Source: an uncultured Pseudomonadota bacterium
Lineage (GTDB): Bacteria; Bdellovibrionota_B; Oligoflexia; Oligoflexales; CAIYRB01
Direction: 5' to 3'
DNA length: 64,000 nt
Assembly (NCBI GenBank): GCA_903928445.1
Contig: CAIYRB010000145.1
Span: 62,001 to 126,000, forward strand
Part shown: one piece after another, positions 1 to 64,000 of the stretch
Position numbering within the stretch: the stretch's first letter is position 1
Layout of the letters: each line of letters opens with the position of its first letter
The notes under the pieces: model-generated
The model's input: the letters and a program-made list of their open reading frames with translations, nothing else
Databases searched by the model: none
Told to the model about the DNA's origin: nothing
Translations under genes and position numbers: made by a program

Positions 1-485
1 GCTAAGCTGGCGTGCAACTTGAGGCTATATTTTATAAATGGTCAAAGGTACCTAATATAGTATGAGATCTTGCACCTATCCCGATGTTGACGTTTTTCTT
101 CCGTCCGCAGCCGGATCGAAACGCCCAGACTTCAGTTTATGCGGACTCCGTCTCCCTCTCCGACTCAAGCCTGTGCGGTCGGGATTTCGTCGATTAGCTC
201 TTTAGATGCGGCCGCCGCACCACGGGACGCACCGTCAATGACCGATTGGCGATGACCAGTCATGCTATGAGTCGCCGCCCGCCCGCTCGCTAGTGGCGAG
301 ACTAAATTGCCAATAATATTTGATTATAGAAGAAATTCGTAAAGTCGCCCGCCAATTTCACCGATATTCCGGAGGTGTTAGGTCGGCGCTATTGCATTAG
401 CCAAGACCAACCGCCTTTTTGTGTCGGGTGGTGAGGTGTCATGTCCGTCTTGAGCCTATGATTGTAACTGTTGGGGGCTTTGGTG

Positions 486-2591
486 ATGCTTAAACATGCG
501 GTGCGCGGCCCTAGGACTTTGTGGCGAGACTGGCTGTCGTTGCTGGGTTTGTGCATCTTGGTTGTAGCTCTCGGCGCCTGTCACAAATCGGTCGGCAAGG
601 GGGCTGTTAGTAGTCGCACTCAGGGTGGCACGGATCAAGTGTTGATCACCTTCGACCAAAGTTCGGGCAAAACCTTTGCAACGCTTGCCGCAAATTCGAC
701 CGTAACTCAGGTGGTCAAGGTACCGGCGACGAGTCCGGTAGCTGGTACGTCCTTGGCGATACCTCCTGGCACGCTCGGTGTCTCCACGGATGTGACGATC
801 GAGCTAGCTGCGCCCTTGGTCAATCCGGGTAATAGTGCGGCACTTGGGCTGGATAGCGGCAGCACCGTCGTGGGTAAAGCCGTGTCAATCCAGCCGACTC
901 AGCCGATCGACGCACTAAAGCCATTCGCCGTGTCTTTGGCGGTTCCGAGTGCCCCAGGGCTCAATCTTGATGATATAAACACGAATCTCTACGTGATGTA
1001 TAAGGTGCAAAATGTGCAGGCAGGCACGGTGACGCTGGGTATTATTCCGCGCAGTGCGCTGACCGTTAACGACGGCAGCGTCTCTTTTACCCACTCGTTC
1101 TTCGGTGCATTTCAGCCAGCCATCAGCATGGCGCCGATCACCGCGGCGGTGCAGGTGCCCGTGGTCAGTGCGCCTATCCTCACGCAGCTTGCCGCAGCAG
1201 CTTTGCCGCCTCTCGCGGTGACGGCGAGGGCGCCGTTTATTGTTAAGGCTGGTAGTACCGTGACGATTGCAGGTAGGAATTTTCGTCCGACAATGACCTT
1301 GGCCTTAGGTGGTAAACCGGTTACCAATCTGAAGGTGGCGAGTGACACCGCCGCATCGTTTACAGCACCCACATACCAGGGATTTGGTCTCAGCAATTTG
1401 ACTGCCGATCAGGACGGATCTTCGACCCAGTCGGCCGTGGTCTATTACACTGGGACCTATGCCGACTATCCGGTGTCGAGCAAGGCTGTGTCCGAGGTCT
1501 GCGCTGGGGAGAAATTTTACGACAGTACGGGCGCGCTGCAGACGGGCACCCGTAATTGTACGATCCTAACCGCCTGCGCTGCCGATGGCGCGACTGGATG
1601 TGCGAGCAATGCCAGCTTCCCGGCGGCCCAAGTCGCCGGTCTTGCGTCTAAGCTCTTGAGTAGTAGCACGGTCGCTGGAGTTGCCGGTAACGTCACCAAC
1701 TGTGCTGCTGATGGCGGGACGGGCTGTATCGCAGTGGCTAGTTACCCGGCGGCGAAGCTAGCCAATTTCTCGGCCTCTAACATTCAAGGTGGCATAACAA
1801 TAGCCGGCATCACCGGAAGCGGCTTCACAACTGGTACTTGCACCTCCGATAGTCAACAAAACTGTGCTGTCACTGGTGTTTTTAAAGCGGCTAATGTTAC
1901 GGGAATGTCACCATGGGACCTGCGAGCTGGGCAAGCCTTGGGCGGCATCACCGGATCGCTCAAAACGAACTGCCGCAACACGGTCAACAGCACCTACTTC
2001 AACTATGATGGCGCCGTCGCCAGTCTGCCCACCACTGGGGTCACCACCGGGACCTCTCTTGACTACTGGGACACTGTCGACGATTACTATGGCTACAGTG
2101 CTACAAAGGTTACGGCCTGGTCGACCAACACCAATTGCGACGGCACGACGTGGAGCGATGTGACGACGACCAACGGTGGGACATCAAACGTCGCCTGCGG
2201 TACCAGTAGCACCTGCATCTACAAGGACCGGATCACCAATCTGCAGGTGACAGGTATCCTCGCCTCCGGCAACAACACGACCAGCACCACCACTCCGGCG
2301 ACCTACACCTGGAGTGCAGCGGTGAATGCCTGCACCAGTTCAACTTACGGTGGTTATGCAGCTGGAACTTGGCGTTTACCCACACAAAAAGAGTTAATGT
2401 CTTTGTATGAACACGGTATTGTTTCTCTTGTCGGCACAAGTTTCATGTCACTTGTGAATATGCAAAATTATTTTTGGTCGTCGTCGACTCTCTCGGGCAC
2501 CACGACCTCCGCGTGGTACGTGACCCTCGCGTACGGCTACACCTCCACCACCACTAAGACGACTACGGACTACGTCTCGTGCGTGCAGTAG
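486..2591 (+). CDS. Lipoprotein with IPT/TIG-like domain and C-terminal DUF1566/Lcl (C-type-lectin-like) domain
   Basis: Lipobox LVVALGAC; TIG-like APFIVKAGSTVTIAGRNF; repeats AADGxTGCxxxASxPAA; C-terminal WRLPTQKELMSLY...YFWSSSTLSG...AWYVTL...YVSCVQ typical of DUF1566. Confidence 0.75.
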   Translation: MLKHAVRGPRTLWRDWLSLLGLCILVVALGACHKSVGKGAVSSRTQGGTDQVLITFDQSSGKTFATLAANSTVTQVVKVPATSPVAGTSLAIPPGTLGVSTDVTIELAAPLVNPGNSAALGLDSGSTVVGKAVSIQPTQPIDALKPFAVSLAVPSAPGLNLDDINTNLYVMYKVQNVQAGTVTLGIIPRSALTVNDGSVSFTHSFFGAFQPAISMAPITAAVQVPVVSAPILTQLAAAALPPLAVTARAPFIVKAGSTVTIAGRNFRPTMTLALGGKPVTNLKVASDTAASFTAPTYQGFGLSNLTADQDGSSTQSAVVYYTGTYADYPVSSKAVSEVCAGEKFYDSTGALQTGTRNCTILTACAADGATGCASNASFPAAQVAGLASKLLSSSTVAGVAGNVTNCAADGGTGCIAVASYPAAKLANFSASNIQGGITIAGITGSGFTTGTCTSDSQQNCAVTGVFKAANVTGMSPWDLRAGQALGGITGSLKTNCRNTVNSTYFNYDGAVASLPTTGVTTGTSLDYWDTVDDYYGYSATKVTAWSTNTNCDGTTWSDVTTTNGGTSNVACGTSSTCIYKDRITNLQVTGILASGNNTTSTTTPATYTWSAAVNACTSSTYGGYAAGTWRLPTQKELMSLYEHGIVSLVGTSFMSLVNMQNYFWSSSTLSGTTTSAWYVTLAYGYTSTTTKTTTDYVSCVQ

Positions 2592-2596
2592 TCTAG

Positions 2597-2660
2597 GCCT
2601 GGTCGGCTGAGTCGGCGCCTCCCCGCCAGGCAGTTATTTGTTTTTATTTTTAATTTAGCA
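2597..2660 (+). terminator. Rho-independent-like terminator after the DUF1566 gene
   Basis: GCCTGG-t-CGG ... CCG-CCAGGC hairpin followed by a T-rich tract (gttatttgtttttattttt). Confidence 0.55.
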
Positions 2661-2982
2661 ATTTTAAGGCCAAACCCTCGTGTTGAAATATGCGGCGCCC
2701 GACTTGGTGCGCTATCAATAGTTACTCGCCTCATACAAAAACTGCCTTAAAAAAAGTTGCGGCCTGGCAGGTCGCGTTGTCAGCGCGGGATTGGTAGGGG
2801 ATTGAGCGCCAAGTTTGGATTCCGGTCGCCATTCGCGGTACTGTTGTGTCGCGCTCGCCAGGATCTAGAACGACGCACTCTGTCACTCGTCACCAGCATC
2901 GCTGGGCGCGCCAGAAGTCCACCCGCTCTTCAAGCTGATACCTCTCGACAAGTGCTGCGGCCAAGCGCTTAGGGATTGGGAT

Positions 2983-3363
2983 TCAGACCATCGGGCATTG
3001 GCGTACAATAGGCCTTCCTTCAGGGCATCGGCAGACTCCTCGTGGCCCTTGCTTTACGTCGCCATTTGTCAGGATCTCGAGGCGTTCGTTGGACAGAGGG
3101 CCGCGGGCTATATATTCGATGAGTTTATAGAGACGGTCGCGAGCGTGGGTGTTGACAATCGCGTTGGCATGCAGGCTAAAGCCGTTAACCGAGTAGCAGC
3201 GCTTGCCCTTTGCGAGTGGGATTTCCTCAGCGTAGCCGAATCCCCCGCCGATGCGGTGTACGGTGCGGCCGGCGTTGGGACGATAGGCGATGCGGCTTTG
3301 GATGGAGCTGGCAGTGGCCACGACAAGGGCATCGTGAATGGCCGTTATTGCCGTTATTGGCAA
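2983..3363 (-). pseudogene. Fragment of IS91-like (Y2-type) transposase C-terminal region
   Basis: RIAYRPNAGRTVHRIG...CYSVNGFSLHANAIVNTHARDRLYKLIEYIARGPLSNERLEILTNGDV resembles the GFSLHA..V.A..R..LE.L.RY.ARPPL..ERL region of IS91-type transposases; no catalytic N-terminus. Confidence 0.55.
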
Positions 3364-5733
3364 GTGCCACCGACATTCGACTTAGGGGCGGGGCAGGTAC
3401 AAGTACCTTTATCATAGGTCGCTCCGATGGCGCAGGTGCAAGTCTGAACTGCCGGTATAGAAATCGGGACGGTAACGGAGTCGGTGTCGACTTTCAAATT
3501 GCCGAACGCACGCTTTTGGTCGCATGCAAATCCACCGATGGCGACGTCTCCTGTACAAGCATTAGTACAAGGCCCCATGTCTACCTTGAATACCAATGGA
3601 TAACCCGCGGCCGACGCAGGGTGGTCGACCACGTCAAAGTTGATTTTAGCCGACGAACCCCCCCCATCGGTTAGTAAGCGGCGTGATGGCTCGCGAAAAT
3701 AATCCAACGGTTGAGTGTAAAAAACCGCAGTCAATGCACGGTCGCCGTAAGCCGAATCAACGCGTGAATCGAAGGTCACAGCGACTGTGGTGCCGCCAGG
3801 CAGCGGGGTACCACAAACGCTATGAGCGAAGAAATAAAAATAAGCATAACCGCTCATCGCATTGGATCCTGTGATGCCGAATGTCGCAGCATCTAAAGCA
3901 GTACTCCAAGATTGGTAGGGTGGTGCCGGATACCCTCCTCCAAGGAGCCCCCGCGTGTTGAGATCAGCAAAATATGCATTTCCTAGCGGATCTGCGTAAC
4001 TTGCGAGGTTTCCATGCGTCACCGTTGAGTGCAAAATAGAATAGGGCGAAGTGCCCATATAAATGGGAGTGTAATCGTACTTCCAGATAATCGTATCATT
4101 ATCCCATTTGCCGTTTGGCGCCTGATAGGTGTCACCAATTAATATATCAATGCCTGGATCGTAAATACCATTCTCATTGACATCAACGAATGGACTCGGC
4201 AGATCGATAAACCAATCGCATTCAGCGTGCAAGGTGCCATCGTTGAAAGGATCGGATGTAATGATATCCCCAGCATCGAATATCCCGTTTTGATTTTTGT
4301 CCCAAAAACCGGTACAGCCAGGGTGGAACTTACCATCGCCGTAGGCATCATGAAAATACTCTTGGCCGCGCACACCATAAATAATTGTTGACCGCCAGTT
4401 TTTTGCTAATTGAGGATAAGGCACGTCAGCGGGGCCACTAGCCAAAGCTTCGGGGTCGCACACCGTGTTCGCAGCAGTCCCTGGATATACGGTCGTTTGA
4501 TAAGGGCGGTCATCCCGAAGATTGAGTGTGTTAATGGTGAACTTCGCTGTATTGACACCTGGAGAAATCGCGCCGCTATCGACCAACTCGATTTTACCAG
4601 TCTCTGCAGCCGCAAAGATCGAATAATCCGAGATTGCATCGCCGTTATTGCGTGACCCCAAACTGACGGTAAACGGATGCTTATCGGTACTGTTCGTATT
4701 CAACAAGCCAAGCAGCGTATGACCATCAGGCTGCGCATAGGTCAGTGTCAGATCCAGCCAAGAGGTCACTCCTGACTTGATGACAATGACAGGACTCCCT
4801 GTCGTCGTTGTGCCGCCATCAGGATCAACGTAGGTCGCTGAAATCATGACACTACCAAGTGATTGACCAGCGCAGATAGGCACGATTAGTTCACCAGCGG
4901 TATTGCTGGTCGCATCAACATAGGCAAAGGAATGCTGCGTCAAGGTGTCCACCCCGGTTAACCCAGTCGCGGCTTTGGTCGCTAATTTAAAACCCTTTGG
5001 AAAATCATTTTGCGACGTGAAACGCACGACGCTGCCCCCTAAAGCAGCGCCAGATTTCTGCAGACTATAATGAAAGAACGAGCAATCATTGGGTCCCGAA
5101 TCATAAAGATTTAAATAGACGGTGCCAAGATCCTTACTGTCCGTCGAGGTGGACGAGGCCGCAGCTACTCCCCCATGCACGGTGATATCCGCTTTAGTGA
5201 AGGCCAGCACATAAGTTGGCTTAACGGTCACCGTGATCTCACCCGAATTGACGGTGGTAATACCATTTTTGGCGATCACGACAAATTTGCCTGGTTCGTC
5301 GCCGCTACAAAAAGTCGCCTTAGCGACTCCTTGCGAGTCTGTATTAAGGGTGGCTGGCAGTCACACTGCCAAGGTCTTTTGCTCCACTGGTAGTTGCAGA
5401 TGAAAAAGTCAGCGGCACCGAAGCGGCTGGCTGACCATTGCTGGTCACGGTAAAAGTCGTATCAGAGCAGTTATTGGTCCCTGGCGACGACTTGGTATAA
5501 AGCGCAGTGGCGCTAACCTTAGTTGGCGTCACCACGTACACGGATGCTGCAGCGGGCGTTGGCGTTGGCGTTGGCGCTGGCGCTGGCGCTGGCGCTGGCG
5601 CAGCAGCAGCGGTACCAGCCGTGTTGCTCACTCCTGCGCTGAGCGCTGAGTTTTTACCTCCGCCAGTTGGGGTACATGCAGAAAGCAGCAGCGCCAAAGG
5701 CAAGCATCTCCTGCTTCGACTTGAAATCCCCAT
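3354..5733 (-). pseudogene. Lipoprotein/secreted Ig-like protein with Pro-Ala/Pro-Thr linker, DxNxNG calcium loops and Cys-rich C-terminus; frameshifted
   Basis: ORF 5344-5757 (signal, LLLSAC, PAPAPAPAPTPTPTP) runs into ORF 3354-5279. Skipping one TGGC copy at 5351-5358 gives continuous GSVTATLNTDSQGVAKATFCSGDEPGKFVVIAKNG (Big_1-like). Confidence 0.65.
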
Positions 5734-6401
5734 AGCACGACTCCCATGATGTGACAAAACCCGTGTGATCTATAGGATAGGTCGGCACTTTGCCTAGATA
5801 ACTTAACAGCCAGTCATGTTTATATAATGATTACAGTGATTTAATGCCCATAAATCAGCTGAACCTAAAGGTCTACTAATGACTCGCTAGCGGCAAGGCC
5901 CCGGACACCATCCGCGCCACGAGCTACCGTAAGACCGGGCACCGCGATTCTAAAGAGTTTTGCGTGAATGCCTAAGCAACGGTTTAGCCCTCGGGCGCGG
6001 TTCGACGCTTTGGAAAGGGTTGAACGGGGACCATTTTATCGCATTAGATTTGCATGCTGTTCACGGGCATCACCCTGGGCTTGGCTCCGGGACGGCTCAC
6101 TACCAACTGATCCTCGAGACGCTCGGGCGCCCTAGCCCCCGATCCCTCAATCCCCATCCCAGCGCAGCGGATCCCCATCCCGAAACAGACGTGCCTATTA
6201 TTCCAGCGGGATCGGGATGGGGTTTGGGGGGTCGGCCTTCGGGTTTAGAGGCTCGGCCTTCGGGTTTGGGCGATAGGCGCTTCTGGGAGCTCGGGTGGCC
6301 TACGCAGGGGTCGATGCCCCTCCCAGCTATCCACACTTTCTGCGGAAGCCCCATAATTTTATTTGATTAGGGCTTAAGGAAGCGCCATTCGTGACTGACC
6401 C

Positions 6402-6947
6402 CTAAGTAAATGGGATGACCACGGAGACGACTTGGTCGCCCGGGTCGGCGTATTCATAGATCAATGAGGTCGCGATTTCATCTTCATGCCCCGGAATCTT
6501 AAGTACAAAGTAGCCCATACGCTTTATCTGGAGTGCACCGTTACAAAACAGTCCGTCACCTTTAATGGCATTGTTGAGGTGGGTCACCAGCTGTGAAGTG
6601 CACTTGGTGGTTTTATATGCGTTGACCAAGTCAGAGGTCGACAATTTGTACAAAGGTGTAGCTAGACCAGGGGATTCGTAAATCCAAACTTCTACCTTGT
6701 CCTCAGGTGTGAGCAGCTTTCCTTCGTAGTTGACGACAAGGTGGACGTTTGGGTAGTCGCCGGACTGTCCGGCTGAAGTGGGAGATTTGATCGCTACCGG
6801 CTTAAGTGTGACGGATGAGCCCACCGCCATCGTGTTTTTATGCGGCGGAATGACACCGCAGCCATTAGCTATTAACACAAAGCCAACGACCACCGCAGCG
6901 ATTGTGGCAAGGCTAGCAAGAGTGCGATTACGAGTAAAAGACGGCAT
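6402..6947 (-). CDS. Hypothetical lipoprotein/secreted protein
   Basis: Signal sequence TLASLATIAAVVVGFVLIANGC; GGAGGGG upstream of ATG. Confidence 0.6.
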   Translation of the reverse strand: MPSFTRNRTLASLATIAAVVVGFVLIANGCGVIPPHKNTMAVGSSVTLKPVAIKSPTSAGQSGDYPNVHLVVNYEGKLLTPEDKVEVWIYESPGLATPLYKLSTSDLVNAYKTTKCTSQLVTHLNNAIKGDGLFCNGALQIKRMGYFVLKIPGHEDEIATSLIYEYADPGDQVVSVVIPFT

Positions 6948-6989
6948 AGACCCCTCCTTTGGCGCAGTGATCGCCAAATATCTACTTTA

Positions 6990-8969
6990 TTATTGTTTAC
7001 CATGAAACTTAAAGTCAGCTGTCTTGCTAAAGACGAGCGTGTTGGCTGCGGCTGGCTGGACGGAAATTTGAACTTGATCGAAGATGCCACTGCATCCAGG
7101 TGCCTTGCTTATGTCAAACTCAGTGCCAGAGGTGGCGACGTTGGCCAAGGCTGCAGGTGCGACTCCAGTAGCACCTTTTTTAAAGCAGGCGGCGCTGAGC
7201 GTCAGCCCAGTCCATGTTGGTGACGTGCCTTGGACGGCATCCCACCTCAATGCTGCGGTCTTAAAGGAGACGTCTGGTGTGTAGCCAGCCGCTTGCGTTA
7301 GATCAAAGGTTTGGACTTGGCCTTTTGCCAGGTCCATGGATCCGGTGAAGTCTGAGTACATATAGGTGTCGCCAGGCACGTCCTTGATTTTGGTAATAGT
7401 CAGACCCTTAGTGATATCCTTTGGATCCGCCAAGGCCATGAGAAAAACGTTTGATCTGGTCGTACCCCGCTCAAGGCCCAGCACGCGACCATCGTTCAAA
7501 GAGCTCATTGGGCCGATGTAGCCAACGGGGGTTGGATCGAACGACGCTACAGTGGTCAATATCGATTTGCCGGCGGTGCTACAATCGGCAATCGATGTGA
7601 AGCATTTGGCGCTCATCACATAGATGGTATTACTGTTATAAGGGATGACAAAGACGTTGTCGGAGATAGGCTCGTTGGCCATGGTGTAGACGTCGATACC
7701 GGAGCCTGTCAACAAGCTGCCATCGACGGCGCCAGCAAGTGCGTAGGACTGAGTACCGGAGGCAAGGTTGAAACTGAGCCCGCCAGGTCCAGTCATGGTA
7801 AACCCATTATTATTTGGCGCTAACGTAGCAGAAATGGGCAAGTTCGTGTTTAGATTGATTCCGCTGATACCGTTGGAGCGGTAGCTGTTCTTCTTTGACC
7901 AGAAATAGTTGCGGGTTTGATCGGTGTAGCAGCTATAGCCCCATTCGCCTATCCCAGTTCCGGCATCCAGTGAAGAGCCCTTGCTGGTGTCAACGTATCC
8001 TGGTTTTGTTGGGTCGATTGGCGCTTTGTAAAAACGCCGGTTGGGGCCGGCCGCAGTGTAAGCGGCTCCGATGTATTCGATGTTGTTAGTCGTGAACTTT
8101 GTGACACAAACACGCGAATCACTAGCAATAGGCGGAGTCACCACATTTAGGTCAATGGATACTTCCGCCGCGGCACCGTCGGTCAGCTTGTTCGTGACGA
8201 AGTAGACTTTACCCCCTGTCCCAGTCGAGCCTCCCTGGGGTGTGCCGATAAATAGGCCGTACGGTGAGACAAAGGTCCTGTGTCCTCCGGTCACTCCCAC
8301 GCCTGTTCCCGTAAAAGTGGTCATCGGATAGTTGTTGGCAGGATCTAGCTGAATCTTGGCGCCCTTGCCATCTTTCGTGACAACCCAAACGGCGTTTTGC
8401 GTCGACGAAGTGGTAAGCGGTAAGCTCATGTTTATATCTGTAACGGTCTGAGTCTCGCTGATGGGCGCTGATTCCGTGTTGCCTTTGCCGTTACTGTCAG
8501 TTGCCGCATTGCCGGGGATAAACACAGTGAAGGGTCCGGGGCTGTTTGGAGTCAAGGTGAAAGTATAGACACTCCCGTCGCCAACTAGGTTGGTGATCGT
8601 ACCGTTCGTCACGATGATTTTGTCTACGGTCAGTCCAGTGACCGGCACACTAAAAGTTGCCGTGACCTGAATCGATGCCGCATTCTTTATATCTGTCGTG
8701 GGCGTCGATAAGGTCACAGTTGGCGCCGTCGCGGCAGACGTATCCACGCTCGGTGTTGATGCTGGTGCTGCTGCTGATGTACTAGGCGCAGCCGCCGTAC
8801 CAGGAGAAGAAGACTCGCCCGCGTTAGGCTTAGCGCCAGCGGCGGCCTCTCCTTGTTTAGGGGGCCCAGCAAAATTTGTTTTACTCGAGCAGGATGTGGC
8901 AATGACCGAAAGGCTGACGATCGTCGCCGCCAAGCAGGGCGTCAGCGCCAAGTGATTCCGCTTCGTCAT
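6990..8969 (-). CDS. Lipoprotein with bacterial Ig-like domain, function unknown
   Basis: Signal/lipobox SVIATSC, low-complexity linker, Ig-like PTVTLSTPTTDIKNAASIQVTATFSVPVTGLTVDKIIVTNGT. Confidence 0.65.
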   Translation of the reverse strand: MTKRNHLALTPCLAATIVSLSVIATSCSSKTNFAGPPKQGEAAAGAKPNAGESSSPGTAAAPSTSAAAPASTPSVDTSAATAPTVTLSTPTTDIKNAASIQVTATFSVPVTGLTVDKIIVTNGTITNLVGDGSVYTFTLTPNSPGPFTVFIPGNAATDSNGKGNTESAPISETQTVTDINMSLPLTTSSTQNAVWVVTKDGKGAKIQLDPANNYPMTTFTGTGVGVTGGHRTFVSPYGLFIGTPQGGSTGTGGKVYFVTNKLTDGAAAEVSIDLNVVTPPIASDSRVCVTKFTTNNIEYIGAAYTAAGPNRRFYKAPIDPTKPGYVDTSKGSSLDAGTGIGEWGYSCYTDQTRNYFWSKKNSYRSNGISGINLNTNLPISATLAPNNNGFTMTGPGGLSFNLASGTQSYALAGAVDGSLLTGSGIDVYTMANEPISDNVFVIPYNSNTIYVMSAKCFTSIADCSTAGKSILTTVASFDPTPVGYIGPMSSLNDGRVLGLERGTTRSNVFLMALADPKDITKGLTITKIKDVPGDTYMYSDFTGSMDLAKGQVQTFDLTQAAGYTPDVSFKTAALRWDAVQGTSPTWTGLTLSAACFKKGATGVAPAALANVATSGTEFDISKAPGCSGIFDQVQISVQPAAANTLVFSKTADFKFHGKQ

Positions 8970-9192
8970 AAGTCCCTACCTTCCAGAGAGTTAGTGGCCT
9001 ATTTAAACTCGGGACGGTGTGAGAAACACTGCCATCCCAGGCCAGTGATTCCACCACAATCCCAAGGGCCTCAATGCTCTGGTCGGAATAAAACTAATTT
9101 AACTTTAGCCCAGTGCTAAAATATGGTTATTCTCGCCAGTTGGATCCAATATTGACGAGCCCAAAATCAGCCTTGTCCGCCAAGGTGCCGCT

Positions 9193-10506
9193 TTAATTGG
9201 GCAAAGCCTCGTGGATCTTCAGTGCTAGCGCTTGGTTAAAGCCGTGGGACGACATATTGCCGATGACTCGCCCACGTAAGCCGTGGCCGATCAGGTATAA
9301 GTCTCCGAGCAAGTCGAGGATCTTGTGGCGGACAAACTCGTCGGGGAAGTTGAGCTTGGTATTGATGACTTTGCCATCGTGGATGATGATGTGGGAGTTT
9401 AGATAGCCAGAACCGACCATGCCCTGCTGCTGCGCGTGGTCGATGTTTTCAAAGGTATTAAACGAGCGGGCCGGCGCAATCTCGGTCTCAAAGGCTTGTT
9501 TGGTCGGTGTGAAGCGGTAACTTTGCTCCAGGATCGGCGCTGGGTAATCAACCCGCATGATGACCTCAAAGCCATCGAAGGGTTCGACATAGAGATGCTT
9601 TTCGCTGAGCGTCTCTGAGCCGATGACCATCTTTTTATGGATGACCACGTCGACGCGTTTGGCCGCCTGCTCCTCGACGCCGGCCGCGCTGATGATGCGG
9701 CAGAAGTCGGCGGCAGAGCCGTCGATATTGGGAATCTCTTCGTCAACCTTGATGGAAGCGTTGGTAATTCCCATCATATTGAGTGCTGCAAGTAGATGTT
9801 CGACGGTGCGGATGCGTCGACCAGATTTGGCTAGCACGGTTGAGTTTGCGGTGAAGGTTCGGCCTTGACCCAAACGGTCGTAGTTTTCGAGGGCGGTGAT
9901 ATGGGCGGGAATAGCGACTCCGTCGAGAGTGCGAAAGACGATGCCGCTGTTGATCGGTGCTGGACTAATGATCACGCCGGTAGGTCTGCCACTCAGTAGG
10001 CCGACGCCGTTTAGCACGGCATTGTTGCGCACAGTGCGCTGCGGCTCTTGCGACTGTATCAAGGAGGCGGCGCTGCCGCGGGCAAACGTCGTCGGTGCGG
10101 CGGGGGTGACACCGGCTAGGCCTTGGCTGCTGGCGTCAGTGACCGGAAGGTGTGCCGCGACTTTCTCCAGGAGGATGTCGAGATTGAGGGGCTTTTCCAG
10201 AAAGTCTGCGGCGCCCGCTTTCATGGCTTTGACGGCGATGTCGATACCGGCGTGGCCACTCATTAAGATCACGGCGAGCGACGGATATTGGGCCTTAAGT
10301 TGCCCCAGTGCTTCGACACCGTCGATACCCGGCAACCAAATATCAAGTAAAATCAAATCCGGCCGTTCGACCTGTAGTCCCTCCTGGAGGGCCTCGGCGC
10401 TGGAAAAGGTCAAAATCCGGTAGGATTCATCGGTCAGCACGGACTTGACCGCCTGGCAGATGGACTCTTGATCATCGACGACGAAGATGGTGTAGGGCAT
10501 CGGCAT
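9193..10506 (-). CDS. lpxC: Receiver domain fused to UDP-3-O-acyl-N-acetylglucosamine deacetylase (LpxC)
   Basis: Receiver: FVVDDQ, LILLDIWLPGIDG, MSGHA, FLEKPL. LpxC: LNGVGLLSG, RIRTVEHLLAAL, IPNIDGSAADF, RHKILDLLGDLYLIG, SSHGFNQAL. Confidence 0.92.
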   Translation of the reverse strand: MPMPYTIFVVDDQESICQAVKSVLTDESYRILTFSSAEALQEGLQVERPDLILLDIWLPGIDGVEALGQLKAQYPSLAVILMSGHAGIDIAVKAMKAGAADFLEKPLNLDILLEKVAAHLPVTDASSQGLAGVTPAAPTTFARGSAASLIQSQEPQRTVRNNAVLNGVGLLSGRPTGVIISPAPINSGIVFRTLDGVAIPAHITALENYDRLGQGRTFTANSTVLAKSGRRIRTVEHLLAALNMMGITNASIKVDEEIPNIDGSAADFCRIISAAGVEEQAAKRVDVVIHKKMVIGSETLSEKHLYVEPFDGFEVIMRVDYPAPILEQSYRFTPTKQAFETEIAPARSFNTFENIDHAQQQGMVGSGYLNSHIIIHDGKVINTKLNFPDEFVRHKILDLLGDLYLIGHGLRGRVIGNMSSHGFNQALALKIHEALPN

Positions 10507-10928
10507 GCTGTTGAACCCTTACGGTGGATGGACTTGGCACGACCCAGTGCGGGACGACGTATGTAAACAATGGCTGCTGGCTGTGCATTGTTAATCGCTA
10601 ATTATGAATAATATCAGTTATTTGAATGCCCCACAAGGAGGCCCTTGGTGGGGTTAGATAAAGGGGGTGGGCGCTTCTCTCTAGGTGGAGTCGCTGGGAG
10701 GTGTGGAGCTTATGTTCCACTCATCAGTTGTTTTTAAACAGGGTCTAGCGTATAACCCAAGTCCTACGCGTTAAAAACGTCCATCACCACCGTGGATTCC
10801 AGGTGGCTGAACAAAAAAGAAGTCTTTGATTAACGATCTGCTACAGAGATAACAGTCCACGCGGTTCGGTTTATATAGCCGCGTTGGGCTGCTGATTTTT
10901 TCAATGTCACCTTTATGTTGGAGTGTGC

Positions 10929-11120
10929 ATGACTCGTTGGGTAGTTCGACTGCGTTACCAAGGTGCTGATAAGAGACTCCTCGAAGCGACGGCCCATGCC
11001 GACGGCGAGAATGGCCATGAGGCCATCATGCGCGCGATCGACGCGGTCAAAGAACAAGCGCCGGGCATCACCGTCGTTAAAGTTGAGGCCAATCCATTGC
11101 GCGATGCTGCTAGCTTCTAA
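10929..11120 (+). CDS. Small hypothetical protein (63 aa)
   Basis: GGAG upstream of ATG; MTRWVVRLRYQGADKRLLEATAHADGENGHEAIMRAIDAVKEQAPGITVVKVEANPLRDAASF; no similarity recognised. Confidence 0.45.
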   Translation: MTRWVVRLRYQGADKRLLEATAHADGENGHEAIMRAIDAVKEQAPGITVVKVEANPLRDAASF

Positions 11121-11263
11121 AAGCTGTGCGCCGCAGGTCAGCCTAGCGTTTAGCGTGCGATCGTCCACCGACTCTTCACCTGGAGAATCGTCTGTGGGCG
11201 TGCGCACATTCCTTGCGTCGGTGCCAGGGAGCAGCTCAGAAGCGTGAGCCTCCACTCAGCATG

Positions 11264-13843
11264 CTACTGCAGCGGTGCCTCTTGCAGTAGTTTTGCGGCG
11301 CTGACCTCGAGACTGCGCCAAACGGACACCAGGCCGATGATCGTCGTGCTAAGTGTGAGTGCCAATGTGGTCAGAAGCGGCACCTGCCAAGTAAAGCTCC
11401 ATAGGTGGTCAAACAACAAATGAGCTAAGGCGAATGCTCCGCCGATGCTGAGCGCAGCACCTACCCCGCTGGCGGTGGCCCCTAAGATGCTGAACTCCAG
11501 CACTGCGGTCCAGCGCAGGGTGCTAAAATTGGTGCCTAGTGCTTTGAGCAGGGTGATGTCAGGAAGGCGCTTCAGTGATTGGTAGCGGGCAATGGCGAAG
11601 ACGACGGCAAAGCCTGCCAGCAAGGAGAGCATCGCCATAAATGCCAGAGCACGCTCCATTTGGGCCAGGATGCCAAGCAAGCGCTCGATCGTCGCTGAGA
11701 CGTCGATGATGGAAACATTGGAAAAGTTGCGCACTAAGCTCGCCTGAACAAGGTCCTTGGCCGCCTGCGGCAGGCTGGGAATCGAAGCGACCCAGGTTTT
11801 GGGCGCGTCGTCGATCAGACCCGGCTGGAACTCAATGAAGAAATTCGGCTCAAAACTGGTCCAATGCACGCGCCTTGTGTTGACGATCACGCCTTCGGCG
11901 GTGACTCCTTGGACGTCAAAGCGCAGGATGTCACCGAGATGCAGACCAAGTCGGTCAGCGAACTTTTCTTCGATGGAAAGCTGCGCTGGCACGCCTAGCT
12001 CGGCTCGGTAAAGAGGCGTTACCGGGGTGCCACTCACCAGTTCTTCGGAGTCCGCAAGCGCCGCCCGGTAGGATAGGTTGTAGCCGCGGCGGAGCTCCTG
12101 CTTGGTCTCCTCACTAAATCGGCTAGCGGGGCTACCTCCCGCCTCTACGGACGTGCCATTGATGCTGATCAGGCGTGAACGAATCAGCGGCGAGAAAAAC
12201 GACAACTTGGTCTGCTGTTCATGCAGGCTCTGCTGCAGGGGGTCTAGCTGCTCGTCTTGGATATCGAAGAGAAATAGACTCGGCAGACTGGCCGTGCTGG
12301 GGTGCGCTAGCTCATGCTCCAGGACGCCACGGATCTGTGGGATCAAATTGATCAGCAAAGCGCCAAGCGCCAGGGCGACAAAGCTCGCCATCGTCGCGAT
12401 GCGGTGGCGGGCCAAGCCTAGTGCCGCCAACCACCAAGCTAAGCGGCTACGGGGTGATACTAGGCGGTTTAAGCCCTGCATGAGACACCAAGCTGCAGCA
12501 GCAAACAGCAAGGTCGCGGCGAAAAAAATCCCCGTGAATAAGCTGCCGAGAGTCAGGCCCCGTGCAGTGACCACCGCTAAAAGCCAAAATAACACCAGGA
12601 CCGGCAGCCACCACGCGGCGTGTTTAAAGCCGAGGGTCAGTTCTGGATTGTGGCCTTCTTGAAACAAGGTGGCGGGTTGGACGCCGGCCAGCCTTGCCAG
12701 CATCGGCAGACAGGTCAGAAGGCTACCGCCGACGCCCATCAACAGGACTAAACCGACGCTCCCGGGGCGCAGATGCGGCGCCACATCCTCCGGCATCAGG
12801 GTGCCCAGAGCCGCCGGTACGAGGGGCAGCAACAAGGTTGCGATAAGCGAGGTCACGGCCGCCGCGGCGGTGGCGAGTAGCACCAGCTGCGCGACATACA
12901 CCAGCCGCACCGTGCGCAGATCCATGCCAAGGCTAAGCAAGATGGCGATGTCTTTGCTGCGCCGTTCGAGAAAGCTTCGGCACAAGTAGGCGCCGCCGAC
13001 GCCGGCTAGAAACAACGCAACGAGCGCGACTAAACCGAGAAAATCACTCAAATGCAACAGTGCCCGATAGATCTCCTCGCTAGCGCCGCGGTGCGGTTTG
13101 ATACGCACATCGCTCGCCTTTAAGGCGGTGGTCAGGGTGCGGCTGATGGCGTCGGCGCCTTCGCCTTCGCCCGGCAATTTAATGAGCCAGCTGCGAAAGA
13201 TGCGACTGCCCTTGGCGACCAGCGAGGTGCGTTCGAGTTGTGGTATACCGACGAAGACCTTGGGGGCAATGCTAAAGCCCATGCTAGCTGAGGCCGGATC
13301 GCGATCGACGACGTCGGCGATGGTGAAGTCGACGTCACCTATGCGCAAAGGGCTGCCGATGCTGATCCCAAGTTGGGTCAGTAATTCAGGATAGACCCAC
13401 ACTTGGGGTTTGCCAAGTAGGGCCAAGGCGGCGCCTTCGCCGACTTGCCCGGCGAGGCGCAGACCGATCTTGCCATAAAACGGATAGCTGCCGTCGACGG
13501 CTTTGATATCGGCGAGACGCGAACGGCCTTGGGATTCGACCATGGAAAGGAGGCTTAACTCTCGCCGCTCTCGACTATTCTTCGGTAGTTCGGCGTGGAG
13601 AGCCCGCTCTTCACTTGGCGTCAGTGGGCGTTCGGCAGTCAGGCGTAAATCGGCGCCAAGCATAGCTCTTGAGCGTTCGTCCAGGTGTGCGCTGAGTGAA
13701 GCTCTGAAGGTGTCGAGGATAAGAAAGCCGCTGAGACCCAAACTCAAACTCAGGCTGAAGGCGAGCGAAAACCACTTGTGATTGATGGTTTCGCGCCACG
13801 CCAGGCTCAACCAAAGTGGCACTCGGCTTGCTCGCTTAGACAT
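11264..13843 (-). CDS. ybbP: ABC transporter permease, FtsX/MacB-like (YbbP type)
   Basis: 859-aa multi-TM protein; overlaps the ATPase gene; gene order tesA-ybbA-ybbP. Confidence 0.85.
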
Positions 13844-14498
13844 CGACTAGACGCCCCCCACTGAGGAGGAGACGACGGTCGCACCAGCTGGCTAAGTGCT
13901 CGTTGTGGGTCACCAGGACTAGGGTCGAGCGTCGCTGGCGCACCAGGTCAAACAGCAGCTGCATGACCTGGTCACCGGTTTTAGCGTCGAGGTTGCCGCT
14001 AGGTTCGTCGGCTAGGATGAGCGGGGGTTCGCCAACCATCGCCCGGGCGATCGCCACCCGCTGGCATTCGCCGCCGCTGAGTTGTTGCGGTAGGTGGTTT
14101 AGGCGATGGCCCAAGCCAACATCCTGTAGCGCCGAGGTCGCCCGCGTCTCAACCTCGACATGGCCAGCAATGCGTAAGGGTAAGGTGACATTTTCAAGGG
14201 CACTTAAATGCCCCATCAAATGGAACTGTTGAAAGACGATGCCAAGATAGCGTGCGCGGGTTGCCGTGAGTTCGCGTTCACTTAAGGAACCAAGGACCTT
14301 GCCGGCCAATTCAATCGTACCGCTCGTTGGTTGATCGAGGCCCGAAAGGAGGGCGAGGAGGGTCGATTTGCCGCTGCCGGACGGTCCGATGATGGCCACC
14401 CGCTCGCCAGCTTCGATCAGCGCGTCAATCCCGCTGAGTACGGTGACCGCCCCAGAGGGATGCGGATAACTTTTGCCGAGGCCTGAGAGTTTTAGCAT
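13836..14498 (-). CDS. ybbA: ABC transporter ATP-binding protein (LolD/YbbA type)
   Basis: Walker [10 protein letters not shown], signature [14 protein letters not shown], Walker [13 protein letters not shown]. Confidence 0.92.
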
Positions 14499-14499
14499 G

Positions 14500-15138
14500 T
14501 CAGTTGTTTCCAAGCAGAGGGAGGATGGCCTGGAGGACGGTCTGAGCGATGCGCTGCTGACCAGCTCCGTTCGGGTGGATGCCGTCAGCTTGGTTGAGTT
14601 TTGGGTCGCCGCCGACCCCGTCGAGCAGAAACGGCAGTAAAGCCGTTTGTTCTGCCTTCGCCACGGCAGGGAACACGGCGGCAAACTCGCGCAGATAACC
14701 CTGCCCGTAGTTTGGCGGCATCTGCATACCAGCGATCAGTACCTGCTGGATGCCATGTGCTTTGGCGTAGCGTACGGCTTCGGTCAGATGCTGCTGCATG
14801 GCTTTGACGTCGAGGCCGCGCAGACCATCATTGCCGCCCAAGGCGATAACCAGCAGGGTCGGTTGAGTCGGACCCTTGAGCAGCCACTTGAGGCGACTAA
14901 CGGCGCTGGCGGTGGTTGAACCGCTAACTCCGGCATTGATGACTTTTATTGGGTGGTGGACTTTCGCGGGCAGCGCTTCAGCAATAAGCTCGGGATAGGC
15001 GGCGGATTTATTAACGCCGTAACCTTCAGTGATCGAGTCGCCAAGAAAAATCACTCGGGCGACGGGACTGGCCGCTAGTGCGGCCGGAGAAAACCCAGCG
15101 ACGGCAAGAATGACAAGGTAAAGTCGCTTTAGCATCAC
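14500..15138 (-). CDS. tesA: Arylesterase / SGNH hydrolase (TesA-like)
   Basis: Signal peptide; FLGDSITEGYGV, LGGNDGLRG, DGIHPN motifs. Confidence 0.9.
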   Translation of the reverse strand: MMLKRLYLVILAVAGFSPAALAASPVARVIFLGDSITEGYGVNKSAAYPELIAEALPAKVHHPIKVINAGVSGSTTASAVSRLKWLLKGPTQPTLLVIALGGNDGLRGLDVKAMQQHLTEAVRYAKAHGIQQVLIAGMQMPPNYGQGYLREFAAVFPAVAKAEQTALLPFLLDGVGGDPKLNQADGIHPNGAGQQRIAQTVLQAILPLLGNN

Positions 15139-15216
15139 CGTCCTCTACATGGCACCAGAGTTATAACATTGCGGGCCGCATCAGGCAAAACCGCCGCTTT
15201 AAGCTAGACTACCGGT

Positions 15217-15909
15217 TTAAGCAACGGCTTTAAACAAATCCTGTCCCTCTAAGATATTGCCCGCGGTCGTAGGGTGGTCGAGACAGGCTGCGACCAGGAC
15301 CCTGGCCAGTTGTTTAGCCTGAATCGGGCGAACCCGGGCCACCGCGCTTAGAGAGCTTAATCCAAGCAGCTCCACGGCGCCGAACAATGGCTTTAGCATG
15401 AGGCTGCCGACCTGCTCGCCAAAACGGAACTCTTGACGATCCCCGAGTAAGAGCGAAGGCCGAACGATGACATAGCGCAGGCCAGAGGAGGTGACAGCGG
15501 CCTCCGCGGCGGCCTTAGTCTGGAGGTAGAACCCCCTGGGCTGTGCCGCGCCGACGGCTGACACCAGACCAAAGACGGCATCGGCACGGTGCCTTGCTAG
15601 GGCCTGGACCAAGCCAACTGGAATATCTCGATCGACCCTTTGAAAGGCGTCTCTTGATCCGGCCTTGGCGATGGTCGTGCCGATGCAACACAGCAATACG
15701 TCGCAGGGGAGCGCCGAGGTGCCGACAAGGTCGAGATCGCTTGGTGCGCTAAAGTCAAAGGTGCGTTCGCGGATATGCTGTGGATAAGTTCGTTTCGTGA
15801 GGCGTCGTACCAGTGCTGTGACCGTGTATTGCGGTCGATCTGCCAGTGCGGCTAAAACCTCGGTTCCAACTAGACCGGTACTGCCCGCGACGATGATATG
15901 TTGCGTCAT
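15217..15909 (-). CDS. NAD(P)H-binding Rossmann protein (TIP30/HTATIP2-like)
   Basis: IIVAGSTGLVGTEVLAAL; YVIVRPSLLLGDR. Confidence 0.8.
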   Translation of the reverse strand: MTQHIIVAGSTGLVGTEVLAALADRPQYTVTALVRRLTKRTYPQHIRERTFDFSAPSDLDLVGTSALPCDVLLCCIGTTIAKAGSRDAFQRVDRDIPVGLVQALARHRADAVFGLVSAVGAAQPRGFYLQTKAAAEAAVTSSGLRYVIVRPSLLLGDRQEFRFGEQVGSLMLKPLFGAVELLGLSSLSAVARVRPIQAKQLARVLVAACLDHPTTAGNILEGQDLFKAVA

Positions 15910-15941
15910 TGCAATCCTTTCTTGCGCGGCCTAGACGCAGC

Positions 15942-16667
15942 TTACATCGGTTCTTGTGGACCTTTAGCAGGTGCAGTGGGCGGCGGCGTACCAAAGAGGA
16001 TCCGCTTGGCCTCAGCGGTCATTTCGGCTGGCTGCTGGATGGTGTTGCCGAGCGCATAGGCTGCCTGCACCGCTGGTCTGGCAGCTATCAGATTAAACCA
16101 ACGTTTGAGGTGTGGGAAATGATTCAGGTCTTGGTTTTGGCGCTCATGAGGCACGATCCACGGATAGATCGCCATATCGGCAATCGTATAATCGCCTCCA
16201 GAGACGTAGGCATGTTGGCTTAGCTGATGATCCAAAACGTTGTATAGCCGGGCCGTCTCGTTTTGGTAGCGCGTGATCGCATAGGGGATCTTCTCGGGCG
16301 CATAACCGGAGAAGTGATGGTTCTGCCCCGCCATAGGCCCCAGGCCGGCCATCTGCCAAAACAGCCACTGCATGGTCTGATAGCGCTCAGCGCTGCCGAC
16401 TGTGGCGAGAAAACGGCCGGTGCGGTCAGCCAAATACTCGAGAATCGCGCCGGATTCGAATAGGCTAAGCGGCTCCTTGCCGCTGATGGGTGCGGTGTCC
16501 ACCAAGGCTGGGATGCGGTTGTTGGGTGCGATGCGGAGAAATGCTGGCGCGAATTGCTCGCCCTTGCCGATGTCGACAGGCAGCAGTTCAAAGGGGAGTT
16601 CGGCCTCTTTGAGATAGATGGTGATTTTGTGACCATTTGGGGTCGGCCAGTAATATAGCTGCAGCAT
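15942..16667 (-). CDS. Glutathione S-transferase family protein (YfcG/YghU-like)
   Basis: YYWPTPNGHKITIYLKE, LFESGAILEYLAD, YTIADMAIYPW. Confidence 0.88.
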   Translation of the reverse strand: MLQLYYWPTPNGHKITIYLKEAELPFELLPVDIGKGEQFAPAFLRIAPNNRIPALVDTAPISGKEPLSLFESGAILEYLADRTGRFLATVGSAERYQTMQWLFWQMAGLGPMAGQNHHFSGYAPEKIPYAITRYQNETARLYNVLDHQLSQHAYVSGGDYTIADMAIYPWIVPHERQNQDLNHFPHLKRWFNLIAARPAVQAAYALGNTIQQPAEMTAEAKRILFGTPPPTAPAKGPQEPM

Positions 16668-16743
16668 CTAGATCTCCTTTTAGCGGGGCATCGGCCCGTC
16701 AAATGAGTTGTACGCTGAAGCTACCTGTTTAACCTATCTCTGG

Positions 16744-17301
16744 CTAGGTGCTGTTGCCATTCTTGGTGCCACTACCGCTGCCGCTGCCCGTGCCGCTGCC
16801 GCTGCCGTTGCTCGTGCCGCTGCCGTTGCTCGATCCGGTATCATTGGTCGCCTTTATGGCAAAGCTCACGGCGCGCGTGTCGGTCATTTTAAGGTCGGCA
16901 TTCGCTGCGACGATGATCATGATAAGCCCATCGCTGAGGGTGATTGCATTTGGTAGGTTGTAAAACTTAGTCGTTGCGTCGTCTAAGATCAGCGTCGCCG
17001 GATGGTAGAATGGACCTCCTATCTTACAGTCGTCACGGGTGCCTGCGGTGCAATATCCGATCGACGTATTAGACGACTTGGTGGCGAAGAGTAGATTCAC
17101 CTGGTCGGCAGTGGCACCGGGCACCGGCGCCAGCGAAAGGTGGATCGGGACGCCGTTGCCGTCCCCGTCGCTGTATAGCGCTGCTGCATTTGGATTAGGC
17201 AGGCATCCCGCTTGAGCGATCATCGTGCCCAAAAGCATCAGGTAGCGCAGTGTAACCAGCGTCCTGGTCTTGCTATAGTTGGCTTTAGGTTCCATGGGCA
17301 T
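16744..17301 (-). CDS. Hypothetical lipoprotein with Gly/Ser/Asn-rich C-terminal tail
   Basis: Signal/lipobox GTMIAQAGC; tail SSNGSGTSNGSGSGTGSGSGSGTKNGNST. Confidence 0.6.
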   Translation of the reverse strand: MPMEPKANYSKTRTLVTLRYLMLLGTMIAQAGCLPNPNAAALYSDGDGNGVPIHLSLAPVPGATADQVNLLFATKSSNTSIGYCTAGTRDDCKIGGPFYHPATLILDDATTKFYNLPNAITLSDGLIMIIVAANADLKMTDTRAVSFAIKATNDTGSSNGSGTSNGSGSGTGSGSGSGTKNGNST

Positions 17302-17839
17302 TCGTGGCTCCCTGCGTAGTCGATGCATTGGTTGCCGTGCCACCTGAGGTAGCGACCTGGGGATTAGGGGCTGGATTGATCAACCACCTGGAGGCGCTTG
17401 GTACCGCGTCGGTTGCGCCGTTCCAGGTGCCAATCAAGTCCTTGGCTTTAGCGGCGTCCATCGTCACCGCCACGCCTGACTGCCCGCTATCAGTGCCGGT
17501 ACTTAGACCCGTTGAACTATCATTGCGGGTTGGTGTGCCAGGGTCGAAGGCCCCAGTGCCCTTATGATTGCCCGGAGTCTGGGTGCCGCCGTCCGGTGAC
17601 CCGCCACCGTTGCTGGTGGGGTCTCTGCTAGAGTCCTTTGGGTCCCCGCTGCTGGGGTCATAGGGGGACTTAATGCTGGGGTCGTCGCGACCTTTACCGG
17701 CGTCTGAGCTACCAGTGTTGCCATTGGCTACTTGCTGTTTATCGACTTGAATGGCTTTCGGGCTGCTGCCAGTGCAGGAGCTCAACCCAAGACTCAGGAC
17801 ACCGACTAGGGCCACACGTAGACACTGAAGTTGGTTCAT
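17285..17839 (-). CDS. Hypothetical lipoprotein with disordered Pro/Gly/Asp-rich region
   Basis: Lipobox LSLGLSSC; overlaps start of the next lipoprotein gene. Confidence 0.6.
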   Translation of the reverse strand: MNQLQCLRVALVGVLSLGLSSCTGSSPKAIQVDKQQVANGNTGSSDAGKGRDDPSIKSPYDPSSGDPKDSSRDPTSNGGGSPDGGTQTPGNHKGTGAFDPGTPTRNDSSTGLSTGTDSGQSGVAVTMDAAKAKDLIGTWNGATDAVPSASRWLINPAPNPQVATSGGTATNASTTQGATNAHGT

Positions 17840-18359
17840 GATGATCTCCGCTCCCGACTACAGCTAAATCCTTGAATCCGCGACCAAGACCACGCCTTTA
17901 TATCGGTCGATTCGGGTCAAAACTTGAGCCGGGACCCGCTCTTGATATTTTACATATAGATTACAGGCAGGTTGCCTGGCTTGCGGTCGACGTATATCGC
18001 TTCCCCCTCGAAGAGGTGTGGTGTCAGCTCTGCGGACCTGGCTCTCGAACTAGCCGCGACCTTGGTACGAGAGACGCAAAAGCAAAACCGCAAGCGCACC
18101 GAGGCCGCTGCCGAGCACCTAAACTTCGGCATTGCGATCCACTATGGGGACGTCGTGGTAAAGGGGGAATGGAGCCGGTCAGCTTTAGCTCTTGTATTGT
18201 AGGGGCCTTCTGGTATAAGTTTCGGCCCACTCGATTTTTCTATACTGCCGTCCTCAATCCGGAACTATAAAGATAAAAATTAGCCGGTTGCGGTATTTTA
18301 ATCTCCGCCTCATAACCTAGGTTAAGCCTGCGGAAGTTCCGCGAATAAACAGGGAATCT

Positions 18360-20231
18360 ATGTCGACCAATCTTCGCAACATCTGCATCATCGCGCACGT
18401 TGACCACGGTAAAACCACGCTGGTCGACTTCCTTCTGAAACAGGCCGGCACCTTTCAGGCGCATGAGACGACGGCTGATCGGATGATGGATTCCGACTCC
18501 CAGGAACGCGAGCGCGGCATCACGATTTCGGCAAAGAACGCCTCGTTTATGCTCGGTAAGGTCAAGGTCAACGTTGTTGACACCCCTGGTCACGCCGATT
18601 TTGGCGGTGAAGTTGAGCGCATCATGGACATGGTCGACGGCGCTATTTTGCTCGTTGACGCCGTTGAAGGTCCGTTGCCCCAGACCAGGTTCGTCTTGCA
18701 AAAGGCGATCGAGAAAAATCTGAAAATCGTTCTGTGCATTAACAAAGTCGATCGGCCCGAAGCCGTCGGTAGCAGCATGGTTGCCGAGTGCGTCGATAAG
18801 GCCTTTGACCTGTTCGTCGAGCTGGGCGCTTCCGACGACCAGTGCGACTTCCCGATCATCTATGCCTGCGCCCGCCAAGGCTGGTGCACCGATGATCAGG
18901 CCGCCATCCCGACCTTTCTTGAAGGTGGTGGGGTGCGCACGCTGAAGCCCCTATTCGACAAGATCCTCGACATTCCAGAACCGACCGCCACGGCCGATGG
19001 CGAGATGCAACTACTGGTGTCCAACATCGCCTACTCGGATTACCTGGGTAACCTTGCCCTAGGTCGCATTGCCGCAGGCGGCGTGCGTAAAGGCCAAGAG
19101 CTGCTGCGCCACGGCATCAGTGAGAAGGGCGAGGCCTCGGTGCAGAAATTCCAGGTCTCGCGTATTCTTAGCTATGAGGGAATGAAGCAGGTCGAGGTCG
19201 ATGAGATCAAAGCCGGCGATATTGGCTTGATCGCAGGCTGTGAAATCCTCGAGATCGGTGACACCATCAGCGGCTTGAACGGTGTTGCACTTAAGCGGAT
19301 CAGCGTCGAAGAGCCGACGATGCGGATGATCTTTTCCATCAACACCACGCCCAACTCCGGCCGCGAAGGCAAGGCCATCCAGTCGCGGGAATTGCGCCAG
19401 CGCTTGCTCAATGAAATCCGCAGTAACGTTTCGCTACGCCTTGAAGATACCGAGGTGCCGGACCAGTTCTACATGCTTGGACGCGGTGAATTGCAGTTTG
19501 GTATTCTGATCGAGAAGATGCGCCGCGAGGGTTATGAGTTTATGGTGGGGCGTCCTTCGGTGTTGCTGCGCAGCGAAGATGGCGTCAAGCTCGAGCCAGT
19601 CGAGAAGATGACCTTAGACCTTCCAGAGTCGTGTGCCGGTGAAGTCACTAAGATGTATCAGCAGCGCAAAGGCTCACTGCTGTCCTACGACGAGACCTCG
19701 GCGGCGAGCACCGACGAGAAGCGCGTCCGCTTAACCTTTGAGATCCCGACGCGAGGCATGCTCGGCACCAACTCGATGTACAAAACCGCCACCCGGGGCT
19801 CGGGTTTGATCAGTTCGGAATCCGCCGGATACAAGCCGCATGCTGGGACCATCTTTCATCGCCAAAATGGCAGTTTGATCGCCGACCGGGTCGGTAAGAC
19901 GACGGAATACGCCTTGGCCTCGGTGCAAGAGCGCGGCGTGTTGTTTATCGGTGAGGGTGTCGAGGTCTATGAGGGTATGATCATCGGCGAGTGCGCCAAG
20001 GATAATGACCTCAATGTCAATCCGATCAAGCCGAAAAAGCTCACCAACATGCGCACCACTGGTTCCGATGGGATCACCAACCTCTATGGTATCAAGAAGA
20101 TGAGCTTGGAGAAGTGCATCGAGTGGATCGACGATGATGAGTGGATTGAAGTGACGCCTAAGACCATCCGCCTGCGCAAGAAGATCCTGCCGGCAAATAT
20201 GCGTGGTATTCGTAAGGGCGACCGGGCGTAG
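18360..20231 (+). CDS. typA: Translational GTPase TypA/BipA
   Basis: IIAHVDHGKTTLVD, DTPGHADFGGEVERI, CINKVDRPEA; characteristic BipA C-terminus. Confidence 0.97.
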   Translation: MSTNLRNICIIAHVDHGKTTLVDFLLKQAGTFQAHETTADRMMDSDSQERERGITISAKNASFMLGKVKVNVVDTPGHADFGGEVERIMDMVDGAILLVDAVEGPLPQTRFVLQKAIEKNLKIVLCINKVDRPEAVGSSMVAECVDKAFDLFVELGASDDQCDFPIIYACARQGWCTDDQAAIPTFLEGGGVRTLKPLFDKILDIPEPTATADGEMQLLVSNIAYSDYLGNLALGRIAAGGVRKGQELLRHGISEKGEASVQKFQVSRILSYEGMKQVEVDEIKAGDIGLIAGCEILEIGDTISGLNGVALKRISVEEPTMRMIFSINTTPNSGREGKAIQSRELRQRLLNEIRSNVSLRLEDTEVPDQFYMLGRGELQFGILIEKMRREGYEFMVGRPSVLLRSEDGVKLEPVEKMTLDLPESCAGEVTKMYQQRKGSLLSYDETSAASTDEKRVRLTFEIPTRGMLGTNSMYKTATRGSGLISSESAGYKPHAGTIFHRQNGSLIADRVGKTTEYALASVQERGVLFIGEGVEVYEGMIIGECAKDNDLNVNPIKPKKLTNMRTTGSDGITNLYGIKKMSLEKCIEWIDDDEWIEVTPKTIRLRKKILPANMRGIRKGDRA

Positions 20232-20250
20232 AGGCTTGTCGGTGCTGGGG

Positions 20251-20290
20251 TGCGGAGCGACCGCGAAGTCGCTCCGCAGGTCTTACTTTT
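20251..20290 (+). terminator. Rho-independent terminator downstream of typA
   Basis: Perfect 10-bp stem TGCGGAGCGA / TCGCTCCGCA with 8-nt loop, followed by a short T tract. Confidence 0.65.
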
Positions 20291-20417
20291 TGCCCGCTTT
20301 GCCCGTATTCGCCGCCTTGGCATCTTTGCTGGCTTGAGCTGCCTTAGCGGCATTTGCCTTGTCGTCGATCTTTTTCTTTTCAGCCTTTTGCTTGTCCTTA
20401 GGACTTTTGTCACCCAT
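20283..20417 (-). CDS. Small lysine-rich protein (44 aa), absent from the supplied ORF track
   Basis: MGDKSPKDKQKAEKKKIDDKANAAKAAQASKDAKAANTGKAGKK; TAAGGAG upstream of ATG. Confidence 0.6.
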   Translation of the reverse strand: MGDKSPKDKQKAEKKKIDDKANAAKAAQASKDAKAANTGKAGKK

Positions 20418-20656
20418 CGCCATCTCCTTAGGTTGAGCTTGTATCAGCCGCTTGATCATAGCCCTATTCCCTGGTGATTGCCCACTAATTCAAATCCCCG
20501 CGGGCCGCCTTGGTCTTGCGCTTGGGACTTAAGAAAATGTTGATTCCTCTGCAAGTCTAAGCAGATACCTAGCAAGAAAAGTTCTCTGCAAATTTCCCTA
20601 AGGTTGTGGCCGGATTGTTCCGAATACCACCTAGTGAGTTTATAGAGGACCATCCT

Positions 20657-22120
20657 ATGCAACTTTCGACGACCCCAGACGACTTAGACACCCAGGCTAG
20701 CCCTCAGCCGCTGGCTCGACACCTTGCGGCAGCGCTCATGGCCGCTAAGAATTTTACTCCTAGTCGGCCATGGGAGCAGGTTCCCTTGGTAGCCTCGCTT
20801 GTCCAGATGCTTACCCTTGAGCCGTCCTTACGGCGCACCTACGCTCATGCGAGGCGGCTGCTACGTGGTCAGCCTGATGTAGCTAAGGTCGTCGAAGCGG
20901 CTAATCTGTTCCGGATCCGGGGCCTCCACGATGAGGCCGCAGCGATATTGTTGCATTTTAATATGTTTGAACAAGCAGCAAAAATCATGCTGCACCATAA
21001 CCTCCCCGAGCGCGCTGGTCAGATCTACGCGCAGGCTTTGCAGTGGGAACGCGCCGCGTTTTGCTTTGGTCAGGCAGGCCTATGGCAGAAGGCCGCCCAG
21101 ACCTGCGTCGGAGGTCGCGATTTCGCCACGGCCGCCGATTATTATGCCAGAGCTGGCGCCCTACAAGAGGCTGCACAGTGCTGTATCAAGGCTGGAAACA
21201 TGGGGGGCGCCTTTCGCTTTTACGGCCTTCTAGGCGAGATCGATAATGCCGCGGTCGTACTAAAGCAGTGGCGTCTGTATGAACGCGAGGACTGTATCCA
21301 AAGCAAATTGACCGATGCGGACCGCGAGATGCTGGACAAGATCACAGCAGGCAACAGCACCGTGACGCTTCATCCGGTTGGAATCAGCGACGTTGCCTCG
21401 GCGCAACCCGAGATTAGAGCAGCGAAGCTAGCACCCGGTGACGCGGCAGCAGCCATTGGCCAGCGCTTTGCCGCCGCGCACCTCACTGCAGCCACGGCGC
21501 AACAAGTCGCCCCGACGGCGCCATTATCTGAGCCTAGGGAGGCGGCCAAGCAGGTGGTGCAGGCTCCGGGCGATACATCATTTATGACTAATCCCGGCGT
21601 GGTTATGATGGACGGTGCATTGGATTTGGGCGGCGACGGTGAATACCGCCCATCTTGGCTCGATGCGCCGACCATGGTCGCGCCCTTGTCCGGTGGCAAG
21701 CTCGACGTAGCCGATTTCTTTCAGCATTTCTCTCGCACCGACCGCGATAAATTGTGGCAACTAGGGCAGGTCATCGATTGTGCGGAGGGTGAGGTGATCG
21801 TCGATTTTGATGACGAGCCTCCAGGCCTATACACGGTCTTGGACGGTAACCTGGCGATCTATAAAGACCGTGGTCAGGGTCAACGTCCTGTTGACCTCAT
21901 CGGCGCTAAAGTGAGCTTCGGTCAGTTTTGGGCGGTGATGCGACTAAAATCACATGTACGAGTGACAGCAGTCAAAGCCTGCAAGGTTCACATGATCTCG
22001 CGCCATGACTTAGTGAAAGCGATGCGGCGAAACGATCCGTCGCACCTTGGTTTGCGCCAGACATTTATGGCAGTCCTTCTCCAACACCTACAGTCCAGTA
22101 TCCTTATTAAAAATATGTAG
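20657..22120 (+). CDS. Alpha-solenoid (TPR-like) protein with C-terminal cyclic-nucleotide-binding domain
   Basis: Repeats such as WERAAFCFGQAGLWQKAAQTC...AADYYARAGALQEAAQCCIKAG; cNMP-like GLYTVLDGNLAIYKDRG. Confidence 0.75.
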   Translation: MQLSTTPDDLDTQASPQPLARHLAAALMAAKNFTPSRPWEQVPLVASLVQMLTLEPSLRRTYAHARRLLRGQPDVAKVVEAANLFRIRGLHDEAAAILLHFNMFEQAAKIMLHHNLPERAGQIYAQALQWERAAFCFGQAGLWQKAAQTCVGGRDFATAADYYARAGALQEAAQCCIKAGNMGGAFRFYGLLGEIDNAAVVLKQWRLYEREDCIQSKLTDADREMLDKITAGNSTVTLHPVGISDVASAQPEIRAAKLAPGDAAAAIGQRFAAAHLTAATAQQVAPTAPLSEPREAAKQVVQAPGDTSFMTNPGVVMMDGALDLGGDGEYRPSWLDAPTMVAPLSGGKLDVADFFQHFSRTDRDKLWQLGQVIDCAEGEVIVDFDDEPPGLYTVLDGNLAIYKDRGQGQRPVDLIGAKVSFGQFWAVMRLKSHVRVTAVKACKVHMISRHDLVKAMRRNDPSHLGLRQTFMAVLLQHLQSSILIKNM

Positions 22121-22128
22121 AGGCACCT

Positions 22129-23247
22129 ATGATCGGCACCAATACTAAAATCAACACTTTGCCGGTCGACCTGAACCGTGAGGATCATGATTTTATCCTG
22201 CGCTCTTTTCGGATAGTTAGTGAGGCGAAGGATTTGCGTGCGGCCACGCGTGGTTTGATCGCTAGCCTCGAGGACCAAGCTCCGGGGGTGGCTGGAGCCG
22301 CCTTATTTCTCTGCGACGAAAAGTCCAAGCGAATGGTGCCGCATGCATCGCAGCGGTTTTCGGGCTTTCCCGGTCGGTTCCAAATTTCGCAGAGCTTGCT
22401 GCGGCAATCATGGCGTGAGCGCACGGTGGTATGGTGTCGACTTGACCAAGCCGACTGGGGCCCGCCACAATTGATCTGTGTCATGCCCATCAACTACGCG
22501 TCTTCCGCCAGCGGCCTGTTGCATATCGAGTTCGTCGGCGTCGAACAAGCCCAAGCAAGCGATTTGGTCCGCTCCGCGCTGGTGCTCCTAGAGTTTTGCG
22601 CACCGGTACTGGAGCTACTCAAAGTACGCGGAGGCGACAACGCCGCCATGCTTGGCATGGCGCAGTCGATCAACGCGTCGATCGAGGCCAAGGACACGTA
22701 CACCAGCGGTCACTCCGAGCGGGTCGCACGCTTCACCGACGTACTGGCTGAGGCCATGGGCATGGAATCCCAGCAGCGCCAACTGCTTTATGTTAGTGCG
22801 CTCTGCCACGATGTCGGAAAGATCGGCGTGTCGGAACACATTCTGCGCAAGCCTTCGCTTCTTTCCAGCGAGGAGTATAGCGAAATGCAACGCCATCCGA
22901 CCATCGGCGCGACCATCGTCAAAGACTTACCCGGATCAAATCTCATCCTCGGGGGCATCAAACATCATCACGAACGGTGGGATGGTACGGGCTACCCAAG
23001 TGGACTGGTTGGCGAAGCGATCCCATTGTTCGCGCGCATCATCGCGGTGACCGATGCCTTTGACGCGATGACTTCTGGACGCTCCTACTCGGGCTTTGTC
23101 GAGCAAGAAAAGGCCGTGGCGCATTTGACCAAATGTACCGACCTATTTGATCCGAAAATCTTAGAGGTTCTGTACCAGACCAACGAAGCTGGAAGTTTGA
23201 CCACGCGCACCGGTACCAATACCAAGCGGACGATGCAATCCGCCTGA
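22129..23247 (+). CDS. GAF-like/HD-GYP domain protein, putative c-di-GMP phosphodiesterase
   Basis: TSGHSERVARF, ALCHDVGKIGV, HHERWDGTGYPSGL, ARIIAVTDAFDAMTS. Confidence 0.9.
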   Translation: MIGTNTKINTLPVDLNREDHDFILRSFRIVSEAKDLRAATRGLIASLEDQAPGVAGAALFLCDEKSKRMVPHASQRFSGFPGRFQISQSLLRQSWRERTVVWCRLDQADWGPPQLICVMPINYASSASGLLHIEFVGVEQAQASDLVRSALVLLEFCAPVLELLKVRGGDNAAMLGMAQSINASIEAKDTYTSGHSERVARFTDVLAEAMGMESQQRQLLYVSALCHDVGKIGVSEHILRKPSLLSSEEYSEMQRHPTIGATIVKDLPGSNLILGGIKHHHERWDGTGYPSGLVGEAIPLFARIIAVTDAFDAMTSGRSYSGFVEQEKAVAHLTKCTDLFDPKILEVLYQTNEAGSLTTRTGTNTKRTMQSA

Positions 23248-23259
23248 TGCCTAGCCGGG

Positions 23260-24916
<1,657 letters not shown>

Positions 24917-24982
24917 CCTTATGTTGTCGTTGGATTGATCTCGCGCCGGTTGACCATGATTGGTGCCGCGGCAGACGAGCTG

Positions 24983-26059
24983 CTAGCGACCGGCGCTAGT
25001 GATTTCCTGCATCAACTCGGCCCATGATGCGGTGAACGCGGCGGCGCCTTCGTCTTGGAGCTGTTTAGCTAGTGCCTGGAGGTCAATCCCGGCCTGTTTA
25101 AACGCGGCCAGTTGCGCCTCACTGTCGCCTCCGCCCGGCGCCATGAGCGTGCTCGGTCGACCGTGGTCGCCCAGTGCCTTAAGGGTGGCCTCAGGCATGG
25201 TATTGATCGTCAAGGGCGCAGCCAGACCCTCGACATAGATCAGGTCCGAGACTTGGGGATCCTTGCTCCCGGTGCTGGCCCATAGGAGCCTTTGCGGGCG
25301 TGCGCCCAGATTGGCCAGGCGTAGCCATCTTGGCGTGTTGAGTAGCTCGCAGTAGGCGTGGTAGGTCTGCTGCGAGGTCGCCAGACCAAGTTTATTCCGC
25401 AGGTGGACCGGGACTTTTTTGCTCACCGCCACGTCCCAGCGGCTGACAAACACCGAAGCGACCGAGGCCACATGCGGATTCAGTCCGGCTTGCACTCGTC
25501 GTTCAATGCCGTTTTGGTAGGCGTTCGCGGCAGCGAGGTATTGCTCGCGAGAAAACAGCAGGGTGACATTAACCGGTACACCGGCAAAGATGCACGCCTC
25601 GATGGCGCTGAGTCCTGCCGCTGTTCCAGGTATCTTGATAAACAAATTAGGTTGGCCGGCCTGCTTGAATAGCTGCTGCGCCGTCTGCGTAGTCGCCGCT
25701 GCATCGGCCACCAGAAGCGGCGACACCTCTAGCGAGACCCAGCCATCGACCCCATCTGAGCGCTGAAAGATCGGCCGAAAGACCTTGGCGGCCGCGCTGA
25801 GATCTTCACAGGCGAGATCGAAAAAAATCTCTTCATCGCTTCTGCCGGCTTGGCGTTTGGCGATGATGGCGGCGGTGTAATCGCCCTGTTTAAACGCTTT
25901 GGCAAAGATCGTCGGATTTGAGGTCAAGCCAGTGACTGCGTACTTCTTGAGGTAGGTCTCCAAGCCGCCGTTGTGCAGAAGGCTTCGGGTAATGTAGTCG
26001 AGCCAAAGACTTTGGCCCAAATCATGGAGCGTTTGGCAGGCGGCAGTCACTTCGGGCAT
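24983..26059 (-). CDS. tal: Transaldolase
   Basis: SLWLDYITRSLL, GLTSNPTIFAKA, VSLEVSP, FIKIPGTAAGLSAIE, NVTLLFS. Confidence 0.93.
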   Translation of the reverse strand: MPEVTAACQTLHDLGQSLWLDYITRSLLHNGGLETYLKKYAVTGLTSNPTIFAKAFKQGDYTAAIIAKRQAGRSDEEIFFDLACEDLSAAAKVFRPIFQRSDGVDGWVSLEVSPLLVADAAATTQTAQQLFKQAGQPNLFIKIPGTAAGLSAIEACIFAGVPVNVTLLFSREQYLAAANAYQNGIERRVQAGLNPHVASVASVFVSRWDVAVSKKVPVHLRNKLGLATSQQTYHAYCELLNTPRWLRLANLGARPQRLLWASTGSKDPQVSDLIYVEGLAAPLTINTMPEATLKALGDHGRPSTLMAPGGGDSEAQLAAFKQAGIDLQALAKQLQDEGAAAFTASWAELMQEITSAGR

Positions 26060-26159
26060 CGCTAGGCTCCGGGTTAGGCAACCGTCGGTTTGGGAGACGG
26101 CTTAGTCGCTCCTAGCATAGGGCGGTTCGCTTCACGGAACAATTGTAACATCATGGGTG

Positions 26160-27029
26160 CTAGCCCTTGCAGCTCTGAAAGGTGACGGCCTTGACCCATT
26201 GTCGCACCTGCGCGCCACGGCTGCCCTCCTGACCTGGCAGCCGCTTAAAGATCCACAGGCGTAAATCAGCGGCTGGCAAGGTCATCGCTGTGCGCTGTAC
26301 CAGGTTGCAGTCGGTTAGGCGTAGCAAGCGCTGCGAGAGGCGTTGGTATGCTATTGGCGCAGTCGTCGCAAAGCTGGCCAAAGTCTGCAGTTCCTCGGCT
26401 TGGGCTTCCCGGTCGTGTTCGACCTCGATCGCCGCGTCTAATCTGGTAATCACCTGGTCCGTTGGGATGACTCCGCTCATGCCCAAGGCATTGGCTGCGA
26501 CGAGCCGCACGGCGCTAGCCGGGTTACTATCCCGGTCATTATCCTTTGCTGTGGCCTTGGCTGCGGCCTTGGTTGTCAGCAGGTTGAGTGCAGCCTCGGC
26601 GCCGACTTGTCCTTCAGCAGCGAGACGGTAGGCGGTCACCAACGGAGCCAGCTCGTTAGCCTTGGTCGGATCCGGGCGTTCGGTCGAGGCCAGCAAAGTA
26701 AATAAATCAATGTTTATAGCCGGCGCGCCTTCCTGGCGGGCAAGCAGCAGTGCGATCAAGGCACGCCGGCCTCGTTCCCGGAATTTGCCACTGCTATGCT
26801 CGATCATGGTTCGGCGCAGGTGCTGTAGAAAGGGCACTAAGACGGCGTCTGGGGCGGCAATGTAGGGGCTTAGGGCCTTGATGCTGGCGACCGCGTCGTC
26901 GCCTTCACAGATCAGCTGGACGGCGTCCTCCTCTGGATTTTGTTTAGCGCCATCGGCGCGCGTCACAAGCGGACCAAAGGCTACGGCGACTAGGCTCAGG
27001 GCCAAGCCAAGAGGCACATATTTGTCCAT
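26160..27029 (-). CDS. Hypothetical exported alpha-helical (possibly HEAT-like) protein
   Basis: Signal peptide MDKYVPLGLALSLVAVAFGPLVTRA; AAAGGAGC upstream of ATG. Confidence 0.6.
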   Translation of the reverse strand: MDKYVPLGLALSLVAVAFGPLVTRADGAKQNPEEDAVQLICEGDDAVASIKALSPYIAAPDAVLVPFLQHLRRTMIEHSSGKFRERGRRALIALLLARQEGAPAINIDLFTLLASTERPDPTKANELAPLVTAYRLAAEGQVGAEAALNLLTTKAAAKATAKDNDRDSNPASAVRLVAANALGMSGVIPTDQVITRLDAAIEVEHDREAQAEELQTLASFATTAPIAYQRLSQRLLRLTDCNLVQRTAMTLPAADLRLWIFKRLPGQEGSRGAQVRQWVKAVTFQSCKG

Positions 27030-27256
27030 GGGATGCTCCTTTAAGCTCAGCCTAGACCGGATTGGTTGCAGTCGGCAACATCGTGCCAAGACCGGCGCCA
27101 ACGTGGCCGCCGGGGCGGCAGGTTCTAAACATCTAGGAGTCGAGCCAAAAAACTGGTACCATCTGCCTCCCTGGAAGGCATCGGGGGTATTTAGAAAGTC
27201 CAATTATTTCAAATTCTTGTGTTTGTAACTCAAGATAACACAGTCCTGGAGTTCAA

Positions 27257-28522
27257 GTGGCATTTATCGCAACGTCCCACAGCGGCACAGCGGGAGCCTC
27301 AAACAGCACCGCCCGCATAGGCCTCATCGCTTTAACCCTATTGTTCTTTGTTTGGGGCTTTCTAACGGCGCTCAACGACGTGCTACTGCCGCACCTTCGG
27401 GCCGTGTTCTCATTGACCTACGCCGAGAGTGCGCTGATTCAAACGGCGTTTTTCTTGGCTTACTTCATCAGTTCGTTGCCGTCCTCGGCGATCATTGCAC
27501 GCATCGGCTACAAAGGCGGCTTGGCCGTCGGCCTGGTATTTATGGCCATAGGCGCCTTAATGTTCTTACCGGCAGCGTCTTTGGTGTCGTTTCCGTTGTT
27601 TCTGGCCGCACTATTTGTCCTTGGCTCTGGAATCACCCTGTTACAGGTCGCTGCCAATCCCTACGTCACCATGCTCGGGGCACCTGAGGGCGCGGCAGCA
27701 CGACTGACTTTGACGCAGGCTTTCAACTCTTTTGGCACCACTATTGCACCGATCATCGGCGGTAGTTTGATCCTTTCCGCCGTGACGTCTACTGGGACTG
27801 GCGACCAAGTGGCGCACGCTGCAGAGCAGGCCTCAGCCGTGCGCGGACCCTATCTTGCGATCGCTTTGGCGCTGTTCGCGATGGCCATCGCGTTTTACTT
27901 TCTGCGTTTGCCCGAGCCCAGTGAAGAGCCGGCCAAGCCGACTTGGACGACGTTTAAGCAATGCTTTGCCAAACCTCGCCTCTCGCTTGGCGTGCTCGCA
28001 ATATTTATCTATGTCGGGACCGAGGTCTCGATCGGCAGCTTTTTAATCAATTTCATCACCGCTGCAGTCGGTGTCAGCGTCGTCGCTGCGGCGCATATGG
28101 TGAGCTTCTATTGGGGTGGTGCCATGGTCGGGCGCTTTATCGGTAGCTTGCTACTTCGCCGGGTGCAGCCCTCGGTACTCTTGGCGGTCGTATCGGTCAC
28201 CGCGTGCGCACTGATCGGCCTCAGTTGGGCGACAACCGGCTACACCTCGGTGTACGCCTTGATCGCCGTTGGCCTGTGCAATGCGATCATGTTTCCCATC
28301 ATCTTCTCGCTTGGCGTTGAGGGCCTGGGCCGTCTTAGTGGCATCGGCTCCAGCTTACTCGTCCAAGCAATTGTCGGTGGCGCCGTCATCCCCCTGGTTA
28401 TCGGCGCTCTTGCTGATCGCCTGGGTTTAGGCAATGCCCTCGCATTTTGCATCGCTTCCTACGTCTGCATCGGTCTGTACGGCGTCTACACGCGGGGTCA
28501 GTCACTTCCGGCAACACCCTGA
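27257..28522 (+). CDS. Sugar MFS transporter (FucP/GluP type)
   Basis: FFVWGFLTALNDVLLPHL, GSGITLLQVAANPYV, TLTQAFNSFGTTIAPIIGG. Confidence 0.9.
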   Translation: MAFIATSHSGTAGASNSTARIGLIALTLLFFVWGFLTALNDVLLPHLRAVFSLTYAESALIQTAFFLAYFISSLPSSAIIARIGYKGGLAVGLVFMAIGALMFLPAASLVSFPLFLAALFVLGSGITLLQVAANPYVTMLGAPEGAAARLTLTQAFNSFGTTIAPIIGGSLILSAVTSTGTGDQVAHAAEQASAVRGPYLAIALALFAMAIAFYFLRLPEPSEEPAKPTWTTFKQCFAKPRLSLGVLAIFIYVGTEVSIGSFLINFITAAVGVSVVAAAHMVSFYWGGAMVGRFIGSLLLRRVQPSVLLAVVSVTACALIGLSWATTGYTSVYALIAVGLCNAIMFPIIFSLGVEGLGRLSGIGSSLLVQAIVGGAVIPLVIGALADRLGLGNALAFCIASYVCIGLYGVYTRGQSLPATP

Positions 28523-28567
28523 ACTGACTCAAAGCTTGCAGCAACCGTCCCCAAGCCAGGTCGCTGA

Positions 28568-29770
28568 CTATGCGCCGGCTGGCCGCATGCTGAGTGCCGC
28601 CCGCCCGGTTTTAGCCTTGTGGCGCGCATGCTCCACCGAGTCGCCGGTCGCCGTCACCACAGCCATCCTTCGTCCAGGAGTTGACTCGGGCTTGCCAAAA
28701 AGTCGTACATCGACTCCAGGCACCGCGAGAACCTGTTCCAAGCCGTCGAACACCGGTGCAACACAGGCGCTTGGGGCTTTAAAGGCAGCACTGGCGCCGT
28801 TGCTATGGCGCACGATCTGCGCCACCGGAAGCCCCAGGATAGCCCGAGCGTGCAGTGCAAACTCACTCCAGACTTGGGTGGCGATGGTGACGAGTCCCGT
28901 GTCGTGTGGACGCGGACTCACTTCGCTAAAGAGGACCTGGTCATCTTCCAACAAAAAGAGCTCGACGCCAAAAATACCGTAGCCACCAAGACGAGCGGTG
29001 ACTGCCGCGGCGATGGCCTTGGCGCGCTCTAGTTGCAGCGGTGATAGCGCATGTGGTTGCCAGCTTTCGACATAGTCGCCGTCGACTTGCAAGTGGCCAA
29101 TAGGATCGCAAAACTGCGTACCATTGATCGTTCTCAAAGTGAGCAAGGTGATCTCACTGACGAACTTTACGAAGCCTTCGACGATGATCCGGCCCTCACC
29201 TGCACGACCGCCACTTTGCGCATAATCCCAGCAGCGACGCAGGTCGTTCGCCGTTTTGGCGACCGATTGACCCTTACCGCTAGAGCTCATAATCGGTTTG
29301 ATCACGACCGGCAGGCCGATGCGCTCCGCGGCCTGCACCAATTCGTCATAACTGTCGGCAAATGCGTAGGGCGTGGTCGCTAGGCCTAGCTCTTCGGCAG
29401 CCAGGCGGCGGATGCCCTCGCGATTCATCGTTAAAAATGCCGCCGTGGCCGTAGGCACAACGTTCCAGCCGGCAGCTTCGAGCTGCACTAGGCGCTCAGT
29501 GGCGATCGCCTCGATCTCCGGTACGATCAACGCGGGACGCTCCATCCGAATGACGCGCTCCAGGGCGTCGCCATCGAGCATATCAAGCACATGCGAGCGG
29601 TGCGCGACCTGCATCGCTGGCGCACCTTCGTAGCGGTCGCAGGCGATCACTTCGGCCCCTAGGCGCATCAGTTCGATAGCGACTTCTTTGCCGAGTTCGC
29701 CACTGCCTAGCATAAGGACGCGGGTGGCGGATGGTGTAAGCGGGGTGCCGATGGACATACTGGGCCTCAA
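28568..29770 (-). CDS. purT: Formate-dependent phosphoribosylglycinamide formyltransferase
   Basis: [52 protein letters not shown]. Confidence 0.95.
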
Positions 29771-30006
29771 GCTTGGTTAGCAAGACTGCCTTATGTACCA
29801 CCGGGAGAGGATCTGGGCGAATATTCTTGCCTATTCGCCGTATTTCAAAATGATTTTGCTTTATCTCATCGGCAGGCGCTCGCTCGGGTCGCCCGGAACA
29901 TGAAATCCATAGTTAAGATTTTAATATAACTAAGATTTATAAATAATGATTTTAATATTTTTATAAATTGTTATAAATTGGCGAAACTTCTTACCTGACG
30001 TTAACC

Positions 30007-32323
30007 TTGATTGCCCTATATCAAGTCCGCTGCCTCGCCCTGATCCTGCTCGCACAAGGCACCCACGCCTTCGCCGACGCCGAAAGCGACGCTTTACAGC
30101 GCGACGTTAATCAAAAAAAACGCTCAGGTAAGTCAGCTTAACAGCGACTTAAGCAACGCCCGAAGCGAGGAGGCCAATTTTAGGTCTCAGCAAGACAGTC
30201 TATCCAGCCAGGTTTCCGGCGCTAACAACGATGTGGCGTCTGCCACGAACCGACTGTCTGCTGCGCAAACTAGCCAAGCCGGCCCAGTCGCGGCGCAAGA
30301 CGGGCTGCAGCAGCAGCTGGCGATCGCCCTTGGCAACAAGTCTCAAAGTGAAAGTCTTCTTCAGGATGCCACGGCCGAGCAGACGGCGGCGTCTGGCAAG
30401 CTAGCTGCGGTCAAGGCTCAGGCGGTTTCGACCAAGGCCGAGATTGAGGCGCTGGTCGCCCAAGGCGCAGATCAGACAAGTCAGCTAAGCAAACTGACGG
30501 CCGCCTCCGATCAACAAAAACTGGACCTGGCCGACGCTCAAGCGGTCTCCCAGGCGGCCCCGGCAAAAATACGGTCACTTGTGGCTCAGGCAGGCACTCT
30601 GCGGGGTAGCGGGCGCACATGTAGTGCTTTTGAAATCAGCCGCAACCGAGTTAGGACTGCTTTTCATTGTATTGATGGCGTCGGCCCGGCTGATCTAAAA
30701 GCTTGGTCATTTAACGGTGGTGATGGTCGCAAGCGCACCGTGGTTAAAGCCTCCGTGATCGATTCGCTGCACGACGGCGTTGTTCTAGATCTCGCTTCTG
30801 ACGACAACGATTACGTCGAGCTTGCGGCTGCTCCAAATCGCATGCTTGCGGTCCGGTTGATGGATTACGACCGCTTGACTGGCGCAGTTATCCTAAGCGA
30901 TGAGTGTCATATCATTTCTCTCGATATCCTTAGCGGCGAGATACGCCACGACTGTGCATCGCAAAGCGGTAGTTCAGGCAGTGCTTTAATCCAAAATGGC
31001 CTGATTGTCGGCATGCATTTAGGCCGGTTTGCCGATGAAAAGGTGGCCGTTATCTTGGACAGCAGCGGCCGCAGAGCTATATTATCGGTTATTCACGGCC
31101 TTGAGCCAGAGTATGACTGCGCCTCGGATTGCAGGTCCTCGGCAACTCACAACGTAAATTACCCTTGTCCAACATTTAAAAATCCTCGGCGGACTTGCTC
31201 GCAGGGTGTCTTTGAGCCAGTGGAATTTAGCGCTTGCGAGGCGGCGCGCAATTCCAGCTGTGCCGCCAATGCAGCAGCCGCTGACCTGGCGAGGCTGAAA
31301 AATAGCCTGAGAGCCGAATCTGGCCGTCTCGGTGCCACCGTTAGTAACCTATCCGACGATCTTAGCGCCACTCGGGCCAGATCCGCCGAGCTTCGCAACG
31401 TTGTCAATGGTTTGGCGAGCACCTTAGTAGCTACTCGCAATACGGCCTCAGACCTCGTTAACAGTGCAGTCGACGCCGAGGCCAGGACCGTCCGACTCGT
31501 CGCCTCCTTAATTGAATTTAAGGAGGCTATCGCTACAGCAAAGCAGCTCGAACAGAATGCTATCAGTGACGAGGCGAAGATCAGGGCCGGCGTGAGCAAT
31601 ATCAGTGCTGAGATCGCCGTGTCGTCAAAGGACATCCAGGCGAATCTAGCGAAGATAAAAGAGTTGCAAAATCAAATCGCCAGATCCGAAGATAGCCTCG
31701 CCAATGTACGCCAACAAATTAGCCTGGCTCAGCCGATTTTGGCTGGCAATAAAGCCGTCTCGTCCATTGTTCGGTCCATTACGACACCGATCATCAAAGG
31801 CCAACGAGACCTGGCTCTTGATCTCTCGCTAAGAGGCCTTGAGTCGGCGGTTTTTGCTGATCTCGGCCACCTGGTGACCGCTGAAATGAAGGTGTTCTTT
31901 CACGTTGTAGCCGCTGATTTAGTTGATACTTATCGTCTCCTACGCAACCCCAAGAGCATTTTAGACGGTCACCCTGACCAGGCGCCGCTGCCACCAGACG
32001 CCAGCATGATTCTCAACCAGCGGATGTGCCTGCAACGAGCTAGCGCCAGAGTTGAAGCATACAAGTCCGATGTCGCTGTGCTTGGCCTCGCCACCTGGCC
32101 AGGCAAAGTGCCGCAGATCGGGCTTGCCGACCTAACCAACGCCTCGCGGGTTTTGGCTAGACAAGTACAGGCACTGCAAGCCGGCGTTGCTGAAATTGCC
32201 CTAAATGACAGCTGCGTTGGCCTAGGCTTGGAAACTCCACTGCAGGAAGCTCTTACCGATGCTACGGAATGGAGCCAGTGGACCTCCAAGCTGCGCCTAA
32301 GCTTAATCAGCCAAAGAATATAG
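30007..32323 (+). pseudogene. Exported coiled-coil / trypsin-like serine protease / coiled-coil protein, apparently frameshifted at an A8 tract
   Basis: Protease core TAFHC (His), HDGVVLDL (Asp), SQSGSSGSALIQNGLIVGMHLG (Ser); long heptad-rich flanks; signal-like LIALYQVRCLALILLAQGTHAFADA lies in the other frame upstream of 30113-30120. Confidence 0.7.
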
Positions 32324-32335
32324 GAGAGGTCACTA

Positions 32336-34039
32336 GTGAAAAACTCGACGAAGGCCTCAATTAAAAAGCAGAGCATGATTGCCATCCTGATGGCATCGGT
32401 GGCTTGCGGTAATATGTCGCAGCTTATGCCGCACAAGAGTACGCATAGCAGCCTCCTCTCAAGGGCCGACGACGCTGGCAATGACGACGGTGTTTTACTG
32501 CCGTTGATCGACCGCAGCACGCCGATTATCGCCTCAGACGTGCCCTATCATGCCGTGTCCAATGAGGGTAGCGCCGCCGTCGGCTCCGTCATCTCGTCTC
32601 CGGACGCCAAGGAAATCGGCCTGGTCGGAGACTCTGGATACATTCCCGCGGCAGCTCCTGAGTTACCCCCTCCGGTTAGCCAAGGGGGTGGCTTCAATGG
32701 GGGCGCTAGCGACATGCCGCCGACACCGACCGGCAGCCTTCCCGCGCCAACCACTGAAGTACCGAGCGGCAGTGGACCGACGTCCCCCACGACCGCCACG
32801 ACCAGTCTGCCCTCTCCTTTTCCCGTCGATGCTCCTTCCGCCCAGCCGCCGCCTGTTAGCCCTAGCATGGGCACCAAGGCCACCACCGTTGATATCGCTC
32901 CAACCGCTGGCGCCTCGTCTGGTGTCGTGGCGCTGCTTGCAGCCATCGGCCAGATGCAGGCAGATTTAGCTAAAGCGATCGATGATTACGCGAGGAGCAA
33001 CCTATTCACCTTAAGAGATGGCCGTGCCGCTCGTGATAAGTTCACGCCAAATCATGTGGTTGGGACGCTGAGTCCATCCAGCTACCGATTTGCTACGCCG
33101 CTAGATAGCACCAATGGCCAACGCCTTGCTGAAGCCCTGATGTATCGTAACGCTGTTGATCGGATGATCTCCTCGGGTGATGTGCGAGCTGCGCAAAAGC
33201 ACCAGCTGGTCCGAGTGGCCGATGCTAGTTTGCAGTCCGCGGATCAGGCGATGGGTGCGTCAAAGCTCGATATGATCGAGTTTGGCATGCAACTGGCCTA
33301 CATGGCGTTGGACACAGTGGCTAGTGCAACGCCGCAAAAATGGGCTACAGAGGCTTATGAAAGCCTGACTGGATTTGATCCGGCAACGAATAGGCTAGTA
33401 TCCTCTCAGCTACGCGGTGCTGCGATGGTGGTGGCTGCTGGTGCAATCGGGACGGAGGTGGCCTTCTCGGTTGGTGTGGTGATGTCGGTAGCGGCGGGAG
33501 TTGCAGCGATAGCGACGATAGTTTATGCCGTGGATCATAGCGATGAGATCACAGCTGGGATTAAAGATGCGGTTACTGAGGCGGGTAAAGTTACTGATGC
33601 GGCTGGGAAGATAGGCCTGAGTAGAGCCCCTGATTTATCGAAGTTTGCAGACGATCTAATTCTCCCAAGTCGCAAGGACCATATATTAAATGGTGACAAG
33701 GATAAGGACGGTTTCTACAGTGGAGCCCACCTATACCCTGGCAAACCTGTGCGGCCGGGAGAGCACAAAACACTTTTTCCCAAGGAATGGGATGGCCAAA
33801 AGATTTTAGATGCGATTGAAGACGTAGTTACAGGTCCCGATACAAAATGGGAGCAGAGTTCAGGCAAACAAGGAGAGCGCTATACAACGAAAGGACGGCC
33901 TGTTCGCTGGGTAGGGATAGGGGTGGTTGATGGCATTGAAATAAAAGTCGTTCTGGAGCCGGATGGACAAGGAATTGTAACTGGATTTCCTTTGTCAGGT
34001 GCGGGTGTTACAGCAGTAGGAGATAAGAATGAAAATTGA
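32336..34039 (+). CDS. Lipoprotein-like polymorphic toxin with C-terminal EndoU-type nuclease domain
   Basis: AGGAG upstream; N-terminal signal; Pro-rich linker; Ala/Gly hydrophobic segment; C-term DHILNGDKDKDGFYSGAHLYPG...FPKEWDGQKILDAIEDVV...GIEIKVVLEPDGQGIVTGFPLSG matches the bacterial EndoU pattern. Confidence 0.8.
   Translation: MKNSTKASIKKQSMIAILMASVACGNMSQLMPHKSTHSSLLSRADDAGNDDGVLLPLIDRSTPIIASDVPYHAVSNEGSAAVGSVISSPDAKEIGLVGDSGYIPAAAPELPPPVSQGGGFNGGASDMPPTPTGSLPAPTTEVPSGSGPTSPTTATTSLPSPFPVDAPSAQPPPVSPSMGTKATTVDIAPTAGASSGVVALLAAIGQMQADLAKAIDDYARSNLFTLRDGRAARDKFTPNHVVGTLSPSSYRFATPLDSTNGQRLAEALMYRNAVDRMISSGDVRAAQKHQLVRVADASLQSADQAMGASKLDMIEFGMQLAYMALDTVASATPQKWATEAYESLTGFDPATNRLVSSQLRGAAMVVAAGAIGTEVAFSVGVVMSVAAGVAAIATIVYAVDHSDEITAGIKDAVTEAGKVTDAAGKIGLSRAPDLSKFADDLILPSRKDHILNGDKDKDGFYSGAHLYPGKPVRPGEHKTLFPKEWDGQKILDAIEDVVTGPDTKWEQSSGKQGERYTTKGRPVRWVGIGVVDGIEIKVVLEPDGQGIVTGFPLSGAGVTAVGDKNEN
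33386..33450 (+). repeat. Direct repeat copy 1 (inside the toxin gene)
   Basis: 65 bp acgaataggctagtatcctctcag...gtgcaatcgg; 4 mismatches to 34756-34820. Confidence 0.9.
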
Positions 34040-34274
34040 TGTAGTTAAGTTGATCAAAAAATTTGAAGGAAAGATTCCGCAAAAATATATTGATGAGGAT
34101 GTTTCTCTTGTACAGGCTAGTGAAAGCGCTATAGCACTGGAAAATTTATGCATGCAGATTGGTGATCATGAGCTCAAAATATCAGCTGATCTTTATGAAG
34201 AAATTAAAGCATTGTGCTTGTTCTTCGGGTCAAACTACTATGAAGATATTTTCGATCAAGTGGCCGGCACGTGA
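34029..34274 (+). CDS. Putative immunity protein (MafI-like) cognate to the EndoU toxin
   Basis: 81 aa, overlaps toxin 3' end by 11 nt; paralogous to the 34352-34600 product (FEGKIPxxxxDxxxxxxxAxESxIALENLCxQI). Confidence 0.75.
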   Translation: MKIDVVKLIKKFEGKIPQKYIDEDVSLVQASESAIALENLCMQIGDHELKISADLYEEIKALCLFFGSNYYEDIFDQVAGT

Positions 34275-34275
34275 C

Positions 34276-34344
34276 GAGCCAAATGGCGAAGGGATTATTA
34301 CCGCCTTTCCACTGAATGGCCCTGGAGTCACAACTATCCGTTAG
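34276..34344 (+). pseudogene. Remnant of a second EndoU toxin C-terminus
   Basis: EPNGEGIITAFPLNGPGVTTIR* aligns with EPDGQGIVTGFPLSGAGVTAVG at the end of the intact toxin. Confidence 0.75.
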
Positions 34345-34351
34345 AGGTCTT

Positions 34352-34600
34352 ATGAGTGCTAAATTAGACGAAATTATAAGATTGTTCGAAGGCAAGATTC
34401 CGAAAAATCAGCTTGATGATTACCTTTTATTCTCTAAGGCAGGCGAGGAGTCGATTGCTTTAGAAAATTTGTGTACGCAAATAGACGAGTATGGGATTAA
34501 AATATCTGCATCCGTCTTCGAAACAATCCGATCTGCCTGTGCATCTGAAGGACTGGATTCAAAATACTTTGAATGGCTGACAAATCTTGTTGATGATTAG
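34352..34600 (+). CDS. Second (orphan) immunity protein, paralog of 34029-34274
   Basis: MSAKLDEIIRLFEGKIPKNQLDDYLLFSKAGEESIALENLCTQIDEYGIKISASVFETIRSAC aligns with the first immunity protein. Confidence 0.75.
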   Translation: MSAKLDEIIRLFEGKIPKNQLDDYLLFSKAGEESIALENLCTQIDEYGIKISASVFETIRSACASEGLDSKYFEWLTNLVDD

Positions 34601-34755
34601 TAACGTCCCCAGTAGTCAGTTTCCTGTTCAAATTAATGAGAGCCGCAGAATCCAAGGCGTTCCCATGTAGTTAGGTAGGGGGCGGCCTAGTTGATTACGG
34701 CTCGAGCTCGGTCATGACGCATGGGATGATCAGCCAAGCTGATGCACTAGTGCTC

Positions 34756-34820
34756 ACGAATAAGCTAGTATCCTCTCAGCTACGCGGTGCGGCAATAGTG
34801 GTGGCTGCTGGTGCAATCGG
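34756..34820 (+). repeat. Direct repeat copy 2 (displaced toxin fragment)
   Basis: Encodes TNKLVSSQLRGAAIVVAAGAIG, matching toxin TNRLVSSQLRGAAMVVAAGAIG. Confidence 0.9.
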
Positions 34821-35108
34821 AAGCGGATGCCGCGAGGCGCCGTGACGTCAAATACAGTGCAACGACAAAACCCTAGCGATTCGGCTCAGCATGCCTGAGC
34901 AGATTTGTCCGTGTTGACTGTAGCGGATACTTAAGGTGGCGTTGGTGGCGCCTTGAGCGGGGTCTGGGACAGAACCCCGGATTGTGGTCGGGTAAACTGG
35001 ACGAGCTTCGAACCGACATTATCGCGCGGTATTTCTCTGCAACAACCTGAAACTACAAGGAATCTTTGGGGCGAATTGGGAATCGAAAGCGCCGATTTCA
35101 CGCCCCCG

Positions 35109-35417
35109 TCAAGCGGCATGCACAAACGTGATCTTCGCTTTATAACCAAGACAGGCGAGAATTCTGAGCATCAAGTCTGTTGAAACATCCTGTGTGTTGC
35201 GGTTCAAAATCGCCGTAACTCTGGACCGCGACGTACCCGACAACTTGGCAACCTCCGCGTGGGTCAATCCTTGCTGATCGACCACCTTAATAATCATGTT
35301 GTTAACCTTGCTCCGGACCTCGATTTCAACAGCGTCAGCAGGGGACAAGCCGAGAACTTGGGCAAGCTCCTCAGCGTTGTGAGCCACATAGCTTTTTCTC
35401 TTTTTAACCTTCTTCAT
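35109..35417 (-). CDS. higA: HTH antitoxin of type II TA module (HigA-like)
   Basis: XRE-type HTH QGLTHAEVAKLSGTSRSRVTAILN; overlaps the toxin gene. Confidence 0.85.
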   Translation of the reverse strand: MKKVKKRKSYVAHNAEELAQVLGLSPADAVEIEVRSKVNNMIIKVVDQQGLTHAEVAKLSGTSRSRVTAILNRNTQDVSTDLMLRILACLGYKAKITFVHAA

Positions 35418-35736
35418 TGAACATTTCCTTCAATCGTTTGGCCGCGACTTCAATTTCACGGTGCGGCGTCGTTTGCGTCTTCTTGACGAAGGCATGGAAG
35501 ACTAAGATGCCACGAGCCAGCTTGCATAAGTAAAAGACTCGGTAGGCTCCGGATGCATCCCTGACCCTAATTTCATCAACTCCGGACCCAACAGACGGCA
35601 TGGGACGGGCAAGCGGTAGGGTCAACGAGTGACCAGCTTGGAGATCTAGGATGGCCTTGCCAATTGCTTTACGCACATCCTCGGGGAATTTCCGGATGGA
35701 GTCTCTTGCTTTGGGGTGAAAGCGCGCAGGTTTCAT
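35404..35736 (-). CDS. higB: RelE/HigB-like (Gp49 family) toxin
   Basis: ARDSIRKFPEDVRKAIGKAILDLQAG...VDEIRVRDASGAYRVFYLCKLARGILVFHAFVKKTQTTPHREIEVA. Confidence 0.88.
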   Translation of the reverse strand: MKPARFHPKARDSIRKFPEDVRKAIGKAILDLQAGHSLTLPLARPMPSVGSGVDEIRVRDASGAYRVFYLCKLARGILVFHAFVKKTQTTPHREIEVAAKRLKEMFNEEG

Positions 35737-35744
35737 CGGCTGTG

Positions 35745-35766
35745 ATTGTCCCGGATCTGGGACAAT
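35745..35766. promoter_or_regulatory. Palindromic operator upstream of the TA operon
   Basis: ATTGTCCC GGATCT GGGACAAT, perfect 8-bp arms plus central GATC, 9 nt upstream of the toxin start codon. Confidence 0.7.
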
Positions 35767-35859
35767 TTGTCAAGACCGCTATTGCAAACTCAAAAAAACA
35801 GCCGAGTCCGATGCCATTGGTTCGAACTAGGCTTTGTCAATTATCTAATTTAATTAGTA

Positions 35860-35935
35860 TGGTCGAGCCGGCGAGATTCGAACTCGCGACCTCACGCACC
35901 CCAAGCGTGCGCGCTACCAACTGCGCTACGGCTCG
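35860..35935 (-). tRNA. tRNA-Pro (anticodon GGG), CCA encoded
   Basis: Reverse complement folds as CGAGCCG / GCGC-GCGC / CACGC-TTGGGGT-GCGTG / GCGAG-TTCGAAT-CTCGC / CGGCTCG-A-CCA. Confidence 0.93.
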
Positions 35936-36293
35936 ATTCAACCTAAAAATTCAGCCACAAAGTGACTAAAAACACAAGGGTCATGCTAGTTAACATGGCA
36001 TCTCATCTCGGTCAACAACAAGCCACCGCGCTCCCCTGATCGGTCGGAACGTGGACGCCTTGGCCTCCTCTGGTTATACTTATAGAGGCTCCGTCCGTGA
36101 GCCGCTTGTTTGGCCCTCTGCGCCGCCCTTTTATAGCTTCCTGGCACCCTACACCCGGCATTCTGCAGTCCCGTTCGCCTGCGCTCCGCGTTCCTGCTTC
36201 TGTTTCTGGCATGCCAATTCTAAGTAACCATAACCAACTCAGCCATCCTCATCCTGCATCTGAGCACCTAGTAACACCGGAGCCTCGTCCGCA

Positions 36294-37577
36294 GTGACCC
36301 CTCGCCTCAACAACCCGCCCAGCACGTCGCTGCGACCCAGAGGGTATCGGCGTGCCAATCAGCTTCTCGGTGCTGCCGTTCTCCTTTGCGCCTTCGCTGT
36401 TCCTTTGCCAGCCCGCGCCGCCATCTCCCCGTCCATTCTTGCCGCAGAAGACCGCCTCTTTCCGCGGCCCGACGTCGTCCGTAAACAGGTGCGCTTTTGG
36501 GAGAAGATCTTCTTCACCTATCCAGCCACCACCGTGATCGTCCACGAATCCACCGATCCAGACCGGATCATCGACGTCATCGATTACCGCGTCCCCTCAG
36601 GTCCCCATGCCACCAAATTGCCAGTGACTCGCAAAATGCGTGAAGCAGTTACAGTGCGCTACTTGCTCCGCTACAACAAGGCGGCTGATCGCTTTGCCAA
36701 GGAGCAGGCCGAGGCGGTTCGTTACGGACCGATTGAGCAGCGGCTGTTTGACGTCTATCACAGCGATGCGGTGCTACTCCAAAAGCTCTATACTGGTCAA
36801 ATCCGCTTGCGAGCGCAGACCGGGTTGGCCGACGATTTTCTTAGCGCCGCTAAATCGGCCCAAGCCTACCTGCCCTATATGGAGCAGATTTTTAGCCAGT
36901 ATGAGATCCCCAAACGCCTGACTCGCTTACCCTTTGTCGAATCGATGTTCAACCTGAAAGCACGGTCGAAAGTCGGTGCTTCAGGTATTTGGCAGTTTAT
37001 GCCTGGTACTGCGCGCAACTATATCTTTGTCAACAAGCTGGTCGATGAGCGAAATGCTCCAGAAAAAGCGACCCGGGCAGCGGCACAGTTTCTCCTCGGC
37101 AACTACCAGGAGCTTGGCAGCTGGCCATTGGCCATCACCGCCTATAATCATGGCAAAGAGGGTATGGCGCGAGCGTCACGCCAGCTCGCCACGCTGGACA
37201 TCGGCAGAATTATCGAAAACTACTCGGCGCCGTCGTTTGGCTTTGCTAGTCGCAACTTCTACGCTGAATTTCTCGCTGCTAGCAATGTCTATCAACGGTT
37301 GGTGCGCCTCCACCGCATCACCTCCGACGATGCGCCGGTGGCAACGGCCAACATCCTGCTGAAGACACCGATCTCGGTAGCTCAGCTTTTGGCACACACC
37401 CCACTCAAGAAACAACAGCTGCAAGACCTCAACCCATGCTTGCTACCGACAACATTGACCACCCATATCGATCGGCCGCTTCCAGCCTTTTATGAAATCA
37501 AGGTTCCTGTCAACCAGGCCGGGGCCATTCGCACCGCTTTGCAACTTCTCGATACTAACCGCTACGCGAAAAAATGA
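36294..37577 (+). CDS. Lytic murein transglycosylase (SLT/MltD-like)
   Basis: LPFVESMFNLKARSKVGASGIWQFMPGTARNY...AITAYNHGKEGMARA. Confidence 0.9.
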   Translation: MTPRLNNPPSTSLRPRGYRRANQLLGAAVLLCAFAVPLPARAAISPSILAAEDRLFPRPDVVRKQVRFWEKIFFTYPATTVIVHESTDPDRIIDVIDYRVPSGPHATKLPVTRKMREAVTVRYLLRYNKAADRFAKEQAEAVRYGPIEQRLFDVYHSDAVLLQKLYTGQIRLRAQTGLADDFLSAAKSAQAYLPYMEQIFSQYEIPKRLTRLPFVESMFNLKARSKVGASGIWQFMPGTARNYIFVNKLVDERNAPEKATRAAAQFLLGNYQELGSWPLAITAYNHGKEGMARASRQLATLDIGRIIENYSAPSFGFASRNFYAEFLAASNVYQRLVRLHRITSDDAPVATANILLKTPISVAQLLAHTPLKKQQLQDLNPCLLPTTLTTHIDRPLPAFYEIKVPVNQAGAIRTALQLLDTNRYAKK

Positions 37578-37584
37578 GGCATGT

Positions 37585-38361
37585 ATGGACGTCGCCGTAA
37601 ATCGCCAAAAGCTGAGCCCCAGGCCAGGATCCTTCATGCGATGCGTGCTTGCGGCCTTGCCCATGCTTATCGCTACATCGGCGCATGGCGCCGCACTCAA
37701 GGCGGTTGACACCGTACTTGATCGATTGGAAAAGCGCCTCTTAGACCAGGAGGCTGATGGCCTGACCTTTGGCGAACGGCAGAACGATCCCTCCTTTCTC
37801 CGCGTTCCTGAAGAGGCCGCACCAAAGAAATCCTATCGCTTCGGCAGTAGCAGGATCGAGGCAACACCCAAGCAAATCGAGCGGCTAAAGGACGTCGGTA
37901 AACTCGTTGGAGATCTGGAGTCCCAGGTTGACCAACTTGCCAGCAACGTGCAAAAGACCAAACAATCGGTCGTTGATGATGCGGCGATCGACAACTTCGT
38001 CACCCTAGCGGCCCAGCTCGGCGACACTGATGCCGCGGCGATTAAAAACCTCACCATCAAGCTTGATGGCTTTGAACTCTACGCCCTTTCCGATAGCTCG
38101 GGCCTGTGGCTTCCGAGCAAAAACCTGCCGATTTACGCCGGGCCGCTGCAGCCAGGGACGCACCGCGTGGACCTAGAAGTGCGCCTCGTCATGCGCCAAG
38201 TCCAAGACCTACCGCTCAATGGTGATATCTACCGTTTCATCAATAAGACCTTCGATATCACGGTCGCCGGCGCTCGCGGCAACGCGAGGTACATCATTGC
38301 CATTAAGGCCCCAGAGAAGCTTGGTGACACCGCCGATGCAACCTTAAAGGAAGCCATTTAA
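37585..38361 (+). CDS. Exported hypothetical protein of TPR/envelope cluster
   Basis: Signal peptide LAALPMLIATSAHGAA; stop/start overlap with the next gene. Confidence 0.6.
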   Translation: MDVAVNRQKLSPRPGSFMRCVLAALPMLIATSAHGAALKAVDTVLDRLEKRLLDQEADGLTFGERQNDPSFLRVPEEAAPKKSYRFGSSRIEATPKQIERLKDVGKLVGDLESQVDQLASNVQKTKQSVVDDAAIDNFVTLAAQLGDTDAAAIKNLTIKLDGFELYALSDSSGLWLPSKNLPIYAGPLQPGTHRVDLEVRLVMRQVQDLPLNGDIYRFINKTFDITVAGARGNARYIIAIKAPEKLGDTADATLKEAI

Positions 38362-40997
38362 TGCTCGCTCTGGTGGCTAAAACCTTGCCTGGCTGGCGTC
38401 GCGCTGCCTCCCTAGCGCTCCTGTGCGTGGCTGCCTTGGTGTCCGTGGCTCGTGCCGCGACTGAAGACGCAGTACCGCGTGATCCCCATGATGCAGGTCC
38501 AGCAGCCGAGCAAGTGCCTGCCAGCCCTGCCGCCGAGGAGCAAGATTTAAAAAGCAAAGAGCCTCCAGAACAAGCCGCGGTAACCTCCGAAGTCGCTACG
38601 GACGTGGTCAAGGCCGACGAACCCGCAGGTGAGAAAGGTGACGAGGACGAGAAGCCGCTTGAGGCGAAGGGTGAGGAGCAGCCTCTCACTCCTACCAGCG
38701 CGGCGCCTCAAGTGGTTCAGTCCGAGGCGCATCCAAGCGCGCCGCAGCCGGCGAAAAAATCACCGCCATCTGGCTTGCTCGCCGCTCCGGAAACGGAGTT
38801 GGCCTTGGCCAAAACCGAACTGGATAACCTCACTCGCCGCCTCGCCACGGCCAATCAACTCGCTGGTCGCCTCGGCCTAGGGCCGCAGACGGCATCGGCT
38901 GAACGGTCGTGGCGGAATGCGCAAAACTTTTTCGCGCACCAAGAGTGGGACTCTACGGTGCGTGAACTGAGTAACTACCTGAGTCAGACGCAAGTTCCGC
39001 AGATCAAGAACTACCTGCGGGCGCAGTTTATGCTCGGTCACTCCTACGAAGAGATGGGGTATAAGAGCAAGGGACTACGCGCCTACTTTCGCTATCTGGC
39101 GACGTTTCTTACCGCCAAGGAGCAAGACCATGCAGAATTAGTCGAGGTCCTACGCCGGATGATTCCCTTGGCGACTTCGGATGTCCAAGGTCAAAATGAG
39201 CTCCGGGAGCTGCTGGCTTCGGTGACCAGCCTGGAGCTGCCCAAAGAAGTGCAGCCCTTGGTCTATTTCTATGCCGCCAAGGCCGCCGCCAATAGCGCCG
39301 AGACGGCCCTGGCGCAAAGCTGGCTAGAGAATGCCGCTGCTGCACCCAATGAGCCTGTATTGAAGGCTAAAGCGCTTTATATGGAAGCCCTACTCGCCCT
39401 CGGTCGTAAGGACTTTGACCGGGCAAAGGATCTCCTGAGTGAGGTCATCCAAACCGATCAAGATGGTGCCAGCCGCGACCTCGCACGCCTTGCCTTGGCC
39501 CGCCTAGCGGTGCATCAAAAGGAGCGCGACACGGCCCTTAAGTATTACGCGCTGATAGGTGAAGCATCGACCGCGTTCAAGGCAGCGACGTTTGAAAGTA
39601 TCTATGTTCATCTCGATCTCAAGCAAGACTCCCTTGCACGCAGCAAGTCCTTACTTTATCTGGCGCGCTGGCCGGAGGGCGCCGATGCCTTACAGCTGCG
39701 CATGCTGATGGCTTATCTCGACATGCGGGCTGGTGACTTGGCATCTGCGACCACTTCGATTAAGGCCGCCGATAGCCGACTAAAGGACATCCATAGCTAT
39801 TTGACGACCAGGGTATCGGGCGCAAACAAGGTTAACCAAACGATGTTGACCGATCTGATGACTCTGACTGGTGGGCAGCTGCCACTCTCTCCTGCAGTTA
39901 AGGACGCGACCAAACTCTTTGGACGGCTCGCAGAGGTGACGCGTCGACTGGCTGATATTCGTGGACACATACGCAATATCTTGTTTACGATCGGCAGAGC
40001 CAATGTGGAACAGCTCCGGCCGTTTTGGGTCAATCGGGCCGAGCAGCTGGGTACGCTGGGTGAGGACCTGCTTAAGGTCGGTCAACGCCTGGTTGCGGCA
40101 GAAACCTTGCTCTATCAAAGCCGTCTGAGTCCCGTGGCGCAGCAGCAGCTAGGAGCCTCGGAAAAGCGGCGGTTTCGCCTGCTGACTCCTGCTGCCGCCA
40201 GCCACAGGCAGGTGCAAAACTGGGGGTCTTTTGCGGCGTTTGCCGAGCTGACGCGCAATCTGGCCACAGCTCAGGACAAATTATGGAATGCTCAAGCGCA
40301 GCTGACGGCAGCACGCTTCATCTCGGCCACCGCCAATAAAGGCGTGCCGAGTCCCAGGTCGAAGAACCTTGGCGAACTGACGACTAAAGTCACGCAACTG
40401 CGCGAGAGATTAGCCAAGGGCGTCGAAATGCTGCGACGGGCCCGTGTCGAGGAGTTAGCGGTCGCTAGTCCGCACCAGTCGACGGCAAAATTCATCGCGC
40501 AGTATGCTGCTTCCTTGCACGCCGAGTCCCAGATCCTAGGACGAGCTCGGGATGAGGTCACGACCACGGCACAAAAGCTAAGTGCCGAGGACGGGTCAAA
40601 GGCATGGGTACAGTGGGAGTTTCTGATGAAAGACCTGTTCCAGCAGCTGGGGGGCTTAGGTCAAGAAACAAAGTCTGGATTATCGACCCTGCTTGCCGAA
40701 CTCGACAGCGAAGAACGTGCCCATGGTGCCATGGAGCAACGTCTGAGGGAAACGGCTGGTATCCTTGAGGCCGAACTCGGTGTGTCGATGTCGGGCATTA
40801 TCGATCAATACTCGAGGGCCATCGATGCGCGCTTTGCCCGCAATCAGAAGTGGCAGGGCGATATTCATTGGCTTACGTTTAATAGCAAGGTTGACGAAGC
40901 GAAAAAGCTGCAGGACCAGACCGATCTTGAACAGCAGATTCTTCGCGATAATCTGCTCGATCTGCAACAAGGAGCGCTGTGGTCATGGCCAAAATAA
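38361..40997 (+). CDS. Large exported TPR-type protein
   Basis: Signal peptide then Glu/Ala/Pro-rich linker and TPR-like helices; overlaps flanking genes. Confidence 0.7.
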   Translation: MLALVAKTLPGWRRAASLALLCVAALVSVARAATEDAVPRDPHDAGPAAEQVPASPAAEEQDLKSKEPPEQAAVTSEVATDVVKADEPAGEKGDEDEKPLEAKGEEQPLTPTSAAPQVVQSEAHPSAPQPAKKSPPSGLLAAPETELALAKTELDNLTRRLATANQLAGRLGLGPQTASAERSWRNAQNFFAHQEWDSTVRELSNYLSQTQVPQIKNYLRAQFMLGHSYEEMGYKSKGLRAYFRYLATFLTAKEQDHAELVEVLRRMIPLATSDVQGQNELRELLASVTSLELPKEVQPLVYFYAAKAAANSAETALAQSWLENAAAAPNEPVLKAKALYMEALLALGRKDFDRAKDLLSEVIQTDQDGASRDLARLALARLAVHQKERDTALKYYALIGEASTAFKAATFESIYVHLDLKQDSLARSKSLLYLARWPEGADALQLRMLMAYLDMRAGDLASATTSIKAADSRLKDIHSYLTTRVSGANKVNQTMLTDLMTLTGGQLPLSPAVKDATKLFGRLAEVTRRLADIRGHIRNILFTIGRANVEQLRPFWVNRAEQLGTLGEDLLKVGQRLVAAETLLYQSRLSPVAQQQLGASEKRRFRLLTPAAASHRQVQNWGSFAAFAELTRNLATAQDKLWNAQAQLTAARFISATANKGVPSPRSKNLGELTTKVTQLRERLAKGVEMLRRARVEELAVASPHQSTAKFIAQYAASLHAESQILGRARDEVTTTAQKLSAEDGSKAWVQWEFLMKDLFQQLGGLGQETKSGLSTLLAELDSEERAHGAMEQRLRETAGILEAELGVSMSGIIDQYSRAIDARFARNQKWQGDIHWLTFNSKVDEAKKLQDQTDLEQQILRDNLLDLQQGALWSWPK

Positions 40998-43900
40998 TCA
41001 TCCCCTTATGTTTGGCCCTAGGCTTGATGGTCCAAGCGCAGATTGCGCTCGCTGGGGCGCCTGAATTTCCGCCTGAGGTGGTCGATGCCAAGGCTGTGGA
41101 TGCCTTTCGCAATTATTGGAATGCCTTTGAAGCCTATGAGCAAAACCTGTTGAAGGACGGGCAAAAGCAATTCGCCCAAGAATGGGAAAGCGTTAAAAGG
41201 ACGTACCAAAAGGCGCAGTCCAAGGTCACCGCCGAGCAGCTTGATGCGCTGCAGAAGTCAGCGGCAAAATATCGGCAGCACCTGAGCGAGCACGAAGATG
41301 CCAGCAACCGCTCCTATGTCATGCTTAACTTGGCGCAGATCCTCACTTTGATTGGTGATATTCAGGCCGCCGATGACGCTGACGCCGGGACCTTTGCCAG
41401 GGAGGAGGCGTTGACGCTCCTTCGCGAGGTCGAGGAGGGGCCAAAGACCTTCCCATATCGCGAGCAGGCCATGTATCTGAGGGCAACGGTCTTCGAAGTG
41501 CTTAAACGCGAAGACGCGGCCCTGGTGATTTGGCAATTGCTTGCCGAGCAGGCGCAATCGACGATTTACGGTGTCCATGCGCGTGCCCAGCTGGGCGATC
41601 ATATGTTCAAGCGGGAACGGCCCGGCGAAGCCATGCGAGCCTATCAGAGGGCGCTAAGTTTATTGGCCAAGATCGATGTCGAAGATGGCGAGTTTGAGCG
41701 CTTGCGCCTCAACTACCGCTTGGCCTGGGCGGCCTACCGAGCAGGTGAGGTCGACGTCGTCATCACTGCGGCAAGCGACCTGCTGCAGCCGACAACACAC
41801 AGTAGATCGGCGGAAGAGCGGCAAAAGACCCAACAGGATGCCGTCGATTTGATCGGTGATTCGCTCTATGAACACAACGTGATGAGTAAGACTCTGGCGA
41901 TCCTCGGGCGTCGCGAGTTTTCGGCCTACGCGGGAGCCATCGGACTGCGTACCCAAAAGCGCCAGAGTGCGAGTGGGGTCTATGCCGCATCGAGTGAACT
42001 TGGCGAGTCCCTGCATCAGATGGTGCCGATGGCCAAGGAGATGCCTGAGAGCCTGCAGATGACCGCAGATGCCTGGGAAAAGCTGGGCAAGGTCGACAAG
42101 CGCTTACAAAACCTGGAACGCTTGGCATTGCTGCTGCCGACGCAAAGCCTGTGGCGTGCTCGGCACAAGGACGACTTGGTCAGCATTCGTAGCATGGAGG
42201 AGCGTTCGAGTAAGGCCGCAGCGGCCGTCGCCACGGCGCACTACGACTTGGGACTAGCTTCGGGAAATCCCGCCGCCTTTGCCTCGGCCGCCGCGTTTTA
42301 CGAGATTCTTCTCGACTTCGCCGCCAACGACCCCGCCGCCAACCAGTGGCGTTTGCGGCAGGCCCATTGCCAGTTCTTTGCCGGTAAGAATGACGACGCG
42401 GCGCTGCTCTATGCGCACCTGAAGACCGACTTCAAGGTGGACCAAGAGACCTTACAGATCGCCTCCTACCAGCTCGTACTGACCAACGAGAAGCGCTGGC
42501 GCGATGCCTTTTCCAAAGCGACCGAAAGAGCTGAGGACCCGTATAAGGATCCGGCAACCCTTGCCGTGTTGACCGAGCTGGAGCGTAGTATCGATGAATT
42601 TGCTGCCAGGTTCCCGGCTCAGAGTCGCTCCATCGATCTGCTACTGGTTGGAGCAAGTGCCAACCGCGACATGAACCGCTTTGACGGTGCGAGCAAATAT
42701 TGGCAGCGGGTCTTAGTGTCGCAGCCAAGTCCAGCACAACGGTCGCTTGCCGTTCGGGGTATGGTGATCGCCAGTCTGAAGACGGGGTCTTCGGCTGATG
42801 TGGTCGAACTGGCTCGCCGCTATTTGAAGCTGGAGGACTGGAATGCTCTTGGTTTAACCGTCGGAAATGAGTTGCGCGGCGTACTGTCGGCAGCGACGCT
42901 AGACGAAGGTAAACGCCTCAACGATACCGGACACGTGCTCGAAGCGGGCGTGCTCTTGACGATGATCGCTCAAGAATTCGACGCCTTGCCCGAACGCGAC
43001 CGGATCTACCGCGATGGTGCCTATATGCTTGCTATAGCCGGTGAGTGGGCCAGTGCGGAAAAAGCCGCCACCGCCTACTTTGCGGCAGGCCTCGAGGCCA
43101 ATAGGGGGGATATGACCTATCTGCTCGCTCGGGCCCAGGAATACCAACTGCGTCTGCATGACTCTGCAGGTCACTATTTGGAATTGGGTGAACGCTTTCC
43201 GCGGCACGGCCGAGCTGCAACCAGTTTGAACCGCGCCGAGCGCTTGGCCGTTGCCGAGGCCGATTTTACCATTGCTGCCCGTGCTGCGATTCTGTTGGCT
43301 GAGCGCGAGGCGACGCCGGCGAAGCGACTAAAGGACTATGCTCGCGCCGCGGACTACCTAGAAAAGGACGGCAATGTGAAGCGGGCACTTGCCGTGGCCC
43401 GTAAAGGTCAGCGCAGCAGCAAGATCGGTGCCGAACGTTTGCGGGCGGAGGTGTTGGTCGCGCGTCTAGCCTATAAGAATGGTGAGGAGCAAGAAGCCCT
43501 GGATAGCCTGAATATTCTGGCCAGGCAGATCGAACGACAGCGCGACAAACTGAAGGCGGAGGACTACGCGTCGATTGCCGGCGAGGTGCATACGCTACTG
43601 GGCGACGAAGAACGACGCAAGTTCGAGGACTTTCGCATCCAAGACCGCGGTGGTGACTTAACCGGCAATGTCGAACAAAAGACACGTTACTTCCAGGGGC
43701 TGGTGACCGAATACGATAAGGCGGCCGCAGCCGGTGATCCGCGCTGGGCCAGTGAAGCGCGGTTTCAACTCGGTCGTAGTGCTGAGGCACTCGCCGATGA
43801 GGTGGCTGGTGTCCCGGTCCGAAGCGGAGAGCCGGTCAACCTCCGGTCGCACAGTCGCTATAATGCGCAGATTCAGCGCCTGCAAGCCTTGGCGCGGCGT

Positions 43901-44080
43901 TACTATAGTACCAATGTGCTGATTGCACGTAAGGACCCTGGCCGTTACCGCGGCAATGACTGGGTCAAAAAGTCCTCGCTGCGACTGAGCGGTGAGGCTG
44001 CGGCGAACCCTGAGGCGCGGCATCAAGAGATCATGCCTGCTTCGGTGCAAAACACTCTGCCCTCGGACTGGAGTCTTTAG
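40985..44080 (+). CDS. Large exported TPR protein (about 1030 aa)
   Basis: Signal peptide IIIPLCLALGLMVQAQIALAG; repeated TPR-like helices. Confidence 0.75.
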   Translation: MAKIIIPLCLALGLMVQAQIALAGAPEFPPEVVDAKAVDAFRNYWNAFEAYEQNLLKDGQKQFAQEWESVKRTYQKAQSKVTAEQLDALQKSAAKYRQHLSEHEDASNRSYVMLNLAQILTLIGDIQAADDADAGTFAREEALTLLREVEEGPKTFPYREQAMYLRATVFEVLKREDAALVIWQLLAEQAQSTIYGVHARAQLGDHMFKRERPGEAMRAYQRALSLLAKIDVEDGEFERLRLNYRLAWAAYRAGEVDVVITAASDLLQPTTHSRSAEERQKTQQDAVDLIGDSLYEHNVMSKTLAILGRREFSAYAGAIGLRTQKRQSASGVYAASSELGESLHQMVPMAKEMPESLQMTADAWEKLGKVDKRLQNLERLALLLPTQSLWRARHKDDLVSIRSMEERSSKAAAAVATAHYDLGLASGNPAAFASAAAFYEILLDFAANDPAANQWRLRQAHCQFFAGKNDDAALLYAHLKTDFKVDQETLQIASYQLVLTNEKRWRDAFSKATERAEDPYKDPATLAVLTELERSIDEFAARFPAQSRSIDLLLVGASANRDMNRFDGASKYWQRVLVSQPSPAQRSLAVRGMVIASLKTGSSADVVELARRYLKLEDWNALGLTVGNELRGVLSAATLDEGKRLNDTGHVLEAGVLLTMIAQEFDALPERDRIYRDGAYMLAIAGEWASAEKAATAYFAAGLEANRGDMTYLLARAQEYQLRLHDSAGHYLELGERFPRHGRAATSLNRAERLAVAEADFTIAARAAILLAEREATPAKRLKDYARAADYLEKDGNVKRALAVARKGQRSSKIGAERLRAEVLVARLAYKNGEEQEALDSLNILARQIERQRDKLKAEDYASIAGEVHTLLGDEERRKFEDFRIQDRGGDLTGNVEQKTRYFQGLVTEYDKAAAAGDPRWASEARFQLGRSAEALADEVAGVPVRSGEPVNLRSHSRYNAQIQRLQALARRYYSTNVLIARKDPGRYRGNDWVKKSSLRLSGEAAANPEARHQEIMPASVQNTLPSDWSL

Positions 44081-44081
44081 T

Positions 44082-45296
44082 ATGCAGCTTCGGATGCTCA
44101 CACTACTTATGTCCCTGATTGCAACTATGAGCTGTGCGTCCTCGTCGCACAGCCGATCCGAAGAACCCGAGGATAATCTGGATGTCGCAATGGACAAGTC
44201 GCCTTTGAAGGCGGTGCTGGCTAAGGCGGCAGAAGGCGAGGCTGGTACCCCTATCACTGCTCAGCCGCAGGCAAAGGTGAGTTTGGCTGCAGTGACGAAT
44301 TGGCAAGCCTTTTTTAAGGCGCCACCTACGGCGCTAGAGACTTCGGTGCTGGCGCATAAGCTCGAACATTGGCCGGACCCTGCCGGAGTCAAGGAGCTTC
44401 GCGGTAAAGGTCGTGCCGAGATGGCTATCGGCAGGCTCAGTGCGGCAGAGGTGAGCTTTCGCCAGGCGTTGCGCGTAGCCAGCGAAGACCTAGAAACGAT
44501 GCTCGACCTAGCTGCCCTATATTTGCGCCAACAAAAGCTGAATGAAGCCTTCGCGCTTTTGACTCAGGCCAAAGAGGTTATCAGTAGCAGCGATAGCGTT
44601 ACCCAGACCATCTTGATTAAGTACCGCTATACGCTAGCACTCGCTTTTATCGGGCGCGGCGAGCGCGACAAAGGTCATAGAATCCTTAGCGATCTAATCG
44701 GATTAGATAAGACCTTCACTCCGGCCTATGCCTCGCTAGCTTCGTCTTATTTGGCGATCGGTCGCGCCGGTGTCGCTGAGTTCGTCTTAAAACGCGGTCT
44801 CGATCGCGTCCAGGAAAATGCCAGTCTCATGAATTTAATGGGCGTGATTGCGCAACAAGCGCGGCAGCCCGAGGCCGCCCGCGTATGGTTCGATAAAGCT
44901 CTGAACGTCGCGCCGAACTATGCGCCGGCGTTGGTGAACCGCGCGGTTCTGAGCGCTGCTAATTTAGAATTCGCCGCCGCTGAGGAGGACCTGTTGCAAG
45001 CGCTGAAGGCTGATCCGCAGCAGGTCGATGCCCTGGTGGCTTTGGGCGTCGTGCAAAAGCGTCAGGGCAATATTTCCGGTGCCAAGGCTTCGTTTTCTAA
45101 GGCCGTTGATAGCGACCCAGACAACGCCTATGGTCGGTATAATCTGGCAGCCCTTTTGGCCGATGACCTCAAAAAGACCAATGAGGCCTTGCGCCTGTTC
45201 CATGAAGTGCTGCAAACCCCAGCCGCCAACTCCGAACTGAAGGAGTTGGCGCGATCCTATATCAACGATTTAACGCCACTTGGCAGTCGTTACTAG
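44082..45296 (+). CDS. TPR lipoprotein
   Basis: Lipobox LIATMSC; TPRs such as EAARVWFDKALNVAPNYAPALVNRA, GAKASFSKAVDSDPDNAYGRYNLA. Confidence 0.85.
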   Translation: MQLRMLTLLMSLIATMSCASSSHSRSEEPEDNLDVAMDKSPLKAVLAKAAEGEAGTPITAQPQAKVSLAAVTNWQAFFKAPPTALETSVLAHKLEHWPDPAGVKELRGKGRAEMAIGRLSAAEVSFRQALRVASEDLETMLDLAALYLRQQKLNEAFALLTQAKEVISSSDSVTQTILIKYRYTLALAFIGRGERDKGHRILSDLIGLDKTFTPAYASLASSYLAIGRAGVAEFVLKRGLDRVQENASLMNLMGVIAQQARQPEAARVWFDKALNVAPNYAPALVNRAVLSAANLEFAAAEEDLLQALKADPQQVDALVALGVVQKRQGNISGAKASFSKAVDSDPDNAYGRYNLAALLADDLKKTNEALRLFHEVLQTPAANSELKELARSYINDLTPLGSRY

Positions 45297-45395
45297 CTGA
45301 TTTTAAAGAAGTATATTATAAACGTAACAATCTTTACTAAAGCTTGTATGCCGACTGCCGATGAACACCCGAGTCTTTTACGATGAGGAGCGGAC

Positions 45396-45980
45396 ATGGC
45401 CACCGACAATCAGAACAAGCAAGACAATCAGCCGATTTTGATCGATGGTGACCGGTATTATGATCGGACCAGCTATATTTTGGTCATCGACGACGACAAC
45501 ACGTTGCTTAAGTTCTTCAAGATTCATTTAAACAAATTCTTTTCACGAGTCATCGTCGTCAAGAACGCCAAAGAAGCCATCGACACGCTGCGTGAGAAGG
45601 AAATCGATTTAGTGATATCTGATGTGCGTATGCCGCGCATGGATGGATTGCAGTTGATGCGGCGCGTTCGCCGGCACGATGCTGGCATTCCAGTGATGCT
45701 GATCAGTGGTGGCTTGTTGACGGAGGAAGAGTTGACGGTGGCGCAGGAAGAGGCTGACGGCTTTTTGCGCAAACCATTTTCGGTCGATGAGCTACATGCG
45801 TTTCTTGATCAAGGTATGGAAATGCGCGCCAAATACGTCCGTTTGGGCGAGTTTCTCCAGGACAAAACCCAGATCCGCAAGCTGCTCATTGGTCGCAGCA
45901 AGCTGGAAAAGCTCATCAAACCTGATGTCAAGATCGATGCCGTCAAAGCTCTGCTTCGCGAACTGAAGAAAGCCGGCTAA
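45396..45980 (+). CDS. Response regulator receiver protein
   Basis: ILVIDDDNTLLKFF, DLVISDVRMPRMDGLQLM, MLISGG, FLRKPFSVDEL. Confidence 0.9.
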   Translation: MATDNQNKQDNQPILIDGDRYYDRTSYILVIDDDNTLLKFFKIHLNKFFSRVIVVKNAKEAIDTLREKEIDLVISDVRMPRMDGLQLMRRVRRHDAGIPVMLISGGLLTEEELTVAQEEADGFLRKPFSVDELHAFLDQGMEMRAKYVRLGEFLQDKTQIRKLLIGRSKLEKLIKPDVKIDAVKALLRELKKAG

Positions 45981-45986
45981 CGGCGC

Positions 45987-46418
45987 TCACGCGCGCTCGT
46001 ACCATTTCGCACCAAGTCCGATTGCGTGGGCAAATAAAGCTAAGAGCGCTGCTGAAAGCATTCCGCCAATCATGATGTCGATAAGAGAGGTCTCGCTCAT
46101 TGGACCAAGGCGTGCCTTGAGCATCATCCCTGGGCCCATGGCCAGTGTGCCAAGCAGTAGACCCGCCGTCTGCGTCGTTTTAACCGGTGATCCCCAGGTC
46201 GAATAGGGCATCGTCAGGCCAAAGCAGATATGCAGCAGCGCGAACAGATTGCTGTGACCATGTGCACTTTTATCTAGCATCAGCTGCCACGACTCGAGGA
46301 TGGCCCTATCATGGATAAACCCTTGACTGATATCTGTGGCGATAAAGGCGCCGGCCGCAGCGGCGCATGCCAGCACAAAAAAGCCACACATCATATTGAA
46401 AATGCCGAGCCTGGGCAT
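45987..46418 (-). CDS. Hypothetical integral membrane protein
   Basis: Several hydrophobic helices in 143 aa. Confidence 0.55.
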   Translation of the reverse strand: MPRLGIFNMMCGFFVLACAAAAGAFIATDISQGFIHDRAILESWQLMLDKSAHGHSNLFALLHICFGLTMPYSTWGSPVKTTQTAGLLLGTLAMGPGMMLKARLGPMSETSLIDIMIGGMLSAALLALFAHAIGLGAKWYERA

Positions 46419-46423
46419 GAGTT

Positions 46424-46945
46424 CTATCCGATCTGGGGGCGATGGTCCGCCGCCTTAGGTAGTATGCCTAGCGCTGCCAGACCCTGCTCGTAAGCACCTC
46501 GTTTAAAGTCGACGACAAGACGCAATGCCTCTTGCGGACTGACCCAAGCGAGGGCTTGGAATTCCTTGTCGCTGGCCTTGGCTAGATCTGGAACCTCACC
46601 GGCAGGCAGCTGCAGATGAAACCACACTTGGTCTTGGCCGCGGTATTTCTTGGCGATCTCGGTCTGCAGACCGGCGGGAAAGTAGTAACGGATCGTTCCT
46701 GCTGTCCGGCCGATGATGACGACACGTTTGACTCCTAGTTCTTCGTGCATCTCGCGTTGGACCGCAAGCTCTGGTGTTTCGCCGGGATCGATGCCGCCTT
46801 GTGGAAACTGCCAGGAACTGCTTGGATGGACCCGCTCGGCGACTAGGACCTGGCCGCCTTGGTTGGTGAAAACAGCAAGCACGCACGGTCTATAGATTGC
46901 TTCCAAAGCCCTACCTCGCTCTGCTCTATGGCTCGTTGCTAACAT
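46424..46945 (-). CDS. rppH: RNA pyrophosphohydrolase (Nudix)
   Basis: SSWQFPQGGIDPGETPELAVQREMHEELGV Nudix box. Confidence 0.87.
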   Translation of the reverse strand: MLATSHRAERGRALEAIYRPCVLAVFTNQGGQVLVAERVHPSSSWQFPQGGIDPGETPELAVQREMHEELGVKRVVIIGRTAGTIRYYFPAGLQTEIAKKYRGQDQVWFHLQLPAGEVPDLAKASDKEFQALAWVSPQEALRLVVDFKRGAYEQGLAALGILPKAADHRPQIG

Positions 46946-47038
46946 GGTACAATACCCTAAGAGTCGGTGGTATCACCAGTCCGTAGTCCCTGTGATTGTC
47001 TTCCTCGGTTTGTCCTTGTTATTGTCGAGGTTCAGCCT

Positions 47039-47731
47039 ATGTTTAAGTCTTTGCGTGTGTGTGCCGGTGCGGCGTTTCTGCTCGCTCTTAGCGTCGTTAG
47101 CGGGTTCTTCGGGTTCGCTCCGGTCGCCCAGGCAGGAATCTACATCACCGGCTCCTACGGTATGGATTCGACCAATGTGCCGCTTGAGGTCACCAACACG
47201 CAGTCTGCGAGCGCCTCGGTGGACGTCGATATCTTTAGCTTTCTGCGTGTCGGCGTCAGCTACGGACTCGAGACCTCTTACTCCCTCGGCTACCGGGCGA
47301 GGGCTGCTAGCGCGGCGGATCCCAGTGCTCCAGTAGTGCCCGTGGCCTCGGCGCAAATCGCCAATCCTTGCCCGAGCGAAACGAGCTGCACCAAGGTTGT
47401 GTCCAACTCGAAAGTGATTCAGAAGGGTGCCGGCCTGACATTGATCCTTTGGCATGGCGATATGGTGATGCCCTATGTTATGGCTGGGGCCCTGATTAAA
47501 ACCTATGTCTTTAAATCGACGCAAGACGGCGTCCTGGTCCAGGATCTTGAGGAAAAAAAGGGCGAGGTGGTGCCAAACGTCGGCGCCGGCATCGGCTTTC
47601 GTTTGAGCAAGGACTTCTCTTTGAAGGCCAGCATCACGGCCTCTCCTGGCAAGGTGTTGCGGCCTGGCGACACGCAGCTAAAGGTGATCTGGGATAGAAA
47701 GACCGCTTTTGGTCTGAGTTACCAAATCTAG
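47039..47731 (+). CDS. Exported beta-rich (outer-membrane-like) protein
   Basis: Signal peptide, alternating beta pattern, C-terminal TAFGLSYQI. Confidence 0.55.
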   Translation: MFKSLRVCAGAAFLLALSVVSGFFGFAPVAQAGIYITGSYGMDSTNVPLEVTNTQSASASVDVDIFSFLRVGVSYGLETSYSLGYRARAASAADPSAPVVPVASAQIANPCPSETSCTKVVSNSKVIQKGAGLTLILWHGDMVMPYVMAGALIKTYVFKSTQDGVLVQDLEEKKGEVVPNVGAGIGFRLSKDFSLKASITASPGKVLRPGDTQLKVIWDRKTAFGLSYQI

Positions 47732-47813
47732 CTGCGCTCGGCCCTGCTCAACTGAGCACACCAATTGCCGATAGACCCTCTGAGATCCCAGCTGTGGGTG
47801 ATCGGGGTATCTT

Positions 47814-49631
47814 TTGCTAATCAACTATAAAATTTGGGTCGCATTGGTCATCGCGTTGTTCTGCTTTGTCGGGGCGATGTGGCAGATTGCTAACGTCCGT
47901 GGCATCCGTGCGCGTGGGCGCCGGCGCAATAGTTCTCCCGATGAAAAAGCGCGCAGCCGGGCGCAAAGGTCAAGCGATGTAAAAAACCTTACGCGCCAGG
48001 AGCAAAAGCTGCTGGCAGAGTCTAAGCACATGCTTGCTCTTGGCAAAATTATCCCGGCGGCGCGCATTCTCGAGCAATTAAATATGCCTAGGGAAGCGAT
48101 TCAGATGCTTGAGGACAATGGCCTTATCCACGATGCCGCAGGTATTCTCATGCGTATGCAGCGCAGCAATCGTGCTGGCGTGATCTACGCTCGGCACGGT
48201 ATGTGGGAGCAGGCTGCGCAGTGCTTTAAGATGGCCAATATGCCTTTGGAAGTTGCTAAGTGCTCACGCGAACAAGGGCAGATGGAGATTGCCGGCGAGT
48301 ACTATGAGATGGCCAATCGCTGGGCCGAGGCGGCTGACTGTTTCGAGCATGCCGGGAGCTTTCGCCGGGCCGCGAAGCTGTTTGGTCAGGCGGAATTGCC
48401 ACAGCGCCAAATCACCATGTATCAGAAGCTGGCGTCGTCTGGGGCGCCACTGCACACGATCGATCTCGACGATCATGAAATGCAGCAGATCGTCGATTAT
48501 CTTTGTAAAGATCCTGTTGATTTGAACCTGGCTGCGGTGCTTGGCCGGCGTGGCCGACTGCCTGAGGTCATCTTGCGTCTAGCTACACAGAGCAAGTATC
48601 GCGAAGCCGCGGATTATTTAAAGCATTCAGCCGCCGATCTTGGCCCACAGTTGATCGCAGCCGTAAACTATCAGGATGCTAGCGCGCCGGCACTGGCGGA
48701 ACTGTTTACTTCAGTCGCCAAATATGGCTATGCTGGCATGGTCTACGAACGGCTTAATGCCTTCGATCGTGCCGCTCTAGCCTTTGAGAAGGCCGATGAC
48801 CTGGCCCGGGCCGCCTACTGCTACGAGCGTGCTGGTCGCACGGCAGAAGCACAGATGCTGCGAAACAAAGGTAAGCCCGCGACTCTGCCGCAGGTTAAGA
48901 GCGCACCAGGAAGGGCCCCTAGCTTCTCGCTAGAAGATTCAAGCTTGGGCGCAGGCGACGACGGCGAAAAAACGATCGCTATCGGTGCTCCCGTGGAGCC
49001 AATGAATGGGATTGGATCAGGCGCTGCGGCTGAAACGGCTACCGAGGCTCATGCCTTACCTCCCAAAGCAGCCTTTGAGTTGATGAAGTCTTCAAGCGAG
49101 TCCGTAGTTAAGGCAGCCCCAATTCAAGTAGCGGCTGCGGCGCAGGATAATCCGCCACCACTTGTTGCTTCGCCGCGTGCAGATGTTGGTGTAAATTCCT
49201 TAAGCAAAGTCGCATTTTGTGCCGATCTCGATGCCGCGCAACGAGACAAATTATGGGCGATCAGCACGATGTTGAATTTTAGTACTGACGACACCGTCTT
49301 GACCTATGACGGCGACCCACGCGGTATCTATATCATCCTCCAGGGTTCGGTGAGCTGCTACCGCAAGGCCGGTGGCAAGGAGCTCTATGTGGATCAAATG
49401 GGGGCTTTCGAGTGCTTTGGTGAATTGTGGTTGCTGGCGGATCAGCCCACGGCGGTGCGCTTTGTCGCCACGAAGCCGACGGAAATCTGTTTGATCGAGC
49501 GTACTGCCTTTATTAACTTGTTGGATAATGATGGTGCGGTTGCGCGCAAACTGTACAAAAGATTTACAATGCGACTTCTTAACCGACTGCTAAAGGCCGA
49601 TAATCCGAATAAATCCGGGCTGGCATCCTGA
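47814..49631 (+). CDS. Membrane-anchored alpha-solenoid protein with C-terminal cyclic-nucleotide-binding domain; paralog of 20657-22120
   Basis: N-terminal TM helix; repeats WEQAAQCFKMANMPLEVAKCSREQGQMEIAGEYYEMA; GIYIILQGSVSCYRKAGGKELYVDQMGAFECFGELWLL. Confidence 0.8.
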   Translation: MLINYKIWVALVIALFCFVGAMWQIANVRGIRARGRRRNSSPDEKARSRAQRSSDVKNLTRQEQKLLAESKHMLALGKIIPAARILEQLNMPREAIQMLEDNGLIHDAAGILMRMQRSNRAGVIYARHGMWEQAAQCFKMANMPLEVAKCSREQGQMEIAGEYYEMANRWAEAADCFEHAGSFRRAAKLFGQAELPQRQITMYQKLASSGAPLHTIDLDDHEMQQIVDYLCKDPVDLNLAAVLGRRGRLPEVILRLATQSKYREAADYLKHSAADLGPQLIAAVNYQDASAPALAELFTSVAKYGYAGMVYERLNAFDRAALAFEKADDLARAAYCYERAGRTAEAQMLRNKGKPATLPQVKSAPGRAPSFSLEDSSLGAGDDGEKTIAIGAPVEPMNGIGSGAAAETATEAHALPPKAAFELMKSSSESVVKAAPIQVAAAAQDNPPPLVASPRADVGVNSLSKVAFCADLDAAQRDKLWAISTMLNFSTDDTVLTYDGDPRGIYIILQGSVSCYRKAGGKELYVDQMGAFECFGELWLLADQPTAVRFVATKPTEICLIERTAFINLLDNDGAVARKLYKRFTMRLLNRLLKADNPNKSGLAS

Positions 49632-49730
49632 CGTCGCGCGAAACCTTAGTTGGCATATAACCTGCATCATGTTCTTCATTGACGTGATGGATGCGCTGCC
49701 ACAAGCTCAAGCTGACCTAGGAGAATCCCG

Positions 49731-49952
49731 ATGAACTTGATCTGCTTTACCCACTCCGATTATACCGGTAGCGAAAACCCTGTTTTAAGCTGCAAAACCT
49801 GCTGCCAGATCTTTTTGGCGGCGCTGAAGGTGCATCAGGCGAAGAAGCAGGAAGCGCAAAAGGATCAGCGCGAATGGATGCTGGAAAAGGTGTACCAAGC
49901 GCGCAAAGCGGTTTCGGCCTCGGCACCGCGTACGGCCGCTCAGCCAAAATAG
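49731..49952 (+). CDS. Small Cys-containing protein (73 aa)
   Basis: TAGGAGAATCCCG-ATG; MNLICFTHSDYTGSENPVLSCKTCCQIFLAALKVHQAKKQEAQ. Confidence 0.6.
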   Translation: MNLICFTHSDYTGSENPVLSCKTCCQIFLAALKVHQAKKQEAQKDQREWMLEKVYQARKAVSASAPRTAAQPK

Positions 49953-50058
49953 GCTGCAAGGCTCTGAACTGGATAAGAAATTTAGGCGGGGGCTAGAATT
50001 ACGGCGCGGCTTCGTTTACTGTGCAAATGCATTGTATTCAAAGTATCTGGAGGTTTTT

Positions 50059-51105
50059 ATGATTCCTTCTCGTGGTTACGCAGCCTTAAGTGCCAAAAGT
50101 CCGTTGGCCCCGTTTAAATTCGAACGCCGAGATCCCTTGGCTCATGACGTGGTGATCGAGATCAGCCACTGTGGCGTTTGTCATTCCGATGTGCATCAAG
50201 TCAGAGACGAGTGGGGCGGGTCGATGTTCCCGATGGTCCCCGGCCATGAGATCGTTGGCAAAGTCATTCGGGTTGGCAGCAAGGTATCGCGCTTTAAAGT
50301 CGGTGACCTCGCGGGAGTTGGTTGTTTGGTCGATGCCTGTCGTGAGTGTGAGTCGTGCAAGGCGGGACTGGAGCAGTACTGCGAAAAGGGCTGGGTTGGA
50401 ACCTATAACAGCCTTGAGCGCGACGGTAAGACCGTGACGCAAGGTGGTTATTCCAACGCCATCGTCGTCGATGAGAAGTTCACTTTGCAGATTCCTAGCA
50501 ACCTTGATCTGTCACGTGTTGCGCCGCTGCTTTGCGCTGGCATCACCACCTACTCGCCGCTGAAGCACTGGAAGGTCGGCAAAGGCCATAAAGTCGGCGT
50601 CGTCGGTCTAGGCGGCCTCGGGCACATGGCGGTCAAGTTTGCCAAGGCATTTGGTGCTGAAGTGACGGTGTTCACCACTTCGGAAAGCAAACGGCAAGAT
50701 GCCTTGCGCCTGGGCGCCCATCACGTCGTCTTGTCGAAAGATGCGGCCCAAATGCAGGCTCAGGCCAGCGTGTTTGACTTTATTCTCAACACGGTGTCGG
50801 CGCCGCATGACCTGAATCCCTATATGGCGGCCTTAAAGCTCGACGGCACCATGTGCTTGGTCGGAGTGCCAGATAAAGATCCGAGCATTGCCGGCTTTAA
50901 CCTGATCTTCAAGCGTCGCTCACTGGCTGGCTCGCTCATTGGTGGCTTGCCGGAAACACAGGAGATGCTTGATTTCTGCGCCAAGCACGAGATCTTGTCG
51001 GACATTGAGCTCATCGATATCGCCGCCGTCAATGGCGCCTACGAGCGGATGATCAAAGGCGACGTCAAGTACCGCTTTGTCATCGATATGAAGACTCTCG
51101 CCTAA
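50059..51105 (+). CDS. Zinc-dependent NAD(P) alcohol dehydrogenase (YahK/AdhC-like)
   Basis: HCGVCHSDVHQVRDEWG, PMVPGHEIVGKV, CRECESCKAGLEQYC, VGVVGLGGLGHMAVKFAKAFGAEV. Confidence 0.93.
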   Translation: MIPSRGYAALSAKSPLAPFKFERRDPLAHDVVIEISHCGVCHSDVHQVRDEWGGSMFPMVPGHEIVGKVIRVGSKVSRFKVGDLAGVGCLVDACRECESCKAGLEQYCEKGWVGTYNSLERDGKTVTQGGYSNAIVVDEKFTLQIPSNLDLSRVAPLLCAGITTYSPLKHWKVGKGHKVGVVGLGGLGHMAVKFAKAFGAEVTVFTTSESKRQDALRLGAHHVVLSKDAAQMQAQASVFDFILNTVSAPHDLNPYMAALKLDGTMCLVGVPDKDPSIAGFNLIFKRRSLAGSLIGGLPETQEMLDFCAKHEILSDIELIDIAAVNGAYERMIKGDVKYRFVIDMKTLA

Positions 51106-51120
51106 GGGCCTCTAGACTGA

Positions 51121-51160
51121 CAAAAAGAAGCCCTGGAGGGTGCTAAGTCCAGGGCTTTTT
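51121..51160. terminator. Bidirectional Rho-independent terminator between convergent genes
   Basis: Perfect 10-bp stem AAGCCCTGGA / TCCAGGGCTT with A tract upstream and T tract downstream. Confidence 0.85.
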
Positions 51161-51218
51161 CGCGGCCGTTGCCGCGACGTTTCAAGTGCGGCGCCAGGCG
51201 AAAAATGCTCACAAAATG

Positions 51219-52394
51219 TTAAAGCAGCTCGATGATCACCGCGCTGGCTTCGCCGCCGCCGATGCACAGCGTTGCCAGACCGCGTTTTTTACCCGCGGCC
51301 TTCAGGGCGTGGATCAAGGTGACCAAGACGCGCGTGCCGCTGGCACCGATGGGGTGACCGAGGGCGATGGCACCACCATGGACGTTGACCTTTGCCGGGT
51401 CCAATTTGAGGTCTTTGATCGCCGCCATTGGCACGACGGCAAAGGCCTCGTTGATTTCGAATAGGTCGATATCGCTGGTCTGAAGCTTTGCCTTGGTGAG
51501 AACCTTGCGGATGCACTCAACCGGCGCCGTGGTAAACCACTCGGGAGCTTGCGCATGCGACGCTTGTGCGACGATTTTGGCCACGCCTTTGATGCCCTGA
51601 GCTTTGGCGGCGGAGGCGCTCATCAACACGGTCAGCGCCGCTCCATCGTTGAGCGAGGAGGCGTTTCCCGCGGTGACCGAACCATCCTTTTCGAAGGCCG
51701 CCTTGAGCGTGGTCAGGCGGGCCAGGTCGATGGAGTGCGGTTGCTCGTCTTGATCGACCCGGACTGGGCCCTTTTTACCGGGGATGTCCACGGGGAGGAT
51801 TTCGCGGCTAAAGTGCTGACTGGCGATGGCCTGGCGGGCCCCTTCATAGCTTTTGAGCGCAAACTGGTCCTGCTCCTCGCGGCTGAAATGGTACTCCCTG
51901 GCGCACTGGTCGCCAAATTGCCCCATAGCTTTTTGTTGGTAGGGGTCCCAGAGGCCGTCTAGCTGCATGTGGTCTTTCAGTTCGACCGAGCCGAATTTGA
52001 AGCCGCCGCGGCTGCCAGGTAGCAGGTGGGGGGCCTGACTCATGCTCTCCATGCCACCGGCAAAGATGACGTTGGCATCGCCGCTACGGATGGCCTGATC
52101 AGCCAGCATGACGGCCTTTAGGCCACTGCCGCAGACGCGGTTGATGGTCGTGGCGCAGACGGACTTTGGCAAGCCACCGTGCAAGGCGACTTGCCGGGCT
52201 GGAGCTTGGCCGACGCCTGCTGGGAGGACGCAACCCATGATGATTTCGTCGACCGAGTCGGGCTTCACCCCCGTGGTATTTAAGGCATCTTTTACTAATG
52301 GGGCAGCGAGTTGCGGGGCGCTGGCGGCGGCTAGAGCCCCGCTCAATTTACCGATCGGGGTGCGCTTGGCGTAAACAATCAGCGTTTCGGACAT
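51219..52394 (-). CDS. Acetyl-CoA C-acetyltransferase (thiolase)
   Basis: INRVCGSGLKAVMLADQAI, INEAFAVVPMAAIKDL, GGAIALGHPIGASGTRVLVTL, LCIGGGEASAV. Confidence 0.95.
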   Translation of the reverse strand: MSETLIVYAKRTPIGKLSGALAAASAPQLAAPLVKDALNTTGVKPDSVDEIIMGCVLPAGVGQAPARQVALHGGLPKSVCATTINRVCGSGLKAVMLADQAIRSGDANVIFAGGMESMSQAPHLLPGSRGGFKFGSVELKDHMQLDGLWDPYQQKAMGQFGDQCAREYHFSREEQDQFALKSYEGARQAIASQHFSREILPVDIPGKKGPVRVDQDEQPHSIDLARLTTLKAAFEKDGSVTAGNASSLNDGAALTVLMSASAAKAQGIKGVAKIVAQASHAQAPEWFTTAPVECIRKVLTKAKLQTSDIDLFEINEAFAVVPMAAIKDLKLDPAKVNVHGGAIALGHPIGASGTRVLVTLIHALKAAGKKRGLATLCIGGGEASAVIIELL

Positions 52395-52593
52395 CGCATA
52401 TCTCCTTTGGGCCCTTGGGACTGGTCGGTGCCCTTCCTTGATAGAGCACCCAAGCCGCCGAATAAAGCGCTAAATAAGCCGGCCAAGGGTGACATTTTCC
52501 TAGCCCCTGGCGGCGCTGGTGCGCTATATCTTCGTGCCAATCCGTTTTCAGGTGCCCAAGGTCCTCGCGGCCCAGTATGAGGAAACCCCCAGC

Positions 52594-53751
52594 ATGTCTT
52601 TTCGTGGGTCTCAAAGTCGGCAAAAATGCACGCTCATGCTGTCCGATGGCCATCGCTTTAGCGGTGAGTTGATTGGAGCGCCGCTGCGGTCGAGCGGGCA
52701 AATGGTCTTCACGACCGGCATGGTCGGCTACAGCGAAGCGATGACGGATCCGTCGTACTTCGGTCAGATCTTAGTGTTTACCTATCCCTTGATCGGTAAC
52801 TACGGCATCCCGTCGCTTCCGAACGCGACGGACAGCAGCATGCCGCGGGGCTTTGAGAGTGGTCAAGTGCACGCTGCCGCGGTGATCTTGACGCTCGACA
52901 GCCAGGAGGCTTTCCACTGGAATAGCTGCCAGTCGCTTGATTCCTGGCTGGCGCAGCAGGGCGTGCCGGGCATCGTCGGACTGGACACTCGCCACCTGGT
53001 GCATTTGATCCGGCAAACGCCGAATCTGCTCGGGCAAGTCGTGCCGGCTGAGCCCACCGGTGTGCGCCCTTTCGGACCGCAGCTGACACCACTCGTGCAA
53101 GAAGGCTATTTTGATCCAGGTGCACACGAGATCATGCACATGGTATCCACGGCCGAGCGGCGCTTGCTCGGCAAAGGCCGGACGCGGATCGGTTTAGTCG
53201 ACTGCGGCGTGAAGTGGAATATCGTGCGCCAGCTGGTCCAGCACGGTTGTGAGGTGGAGCTTCTGCCTTGGGATACCGATCTTAAGTCGGTCGATTGCAA
53301 CGGCTGGCTGTTTAGCAACGGCCCTGGGGATCCGACCAAGACCGGCAGGCTGCGCTACCAATTGGCCGAGCTACTGCACGGCGAACGACCGATCCTTGGT
53401 ATCTGCCTGGGCCATCAGATCCTCGCCTTGGCCGCCGGTGCGACCACCTCTCGCATGCAGTATGGTCACCGCAGTCACAACCAGCCGGTCTATCAGGTGG
53501 GCACGCGGCGTGGGGCCATCACCAGTCAAAACCACGGCTATATTGTCGATGATGCGTCCTTACCAAGCGATTGGGAGGCCTGGTTTCGCAATGCCAACGA
53601 TCAGACGATCGAGGGTATTCGCCACAAGACCAAGCCGTTTCGCAGTGTTCAGTTTCATCCCGAAGCCGCTGGCGGCCCCAGAGACACCGGCTGGATCCTC
53701 GATCAATTCGTCACTGAGGTGCAGTCGCTATGCCCATCCGCTTCGAATTAA
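52594..53751 (+). CDS. carA: Carbamoyl-phosphate synthase small subunit
   Basis: GQMVFTTGMVGYSEAMTDPSYFGQILVFTYPLIGNYG; ILGICLGHQILALAAG; FRSVQFHPEAAGGP. Confidence 0.95.
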   Translation: MSFRGSQSRQKCTLMLSDGHRFSGELIGAPLRSSGQMVFTTGMVGYSEAMTDPSYFGQILVFTYPLIGNYGIPSLPNATDSSMPRGFESGQVHAAAVILTLDSQEAFHWNSCQSLDSWLAQQGVPGIVGLDTRHLVHLIRQTPNLLGQVVPAEPTGVRPFGPQLTPLVQEGYFDPGAHEIMHMVSTAERRLLGKGRTRIGLVDCGVKWNIVRQLVQHGCEVELLPWDTDLKSVDCNGWLFSNGPGDPTKTGRLRYQLAELLHGERPILGICLGHQILALAAGATTSRMQYGHRSHNQPVYQVGTRRGAITSQNHGYIVDDASLPSDWEAWFRNANDQTIEGIRHKTKPFRSVQFHPEAAGGPRDTGWILDQFVTEVQSLCPSASN

Positions 53752-56700
53752 AAGTACTCGGCAGGGCGCCGAAGATTTTACTCCTGGGCTCCGGCGGCTT
53801 GTCGATCGGACAGGCTGGTGAATTCGACTACTCGGGAACGCAAGCGGTTAAAGCCCTGGTCGAAGAGGGCTGTGAGGTCATCCTCATCAATCCGAACATT
53901 GCGACCGTGCAGACAAACCCCGACGAAAACGTCAAAGTCTACCTCTACCCAGTCGAGCCCGAATGGGTTGCTAAAGTCATCGCCGAAGAGCGCCCCGACG
54001 CGATCGTCGCCGGTTTTGGCGGGCAAACCGCCCTCAACTGCATGATCGCCCTGCACGACCAGGGAACCCTCGCGAAATACAATGTGCTCAATCTCGGCAC
54101 CTCGGTGGCAACGCTGAAAATGACCGAGGACCGCGACTTGTTCGCGCAGAAGATGCGCGAGATCGAAATCCCGGTGCCAGCGAGCCACGCCGTAACGACC
54201 TTGGCAGCGGCCAAAGCCGCGGCGCAACAGATCGGCTATCCCGTCATCGTCCGCGCCGCCTATGCCCTAGGTGGCCTTGGCTCCGGATTTGCCAGCAGCG
54301 ACGCCGAACTTGCCGCACTCGTCGAAACCGCCTTAGCCAATTCGCCCCAAGTCCTGGTCGAGAAGTCGCTGAAGGGTTGGAAGGAGGTCGAGTATGAGGT
54401 CATGCGCGACGGTGAAGGTAACATCATCACCATCTGCAACATGGAAAACTTCGATCCCCTCGGCATCCATACCGGCGACTCCATCGTCGTGTGTCCAAGC
54501 CAGACCCTGTCCGACGACGAGTACCAGATCCTGCGCAATGCCGCACAAAAGATCGTTGACGCCTGTGCCATCGTCGGTGAATGCAACGTTCAATATGCGT
54601 TAGACCCTTTTAGCCATCAGTTCTATGTCATCGAAATCAACGCGCGCTTATCGCGCTCGTCGGCTTTGGCGAGCAAAGCGTCGGGGTATCCCATCGCCTA
54701 CGTCGCCGCTAAGGTCGTCCTTGGCTACGACCTGTTGGAGCTGAAAAATCCGGTGACCGGCGTCACCTGTGCCTATTTTGAGCCAGCGCTCGACTACGTC
54801 ACGATTAAAGTACCGCGCTGGGATTTAGTGAAGTTTCGTGGTGCCTCCCGCCGCCTCGGGTCGACGATGAAGTCGGTCGGTGAGATCATGGCCATCGGCC
54901 GGAGCTTTCCCGAGGCGATTCAAAAAGCCGTGCGCATGGTGACGGAAAGCGGCTCAGGACTGAGCGCATTGCGTCTTGTTTCGCGTGCAGACCTCGACGG
55001 TGCCTTGGCCGAACCAACCGATACGCGCCTTTATGCCGTGCTGGATGCCTTGCGACAGGGCTGGGACATCGAGAAAATCCATGCCCTAACGGCGATCGAC
55101 CAATGGTTTTTGGCAAAGCTGCGCGATGTGATTCAGCTCGAACAAAAAGTCGAGGCACGTGCCGCGCAGACCCCTGCCGCTGCAAATGACGCTGGTTTTA
55201 TTCAGGCCGTGTTTGGTCCACTTGAAGAACGCGACTGGCGTCACCTGAAGGCCGCGGGTTTTGGCGACGAGCAGCTCGCCGGTTTGGCTTTGGCCAAGCA
55301 GCCGCTCGCCCCGGGAGCGGCCGCGGCAAAGCCGTCGGAAAAGCAGATGCAGGTCGCATCGCGCGGCATTAGGGAGCTGCGGCAAAAGCTCGGCGTCGTG
55401 CCGGTCGTGAAAAAGATCGACACCACGGCGGGCGAATATCCGTCCCCGTCTAACTACCTCTATATGTCCTACGTCGGCCAGCACAGCGACGTCCTGCCAG
55501 ACGATGGCAAAAAGTCGATCATCGTCCTCGGCAGCGGTGCCTATCGCATCGGCACCAGTGTCGAATTTGATTGGTGCGCCGTGAGCTGCAGCCGCGAGCT
55601 GCAAAAGGCAGGCTGGCGCAGCGTGATTATCAATTGCAATCCAGAGACCGTCTCGACGGATTATAATAGCTCCGACCGACTATACTTTGAGGAGATGACC
55701 CTCGAGCGGATTCTTGATATCGCCGAGCTCGAACACCCCGTCGGCACCATTGCCTGCATGGGCGGACAGCTACCAAACAAACTGGCATTGCCACTGGCCG
55801 CCATGGGCCTACGCCTGCTTGGTCACAGTCCCGAGACGATCGATATGGCGGAGGACCGCAGCTTGTTCTCCGCGTTGCTCGACAAGCTTGGCATCGATCA
55901 GCCGCGCTGGGTCGCCGCCAGAAGCGAGGCCGACGTTGAGCGCTTTATTGCCGAGGTCGGCTTTCCCGTCCTGATTCGGCCGAGCTATGTCTTGTCGGGT
56001 GCGGCCATGCGGGTGGCTTTTGATCAAGATTCCTTGCAAAAGTCATTGGCGCTGGCGGTCGATATCTCGGCCGACCACCCCGTGGTGATCTCCGAATTTG
56101 TCCTTGGCGCCCGTGAAATTGAACTCGACGGCGTCGCCAAAGACGGTGAGATCCTCACCGCGATCGTCAGCGAGCATGTCGAAAACGCCGGTGTTCATTC
56201 CGGTGATGCGACGATGGTCGTGCCGGCACAGCGCCTCTATGTCGAAACCGTGCGGCGAGTGCGCGGTGCGGCAAGGTTGATCGCTCGTGGCCTTAATCTA
56301 AATGGTCCATTCAACATCCAGTTTCTCGCCAAGCATAATCATATCAAAGTCATCGAGTGCAATGCCCGGGCCGCACGCTCCTTTCCCTTCGTGTCCAAGG
56401 TTGTGGGACTGAACTTGGCGGACGCCGCCACGGCCGTGGTTATCGGGGCGCAGCCGCGTTTGCTGCGGATTCCTGAAGACGATCTGCCGCATGTCGGGGT
56501 TAAGGCGCCGATGTTTAGCTTTACCCGCTTGGCTGGTGCCGACCCGGTTCTCGGCGTTGAAATGGCTTCCACCGGTGAGGTGGGTTGCATCGGCCGCAAT
56601 TTTGAAGAGGCTCTGCTGTTGTCGCTGGAGGCAGCGAAATGCCGTCGCCCACGCAAAGGGGTCTTAGTCTCGGCTGGACCCGAGCACGAAAAGGTCAAGT

Positions 56701-57059
56701 TCCTCGAATGCGCCGCATATTTTGCGAAGATTAACCTGCCGATATACGCCACGGCAGGCACCGCGAAGTATCTGCAGCAGCACGGCTTTGCCGTGAAGCG
56801 CTTGGGTTGGCCGGGTGAAGCCGACGACGTACTGGATGCGATCCGCTCCGGCCTCGTCGATTTGGTCATCAACGTGCCCAAGGAGCTGCAGCGCCAAGAA
56901 CTGAGCCACGGCGCGCGGATCCGCCAGGTTGCGGTGCAGTTTGGTTGTTCATTGATCACCAATATGGAGGCGACCATGGCTTTTGCCCAGGCATTGGCGC
57001 GCTATCCGGATTTTGGCTCGACTCATGCAGTGATGGCTTTGCCGGCTTACAAGAGCTGA
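53730..57059 (+). CDS. carB: Carbamoyl-phosphate synthase large subunit
   Basis: LLLGSGGLSIGQAGEFDYSGTQA; duplicated ATP-grasp halves; 22-nt overlap with carA. Confidence 0.96.
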   Translation: MPIRFELKVLGRAPKILLLGSGGLSIGQAGEFDYSGTQAVKALVEEGCEVILINPNIATVQTNPDENVKVYLYPVEPEWVAKVIAEERPDAIVAGFGGQTALNCMIALHDQGTLAKYNVLNLGTSVATLKMTEDRDLFAQKMREIEIPVPASHAVTTLAAAKAAAQQIGYPVIVRAAYALGGLGSGFASSDAELAALVETALANSPQVLVEKSLKGWKEVEYEVMRDGEGNIITICNMENFDPLGIHTGDSIVVCPSQTLSDDEYQILRNAAQKIVDACAIVGECNVQYALDPFSHQFYVIEINARLSRSSALASKASGYPIAYVAAKVVLGYDLLELKNPVTGVTCAYFEPALDYVTIKVPRWDLVKFRGASRRLGSTMKSVGEIMAIGRSFPEAIQKAVRMVTESGSGLSALRLVSRADLDGALAEPTDTRLYAVLDALRQGWDIEKIHALTAIDQWFLAKLRDVIQLEQKVEARAAQTPAAANDAGFIQAVFGPLEERDWRHLKAAGFGDEQLAGLALAKQPLAPGAAAAKPSEKQMQVASRGIRELRQKLGVVPVVKKIDTTAGEYPSPSNYLYMSYVGQHSDVLPDDGKKSIIVLGSGAYRIGTSVEFDWCAVSCSRELQKAGWRSVIINCNPETVSTDYNSSDRLYFEEMTLERILDIAELEHPVGTIACMGGQLPNKLALPLAAMGLRLLGHSPETIDMAEDRSLFSALLDKLGIDQPRWVAARSEADVERFIAEVGFPVLIRPSYVLSGAAMRVAFDQDSLQKSLALAVDISADHPVVISEFVLGAREIELDGVAKDGEILTAIVSEHVENAGVHSGDATMVVPAQRLYVETVRRVRGAARLIARGLNLNGPFNIQFLAKHNHIKVIECNARAARSFPFVSKVVGLNLADAATAVVIGAQPRLLRIPEDDLPHVGVKAPMFSFTRLAGADPVLGVEMASTGEVGCIGRNFEEALLLSLEAAKCRRPRKGVLVSAGPEHEKVKFLECAAYFAKINLPIYATAGTAKYLQQHGFAVKRLGWPGEADDVLDAIRSGLVDLVINVPKELQRQELSHGARIRQVAVQFGCSLITNMEATMAFAQALARYPDFGSTHAVMALPAYKS

Positions 57060-57080
57060 ATATTTTCACCAGGAGATGTG

Positions 57081-57662
57081 ATGAGCCAGGTCAGAATCGA
57101 AAAGCTATTTCATGAAGCCAGAACCCACAACGAGTGGCTGAACAAGCCAGTGAGCGATGATCTGCTGAAGCAGATTTATGACATCATGAAATGGGCGCCA
57201 ACCAGTGCCAACAGCAGCCCTGGCCGTTTTGTCTTTGTCCGCCCAGGAGCCGCCAAGGACAAGCTACTGGCGGCGATGGCTCCAGGCAATGTCGAAAAAA
57301 CCAAATCGGCACCGGTGACGGCGATCTTCGCCCACGATAGCGCGTTCTTTGAAAAGCTACCGAAGCTCTTTCCGCAAACCGATGCGAAGTCTTGGTTTAG
57401 CGGCAACCCAGTCTTAGCCGAAGCGACTGCTGTACATAATGCGGTGCTGCAAGAAGCCTATTTTATTCTGGCGGCTCGTGCGGTTGGCCTGGACTGCGGG
57501 CCGATGGCTGGTTTTGACAAGGAAAAGGTCGATGCAGCGTTTTTCGCTGGTACGACGTGGCGGTCTGACTTGGTTTGCAATCTGGGTTACGGTGACAAGG
57601 CTAAGCTGTTTCCGCGTAATCCGCGGCTTGATTTTGCTGAAGCATGCCGGATCGTGACCTAA
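57081..57662 (+). CDS. Nitroreductase family, RutE/malonic-semialdehyde-reductase-like
   Basis: [56 protein letters not shown]. Confidence 0.88.
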
Positions 57663-57686
57663 ATAGGCGCGCGAGCTAAGATTCCA

Positions 57687-58250
57687 CTATCTCTTTTTGC
57701 TCACTGTGAACGCGTGACCTGTGAGCGCGATTTCCGTAGTAATAAACATCGGGTTCAGTGACTTGGCTCCGGGCTCAGAATTATTGAAGCGAAACAGCAC
57801 ACAGTCCGCACCATCCTTTACGTAAACCAGACGCGTCCAACGAAACACCCCCGGCGATTCCTCAAAAAACCGCTCTGACTGGCGGGTAATATTATTATCA
57901 TCGATCCTTTCTAACGTAGCGACCTTGCCATTCTGGTTCAGGGCGGCCTCGGCATCGCTGCATGCCATTTCATCCATTTGCCGCGATACATTGAGAAATC
58001 CGGCATTGACAAACATATAGCTCTGATCCGGAGTGACTAACCAACTCACCTTGGCCGGTGCGTTCGCGGTGACCTGTTTGACTGTCGGCGTCTCCGCCTT
58101 GGGACTCGTATCGACATAGAACATCCAACGTGTTGTTTCCAATCGGACTGCTTTGTAGTCGTACGGATTCTGATTCGAGCTACTTCTGGACTTTCCGCAT
58201 CCAGATAGTGCCATTAAACAAACGCACACTAACATTGAAGAGACCTTCAT
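57687..58250 (-). CDS. Hypothetical lipoprotein
   Basis: Lipobox CLMALSGC. Confidence 0.6.
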   Translation of the reverse strand: MKVSSMLVCVCLMALSGCGKSRSSSNQNPYDYKAVRLETTRWMFYVDTSPKAETPTVKQVTANAPAKVSWLVTPDQSYMFVNAGFLNVSRQMDEMACSDAEAALNQNGKVATLERIDDNNITRQSERFFEESPGVFRWTRLVYVKDGADCVLFRFNNSEPGAKSLNPMFITTEIALTGHAFTVSKKR

Positions 58251-58286
58251 ATACTTAACCTCCTCCTCGATTTTTACTGTCGCAGT

Positions 58287-58883
58287 TTATTTAGGTTGGT
58301 AGTCAAAGCCGGCCTGCACTGCCAGAAAGCCTAAGGCCACGCCGCTTATATCAATAGTTATGGCGCCTAATACAGGAAAACTTCTATTAATAGCGGCGGT
58401 TAGCTTTAAATTACTAATATCACTCGATTTTTGTTTAAAATTTTCTAACCTAATTTTATAAATATTATCGTAGGTGACCCCTGCGGCGGTGACCGAGCCT
58501 TGGCCAAGATAGGTCGCCTTAAACTCGTCGCTGTTGTAACTGCCATCGGCTACGAGCTTGTCCCAAAAGGCATCTGTGAAATACGACGATGGAATCGTCA
58601 CCGCCTGCGTGCCGTGGTAATTTTTTGACTCGAAAATCTGGTTAATGGTCAGCATATAGTCCATCGAGACGCTATTTGAGCCATCGCTTGCCGCCTGACT
58701 ACCTACCGTAAAAGTTGCCGAACCATCTTTAATTTGCGCGCTCGACCGGCTCTTGTTCAATTTGTACGACGCTGTTTCGCCGAGTGGATTGCTGCTCGCG
58801 ACTTGACTGGCACTGGTATGCCGCCCACAGGCGACGATAGACAAAATAACAATAATCAGACCAATATTGTGACGAGTATTCAT
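58287..58883 (-). CDS. Hypothetical lipoprotein
   Basis: Lipobox IVILSIVAC. Confidence 0.6.
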   Translation of the reverse strand: MNTRHNIGLIIVILSIVACGRHTSASQVASSNPLGETASYKLNKSRSSAQIKDGSATFTVGSQAASDGSNSVSMDYMLTINQIFESKNYHGTQAVTIPSSYFTDAFWDKLVADGSYNSDEFKATYLGQGSVTAAGVTYDNIYKIRLENFKQKSSDISNLKLTAAINRSFPVLGAITIDISGVALGFLAVQAGFDYQPK

Positions 58884-58977
58884 GTGTTTTTATCCTGATT
58901 TGTAAAGTTTAATCGGTGATTTATGTTCGGACCTTTGACTCTCTGGAGTCGATCTTTATAGGACTAATCAAAACTAA

Positions 58978-59532
58978 TCAGCTACGTATCTTCGCCAAAA
59001 GATTGTTTCCGGCACTCACTAATCGCCCTTTTATTTCATCATTTGAATTGAGCTTATTCATGATGTAGTTGTTTATCCAAGTGGGTAAGTTGCCAGTAAT
59101 CTGCTGTATATTGAGGTTGGCATAAGTAGTTACGGGCGATCCATTCCGATTTTCCAGGTGTAAGATCGGTGCAAGGGTAACGGTGAGCGTAATCGGCGTT
59201 CCATTGGTGTTGGCTATGAATGTCAAAGTCTGCTGTGGGACGTCGATCTCATTTTCCTGTAAATATTGTGGTAGCTTGCCTCTATCGACAGAAAGGTCTG
59301 ATTTAAATTCAACGGTTTGTACGATGCCAAAGGTTTGCGAAGCGAATGTTGGTTGGCCGGGTGCTCCGACTAAGGTTGCGTCAATTGGACAATGGTACAC
59401 GCTGCCGCTACTTCCATCGTCGATGGGATTGCAATCGAGGCCATCCGCAAGCGCCGAAGTGGCGATAAGTGGCGATACTAAAACAAACAAGATAGATAAT
59501 GATTTGGTCGTCTTCATGTGTTTACACCTCAT
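58978..59532 (-). CDS. Hypothetical exported protein
   Basis: Signal peptide SLSILFVLVSPLIATSALA. Confidence 0.6.
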   Translation of the reverse strand: MRCKHMKTTKSLSILFVLVSPLIATSALADGLDCNPIDDGSSGSVYHCPIDATLVGAPGQPTFASQTFGIVQTVEFKSDLSVDRGKLPQYLQENEIDVPQQTLTFIANTNGTPITLTVTLAPILHLENRNGSPVTTYANLNIQQITGNLPTWINNYIMNKLNSNDEIKGRLVSAGNNLLAKIRS

Positions 59533-59549
59533 TTTTAATCAGAATTGTG

Positions 59550-60020
59550 TTAAGGGCACCCTGGGATTCCACTGATAGCAATTAGGCCAAGCGGGCTGTT
59601 GACTATTAAGTCTGCGAACGTAGCTGGGATAGAATAGATCGGATTATCAGATGTTTGAACGAATACACTAGTGACATGGCAATTGTTTACTGTTCCAGTA
59701 AAGTCGATGTGCACATAATAATTGTAGATGTCCCAGCACCATTTTCCGCCAAACGGACGGCGTATGCACTGTTCCTGGACGTTGTGCAGATTAAAGCGGC
59801 CGTGGAGGACTAGGTTCTGGTTATCCACATCAACCGTCGCGCTTTCGAGATAACCTCCACACTTATTGCCCAAACAGAAGTCCTTGGCTTTTTGGTCGGC
59901 ATTGACCGGAGGATTTTTCATGGCGTTTGTCGTATCCCAGGCAAGTGCTCTTCCGGGTGGGAGTGACGCCAGTAGCCCAAGTGACAGATTGAATAGGAGT
60001 ACTATTTGTGTTGCTTTCAT
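59550..60020 (-). CDS. Hypothetical exported Cys-containing protein
   Basis: Signal peptide MKATQIVLLFNLSLGLLASLPPGRALA. Confidence 0.6.
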   Translation of the reverse strand: MKATQIVLLFNLSLGLLASLPPGRALAWDTTNAMKNPPVNADQKAKDFCLGNKCGGYLESATVDVDNQNLVLHGRFNLHNVQEQCIRRPFGGKWCWDIYNYYVHIDFTGTVNNCHVTSVFVQTSDNPIYSIPATFADLIVNSPLGLIAISGIPGCP

Positions 60021-60400
60021 ATGGACTTCCTTACGCCTAGATTGAAGTTTTGGCCAAAAAACGCCTATCGAAGTCACGAACGAAGTAGTATCAGCAAGTA
60101 CTGTGCCGTTTTTACTTTTTGAAATAATTTAGGTTATTTGCGGCGTTTTGTTGGGGTGTTCTGCGCCGTCGTGCCGCACCCTGGACAAGTTTGCGTGTCC
60201 GGAATTTGCGCCAGACGGTCTGAAATTAGGTCGCCCGAGGTTGGTGATGCAATCGCGTAATCATTGCTGGTGACCCTAAACGATGATTTAGGTTCGCACA
60301 TTGATTGATGGCAAGATTCTTGCTTTGCATTCGTTGTGTACTCAATACGTCACGAGGCGAAATTGAGAAGGACTAACAACAACGAAAGATGGGAACTAAA

Positions 60401-60976
60401 ATGTACGCTATTATTAAACGAATTTTATTAGTGACCTGTGCACTATCGCTCTCCTGCTCGAAGGGCAATAATGCGCTAAAGTCGACAGACTCTGCAGGTA
60501 GTGTTCATGCGTCTAGCAAAGGTATGAATCTGGTCTTCGACCACTTAATTGATGGCGCGGACCTTTCGCTAAATCAACAAGATCGATTGACCATGGCGAC
60601 GTTCGTTCGATCTTTGTCGCGCGCCGAGGGATCAGTGGGCTCAGGTCTTGAACTTAAGGCCGCTGCGTATCAAGCATTTGCTGGAGACTACAAGAATGCT
60701 CACGACATCATCGGCAAGGCGAGAACTCAGTGGCAAGGCGAGTTTGCCGGCTATGACAGCTGCAACGCTGCTAGCTTGACCTTGGTGATTGAATCTGAAG
60801 TCAGCGAGCTGATCGATCGCACGGTGGAGTGCATGCACCGTGGTGTCGGAAGTTCTGCGCAAATCGAGTTCATGGCCAAGGTGAATGAAGAGATATTAAC
60901 TAAACTTAGTAATTCTTGTGGAGCCGGCTGCATCGACGAGCTGCAGAAAAAAATCCTCAGCTTGCAAAATATTTGA
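60401..60976 (+). CDS. Hypothetical lipoprotein
   Basis: Lipobox VTCALSLSC, helical body. Confidence 0.6.
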   Translation: MYAIIKRILLVTCALSLSCSKGNNALKSTDSAGSVHASSKGMNLVFDHLIDGADLSLNQQDRLTMATFVRSLSRAEGSVGSGLELKAAAYQAFAGDYKNAHDIIGKARTQWQGEFAGYDSCNAASLTLVIESEVSELIDRTVECMHRGVGSSAQIEFMAKVNEEILTKLSNSCGAGCIDELQKKILSLQNI

Positions 60977-61036
60977 GAATGTTAATCGAAGAGATTAAAC
61001 CGTCGTTATGATTTACATATTAAATATCCAATAACC

Positions 61037-61397
61037 GTGGGTGGCATTATGAGGATTTTTGATCATTTGATTCCGATGAAACACATCGTCAAGTTCATGC
61101 CCGTACTATTTCATCTGGCAGTGGGTTGCACGCCGCATAGGAACGCAAACGCTTCTGGACTCAAGGATGCTACGGTTGCTTTACAGGCTGGCGAAGCCTA
61201 TGATTCGCTACGGATCCGGTTTACCGATAGTACCTGTGTGACGTTCAATCCTAGCGAGCAGAGTGTGGATGGGCTAGGCTGAAGCAAAGCTACCATTGCA
61301 GGCAGGACTGGCTTCGTATAAAAATGGTGATACTCCATGCCTAACTGAAGTCGTGCAATACGCGTTCCATAAACCACGGTACCTGGATCGTGGTTAA
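61037..61397 (+). pseudogene. Possible frameshifted small lipoprotein
   Basis: ORF 61037-61282 ends ...SVDGLG*; skipping 1 nt at the TGA (about 61280) gives EAKLPLQAGLASYKNGDTPCLTEVVQYAFHKPRYLDRG*. Confidence 0.35.
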
Positions 61398-61547
61398 ACT
61401 ATCCTCCTAATATTGGGTGGTTGCGGCAGGTTTTGCATGTGAATCGGTCTCCAGACTGAGACTTGAAAAAATATTGGCTAGAAACACCTAAAGTCGTGTT
61501 ATACAATTCCCGATACGCAGATCGTATATTAAGGGAGGTTGGGGCCG

Positions 61548-63107
61548 ATGACGCAACTGAGGTGGCCAAGGATAGCGACAGGGTTCCTGTGGTGCCAAGC
61601 CGCTTTGGCGGCTGTTTTGGCTGTGCTTATGGCCTCTGGCAAGTTATCCAGGGTGGAAGTCGTGTGTCCAGGCAGCATGCCCTTCTCTTGGCCGTGCTTG
61701 AGAGTCGATGCGCTGTCGCTACCGATGTTTCTTATGGTTTCCTTTTTGGGCGCTGTCGTGGCGACTTATAGCGTTTCCTACCTAAAAGGTGACGGGCGAC
61801 AAGGGCGATTTTTTCGCTATTTAGTGGTGACGACGACGGCGGTTTCTTGGTTTGTGCTGGCGCCGAATCTTTGGCTGGCGTTTCTAGCTTGGCTCGTGAC
61901 GAGTTGGGGCCTGCACCGACTGCTGCTGCACTTTCCGACCAGGCCTGGAGCGGTCTTGGCGGCGCGCAAGAAGTTCGTCGTTAGTCGGATCGGCGACGTG
62001 GCCATTTTGACGGCGATTCTGCTCGTCCAAGAGCGCTTTGGCACGACTGATTATGGGAGACTGTTTAAGTCCGTCGGTGAGGCAAGCTGGCCTACGCTTG
62101 CAGGGGCGGCGGACATCCAGTGGATCGGCATCCTGTTTGCGATCGGAGCTATGACGAAGTCGGCGCAGTTTCCGTTTCATTTTTGGTTGCCAGAGACCAT
62201 GGAGACTCCGACCTCCGTGTCGGCGTTGATGCATGCTGGGATCATCAACGCGGGGGGATACTTCATCATTCGTCTAAGCCCCTTGCTCGTGCATATCGAT
62301 ACGGCGCGGCTGATGTTGGTCTTAGCCGGCGCGCTGACCGCAGTCTTTGCAGCACTGGTCATGATCACGCAAAATGACATCAAGAAGAAGCTGGCGTATT
62401 CGACGATCAGTCAAATGGGGCTCATGATGTTCGAGTGCGGGGTGGGGGCTTATGTCGTGGCCCTGCTACATATTTTTCTGCACAGTGGGTACAAGGCCCA
62501 TGCTTTTCTTTCGACCGGCGGCTTGATCGATGCAGCGCAAGGTCCAAAGCGCGGGAGCAGTCAGCTCTCGGGGTTGGCGACGACCTTTGCCCTGGTAGCG
62601 ACCGGTGGCGTGATGATGGTCGCCGTGGTCTGGTCAAACCGGGGTTTGTTTCCGCTGCTCCTATGCTTGGGTGTTACGCTACTTGGTCTATGTCAGGTGA
62701 TTTTGACGGACGCGAAAGTTGCGGGCAGAGGGCGCATGGTCTGGCTTTGGACCGTACCGGTCACTCTGGCAACCGGTGCGATCTATCTGTTCCTCGAACA
62801 GGTGACCGGTAGCGCCGTTCAGGGTGTTGTGGCACCCATGACTGCGCTGCCGTCACAGGTCGTCGCCGCAACCAGCGGCGTCCTAGCCTACCTGATATTC
62901 GGGGCTGGATTTCTCGCCGCGCAGGCCGTGGTTGCCGCGGACTCGCCGCGCCGGCAAAAACTGTACCTCTTCTGTCTAAACGGCGGGCGTTGGGGGTCGA
63001 AGACCACAGCATGGCTGACTCGCTTTTGGCCCGTTCAACGTCGTGTGTTTGCTGCGCCAGGCGCTGACATCAAGGCAAAGCAACTAGCAGGAGAACATTA
63101 TGCTTGA
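61548..63107 (+). CDS. dabB: DabB-like proton-conducting membrane transporter (NuoL family)
   Basis: GAMTKSAQFPFHFWLPETMETPTSVSALMHAGIINAGGYFIIRLSPLL; followed by DabA with 8-nt overlap. Confidence 0.88.
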   Translation: MTQLRWPRIATGFLWCQAALAAVLAVLMASGKLSRVEVVCPGSMPFSWPCLRVDALSLPMFLMVSFLGAVVATYSVSYLKGDGRQGRFFRYLVVTTTAVSWFVLAPNLWLAFLAWLVTSWGLHRLLLHFPTRPGAVLAARKKFVVSRIGDVAILTAILLVQERFGTTDYGRLFKSVGEASWPTLAGAADIQWIGILFAIGAMTKSAQFPFHFWLPETMETPTSVSALMHAGIINAGGYFIIRLSPLLVHIDTARLMLVLAGALTAVFAALVMITQNDIKKKLAYSTISQMGLMMFECGVGAYVVALLHIFLHSGYKAHAFLSTGGLIDAAQGPKRGSSQLSGLATTFALVATGGVMMVAVVWSNRGLFPLLLCLGVTLLGLCQVILTDAKVAGRGRMVWLWTVPVTLATGAIYLFLEQVTGSAVQGVVAPMTALPSQVVAATSGVLAYLIFGAGFLAAQAVVAADSPRRQKLYLFCLNGGRWGSKTTAWLTRFWPVQRRVFAAPGADIKAKQLAGEHYA

Positions 63108-64000
63108 CGCTGATACCCCCGCCGCAGACCGTGCGCTTAGCCAGGCGCCTTCGTTCGCTGCCGCAATAGATGCAGCCTTGGGTTTGACCATGCCCAGCTG
63201 GCCACTGCAAAACGTCGTCGCCGTGAACCCATTTTGGCAGCAACGCGGACGTCCTTTTACTGATGTTATGCGCGAGGTCTCTCCAGTCATTGGCGCTGAG
63301 ACCTACATGCCGCTAGCCTTTTACTTGGATCAATATGGCACCGGCCGGATTAGCGAGAGAAGTCTGAGCGCAGTGTTGGCGCAAGCAAAGAGCAAGATTG
63401 GCCTTGACGCCGAGTCCCTGGACACCTTTGTACGCGCCAGCAGAAGGCAGCAAGTTGAACATCACTACGATCAAAGCTTCGCCGGGTGGCTTGATCAAAG
63501 GCAGCCCGGCAGCAATTGGCAACGGGCGATCATCGATCAGGTCGGTATGTTCGCCGGGGCCTACTTCGACAACGGTCAGGCTGTTGCGCCTTTTCCTTGG
63601 CGTTCGCTATCTTTTTGGGAGGCATGGAAGGCAGCGCAGAGTCTGGGTGGCGTCGCCGACTCATGGGCACTCCCTGGTCTCAAAGCCTTGCTGGCAGCTG
63701 CCGCAGGCCTGTCCGCTAGGGACCACATTGGCCATATGCTCGGCCGACTCGGCATCAGCAGCGCCGCTGCTCAAGCGCGCTACCTGGCTAGGTTGATGGC
63801 CGAGGTGCTCGGCTGGGCGTCGCAGTTCCAATGGCGGGATTGGCAGCATGGTCTTGGCTATTCGGTCGCTGGAGTTGGCGGCACTGAAGACCTTTTGGCC
63901 GTGCGTTTGAGCTATGACTTGCTTCTGACCCGGGGTTTTCAAGATGGGACTATGTCCGGTGACTTGTCTGAGTTCCATGCGTGGCAGCAGAGTCTCCATC
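63100..64000 (+). CDS. dabA: DabA-like inorganic carbon transporter subunit (DUF2309/UPF0753), truncated by window end
   Basis: Translated by eye: MLDADTPAADRALSQAPSFAAAIDAALGLTMPSWPLQNVVAVNPFWQQRGRPF...; PLxxxVAVNPF motif. Confidence 0.85.
   Translation, partial: MLDADTPAADRALSQAPSFAAAIDAALGLTMPSWPLQNVVAVNPFWQQRGRPFTDVMREVSPVIGAETYMPLAFYLDQYGTGRISERSLSAVLAQAKSKIGLDAESLDTFVRASRRQQVEHHYDQSFAGWLDQRQPGSNWQRAIIDQVGMFAGAYFDNGQAVAPFPWRSLSFWEAWKAAQSLGGVADSWALPGLKALLAAAAGLSARDHIGHMLGRLGISSAAAQARYLARLMAEVLGWASQFQWRDWQHGLGYSVAGVGGTEDLLAVRLSYDLLLTRGFQDGTMSGDLSEFHAWQQSLH

Follow-up and report, generated by a model that had tools for sequence, protein, structure and literature searches.

Receiver and LpxC domains encoded by a single gene

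A single open reading frame (ORF) of 437 aa, at 9193-10506 on the minus strand of the window (the whole 64,000-nucleotide stretch of DNA that was analyzed, from an uncultured bacterium of the Oligoflexia), encodes a response-regulator receiver and a complete LpxC. A first-pass annotation had proposed such an in-frame fusion from the letters of the DNA alone, and this was borne out by the ORF itself, by the Pfam and TIGR00325 matches, and by the motif residues. The Pfam scan found Response_reg (PF00072, E 1.1e-28) and LpxC (PF03331, E 1.9e-70) in the one protein and no further domain, AAA and HTH domains included. The LpxC match spans profile positions 1-266 of 268 and scores 238 bits (cut-off, 27), and the protein also passes the TIGR00325 lpxC equivalog model, with 202 bits against a cut-off of 187. 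The features of the gene are as follows.

9193..10506, minus strand: receiver-LpxC fusion gene, 437 aa (ORF and domain matches; kept in 9 other Oligoflexia genomes)
10159..10488, minus strand: receiver domain, residues 7-116, NtrC/NtrX/FixJ-like (PF00072, E 1.1e-28)
10342..10344, minus strand: codon for Asp55, the phospho-acceptor (conserved as Asp in 10/10 fusions from Oligoflexia and 87/88 from Desulfobacterota)
10042..10158, minus strand: linker, residues 117-155, fast-evolving (length and dN comparison)
9214..10041, minus strand: LpxC domain, residues 156-431 (PF03331, E 1.9e-70; TIGR00325 above cut-off)
9793..9807, minus strand: TVEHL, with the general base Glu236 and zinc ligand His237 (invariant in fused and canonical rows, bar the deleted G001 copy)
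9301..9327, minus strand: HKILDLLGD, with zinc ligands His394 and Asp398, plus Lys395 and Asp402 (invariant in all fused rows)
9244..9246, minus strand: His421 (invariant bar one gapped row)

The acidic pair, phospho-Asp, Ser/Thr and Lys of a response-regulator receiver are all present (D11/D12, D55, S83 and K105, with F102), as are the zinc ligands and catalytic Glu/His of LpxC (E236/H237 in TVEHL, H394/K395/D398/D402, and H421, which corresponds to the general-acid residue His265 of the E. coli enzyme). Against receiver profiles the protein scored 96 bits for FixJ, 92 for NtrX and 81 for NtrC. Comparison with the PDB assigned the second half to LpxC structures and the first half to NtrX/NtrC-type receivers, among them 4d6x and 5m7n, which are Brucella NtrX. 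The protein is not an NtrX and is at most an NtrX descendant. Both domains have the base composition of the window. A structure model (AlphaFold, eight close sequences) was reasonable for the receiver and poor for the LpxC half (overall pTM 0.39), so that contacts between the domains cannot be judged.

No conserved operon was seen around the gene, the neighborhoods differing between subclades. The adjoining gene (window:6990-8969) encodes a large protein with a bacterial Ig-like domain and, among the loci compared, was otherwise found only in the closest congener.

The fused gene as the only LpxC found in the genus

All six genomes from the window's genus (g1) show the same architecture, as do four from a second Oligoflexia genus (g21, family f7), and the window protein is 69-78% identical over its whole length to the eight intact copies among them. 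A stand-alone second lpxC was looked for in the window's own genome (G000; 4.85 Mb, 94.7% complete) and in the five congeners (each 91-96% complete), and no LpxC other than the fused one was found in any of the six. LpxA and LpxB were found in all of them; in the window's own genome, lpxA and lpxB sit in a conserved gene cluster, whose other lipid A genes were named by inference from size and order. A canonical LpxC is additionally present in three of the four g21 genomes with the fusion, and it is the only form in G006, which belongs to the window's family and lies outside its genus. The copy of one congener (G001, L056:3117-4253, the same as L032) has an in-frame 177-nt deletion that includes TVEHL; either the sole LpxC of this genome is dead or the deletion stems from an error of assembly. 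Separately, several f7 genomes encode two LpxB-like proteins, one divergent and encoded beside lpxA, the other typical and encoded in a different cluster, as exemplified by G040 (L117:7380-8507 and L118:7614-8846).

A divergent clade shared with Desulfobacterota

A profile built from the fusions was searched against a sample of 396 genomes from the phylum to which a Syntrophobacterales MAG (L040) belongs, inferred to be Desulfobacterota, and matched in 89 of them. At the same cut-off, E 1e-57, which is strict and had no positive control inside the set, no fusion was detected in 399 Pseudomonadota genomes. The 89 Desulfobacterota genes comprise 71 with the receiver-linker-LpxC order, 17 with an NtrX-like receiver-AAA-LpxC order, and 1 without a receiver at the start (G771), which is the sole receiver-less gene in the fused clade and still has its AAA part. 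The architecture predicted by the first-pass annotation is thus real but no rarity: a genome search recovered it in 9 other Oligoflexia genomes and in about 88 genes from the 396 Desulfobacterota genomes. When 67 of the fusion-bearing Desulfobacterota genomes were re-searched with the LpxC family, no non-fused LpxC was found in 64; the other three (G919, G875 and G714) encode a canonical LpxC besides the fusion. One small genome (G1061) carries two paralogous receiver-LpxC genes (L177:4754-6184 and L178:5072-6490).

All fused LpxC domains, the window's included, form one clade on one side of a branch with support 100/99; the clade is divergent and on a long branch, and no stand-alone LpxC was seen inside it. 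Within it the Oligoflexia fusions group with that of G919 (support 100/100), to which G875 is nearly identical. This subclade, shared by Oligoflexia with two Desulfobacterota genomes, suggests horizontal transfer; the straightforward reading is that the gene moved between the two phyla, in a direction that is unresolved. A Myxococcota origin of the fused LpxC was also considered and rejected (best score 186 bits, compared with about 600 for its own clade).

Conservation was high in both domains. Of 98 receivers, 97 have the phospho-acceptor Asp (10/10 Oligoflexia, 87/88 Desulfobacterota) and all 98 have the Lys. For the three pairs in which dS could be measured, receiver omega was 0.03-0.09, indicating purifying selection. 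The base, zinc and acid residues of LpxC are invariant in all fused rows, apart from the deleted G001 copy and one gap, and the Thr preceding a conserved Phe of LpxC is replaced by Ser in Oligoflexia. The linker ranges from 26 to 73 residues across the fusions (median 39), and its dN is far above that of either domain. Judged from these residues, the LpxC half is predicted to be catalytically intact; its deacetylase activity is inferred from its status as sole copy alongside lpxA/lpxB.

NtrY beside the fusions and decay of NtrX

That no histidine kinase lies next to the fusion, as the first-pass annotation had stated, was upheld, no kinase match being found among the ORFs of the window; a partner can nonetheless be inferred from other genomes, namely NtrY. 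At 30 of the 89 Desulfobacterota loci, a gene for an NtrY-family histidine kinase immediately precedes the fusion in the same orientation; the spacing is mostly -4 to +122 nt, and the kinase belongs to this one family in all 30 (Pfam: HAMP, PAS, HisKA, HATPase and a weak NtrY_N match). The other 59 loci have no adjacent kinase, and four Desulfobacterota genomes with such orphan fusions were found to encode NtrY without an adjacent NtrX. In G919 the gene order canonical lpxC, NtrY-family kinase, lpxK was found (L253:4203-8680). Two of the kinase-less receiver-LpxC genes have a radical-SAM gene directly upstream (L170:3685-4728 and L179:2252-3280).

The three-domain genes (L173:3735-5972 and 16 similar ones) have an NtrX-like AAA domain between the receiver and LpxC, and in the two that were scanned the receiver-AAA part scored best as NtrX (307 vs 267 and 242 vs 211 bits). 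GAFTGA is lost in 17/17 of these proteins, so that they are unlikely to activate sigma-54 transcription; Walker B is mostly altered and Walker A is kept.

A full-length NtrY-family kinase was found in every Oligoflexia genome tested (among them all of g1 and 4/4 of g21). In the window's own genome it is encoded on another contig (C139, positions 35643-37886) and does not neighbor the fusion, a separation that holds genus-wide, and in g1 it keeps the phospho-His and glycine-rich ATP-binding (G-box) motifs. In G006, G012, G014, G023, G040 and G043, the gene after that of NtrY encodes a full NtrX-like regulator, and genes for a DUF4388 protein and a SpoU methylase come next. In all six g1 genomes, NtrX is missing from this operon while its neighbors are unchanged, and no NtrX ortholog was found elsewhere: the best scores were 424-446 bits in five genomes, with nothing above the cut-off in the sixth, compared with 604-866 bits in relatives that possess NtrX. 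Remnants persist between NtrY and DUF4388 in two g21 genomes, as the C-terminal third of NtrX in G037 (L281:4664-5002) and as a 32-residue trace in G028 (L280:4264-4521), while G040 and G043 retain both NtrX and a canonical LpxC alongside the fusion. NtrX is absent or broken in 8/10 Oligoflexia genomes with the fusion vs 1/14 without it (G009, which has no clear NtrX; Fisher p 0.0005, uncorrected for kinship). Since the losses amount to about three events, this p value overstates their independence. The window receiver is only 39-44% identical to Oligoflexia NtrX.

Interpretation and alternatives

We consider it probable that the fusion is a functional LpxC and that phosphorylation of its receiver, most likely by NtrY, governs how active or abundant the enzyme is or where it is placed. 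The direct two-component control of LPS synthesis suggested in the first-pass annotation is well supported in this sense, though by inference: the phospho-acceptor is kept clade-wide, the enzyme is intact and usually the sole LpxC, an NtrY-family kinase is found upstream of a third of the Desulfobacterota fusions, and NtrX is missing beside NtrY in the window's genus. Neither phosphorylation nor an effect on activity has been shown, and phosphotransfer from NtrY and the resulting change in LpxC remain inferred, in the absence of phosphotransfer or activity data. In the proposed scheme, the receiver would be phosphorylated by NtrY, a membrane histidine kinase with HAMP and PAS domains whose gene lies elsewhere in the genome, and the phosphorylated receiver would set LpxC output via catalysis, stability or localization. 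The sign of the effect is unresolved; we lean slightly towards restraint of LpxC by NtrY, because NtrYX lowers lpxC expression in alphaproteobacteria. The family probably originated when an NtrX response regulator became fused in front of LpxC, the AAA and DNA-binding parts then having been lost in many members to leave receiver-linker-LpxC. If NtrY does phosphorylate the fusion, as inferred, a transcriptional two-component system would have been turned into direct control of an enzyme.

The receiver might instead be phosphorylated by another kinase or by acetyl phosphate, with NtrY serving another partner and the loss of NtrX being unrelated. The window does indeed encode no kinase, which leaves its fusion gene an orphan, 59/89 Desulfobacterota loci lack an adjacent kinase, and the receiver of the window's gene has limited identity to Oligoflexia NtrX and scores slightly higher as FixJ than as NtrX; we nevertheless regard this alternative as rather unlikely, given the single kinase family upstream in all 30 loci and the three NtrX losses or decays, which fall in fusion-bearing lineages. 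A sub-case of two-component control, which we hold to be possible though on the unlikely side, is that the receiver, in the manner of RssB, is chiefly a handle through which phosphorylation directs proteolysis or localization, without changing catalysis. LpxC levels are under proteolytic control in E. coli, little C-terminal tail follows the LpxC domain here, so that a new handle could replace that tail, and the linker is long and variable; direct evidence is absent, however, and most of this support is common to the preferred reading.

Fusions can be neutral hitch-hikers, and the receiver could be a passive relic or phosphate sink with no effect on LpxC, but this appears very unlikely in view of phospho-acceptor residues kept in 97/98 proteins across very diverged lineages, the low receiver omega, and the existence of only one receiver-less gene in the clade, itself with the AAA part retained. 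Hardly any weight is given to the proposal that the LpxC half has lost its deacetylase activity on the lipid A precursor and has become a regulator or taken a new substrate. The long branch of this divergent clade, the Ser before the conserved Phe in Oligoflexia and the in-frame loss of the zinc/base motif in G001 would fit it; the metal, base and acid residues are all retained, however, and the protein is the sole LpxC found where lpxA and lpxB are kept, as well as in 64/67 of the Desulfobacterota genomes checked. That two separate genes were joined by a frameshift, a misassembly or faulty annotation, conceivable for a MAG sequence, was rejected and can be regarded as excluded, because many genomes, with about 98 independent genes between them, have the same fusion.

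Significance and relation to known systems

LpxC is the control point of LPS synthesis and an antibiotic target. How it is adjusted outside enterobacteria is largely open, and here a large bacterial group carries it, by inference, as a two-component output, often as the only copy found. The decaying NtrX genes would show a signaling pathway shifting from gene regulation to enzyme regulation. Should such enzyme control be real, which we hold to be somewhat more likely than not, LPS would be balanced by a route distinct from that of FtsH/LapB/YejM. Direct control of LpxC is readily testable with one purified protein, one kinase and one assay. Neither a receiver-LpxC fusion nor LpxC as a receiver output turned up in the open-access literature that was searched, which did not extend to subscription papers or preprints, and the same holds for the usual sole-copy status, the NtrY partner and the decaying NtrX; domain databases may well list the combination of receiver and LpxC domains.

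NtrYX affects lpxC in the alphaproteobacteria R. sphaeroides and Caulobacter (PMC7240162, PMC12444477), with about ninefold lpxC transcript and twofold LPS reported for a deletion (PMC7240162; summarized in PMC12444477). The 2025 review (PMC12444477) covers transcriptional NtrYX effects in two alphaproteobacteria, and a word search of its text found no response-regulator fusion. In Desulfovibrio vulgaris, lpxC is targeted by DVU2934, an NtrC-type regulator (PMC3333781). An NtrY-controlled fusion fits both the published effect of NtrYX on lpxC transcription and LPS amount (PMC7240162, PMC12444477) and the targeting of lpxC in D. vulgaris (PMC3333781).

The window protein resembles LpxC (PF03331/TIGR00325) in its complete catalytic domain, with all zinc, base and acid residues, and differs in its added N-terminal receiver and its separate long-branched clade. 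The likeness to NtrYX lies in the NtrY-family kinase that adjoins many fusions and in the three-domain N-terminal part that scores best as NtrX, but known NtrX is a DNA-binding transcription regulator, whereas the output of the fusion is the enzyme itself. With DVU2934 it would share two-component control aimed at lpxC in the same broad group (PMC3333781), although DVU2934 is a separate transcription factor that binds upstream of a stand-alone lpxC. LpxC-FabZ also places LpxC within a two-domain protein, its partner being a C-terminal metabolic enzyme; membership of that family (PRK13188) was rejected, with a score of 175 against a cut-off of 465 and no FabZ match in the window protein. Receiver-enzyme fusions are an already known kind, and like the enzymatic-output response regulators (CheB, diguanylate cyclases), the protein described here joins a receiver to an enzyme; it differs from them in having as its output a core biosynthetic enzyme of which the cell usually has no other copy.
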